From: Candidatus Mcinerneyibacteriota bacterium
GTDB taxonomy: Bacteria > AUK180 > JAQVHJ01
DNA: 9,168 nt
NCBI GenBank assembly: GCA_030630935.1
Contig: DAOVMD010000094.1
Coordinates: 1-9,168 of the forward strand
Reading direction: 5' to 3'
This document shows, one piece after another, positions 1 to 9,168 of the stretch. Under the pieces are notes generated by a model that saw only the letters and a program-made list of their open reading frames with translations, made no database searches and was not told where the DNA came from. Numbering within the stretch: the stretch's first letter is position 1; every line of letters starts with the position of its first letter. The translations under genes were made by a program, and so were the position numbers.

Positions 1-2
1 CG

Positions 3-650
3 CCTTTAAAATCTATTTATGAAAAATATAAACAGGAAAAAGAAGTTAAAAATTTAAAAGAGAATTACAATTTTGATGAGAAAGATAAGTGGGATCTTTA
101 TTATGATGCAATGGACTATTTAAACAATGATCTTACGGAACCGGCAAAGATACTGCTCAATAAAGCATTGAAGATTGATAAGAACTTTGTTGGTGCGGAG
201 ATAGGATTTATTGAGGCCTATCAAATGGAAGGCAATTTAAAGGAACGGGTCAAACACATCGAGCTTGCATATAAGAAAACTTTAAAACACTTTCCCGTAT
301 TCCCCGAAATATTAGAATGGGGTGAGATAGAGAATAGACAATATTTTAGAGCAATCTATAATAAAGCCATTTATGCCCAGGAAATAAACAACCTCAAGGA
401 AGCAGAGAAATTTTATAAGTTAATTTTTAAATTTGATCCGGATGATCATATGGGAATCAGATACTACCTTGCTGGAATGTTTGCCGGAATAATGCCTAAT
501 GGAATTGATGACCTGTTTGAAAAAGGTAATCAGCTGCAAGATTGGTCAGAAGTCGAAAATCTGTTCATAAAACAAAATAAAAAACATAAATTCTATACAT
601 TTCCGGAATATGAAGATGATGAAGAAGAAGAATATTGGAGTGAAGAATGA
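3..650 (+). CDS. TPR-repeat protein, 5'-truncated by the window edge
   Basis: The frame is open from the first complete codon at position 3, so 215 residues are visible and the true start lies upstream. The first in-window ATG (111) has no ribosome binding site and falls inside a helical repeat, so it is not taken as the start. At least three TPR-like helix pairs can be seen: around codons 32-65, codons 66-105 (aromatic and Ala positions, then HIELAYKK), and a third with NLKEAEKFYKLIFKFDP, the clearest TPR consensus. The C-terminus is acidic (EYEDDEEEEYWSEE). TPR proteins are usually protein-binding scaffolds, and no enzymatic motif is seen. Its stop overlaps the cas8b start by 4 bases (ATGA, 647-650), so the two genes are probably co-transcribed and translationally coupled. 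Whether it takes part in CRISPR function is unknown. It could equally be an unrelated upstream gene that happens to share the transcript. Confidence 0.8.
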   Translation, partial: PLKSIYEKYKQEKEVKNLKENYNFDEKDKWDLYYDAMDYLNNDLTEPAKILLNKALKIDKNFVGAEIGFIEAYQMEGNLKERVKHIELAYKKTLKHFPVFPEILEWGEIENRQYFRAIYNKAIYAQEINNLKEAEKFYKLIFKFDPDDHMGIRYYLAGMFAGIMPNGIDDLFEKGNQLQDWSEVENLFIKQNKKHKFYTFPEYEDDEEEEYWSEE

Positions 651-2626
651 TCGAAGCAATGCGAAAATTGGCAATGGATTACCTCTTTAACAAATTGGGT
701 GATGAAAAAAATCCAACTCAAAATCTTGAAGAGTGGTACCTTAATCTACGTATTAATAATCCCGAACGACTTTTTCCATTCTTGGTAGAGAGCATAGAAA
801 ATATTGAAAAGATTTATATTCTTGAGAAGGATATTGAAAAAGATACTCTACTTTTGGTTCCTGAAGATATGACTAAAGAGAAAGCAGCATGGCTACCGTT
901 TATAAAACCAACAGGTGGAAGAAGCCCACAAATAGGTCCGATTATAAAAGTATCTAAAGACAGTCCTAAAATCTTAACCCTTGAAAATACTATTAAATCT
1001 TGGAAAGAGATTGCAGGTTCTAATAAACTCTGGTCTTCTTATTTTCAAGAAATTGTAGATTTATTAAATTATCCACAAGTTAAACTGCCTGATAATTATA
1101 TAATCAAAGGTTACAAAAATCTACTTGTTGCTGTAGTTGAAAATCTTAGGGATATAAAACAAAATTTACTTCTTATTGTTAGAAATAAAAACAATGAATT
1201 ACCAGGACAATGTCTAGAATATTGTAATTACTTAATGAAGGAAAAGCTTGCAGGGGCAAAATATATTACAAAAAATGCACCCAAAAAAGACAACCAAACC
1301 TGTCCATTATGTGGTATATCAGGTGTCACTGTTTTCCCAAATGCCTTGAAAGGAGCCGGAATAAATATAAGTAATGTTGATAGAGCTGGGACTTTTCCCG
1401 GTATAGATACTACACAAGCGTGGAAAGGTTATGCACTTTGTAATGCTTGTGCAGATTTGTTATATATATACAAATTTCACTTTCTTAAAAAAGATTCAAA
1501 AAAAAGAAATTCCTTTATTGTCTCTATTGCAGGGGAGAATGCTATTGTAATTCCATTTACCACTATAGATTATAAATCACGACAATCTATCTGGAGAAAT
1601 ATAAAGGATTTTACCAAAAGTACTTCTTCTGATGTTGAAGAAGCTGAACTAAGCCTTCTTGATATACTTAAGGATGAAAAAGGAATATTAAACCTTACTT
1701 TTCTGTGGGCAACGGTTGGTCAGGAAATAAGTGATGTTACTGGAATGATAACCAATATTCCACCCAGTAGGTTAACGGAGATTTCAAAAAACAATGAAGA
1801 TTCTCGTCAATGGAAACATCCTCTTTTTCCTAAAACATTCTTGCGAATCAAAGAAAGTAACTTCACACCAGATTTATCCCTCAAGGCATTGCGAGTATTA
1901 TTTTATCGCCCAGGTGGTAAAAAAGCAAAGGGAGTTAATGCAAGTATGAAATTACAGCAATTAAGAAAGAACATTGCTGTTGCTGTGTATCACAAAATAA
2001 AAATTCCTGAATCCAGATTTTGGGAGGAGGTTATGATTACTGCCCGTTGGTATTGGTTGGATGCAATTGAGAAGGGTAGTGCTTACATGATTCTTAATGA
2101 AGGCAAGAAGAAAGCAGGTGGCTTTTATCTAACAGCAGCAGGATGGATAAGACATATGTGTTATTGGATTTATTATTTTAAAAAATTGGAGGTGATGAAG
2201 ATGGAAGATAATTTTTTCGAACCACAGATGGAGAGTTTGAAACCTTTTTTTGGACAGGAAAGTGGAATTAACTCTATTGAGAAAGCTTATGCATTTTTAC
2301 TTGGCGCGCTTTATGGAAAAGTACTTCAAGTTCAAGGGGCAAAAGGTGTCAACGTTGGTGCTAACGCCCTTACTTGGCTAAAAAGATTAACATTGAAAGG
2401 AAAAGATCTCCCTGAATTATATAACAAAATTAGAGAAAAACTCTTAGCTTACGATACAGAAAAAAGTGAAGATGTAAGAACACTTATTGTTGAGATTGGC
2501 AGACTTGGTGTCAAATTAGGTGACAATTTTAAGCTAAATGAAACCCCAACTAATTATTATTTATTATTAGGTCAATCGTTAACTACGACAATTTTACCAC
2601 AAAAGAATATAAAAAAAATCAAATAG
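647..2626 (+). CDS. cas8b: Type I-B Cascade large subunit Cas8b (Csh1/TM1802-like)
   Basis: This 659-residue protein is the large subunit of the I-B surveillance complex, which recognises the PAM and helps recruit Cas3. It is assigned from its place directly before cas7-cas5-cas3, its length (usual for Csh1/TM1802-type Cas8b), and a four-cysteine zinc-binding motif: CPLC at residues 219-222 and CNAC at 265-268, separated by a Gly-rich linker. Cas8 sequences diverge strongly, so the exact subfamily is less certain than the role. The ATG at 647 is chosen because GGAG at 637-640 lies 6 nt upstream and the codon overlaps the stop of the preceding gene (ATGA). Residues 519-659 form a helical C-terminal region that can also be made separately as Cas11 (see the feature at 2201). 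The stop at 2624-2626 overlaps the AGGAGG that serves cas7, so translation of the two is likely coupled. Confidence 0.93.
   Translation: MIEAMRKLAMDYLFNKLGDEKNPTQNLEEWYLNLRINNPERLFPFLVESIENIEKIYILEKDIEKDTLLLVPEDMTKEKAAWLPFIKPTGGRSPQIGPIIKVSKDSPKILTLENTIKSWKEIAGSNKLWSSYFQEIVDLLNYPQVKLPDNYIIKGYKNLLVAVVENLRDIKQNLLLIVRNKNNELPGQCLEYCNYLMKEKLAGAKYITKNAPKKDNQTCPLCGISGVTVFPNALKGAGINISNVDRAGTFPGIDTTQAWKGYALCNACADLLYIYKFHFLKKDSKKRNSFIVSIAGENAIVIPFTTIDYKSRQSIWRNIKDFTKSTSSDVEEAELSLLDILKDEKGILNLTFLWATVGQEISDVTGMITNIPPSRLTEISKNNEDSRQWKHPLFPKTFLRIKESNFTPDLSLKALRVLFYRPGGKKAKGVNASMKLQQLRKNIAVAVYHKIKIPESRFWEEVMITARWYWLDAIEKGSAYMILNEGKKKAGGFYLTAAGWIRHMCYWIYYFKKLEVMKMEDNFFEPQMESLKPFFGQESGINSIEKAYAFLLGALYGKVLQVQGAKGVNVGANALTWLKRLTLKGKDLPELYNKIREKLLAYDTEKSEDVRTLIVEIGRLGVKLGDNFKLNETPTNYYLLLGQSLTTTILPQKNIKKIK
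2022..2030 (+). promoter_or_regulatory. Purine-rich SD-like site inside cas8b, upstream of in-frame ATG 2033
   Basis: GGGAGGAGG lies before an in-frame ATG at 2033 (Met463 of Cas8b). The GGAGG at 2023-2027 is 5 nt from that ATG, and the second GGAGG (2026-2030) only 2 nt. Initiation here would give a 197-residue C-terminal product. The spacing is poorer than at the site at 2188, and the Gly/Glu codons may produce the purine run by chance. It is an alternative small-subunit start at best. Confidence 0.3.
2188..2192 (+). promoter_or_regulatory. Internal ribosome binding site for Cas11 within cas8b
   Basis: GGAGGTGAT begins at 2188 and matches the anti-Shine-Dalgarno complement AGGAGGTGAT at 9 of 10 bases. 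The GGAGG core is 8 nt from an in-frame ATG at 2201. A site this strong inside a coding region, at the boundary of the helical C-terminal domain, suggests deliberate internal initiation. Confidence 0.72.
2201..2626 (+). CDS. cas11b: Small subunit Cas11b from an internal start in cas8b
   Basis: This is a predicted 141-residue product read in the same frame as cas8b (Met519 to the common stop). In types I-B, I-C and I-D the small Cascade subunit is known to be translated from an internal start within the large-subunit gene. It lines the belly of the complex and stabilises the R-loop. Here the start is marked by GGAGGTGAT at 2188-2196 with an 8-nt gap between GGAGG and ATG. An ATG at 2195 overlaps that SD element and is less suitable. 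The product looks helical, with amphipathic stretches at residues 25-45, 54-62, 71-85 and 90-105, and it has a basic C-terminus (KNIKKIK). Size and composition suit Cas11. No separate cas11 gene exists in the window, as expected for I-B. The assignment rests on the start signal and the known precedent, not on a sequence motif. Confidence 0.68.
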   Translation: MEDNFFEPQMESLKPFFGQESGINSIEKAYAFLLGALYGKVLQVQGAKGVNVGANALTWLKRLTLKGKDLPELYNKIREKLLAYDTEKSEDVRTLIVEIGRLGVKLGDNFKLNETPTNYYLLLGQSLTTTILPQKNIKKIK

Positions 2627-2637
2627 GAGGAAAGAAA

Positions 2638-3600
2638 ATGAGTAAACAATCACTATTAAACAGGCATGAGTTTTTATTCCTTTATGACATAAAGATGGGT
2701 AATCCAAATGGCGATCCTGATGAAAATCGACCTCGAGTCCTTCCGGATGGAACCCATTATGTAACAGATGTTAGGCTGAAACGATTTGTTCGGGACTTTT
2801 TAAAAATACGCGGGGAAGATATTTTGGTTGATAACATTGAAGGCAAAACAACAAACCTTACTGGAAGAGTTGTAGATTATTTAAAAAAACATGACCAAAA
2901 AGAAGCAAATGGTGAAGAATTGGTAGATATCCTTCTGGATGCCTTTATTGATGCGCGCCTATTTGGTAGCTCCTTTGCCTTTAAGTCAGAAGAGATAAAG
3001 GGAGAAACAAGTAGAAAAGAAAAATGGCATCCAATACCGAAGACTATGACAGGTGCTGTCCAACTTAATATGGGAGAAATTCTTCATAAATCAGAAGAAG
3101 TTGATATTCATGGAACATCTATTTTTGCTAGTGGTCAAGACAAAACTCAAGGAACATTCACTACCTATTTTGGGCTTCGTTATGCCCTTATTGGTTTTTC
3201 TGGTGTAGCTAATGAACACTCAGCAAAAATCTCAAAGATGTCAGAAAAAGACTTTGAATATTTTCTTAAATCAATGTGGCATGGAGTAAGAGTGTGTGGG
3301 AATACCCGAACCAAGGTAGGTCAGATTCCGCATCTTTTGATTGACATTGAATATAAACAAGGTGAAGAATTCCAGCTTGGACGACTTCATGACTATGTAA
3401 AGATGGAGCCAACAAAGGGTAAAGATGAAAAGGTATGGGCGTCACCTGAAGATTATAAATTGAATCTTTCTATACTAATTAAACGATTGAAAGAGAAAAA
3501 AATAAAAATAGAAAATGTTCATTATTCTAAATCATCTGATATTCAATTTACAGAAAATTTACCTCAAGACTGGCTAACTTTTGATGTCGAAAATCTGTAG
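2638..3600 (+). CDS. cas7: Type I-B Cascade backbone subunit Cas7 (Csh2)
   Basis: This 320-residue protein is the RRM-fold subunit that polymerises along the crRNA spacer to form the Cascade backbone. The N-terminus carries the hallmark of the Csh2/Cas7 family: a first beta strand (EFLFLYDIK, residues 11-19), then NPNGDPDENRPR at 22-33 and a DVRLKRFVRDFL helix. A family-typical segment, PIPKTMTGAVQLNMGEILH, lies in the middle, followed by GTFTTYFGLRYALIGFSG. Length is normal for Csh2. The ATG at 2638 has a full AGGAGG at 2625-2630 with a 7-nt spacer, the strongest ordinary start signal in the operon. That fits the need for several Cas7 copies per complex. The gap from cas8b is only 11 nt, and cas5 follows after 45 nt. 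Confidence 0.96.
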   Translation: MSKQSLLNRHEFLFLYDIKMGNPNGDPDENRPRVLPDGTHYVTDVRLKRFVRDFLKIRGEDILVDNIEGKTTNLTGRVVDYLKKHDQKEANGEELVDILLDAFIDARLFGSSFAFKSEEIKGETSRKEKWHPIPKTMTGAVQLNMGEILHKSEEVDIHGTSIFASGQDKTQGTFTTYFGLRYALIGFSGVANEHSAKISKMSEKDFEYFLKSMWHGVRVCGNTRTKVGQIPHLLIDIEYKQGEEFQLGRLHDYVKMEPTKGKDEKVWASPEDYKLNLSILIKRLKEKKIKIENVHYSKSSDIQFTENLPQDWLTFDVENL

Positions 3601-3633
3601 TCAAAAAGTTAAATATTCCAATTCGATATTCTT

Positions 3634-3639
3634 AAGGAG
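3634..3639 (+). promoter_or_regulatory. Ribosome binding site that sets the cas5 start
   Basis: AAGGAG lies 6 nt before the ATG at 3646. The in-frame TTG at 3640 directly abuts this site and therefore cannot be the start. The site thus fixes the start at 3646 and shortens the longest open frame by two codons. Confidence 0.85.
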
Positions 3640-3645
3640 TTGTCA

Positions 3646-4371
3646 ATGGAATTGATAAATTTTCGATTAAGTGGTCGCTTTGCTCATTTTTTAAGGGCTG
3701 AAGCATCAGCAAGTGCTTTAAGCTATCCAGTTCCACCAAGAACCGTAATACAGGGTATTCTGGGCGCTATTCTCGGTTTATCTAAAGATGAACCTCAAGT
3801 TGCTCTTGAACCGGCTTATATTGCAATCTCTGGAAAACTGCCAAAGACTCACTGGCATAGAGCAAAACTCCGCAAGAAACCACCTGCATCATTATCCTAT
3901 AACATAAAGCAAACACAAAAGTCAGATAAGCCTACAAAACCAGAACAGGCAACATTGATACTTCAGGAATGGTTATTTGAACCAAGTTACACTTTATGGG
4001 TTTCAATTCCCCAACCGTATAATGCCGATTTAAAAACAAGATTACGAGAAAAGAAGTGGCATTTTAATCCATCTCTTGGACTTTCCGAAATGATGGCTGA
4101 TATTGAATATCTTAACTCAAATAAGTGCAAAAAACTTCCAAAAGGTATTTACGATATTAATTCTATGTTTCAACGGAAAGAAGGAGACATTGATATGAAT
4201 CTGGTATTTGAAAGAGGGTTAGCAATCCACCTCCTTCAAATGCCACGGACTGTAACTCCTGATAGAATTTTTTCTCATTGCAAATATGTAACAGAACGTG
4301 ATACAAAACCAATTCCAGTAAAAACTGACCAAGCATATAAAGTTGATAACAAAGTAATAATGTTTTTATGA
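3646..4371 (+). CDS. cas5b: Type I-B Cascade subunit Cas5 (Cas5h-like)
   Basis: This 241-residue RAMP-family subunit binds the 5' handle of the crRNA and joins Cas8b to the Cas7 filament. The N-terminus has the Cas5 signature: GRFAHFLRAEASAS, then LSYPVPPRTVIQGILGAILGL, which is the glycine-rich first helix after the SYP-PPRT turn. The C-terminal half ends with a short beta-rich tail (IPVKTDQAYKVDNKVIMFL). Length is normal for Cas5h. The ATG at 3646 is used because AAGGAG is 6 nt upstream, although a TTG two codons earlier is also open. The stop overlaps the cas3 start by ATGA (4368-4371). In I-B systems Cas6 normally processes the crRNA, so Cas5 is expected to be structural and not catalytic. 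Confidence 0.95.
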   Translation: MELINFRLSGRFAHFLRAEASASALSYPVPPRTVIQGILGAILGLSKDEPQVALEPAYIAISGKLPKTHWHRAKLRKKPPASLSYNIKQTQKSDKPTKPEQATLILQEWLFEPSYTLWVSIPQPYNADLKTRLREKKWHFNPSLGLSEMMADIEYLNSNKCKKLPKGIYDINSMFQRKEGDIDMNLVFERGLAIHLLQMPRTVTPDRIFSHCKYVTERDTKPIPVKTDQAYKVDNKVIMFL

Positions 4372-6674
4372 CAAACTTAAAATCTCATCCGAACATACAA
4401 CTATCTGAGCATATTGCTCAGGTTATGGCAGCTGCAGATTGGTTATGTAAATGGCACTCAAATGAGATAATAACACCTGAAATCAAAAGGCTCATTAAGA
4501 GAATAATCCTTTTACATGACACAGGTAAAGCAACAGAAGCATTTCAAAAATATATTAATAACCCATCTGAATATACTGATGACCCAATGAGCAAGGCACA
4601 TACCCCAATGTCTACACTTATTTCATTCTTGTTATTAAAAGAGGGAAAGTTGGATATATTGAATAAAATGATTATATTTGCAGTTATTTCTGGTCATCAT
4701 AAAGGATTACCTTCAATAGAAAGGTTACGAGAGATTGGTAGTGGAACTATTGCTAAAATATTGAAGCGTCAAAATGGAACATTACTAGTTGATCTATTAA
4801 GTTCTCAATGTAATATTAATATTTCAAATTTGGACTTTAGTAATCGTCCATGGGCGAAGATGCAACAGTATCTTGATAATATAGTTTTTCCTACTTTTGA
4901 GAATTTAACAATTGAGCAAGCTGTTAAGTTTAGACTAAAAACCCAATTACTTTTTTCTCTTTTGCTTGAGGCAGATAAAGCATTTCTTGCTGTAAAAGAA
5001 GTTCAAAAATATTTACAAAGAGAGTCAAAAGTCTGGAAACCTGAATGGGTTAAGCAAAAAATTGGTTTACAAAAGGCAACAATAGTTAATAAAATCCGAC
5101 AGTCTATAAGGATTAATATCGAAAGTAAAATTAATGAAATTAAAACACCTGGGATTTTTAGTTTAACATCTCCCACAGGAAGTGGTAAAACCTTACTGTC
5201 CGCAACATGGCTTTTAAAAATACGCGAGAAGATGAGTAAAAAGGGAGTATGCCCAACAGCTATAATTGTGCTTCCTTTTCTATCAGTGATTGATCAGACA
5301 ACAAAAGAGTATGAAACATTATTGACTACCATTGGTGGTGAGAAATCTAATGGCTCTTGGTTTTTAACTAGTCATTCTTTAGCAGACAGAAAATATAAGA
5401 GAGGGTTAGAAGATGATATCGAACACTTTTTTATCGATACATGGCGAACTGAATTGATTATAACTACTTATGATCAGTTTTTAATGACCTTAATGGATGT
5501 AAGAACAAGATATCAGATGCGGTTTCATAATCTATGTGATGCTTTGATTGTAATGGATGAGGTACAGTCACTTCCATGTAAACTATGGAAACCATTAGAG
5601 GAGATATTGAAATGTCTTGTAAAAGTTGGGAATACTAGTATTTTATTAATGTCGGCGACACTTCCTGCAATTATTTCAGAAGCTAAGCCACTCTTAGAAG
5701 ATTACAATGATTATTTTGAAAAATTTAATCGATATAAATTGCAGTTTAGGGTCGACAAAAAACTTGAAATAAGTGAATTCTGTGATGAAGTATTAAGACG
5801 AAGAAAAAAGTGGTTACAGGAAAACAAACGAGTATTGATTACACTAAACACTCGAAAAAGTGCTAGGCTTGTGCGTGATAAACTGGCTGAAGATTGGCCT
5901 GATAAATTTTTAAAAACACCTTTACTTTTTATCAGCGCTGATGTAACTCCACAAGATAGGTTAGAAAAAATAGAAATTATAAAAAAAGATGAACCATGTA
6001 TTGTTATATCAACTCAATGTATAGAAGCAGGTGTTGATATTGATATGGATTTTGTAATTCGCGACTTTGCTCCATTTGACAGTATTGTTCAAATTGCAGG
6101 TCGTTGTAATCGCAAAGGGAAGATATTGCATTCAGCAATTTTAGAAATTGTAGATTTAGTAAATAAAAAGGGTAGTAGATACTCAGAGATGATTTACGAT
6201 GATGTTCACTTACAGATTACACATCAGCTAATAGAGAAAAGTACAATAGAAGAAAAAGATATTTTACCAATAGCAACACAGTATTTCAAGTTTTTATCAT
6301 CAAGAAAGGATACGGGGTTAAAACATCTTGAAAGATTTGCACGATGGCAGGAAGACATAAGTGTACGAGAACTACTTCGAGGTAAAGAACGAGAAAAATA
6401 TACCTTTCTTGTAATCGAAAAAGATCCTTTATTAAAAGATGAAATGGCAAATGCAAATGAAGTTGAAGATCGTTGGAAACGGAGGGAAGCATGGCGAAAT
6501 CTTGCAGGAAGAATTGCAAAAATTTCAGTTAGTATATTTGCAAAATACGGATTTAATCCTCAGGATATTGCATATGAATATTTAGGACATTGGATTTTGT
6601 ACGATGGTTTTTATTCTACTGATAGAGGATTGGTTTTGTCAACTGATTCTGAAGCAGGTATATTTATAGATTAA
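4368..6674 (+). CDS. cas3: CRISPR-associated HD nuclease-helicase Cas3
   Basis: Cas3 is recruited by target-bound Cascade, nicks the displaced strand and then degrades DNA while translocating 3' to 5' with ATP. The 768-residue protein is complete. The HD domain comes first, with candidate metal ligands His15, the His50-Asp51 pair in LLHDTGKAT, His78, and His110-His111 in SGHHKG. The superfamily 2 helicase follows: Walker A PTGSGKT at 269-275 (Lys274), motif II DEVQ at 397-400, motif III SAT at 429-431, motif V around 548-557 (STQCIEAGVD), and motif VI QIAGRCNRKG at 575-584 with Arg579 and Arg582. A C-terminal domain of about 170 residues ends in AGIFID. There is no Shine-Dalgarno site before the ATG, so initiation probably depends on coupling through the ATGA overlap with cas5. 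This would keep Cas3 levels below those of Cascade. All key residues are present, so the enzyme should be active. Confidence 0.97.
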   Translation: MTNLKSHPNIQLSEHIAQVMAAADWLCKWHSNEIITPEIKRLIKRIILLHDTGKATEAFQKYINNPSEYTDDPMSKAHTPMSTLISFLLLKEGKLDILNKMIIFAVISGHHKGLPSIERLREIGSGTIAKILKRQNGTLLVDLLSSQCNINISNLDFSNRPWAKMQQYLDNIVFPTFENLTIEQAVKFRLKTQLLFSLLLEADKAFLAVKEVQKYLQRESKVWKPEWVKQKIGLQKATIVNKIRQSIRINIESKINEIKTPGIFSLTSPTGSGKTLLSATWLLKIREKMSKKGVCPTAIIVLPFLSVIDQTTKEYETLLTTIGGEKSNGSWFLTSHSLADRKYKRGLEDDIEHFFIDTWRTELIITTYDQFLMTLMDVRTRYQMRFHNLCDALIVMDEVQSLPCKLWKPLEEILKCLVKVGNTSILLMSATLPAIISEAKPLLEDYNDYFEKFNRYKLQFRVDKKLEISEFCDEVLRRRKKWLQENKRVLITLNTRKSARLVRDKLAEDWPDKFLKTPLLFISADVTPQDRLEKIEIIKKDEPCIVISTQCIEAGVDIDMDFVIRDFAPFDSIVQIAGRCNRKGKILHSAILEIVDLVNKKGSRYSEMIYDDVHLQITHQLIEKSTIEEKDILPIATQYFKFLSSRKDTGLKHLERFARWQEDISVRELLRGKEREKYTFLVIEKDPLLKDEMANANEVEDRWKRREAWRNLAGRIAKISVSIFAKYGFNPQDIAYEYLGHWILYDGFYSTDRGLVLSTDSEAGIFID

Positions 6675-6721
6675 AATTAATTAAATGGTTTAAAATCTGT
6701 TATGTTATTACCTTTTATTAA

Positions 6722-6766
6722 ATTATGACAATAACCCTTAAAATTTAAATTGGAAAAATATGGTAA
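6722..6766 (+). repeat. 45-bp direct repeat (cas4 leader), copy 1
   Basis: These 45 bases are identical to 8061-8105. They comprise 38 nt upstream of the cas4-fragment ATG (6760) plus its first 7 nt. The element contains a 10-bp palindrome, AATTTAAATT (6742-6751), and a weak GGA before the ATG. Similarity continues downstream at only about 69 percent through the cas4 fragment and does not extend visibly upstream of 6722. The two copies bracket a 1,339-bp unit. Confidence 0.95.
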
Positions 6767-6918
6767 AAATTTATGCAACGCTTATTTGGTTGTATTATAT
6801 TTGTCATCATAAGATGTGGTTGATTTCCAGAAAAAATAGATCATATCGAGATAATGATATTTTGCATATTTGCAGAATGATAAGTGAGGTTTCTTATGAC
6901 GAAGAAGAAAAAAGGTAG
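6760..6918 (+). pseudogene. cas4: cas4 remnant (N-terminal 52 codons)
   Basis: An ATG at 6760 opens 52 codons that stop at TAG 6916-6918. The peptide aligns without gaps to the first 51 residues of the intact Cas4 at 8099: 28 of 51 residues are identical by my hand count, including the start MV-IYATLIW, the YYIC motif with Cys15, the DND turn and the MI-E--SY segment. Over the same stretch DNA identity is about 69 percent (47 mismatches in 153). The rest of Cas4 is absent: the RecB-type catalytic motifs and the three C-terminal iron-sulfur cysteines. It therefore cannot be a nuclease. The preceding leader is identical to that of intact cas4. The last 23 nt overlap the start of the next gene, whose ribosome binding site lies inside the fragment. 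The low identity means this is not a recent copy of the neighbouring cas4. It may come from a different cas4 lineage. It could still be translated as a small leader peptide. Confidence 0.82.
6886..6889 (+). promoter_or_regulatory. Ribosome binding site choosing ATG 6896
   Basis: GAGG lies 6 nt before ATG 6896. An in-frame GTG at 6884 overlaps this site and has no Shine-Dalgarno sequence of its own, so the ATG is preferred. The site lies within the cas4 remnant, so translation of the remnant could expose or couple it. Confidence 0.65.
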
Positions 6919-8056
6919 AAGGAAGAAGCAGAGATTTCCAAAGCAGAAAAAGTACTATAGCATTACATCTTTTGAGTACTGGGAAAATAGATTTGATGAA
7001 ACGAAGAGTTCTGATGAAAAGATAGAAACTATTCGTGAATTAATGAATTACAATGAACTTGATGATAATTCACTCTATTTAGATTTTTTAGGTAGAACAG
7101 TTGATAATTGCGGGATTGAAGGAAAGCATGATAATGCAATATCATTAATTTGGGATTTTAAAGAAAAGAAAGGAGAGCTATTTAAAAAGATATCTGTATA
7201 TCTTTATGAATACTTAATTTATCTGAATTTCATTAAAGGTAACCTTGATGAAATAAAAAGAATAATAAAGATTGCAAAAAATAATATTGTTAAGGTTCCT
7301 AAACTTATATTTCAAATATTATCCTTTTTTGAAATATATTCACATTATGATATTACATTATTCTTTATAGAACAAATATATATTGCTTTTATGAAAGATT
7401 CAAATATTATGAAATATGAAAAAGATGAACTAGAGCATATTATATTATTTAATAGTATTTTTTCTTTCCTGATTAATAATGAAAATTATTCAGGGGAGCA
7501 ACTGCATCAATTCTATAAACACATGAGACAATATACAAAACTGAAAAAGGGTGAATTTGTAAAAACGGTAAGAGTAATAGAAGGAAAAGAAAATATTAAC
7601 TGGGGAACAGGACAATTTAATATTGAACAACCGTATTATCAAGATAATTTACATTGGTTATTTGTGGAGTTTATTGCTTATGCAAAATTACGGAATATTG
7701 ATTATGGCTTTACTAATAATTTACAAAAAGAGGTTATTAACTTTATGGATTTTCAATTAAAATATTGTGAAGATATTGAGAATGCTTTATATGTTTCTGT
7801 AGATTATCTTGAAGAATATCTTGTTTTAAAACTTAATCCTTTATTTGGAGATTGTCATACAGGTGCCGTTCTTGCAATTGGTTTTCCTATTTATATTGAT
7901 TTCTTAGAGAGTAAAAACCTTTTAGTATTTGATAAGACACAACTAATGAATAAATTACCCGAATTAAAAAGGAGTATTATTAATCTCATTAGAGATAATT
8001 ATTGGAAGTACAAAGTTCTTAATGACTTGTTAGATGAGAATATTAATAATACTTGA
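6896..8056 (+). CDS. Uncharacterised helical protein with basic N-terminus, inserted between cas3 and cas4
   Basis: I do not recognise this 386-residue protein with confidence. Residues 3-19 are extremely basic (12 of 17 are Lys or Arg), a likely nucleic-acid or ribosome-contacting tail. An aromatic segment follows (YYSITSFEYWENRF, residues 20-33). The remainder reads as a chain of amphipathic helices, for example around residues 40-52, 78-90, 97-112, 116-130, 134-147, 152-166 and 177-193, which suggests a TPR-like or other alpha-solenoid fold. Residues 213-250 are less helical, with GKENINWGTGQFNIEQPYY resembling a loop or small beta element. A final helical part ends at 386. There is no signal peptide, transmembrane segment or nuclease motif. 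ATG 6896 is chosen for GAGG 6 nt upstream; the GTG at 6884 is the alternative. The gene is flanked by two identical 45-bp leaders and begins inside a cas4 remnant, so it looks like an insertion into the cas operon. It is more AT-rich than the cas genes. Confidence 0.85.
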   Translation: MTKKKKGRRKKQRFPKQKKYYSITSFEYWENRFDETKSSDEKIETIRELMNYNELDDNSLYLDFLGRTVDNCGIEGKHDNAISLIWDFKEKKGELFKKISVYLYEYLIYLNFIKGNLDEIKRIIKIAKNNIVKVPKLIFQILSFFEIYSHYDITLFFIEQIYIAFMKDSNIMKYEKDELEHIILFNSIFSFLINNENYSGEQLHQFYKHMRQYTKLKKGEFVKTVRVIEGKENINWGTGQFNIEQPYYQDNLHWLFVEFIAYAKLRNIDYGFTNNLQKEVINFMDFQLKYCEDIENALYVSVDYLEEYLVLKLNPLFGDCHTGAVLAIGFPIYIDFLESKNLLVFDKTQLMNKLPELKRSIINLIRDNYWKYKVLNDLLDENINNT

Positions 8057-8060
8057 TAAT

Positions 8061-8105
8061 ATTATGACAATAACCCTTAAAATTTAAATTGGAAAAATAT
8101 GGTAA
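8061..8105 (+). repeat. 45-bp direct repeat (cas4 leader), copy 2
   Basis: This is an exact copy of 6722-6766, beginning 4 nt after the stop of the helical gene and running into codon 3 of intact cas4. It carries the same palindrome (AATTTAAATT, 8081-8090). An ATGACA at 8064-8069 is a 5-of-6 match to a -35 box, but the best -10 candidate at a sensible distance is poor, so a promoter is not claimed. Confidence 0.95.
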
Positions 8106-8593
8106 ATATTTACGCAACACTAATTTGGTATTATTATATATGTCCTCGGGAGGTTTGGTTGATGGCTCGGAATATCAATTCTTTCCAGGATAATGATCTC
8201 CTAAAGATTGGCATCATGATTAATGAGGATTCTTATAAGCGTGATAAAAAAGAGGTTCAAATTGATAATCTGAAGATTGATGTGATTAGGTCAAGAGGAA
8301 ATCATTTGGTTATCGGGGAGATTAAGAAGTCTTCAAGATTTATGAAAGCATCAGAGATGCAGCTGCTCTTTTATCTTTATAAACTAAAGAAGAAAGGAGT
8401 AGAAGCATCGGGAGAACTTCTGTTTCCAAAAGAGAAGAAGAAGGTTAAAGTAGAATTAAGTCAGGAGAATACTGCTGAACTTGAAGATGCGATTGAAGAT
8501 GTTAAAAGAATTATTCAGCTAGATAGGATACCTGAGCTTAAGAAGAATAAATATTGTAAAAAATGTGCATACAAAGAATTTTGCTGGAGCTAG
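8099..8593 (+). CDS. cas4: Cas4, RecB-like nuclease of CRISPR adaptation
   Basis: This 164-residue Cas4 trims prespacers and helps choose PAM-adjacent DNA for integration with Cas1-Cas2. The four cysteines of the 4Fe-4S cluster are all present: Cys15 in YYICPREVWL, and Cys153, Cys156 and Cys162 in the C-terminal CKKCAYKEFC. The PD-(D/E)XK nuclease residues Asp61 (LKIDVI), Glu74 and Lys76 (GEIKKSSRF), and Gln88 with Tyr92 (MQLLFYLY) are in place. One departure stands out: where I-B type Cas4 proteins usually read LIHE-SYKR, with a metal-binding His, this one has MINEDSYKR, so Asn42 replaces His. The start has only a weak GGA upstream and lies inside the conserved 45-bp leader. Length is normal for the family. 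The next gene is separated by a repeat array of about 570 nt, unlike the tight spacing elsewhere in the operon. Confidence 0.93.
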   Translation: MVNIYATLIWYYYICPREVWLMARNINSFQDNDLLKIGIMINEDSYKRDKKEVQIDNLKIDVIRSRGNHLVIGEIKKSSRFMKASEMQLLFYLYKLKKKGVEASGELLFPKEKKKVKVELSQENTAELEDAIEDVKRIIQLDRIPELKKNKYCKKCAYKEFCWS

Positions 8594-8600
8594 TGCGAAT

Positions 8601-8729
8601 TAAAAAAGAAGGTCCGAAGAGGATGCGAATAAGACGAATGAAAAGAATGCGAATGATAAGAATGCTAATAAAAAAAGAAGGTCCGAATAGTGTGCGAATA
8701 AGACGAATAAGAAGAATGCGAATGAGAAG
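8601..8729 (+). repeat. Tandem 69-bp sub-repeat in the TGCGAAT array
   Basis: Positions 8601-8660 and 8670-8729 align over 60 nt with about 7 mismatches and a period of 69 nt. Both copies contain the otherwise unique word AAGAAGGTCCGAA (8607-8619 and 8676-8688). This indicates growth by tandem duplication of multi-unit blocks and not of single units. Confidence 0.8.
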
Positions 8730-8732
8730 TGC

Positions 8733-8772
8733 GAATAAGACGAATGAAAGATTGCGAATGAGAAGTGCGAAT
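8733..8772 (+). repeat. 40-bp exact repeat within the array, copy A
   Basis: The block is identical to 8870-8909, 137 nt downstream, close to twice the 69-nt period. It holds GAATAAGACGAATGAAAG followed by two TGCGAAT units separated by GAGAAG. Confidence 0.9.
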
Positions 8773-8869
8773 AAGACAAAAAAAAGAGGTGTGCGAATAA
8801 TAAAAGTGGTGCGAATGACACGTATAAAAAAGGAATGCGAATGAAAATGCGAATATCAAAAGAGTGTGT

Positions 8870-8909
8870 GAATAAGACGAATGAAAGATTGCGAATGAGA
8901 AGTGCGAAT
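8870..8909 (+). repeat. 40-bp exact repeat within the array, copy B
   Basis: This is an exact copy of 8733-8772. Surrounding units differ, so the block has been kept or copied as a unit. Confidence 0.9.
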
Positions 8910-9044
8910 GCAAATATATAAGAATGGTGAGAATAAGACGAATGAGAAGTGCGAATTAAAAACGAGGGTGCGAATAGTGAAAGTGCGAATAAGATGAATG
9001 AAAGAGTGCGAATGAAAAAAAGGTGTGAATTTATTTTTATTTAT

Positions 9045-9147
9045 ATTCGCAATCTATTCGCACATATATTCGAGCCATTCGCATATCTGTTTTTTCTTTT
9101 CATTCTTTCTATTGTTTTTATTCGCATATTTTTTTTATCTATTCGTA
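9045..9147 (-). repeat. Inverted arm of the array (ATTCGCA units)
   Basis: After about 9030 the + strand switches from purine-rich to pyrimidine-rich and the repeated word appears as its complement. ATTCGCA occurs at 9045, 9056, 9077 and 9120, with variants ATTCGAG (9068) and ATTCGTA (9141). The two arms could pair in RNA or cruciform DNA. The nearest good pairing is GTGCGAAT 9006-9013 with ATTCGCAC 9056-9063. Confidence 0.8.
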
Positions 9148-9155
9148 TAAAAATT

Positions 9156-9160
9156 GGAGG
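9156..9160 (+). promoter_or_regulatory. Ribosome binding site for a gene starting at or past the window end
   Basis: GGAGG is followed by a 7-nt spacer and then an A at 9168, the last base. If the next two bases are TG, this is a well-spaced start. A TTG at 9164 is only 3 nt away and unlikely. By the usual I-B gene order the gene would be cas1, but nothing in the window shows its sequence. Confidence 0.5.
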
Positions 9161-9168
9161 TACTTGAA

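Follow-up and report, generated by a model that had tools for sequence, protein, structure and literature searches.

Between cas3 and cas4 of a type I-B CRISPR-cas locus of a "Candidatus Mcinerneyibacteriota" bacterium, two old paralogous cas4 starts lie 1339 bp apart, the upstream one being a stump in which some 46 cas4 codons run into the beginning of an uncharacterized gene, ORF386. The tract that precedes both starts is identical in every base. On balance, we regard this region as a recombination scar at the boundary of the effector genes with cas4, with the tract representing a recent recombination footprint and not a conserved control switch. The window, i.e., the whole stretch of DNA that was analyzed (9,168 bp), is a complete contig (C354) of a metagenome-assembled genome (MAG) of 3.16 Mb that comprises 471 contigs and is 80% complete. 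Its features, in the order of their starts, are as follows.

3..650, + strand: 3' half of a TPR-repeat gene, 88% identical at the nucleotide level to positions 11250-11880 of contig C396, where the paralogue adjoins the ORF386 paralogue
647..2626, + strand: cas8b, TM1802-type large subunit (PF09484, E = 2e-37; PADLOC Cas8b, E = 1e-37)
2638..3600, + strand: cas7/csh2 (TIGR02590, 194 bits; cut-off, 171)
3640..4371, + strand: cas5b (TIGR02592, 96.0 bits; cut-off, 97)
4368..6674, + strand: cas3 helicase-nuclease, the last gene of the effector module (TIGR01587, 140 bits; cut-off, 102)
6699..6728, + strand: 3'-terminal remnant of a gene for a DUF4143/AAA ATPase (VMLLPFIKL*), identical in 23 of 26 bases to the end of the C396 ATPase gene (VILLPFIKFEI*)
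6722..6767, + strand: identical tract, copy 1, covering the last codon and stop of the ATPase, the ATPase-cas4 spacer, and the first codons of cas4; exact match to 8061-8106
6760..6918, + strand: cas4 5' stump N1, 52 codons followed by TAG (6916-6918) (Pfam Cas_Cas4, PF01930, E = 1.3e-4 over residues 7-46)
6896..8056, + strand: ORF386, uncharacterized, predicted to be all-helical, with a paralogue on C396 (85% amino acid and 92% nucleotide identity) that also lies behind a 52-codon cas4 stump
8061..8106, + strand: identical tract, copy 2, beginning 5 bases past the ORF386 stop
8099..8593, + strand: intact cas4, 164 amino acids, four conserved cysteines (PF01930, E = 6.5e-58; PADLOC Cas4b, E = 3e-58)

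The gene order is thus TPR fragment, cas8b, cas7, cas5, cas3, the region of interest, and intact cas4, followed by degenerate GCGAAT repeats. The presence of Cas8b, Cas7, Cas5, and Cas3 in this order identifies the locus as type I-B: Cas7 and Cas3 score above the NCBIfam cut-offs, Cas5b reaches 96 of the required 97 bits, and Cas8b is supported by Pfam and PADLOC with a score below its NCBIfam cut-off. The contig ends 575 bp past cas4 and carries no Cas1, Cas2, Cas6, or CRISPR array; no Cas1 was found elsewhere in the 80%-complete MAG either. The DNA directly 3' of cas4 (8594-9168) consists of about 570 bp of degenerate GCGAAT/GACGAAT repeats. A short version of the GCGAAT repeats is also found 3' of cas4 in G002, a relative from the same class (L005, positions 1992-2070), where the gene behind it resembles the GxxExxY family.

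The two cas4 starts differ in what they can encode. PF01930 covers residues 7-164 of the intact Cas4, and its cysteines 15, 153, 156, and 162 are invariant in the alignment, which is what a predicted Cas4 nuclease would be expected to show. Stump N1, which ends at residue 52, before the PD-(D/E)XK core, and includes only the first of the conserved cysteine positions, falls short of a Cas4 nuclease. Across codons 1-51, the two share 28 of 51 residues and differ at 11, 11, and 25 of the 51 first, second, and third codon positions, respectively. For codons 4-46, dS is 1.76, dN is 0.25, and dN/dS is 0.14, with synonymous sites near saturation. This dN/dS value, together with the third-position bias, indicates that, through most of the time since they separated, both lineages evolved under Cas4 constraint. 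The original prediction of two cas4 starts with diverged coding parts therefore stands, except that the upstream one is a 52-codon stump.

Against this background of divergence, the two copies of the tract are identical in all 46 bases (the original prediction had identical leaders of 45 bp), a stretch that extends through the ATG of each cas4 frame and 5 bases beyond it. Past the tract, the identity falls to 77% and about 60%, and it amounts to 75% over the whole region of homology (6714-6912 versus 8053-8251). At the neutral identity of 0.5 to 0.6 that is implied by dS, the chance of finding 37 identical noncoding bases is about 1e-9 to 1e-11; even if one takes the 0.145 synonymous difference between the ORF386 paralogues, 46 matches out of 46 would be expected with p = 7e-4. 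With 0 changes, the 95% upper bound for the divergence of the tract is 6%. Because this absence of changes contrasts with the near-saturated synonymous flanks, the pair of tracts is younger than everything around it. An old simple duplication would not be expected to produce such a pair, as had been argued from the outset: dS is about 1.8 beside the tract and 0 within it. The same figures support the suggestion that the leader was either recently homogenized or served as a shared site of recombination between two cas4 lineages.

The nature of the tract becomes clear from a second locus in the same genome. Contig C396 carries a cas4 stump (N2), ORF385, a TPR gene, a full DUF4143 ATPase gene, and a decayed third cas4 start (N3), which is located directly behind the ATPase gene and, when the DNA is compared pair by pair, comes closest to the intact cas4. 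In the window, the tract begins with ATTATGA, in which TTA TGA represents the last codon and the stop of the VMLLPFIKL* frame; a match to the C396 ATPase tail as good as the observed one (23 of 26 bases) was not reached in any of 2000 shuffles. Since the full ATPase gene on C396 directly precedes a decayed cas4 start, the "leader" consists of the 3' terminus of an ATPase gene together with the ATPase-cas4 spacer. The identical tract is real, yet it is not a free-standing leader, as it contains the last codon and the stop of the ATPase tail (6723-6728). A DUF4143 ATPase gene directly 5' of cas4 is also found in G174, G027, and the named-genome loci L078, L084, L087, and L137. More generally, DUF4143/AAA_14 ATPases (PADLOC candidate PDC-S01) are encoded within about 100 bp upstream of cas4 in L078, L084, L087, L137, L067, and L070, and directly 3' of it in L093 and L100; they flank cas4 in many unrelated bacteria, as if the borders of cas4 were an insertion hotspot.

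The idea that strong selection keeps the tract identical because it acts as a promoter, a translation leader, or a regulatory site common to the two cas4-type starts derives some appeal from the position of the tract, which ends at the start codon, from the still open frame of the stump, and from the fact that both genes behind the tract may need expression. However, the tract is not conserved as a module: a search of the whole MAG, 59 relatives, and viral contigs detected no further copy beyond the two in the window, so that the tract was also rejected as a mobile or repeated site. It is not kept before the paralogous starts N2 and N3 on C396, nor before cas4 of the class relative G002. The coding strand within the tract has no promoter-like site, the region as a whole has 17 promoter-like matches versus 12.5 in shuffled sequences (standard deviation, 3.3), which is no clear excess, and the tract has no Rfam match that would indicate a conserved RNA element. 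In addition, the tract contains the stop codon of the ATPase remnant, and promoter constraint is usually far looser than identity at 46 of 46 positions. We consider selection on the leader, whether as a regulatory or as a recombination site, to be an unlikely explanation.

On C396, the 52-codon stump N2 (sequence search, E = 3.6e-4) overlaps the start of ORF385 in the same way as N1 overlaps that of ORF386. ORF385 (385 amino acids) is the sole ORF386 paralogue in the genome (92% nucleotide and 85% amino acid identity), and the 46-bp tract is absent around it. In a FastTree tree (built from about 46 stump residues), 75% of bootstraps place the genome's four cas4 starts in a single clade, which means that an outside donor is not needed; N1 groups with N2 in 45% of bootstraps and with the intact cas4 in 5%. 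The proposal that a different cas4 lineage had been brought in thus holds insofar as there are two diverged lineages, but these look like native, old paralogues and not like a distant import. Weak matches to the cas4 start elsewhere in the genome (contigs C62, C319, and C30) lack a coherent frame and were dismissed as chance similarities. The dS values of the neighboring pairs differ widely, from 0.16 for ORF386/ORF385 and 0.41 for the TPR genes to 2.1 for N1/N2. With adjacent segments of such unequal age, the locus is a mosaic, and the two loci have exchanged segments at different times. The C396 island (L016; G000:C396, 9000-14100) lacks cas effector genes and is a probable relic of a second I-B locus. 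The 730 bp between the TPR and ATPase genes contain no clear remains of cas8 through cas3, so the relic reading relies on the TPR gene and the ATPase-cas4 flanks; about 10 bases past the TPR stop match the start of cas8.

ORF386 (386 amino acids) starts with an ATG inside the stump frame, resulting in a 23-base overlap that includes the stump stop. It matches no Pfam family at the curated cut-off and no NCBIfam or PADLOC family, and no relatives were detected in the named genome collection. Its AlphaFold model is helical and of low confidence (mean pLDDT, 47), too poor for a fold search. A Lys/Arg-rich N terminus weakly similar to that of ORF386 is encoded in G006 (L065, G006:C171, 2-406); this match was rejected as a relative, since it adjoins unrelated genes and not a cas4 stump, the neighbors being a gene that resembles ORF-3 of plasmid pRiA4b and one for a possible SWIM-type protein. 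In both loci, a purine-rich motif (GAGG or GAAG) is found a few bases 5' of the ATG of the ORF385/ORF386 genes, as it is in the intact cas4 codons for NEDSY; in ORF386, it is GAGG, 6 bases upstream of the ATG and within the cas4 codons of the stump. Judging from the sequence, ORF386 is probably translated from a ribosome-binding site within these codons, an arrangement that would account for the stump frame staying open. N2 has drifted, with no third-position bias relative to N1, and its frame is nevertheless open, an outcome that drift gave in about 0.7% of simulations (p of about 0.007), which hints that the stump is translated.

Matches to the cas4 start were detected in 43 of 386 genomes, and a stump upstream of an intact cas4 was found in two unrelated ones (G311 and G174). 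In G311, a stump of 63 bp (89% identity) directly follows the effector genes and precedes genes for DUF4258 and DUF2283, which form a toxin-antitoxin-like pair by arrangement, and then cas4-cas1-cas2 and the array. In G174, a stump of 89 bp (80% identity) lies between a PIN/antitoxin pair and an ATPase-cas4 pair. The DNA of G174 is 73 to 75% identical to that of its relative G027 from just before the ATPase gene through cas4 and again over cas1-cas2, whereas the cas3 genes of the two are only about 28% identical. The stump of G174 lies at the border of this shared DNA, which begins just past it. This pair thus shows, with a visible scar, the pattern expected of in situ effector replacement, in which relatives have their adaptation genes in common but differ in unrelated effector genes, the break lying at cas4. 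No stump was found in 80 additional named cas4 loci, which were selected by their similarity to the Cas4 of the window and some of which are truncated by contig ends; such stumps are thus uncommon. In the comparison that revealed the stumps of G311 and G174, 28 loci were viewed with 1.5 kb of DNA on each side. In L144, from a Calditrichota MAG, a repeat of up to 88% identity begins where cas4 ends on its 3' side and occurs again about 1.1 kb farther downstream (8452-8728 and 9592-9855).

These comparisons also bear on the remaining explanations. Direct repeats flank the insert in the window, and those in G311 and G174 measure 63 to 89 bp at 80 to 89% identity, which is the pattern that a long target-site duplication would leave, a single event having duplicated the 5' end of cas4 with subsequent decay of the left copy. 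However, the copies produced by a single duplication would diverge evenly, which is at odds with a stump-cas4 dS of 1.76 and dN/dS of 0.14 next to an unchanged tract. As an account of the whole region, this is improbable; for the 46-bp tract alone, a target-site duplication is possible. Even less credence can be given to the tract being an att-like site for site-specific recombination of a mobile cassette carrying ORF386. The repeats do flank the insert exactly, and passenger genes recur beside cas4 in other genomes, but the site is confined to its two copies and missing from the ORF385 paralogue, no recombinase gene is found among the open reading frames of the window, and the repeated part in G311 and G174 is cas4 coding sequence that is different in each; an att site would be seen at several insertions along with an encoded recombinase. 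Finally, a false joining of two real loci through the 46-bp repeat, conceivable for a 9168-bp MAG contig of a 471-contig assembly known from assembled sequence alone, is similarly doubtful, because the joint between the stump and the ORF385/ORF386 genes is independently present on C396, any arrangement needs both copies of the tract, and common assemblers finish with k-mers longer than 46 bp.

In the history that we favor, homologous recombination, through either unequal crossover or templated insertion, would have placed a copy of the unit consisting of the stump and the ORF386-type gene ahead of the intact cas4. The homology used would have been the cas4 start and its spacer, the latter being duplicated in the process. 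The right edge of the tract would then mark the place, at codon 3, where one cas4 lineage gives way to the other, and the left edge would be where the tract was joined to the 3' end of ORF386; the two spacers would have remained undiverged because the event was recent. Exactly the present order would result if the resident cas4 had undergone unequal crossover with a stump located, as on C396, 5' of the TPR gene and a deletion had followed. A templated insertion would leave an identical picture, and crossover, conversion, and templated insertion would all fit. The DNA upstream of the TPR gene lies off the contig, so the predicted source copy would be out of view.

Short direct repeats are known to be homogenized by homologous recombination, and the window resembles such cases, as it contains an identical tract that has diverged flanks and edges coinciding with the limits of homology; it differs from them in that the tract is only 46 bp long, near the lower limit for RecA-type recombination. 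Passenger and toxin-antitoxin genes occur inside CRISPR-cas loci, and the PIN/antitoxin pairs, the DUF4258/DUF2283 pair, and the DUF4143 ATPases between effector genes and cas4 are of this kind, although some of those described here are delimited by an incomplete copy of cas4. Passages of earlier surveys describe how CRISPR effector modules are replaced in situ next to adaptation genes (PMC5704561, Phylogenomics of Cas4 family nucleases, 2017; PMC6452270, Origins and evolution of CRISPR-Cas systems, 2019); the second of these surveys uses the term 'attractor' genes for cas6 and for cas1, cas2, cas4, and RT in combinations. As in such replacements, recombination occurs at the effector/cas4 joint and the adaptation side stays, which is directly supported for G174 versus G027; in contrast to them, the insert in the window amounts to a single small gene, accompanied by a 46-bp spacer that was recently duplicated. 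We read the region as a scar of this known CRISPR module shuffling next to cas4. Truncated cas4 starts left at the joint are not mentioned in those passages of the two surveys or in the open-access literature searched.

The stumps at effector/adaptation joints in two unrelated genomes suggest that swaps of modules or passenger genes repeatedly use the cas4 start as their joint. A broader, tentative generalization would be that effector modules and small passengers bring along the first 20 to 50 codons of the cas4 of their donor and recombine next to the resident copy, so that stumps record successive swaps and some passengers use the stump as a translation leader. The overlap between the stump and ORF386 may also represent a passenger gene capturing the expression signals of a cas gene. 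Effector swaps beside a fixed adaptation module are known, yet their joints are seldom seen. A cas4 stump with a still-identical spacer provides such a joint at base resolution as well as a countable mark, and stumps would make it possible to address the frequency of these swaps, their donors, and the homology that they use.
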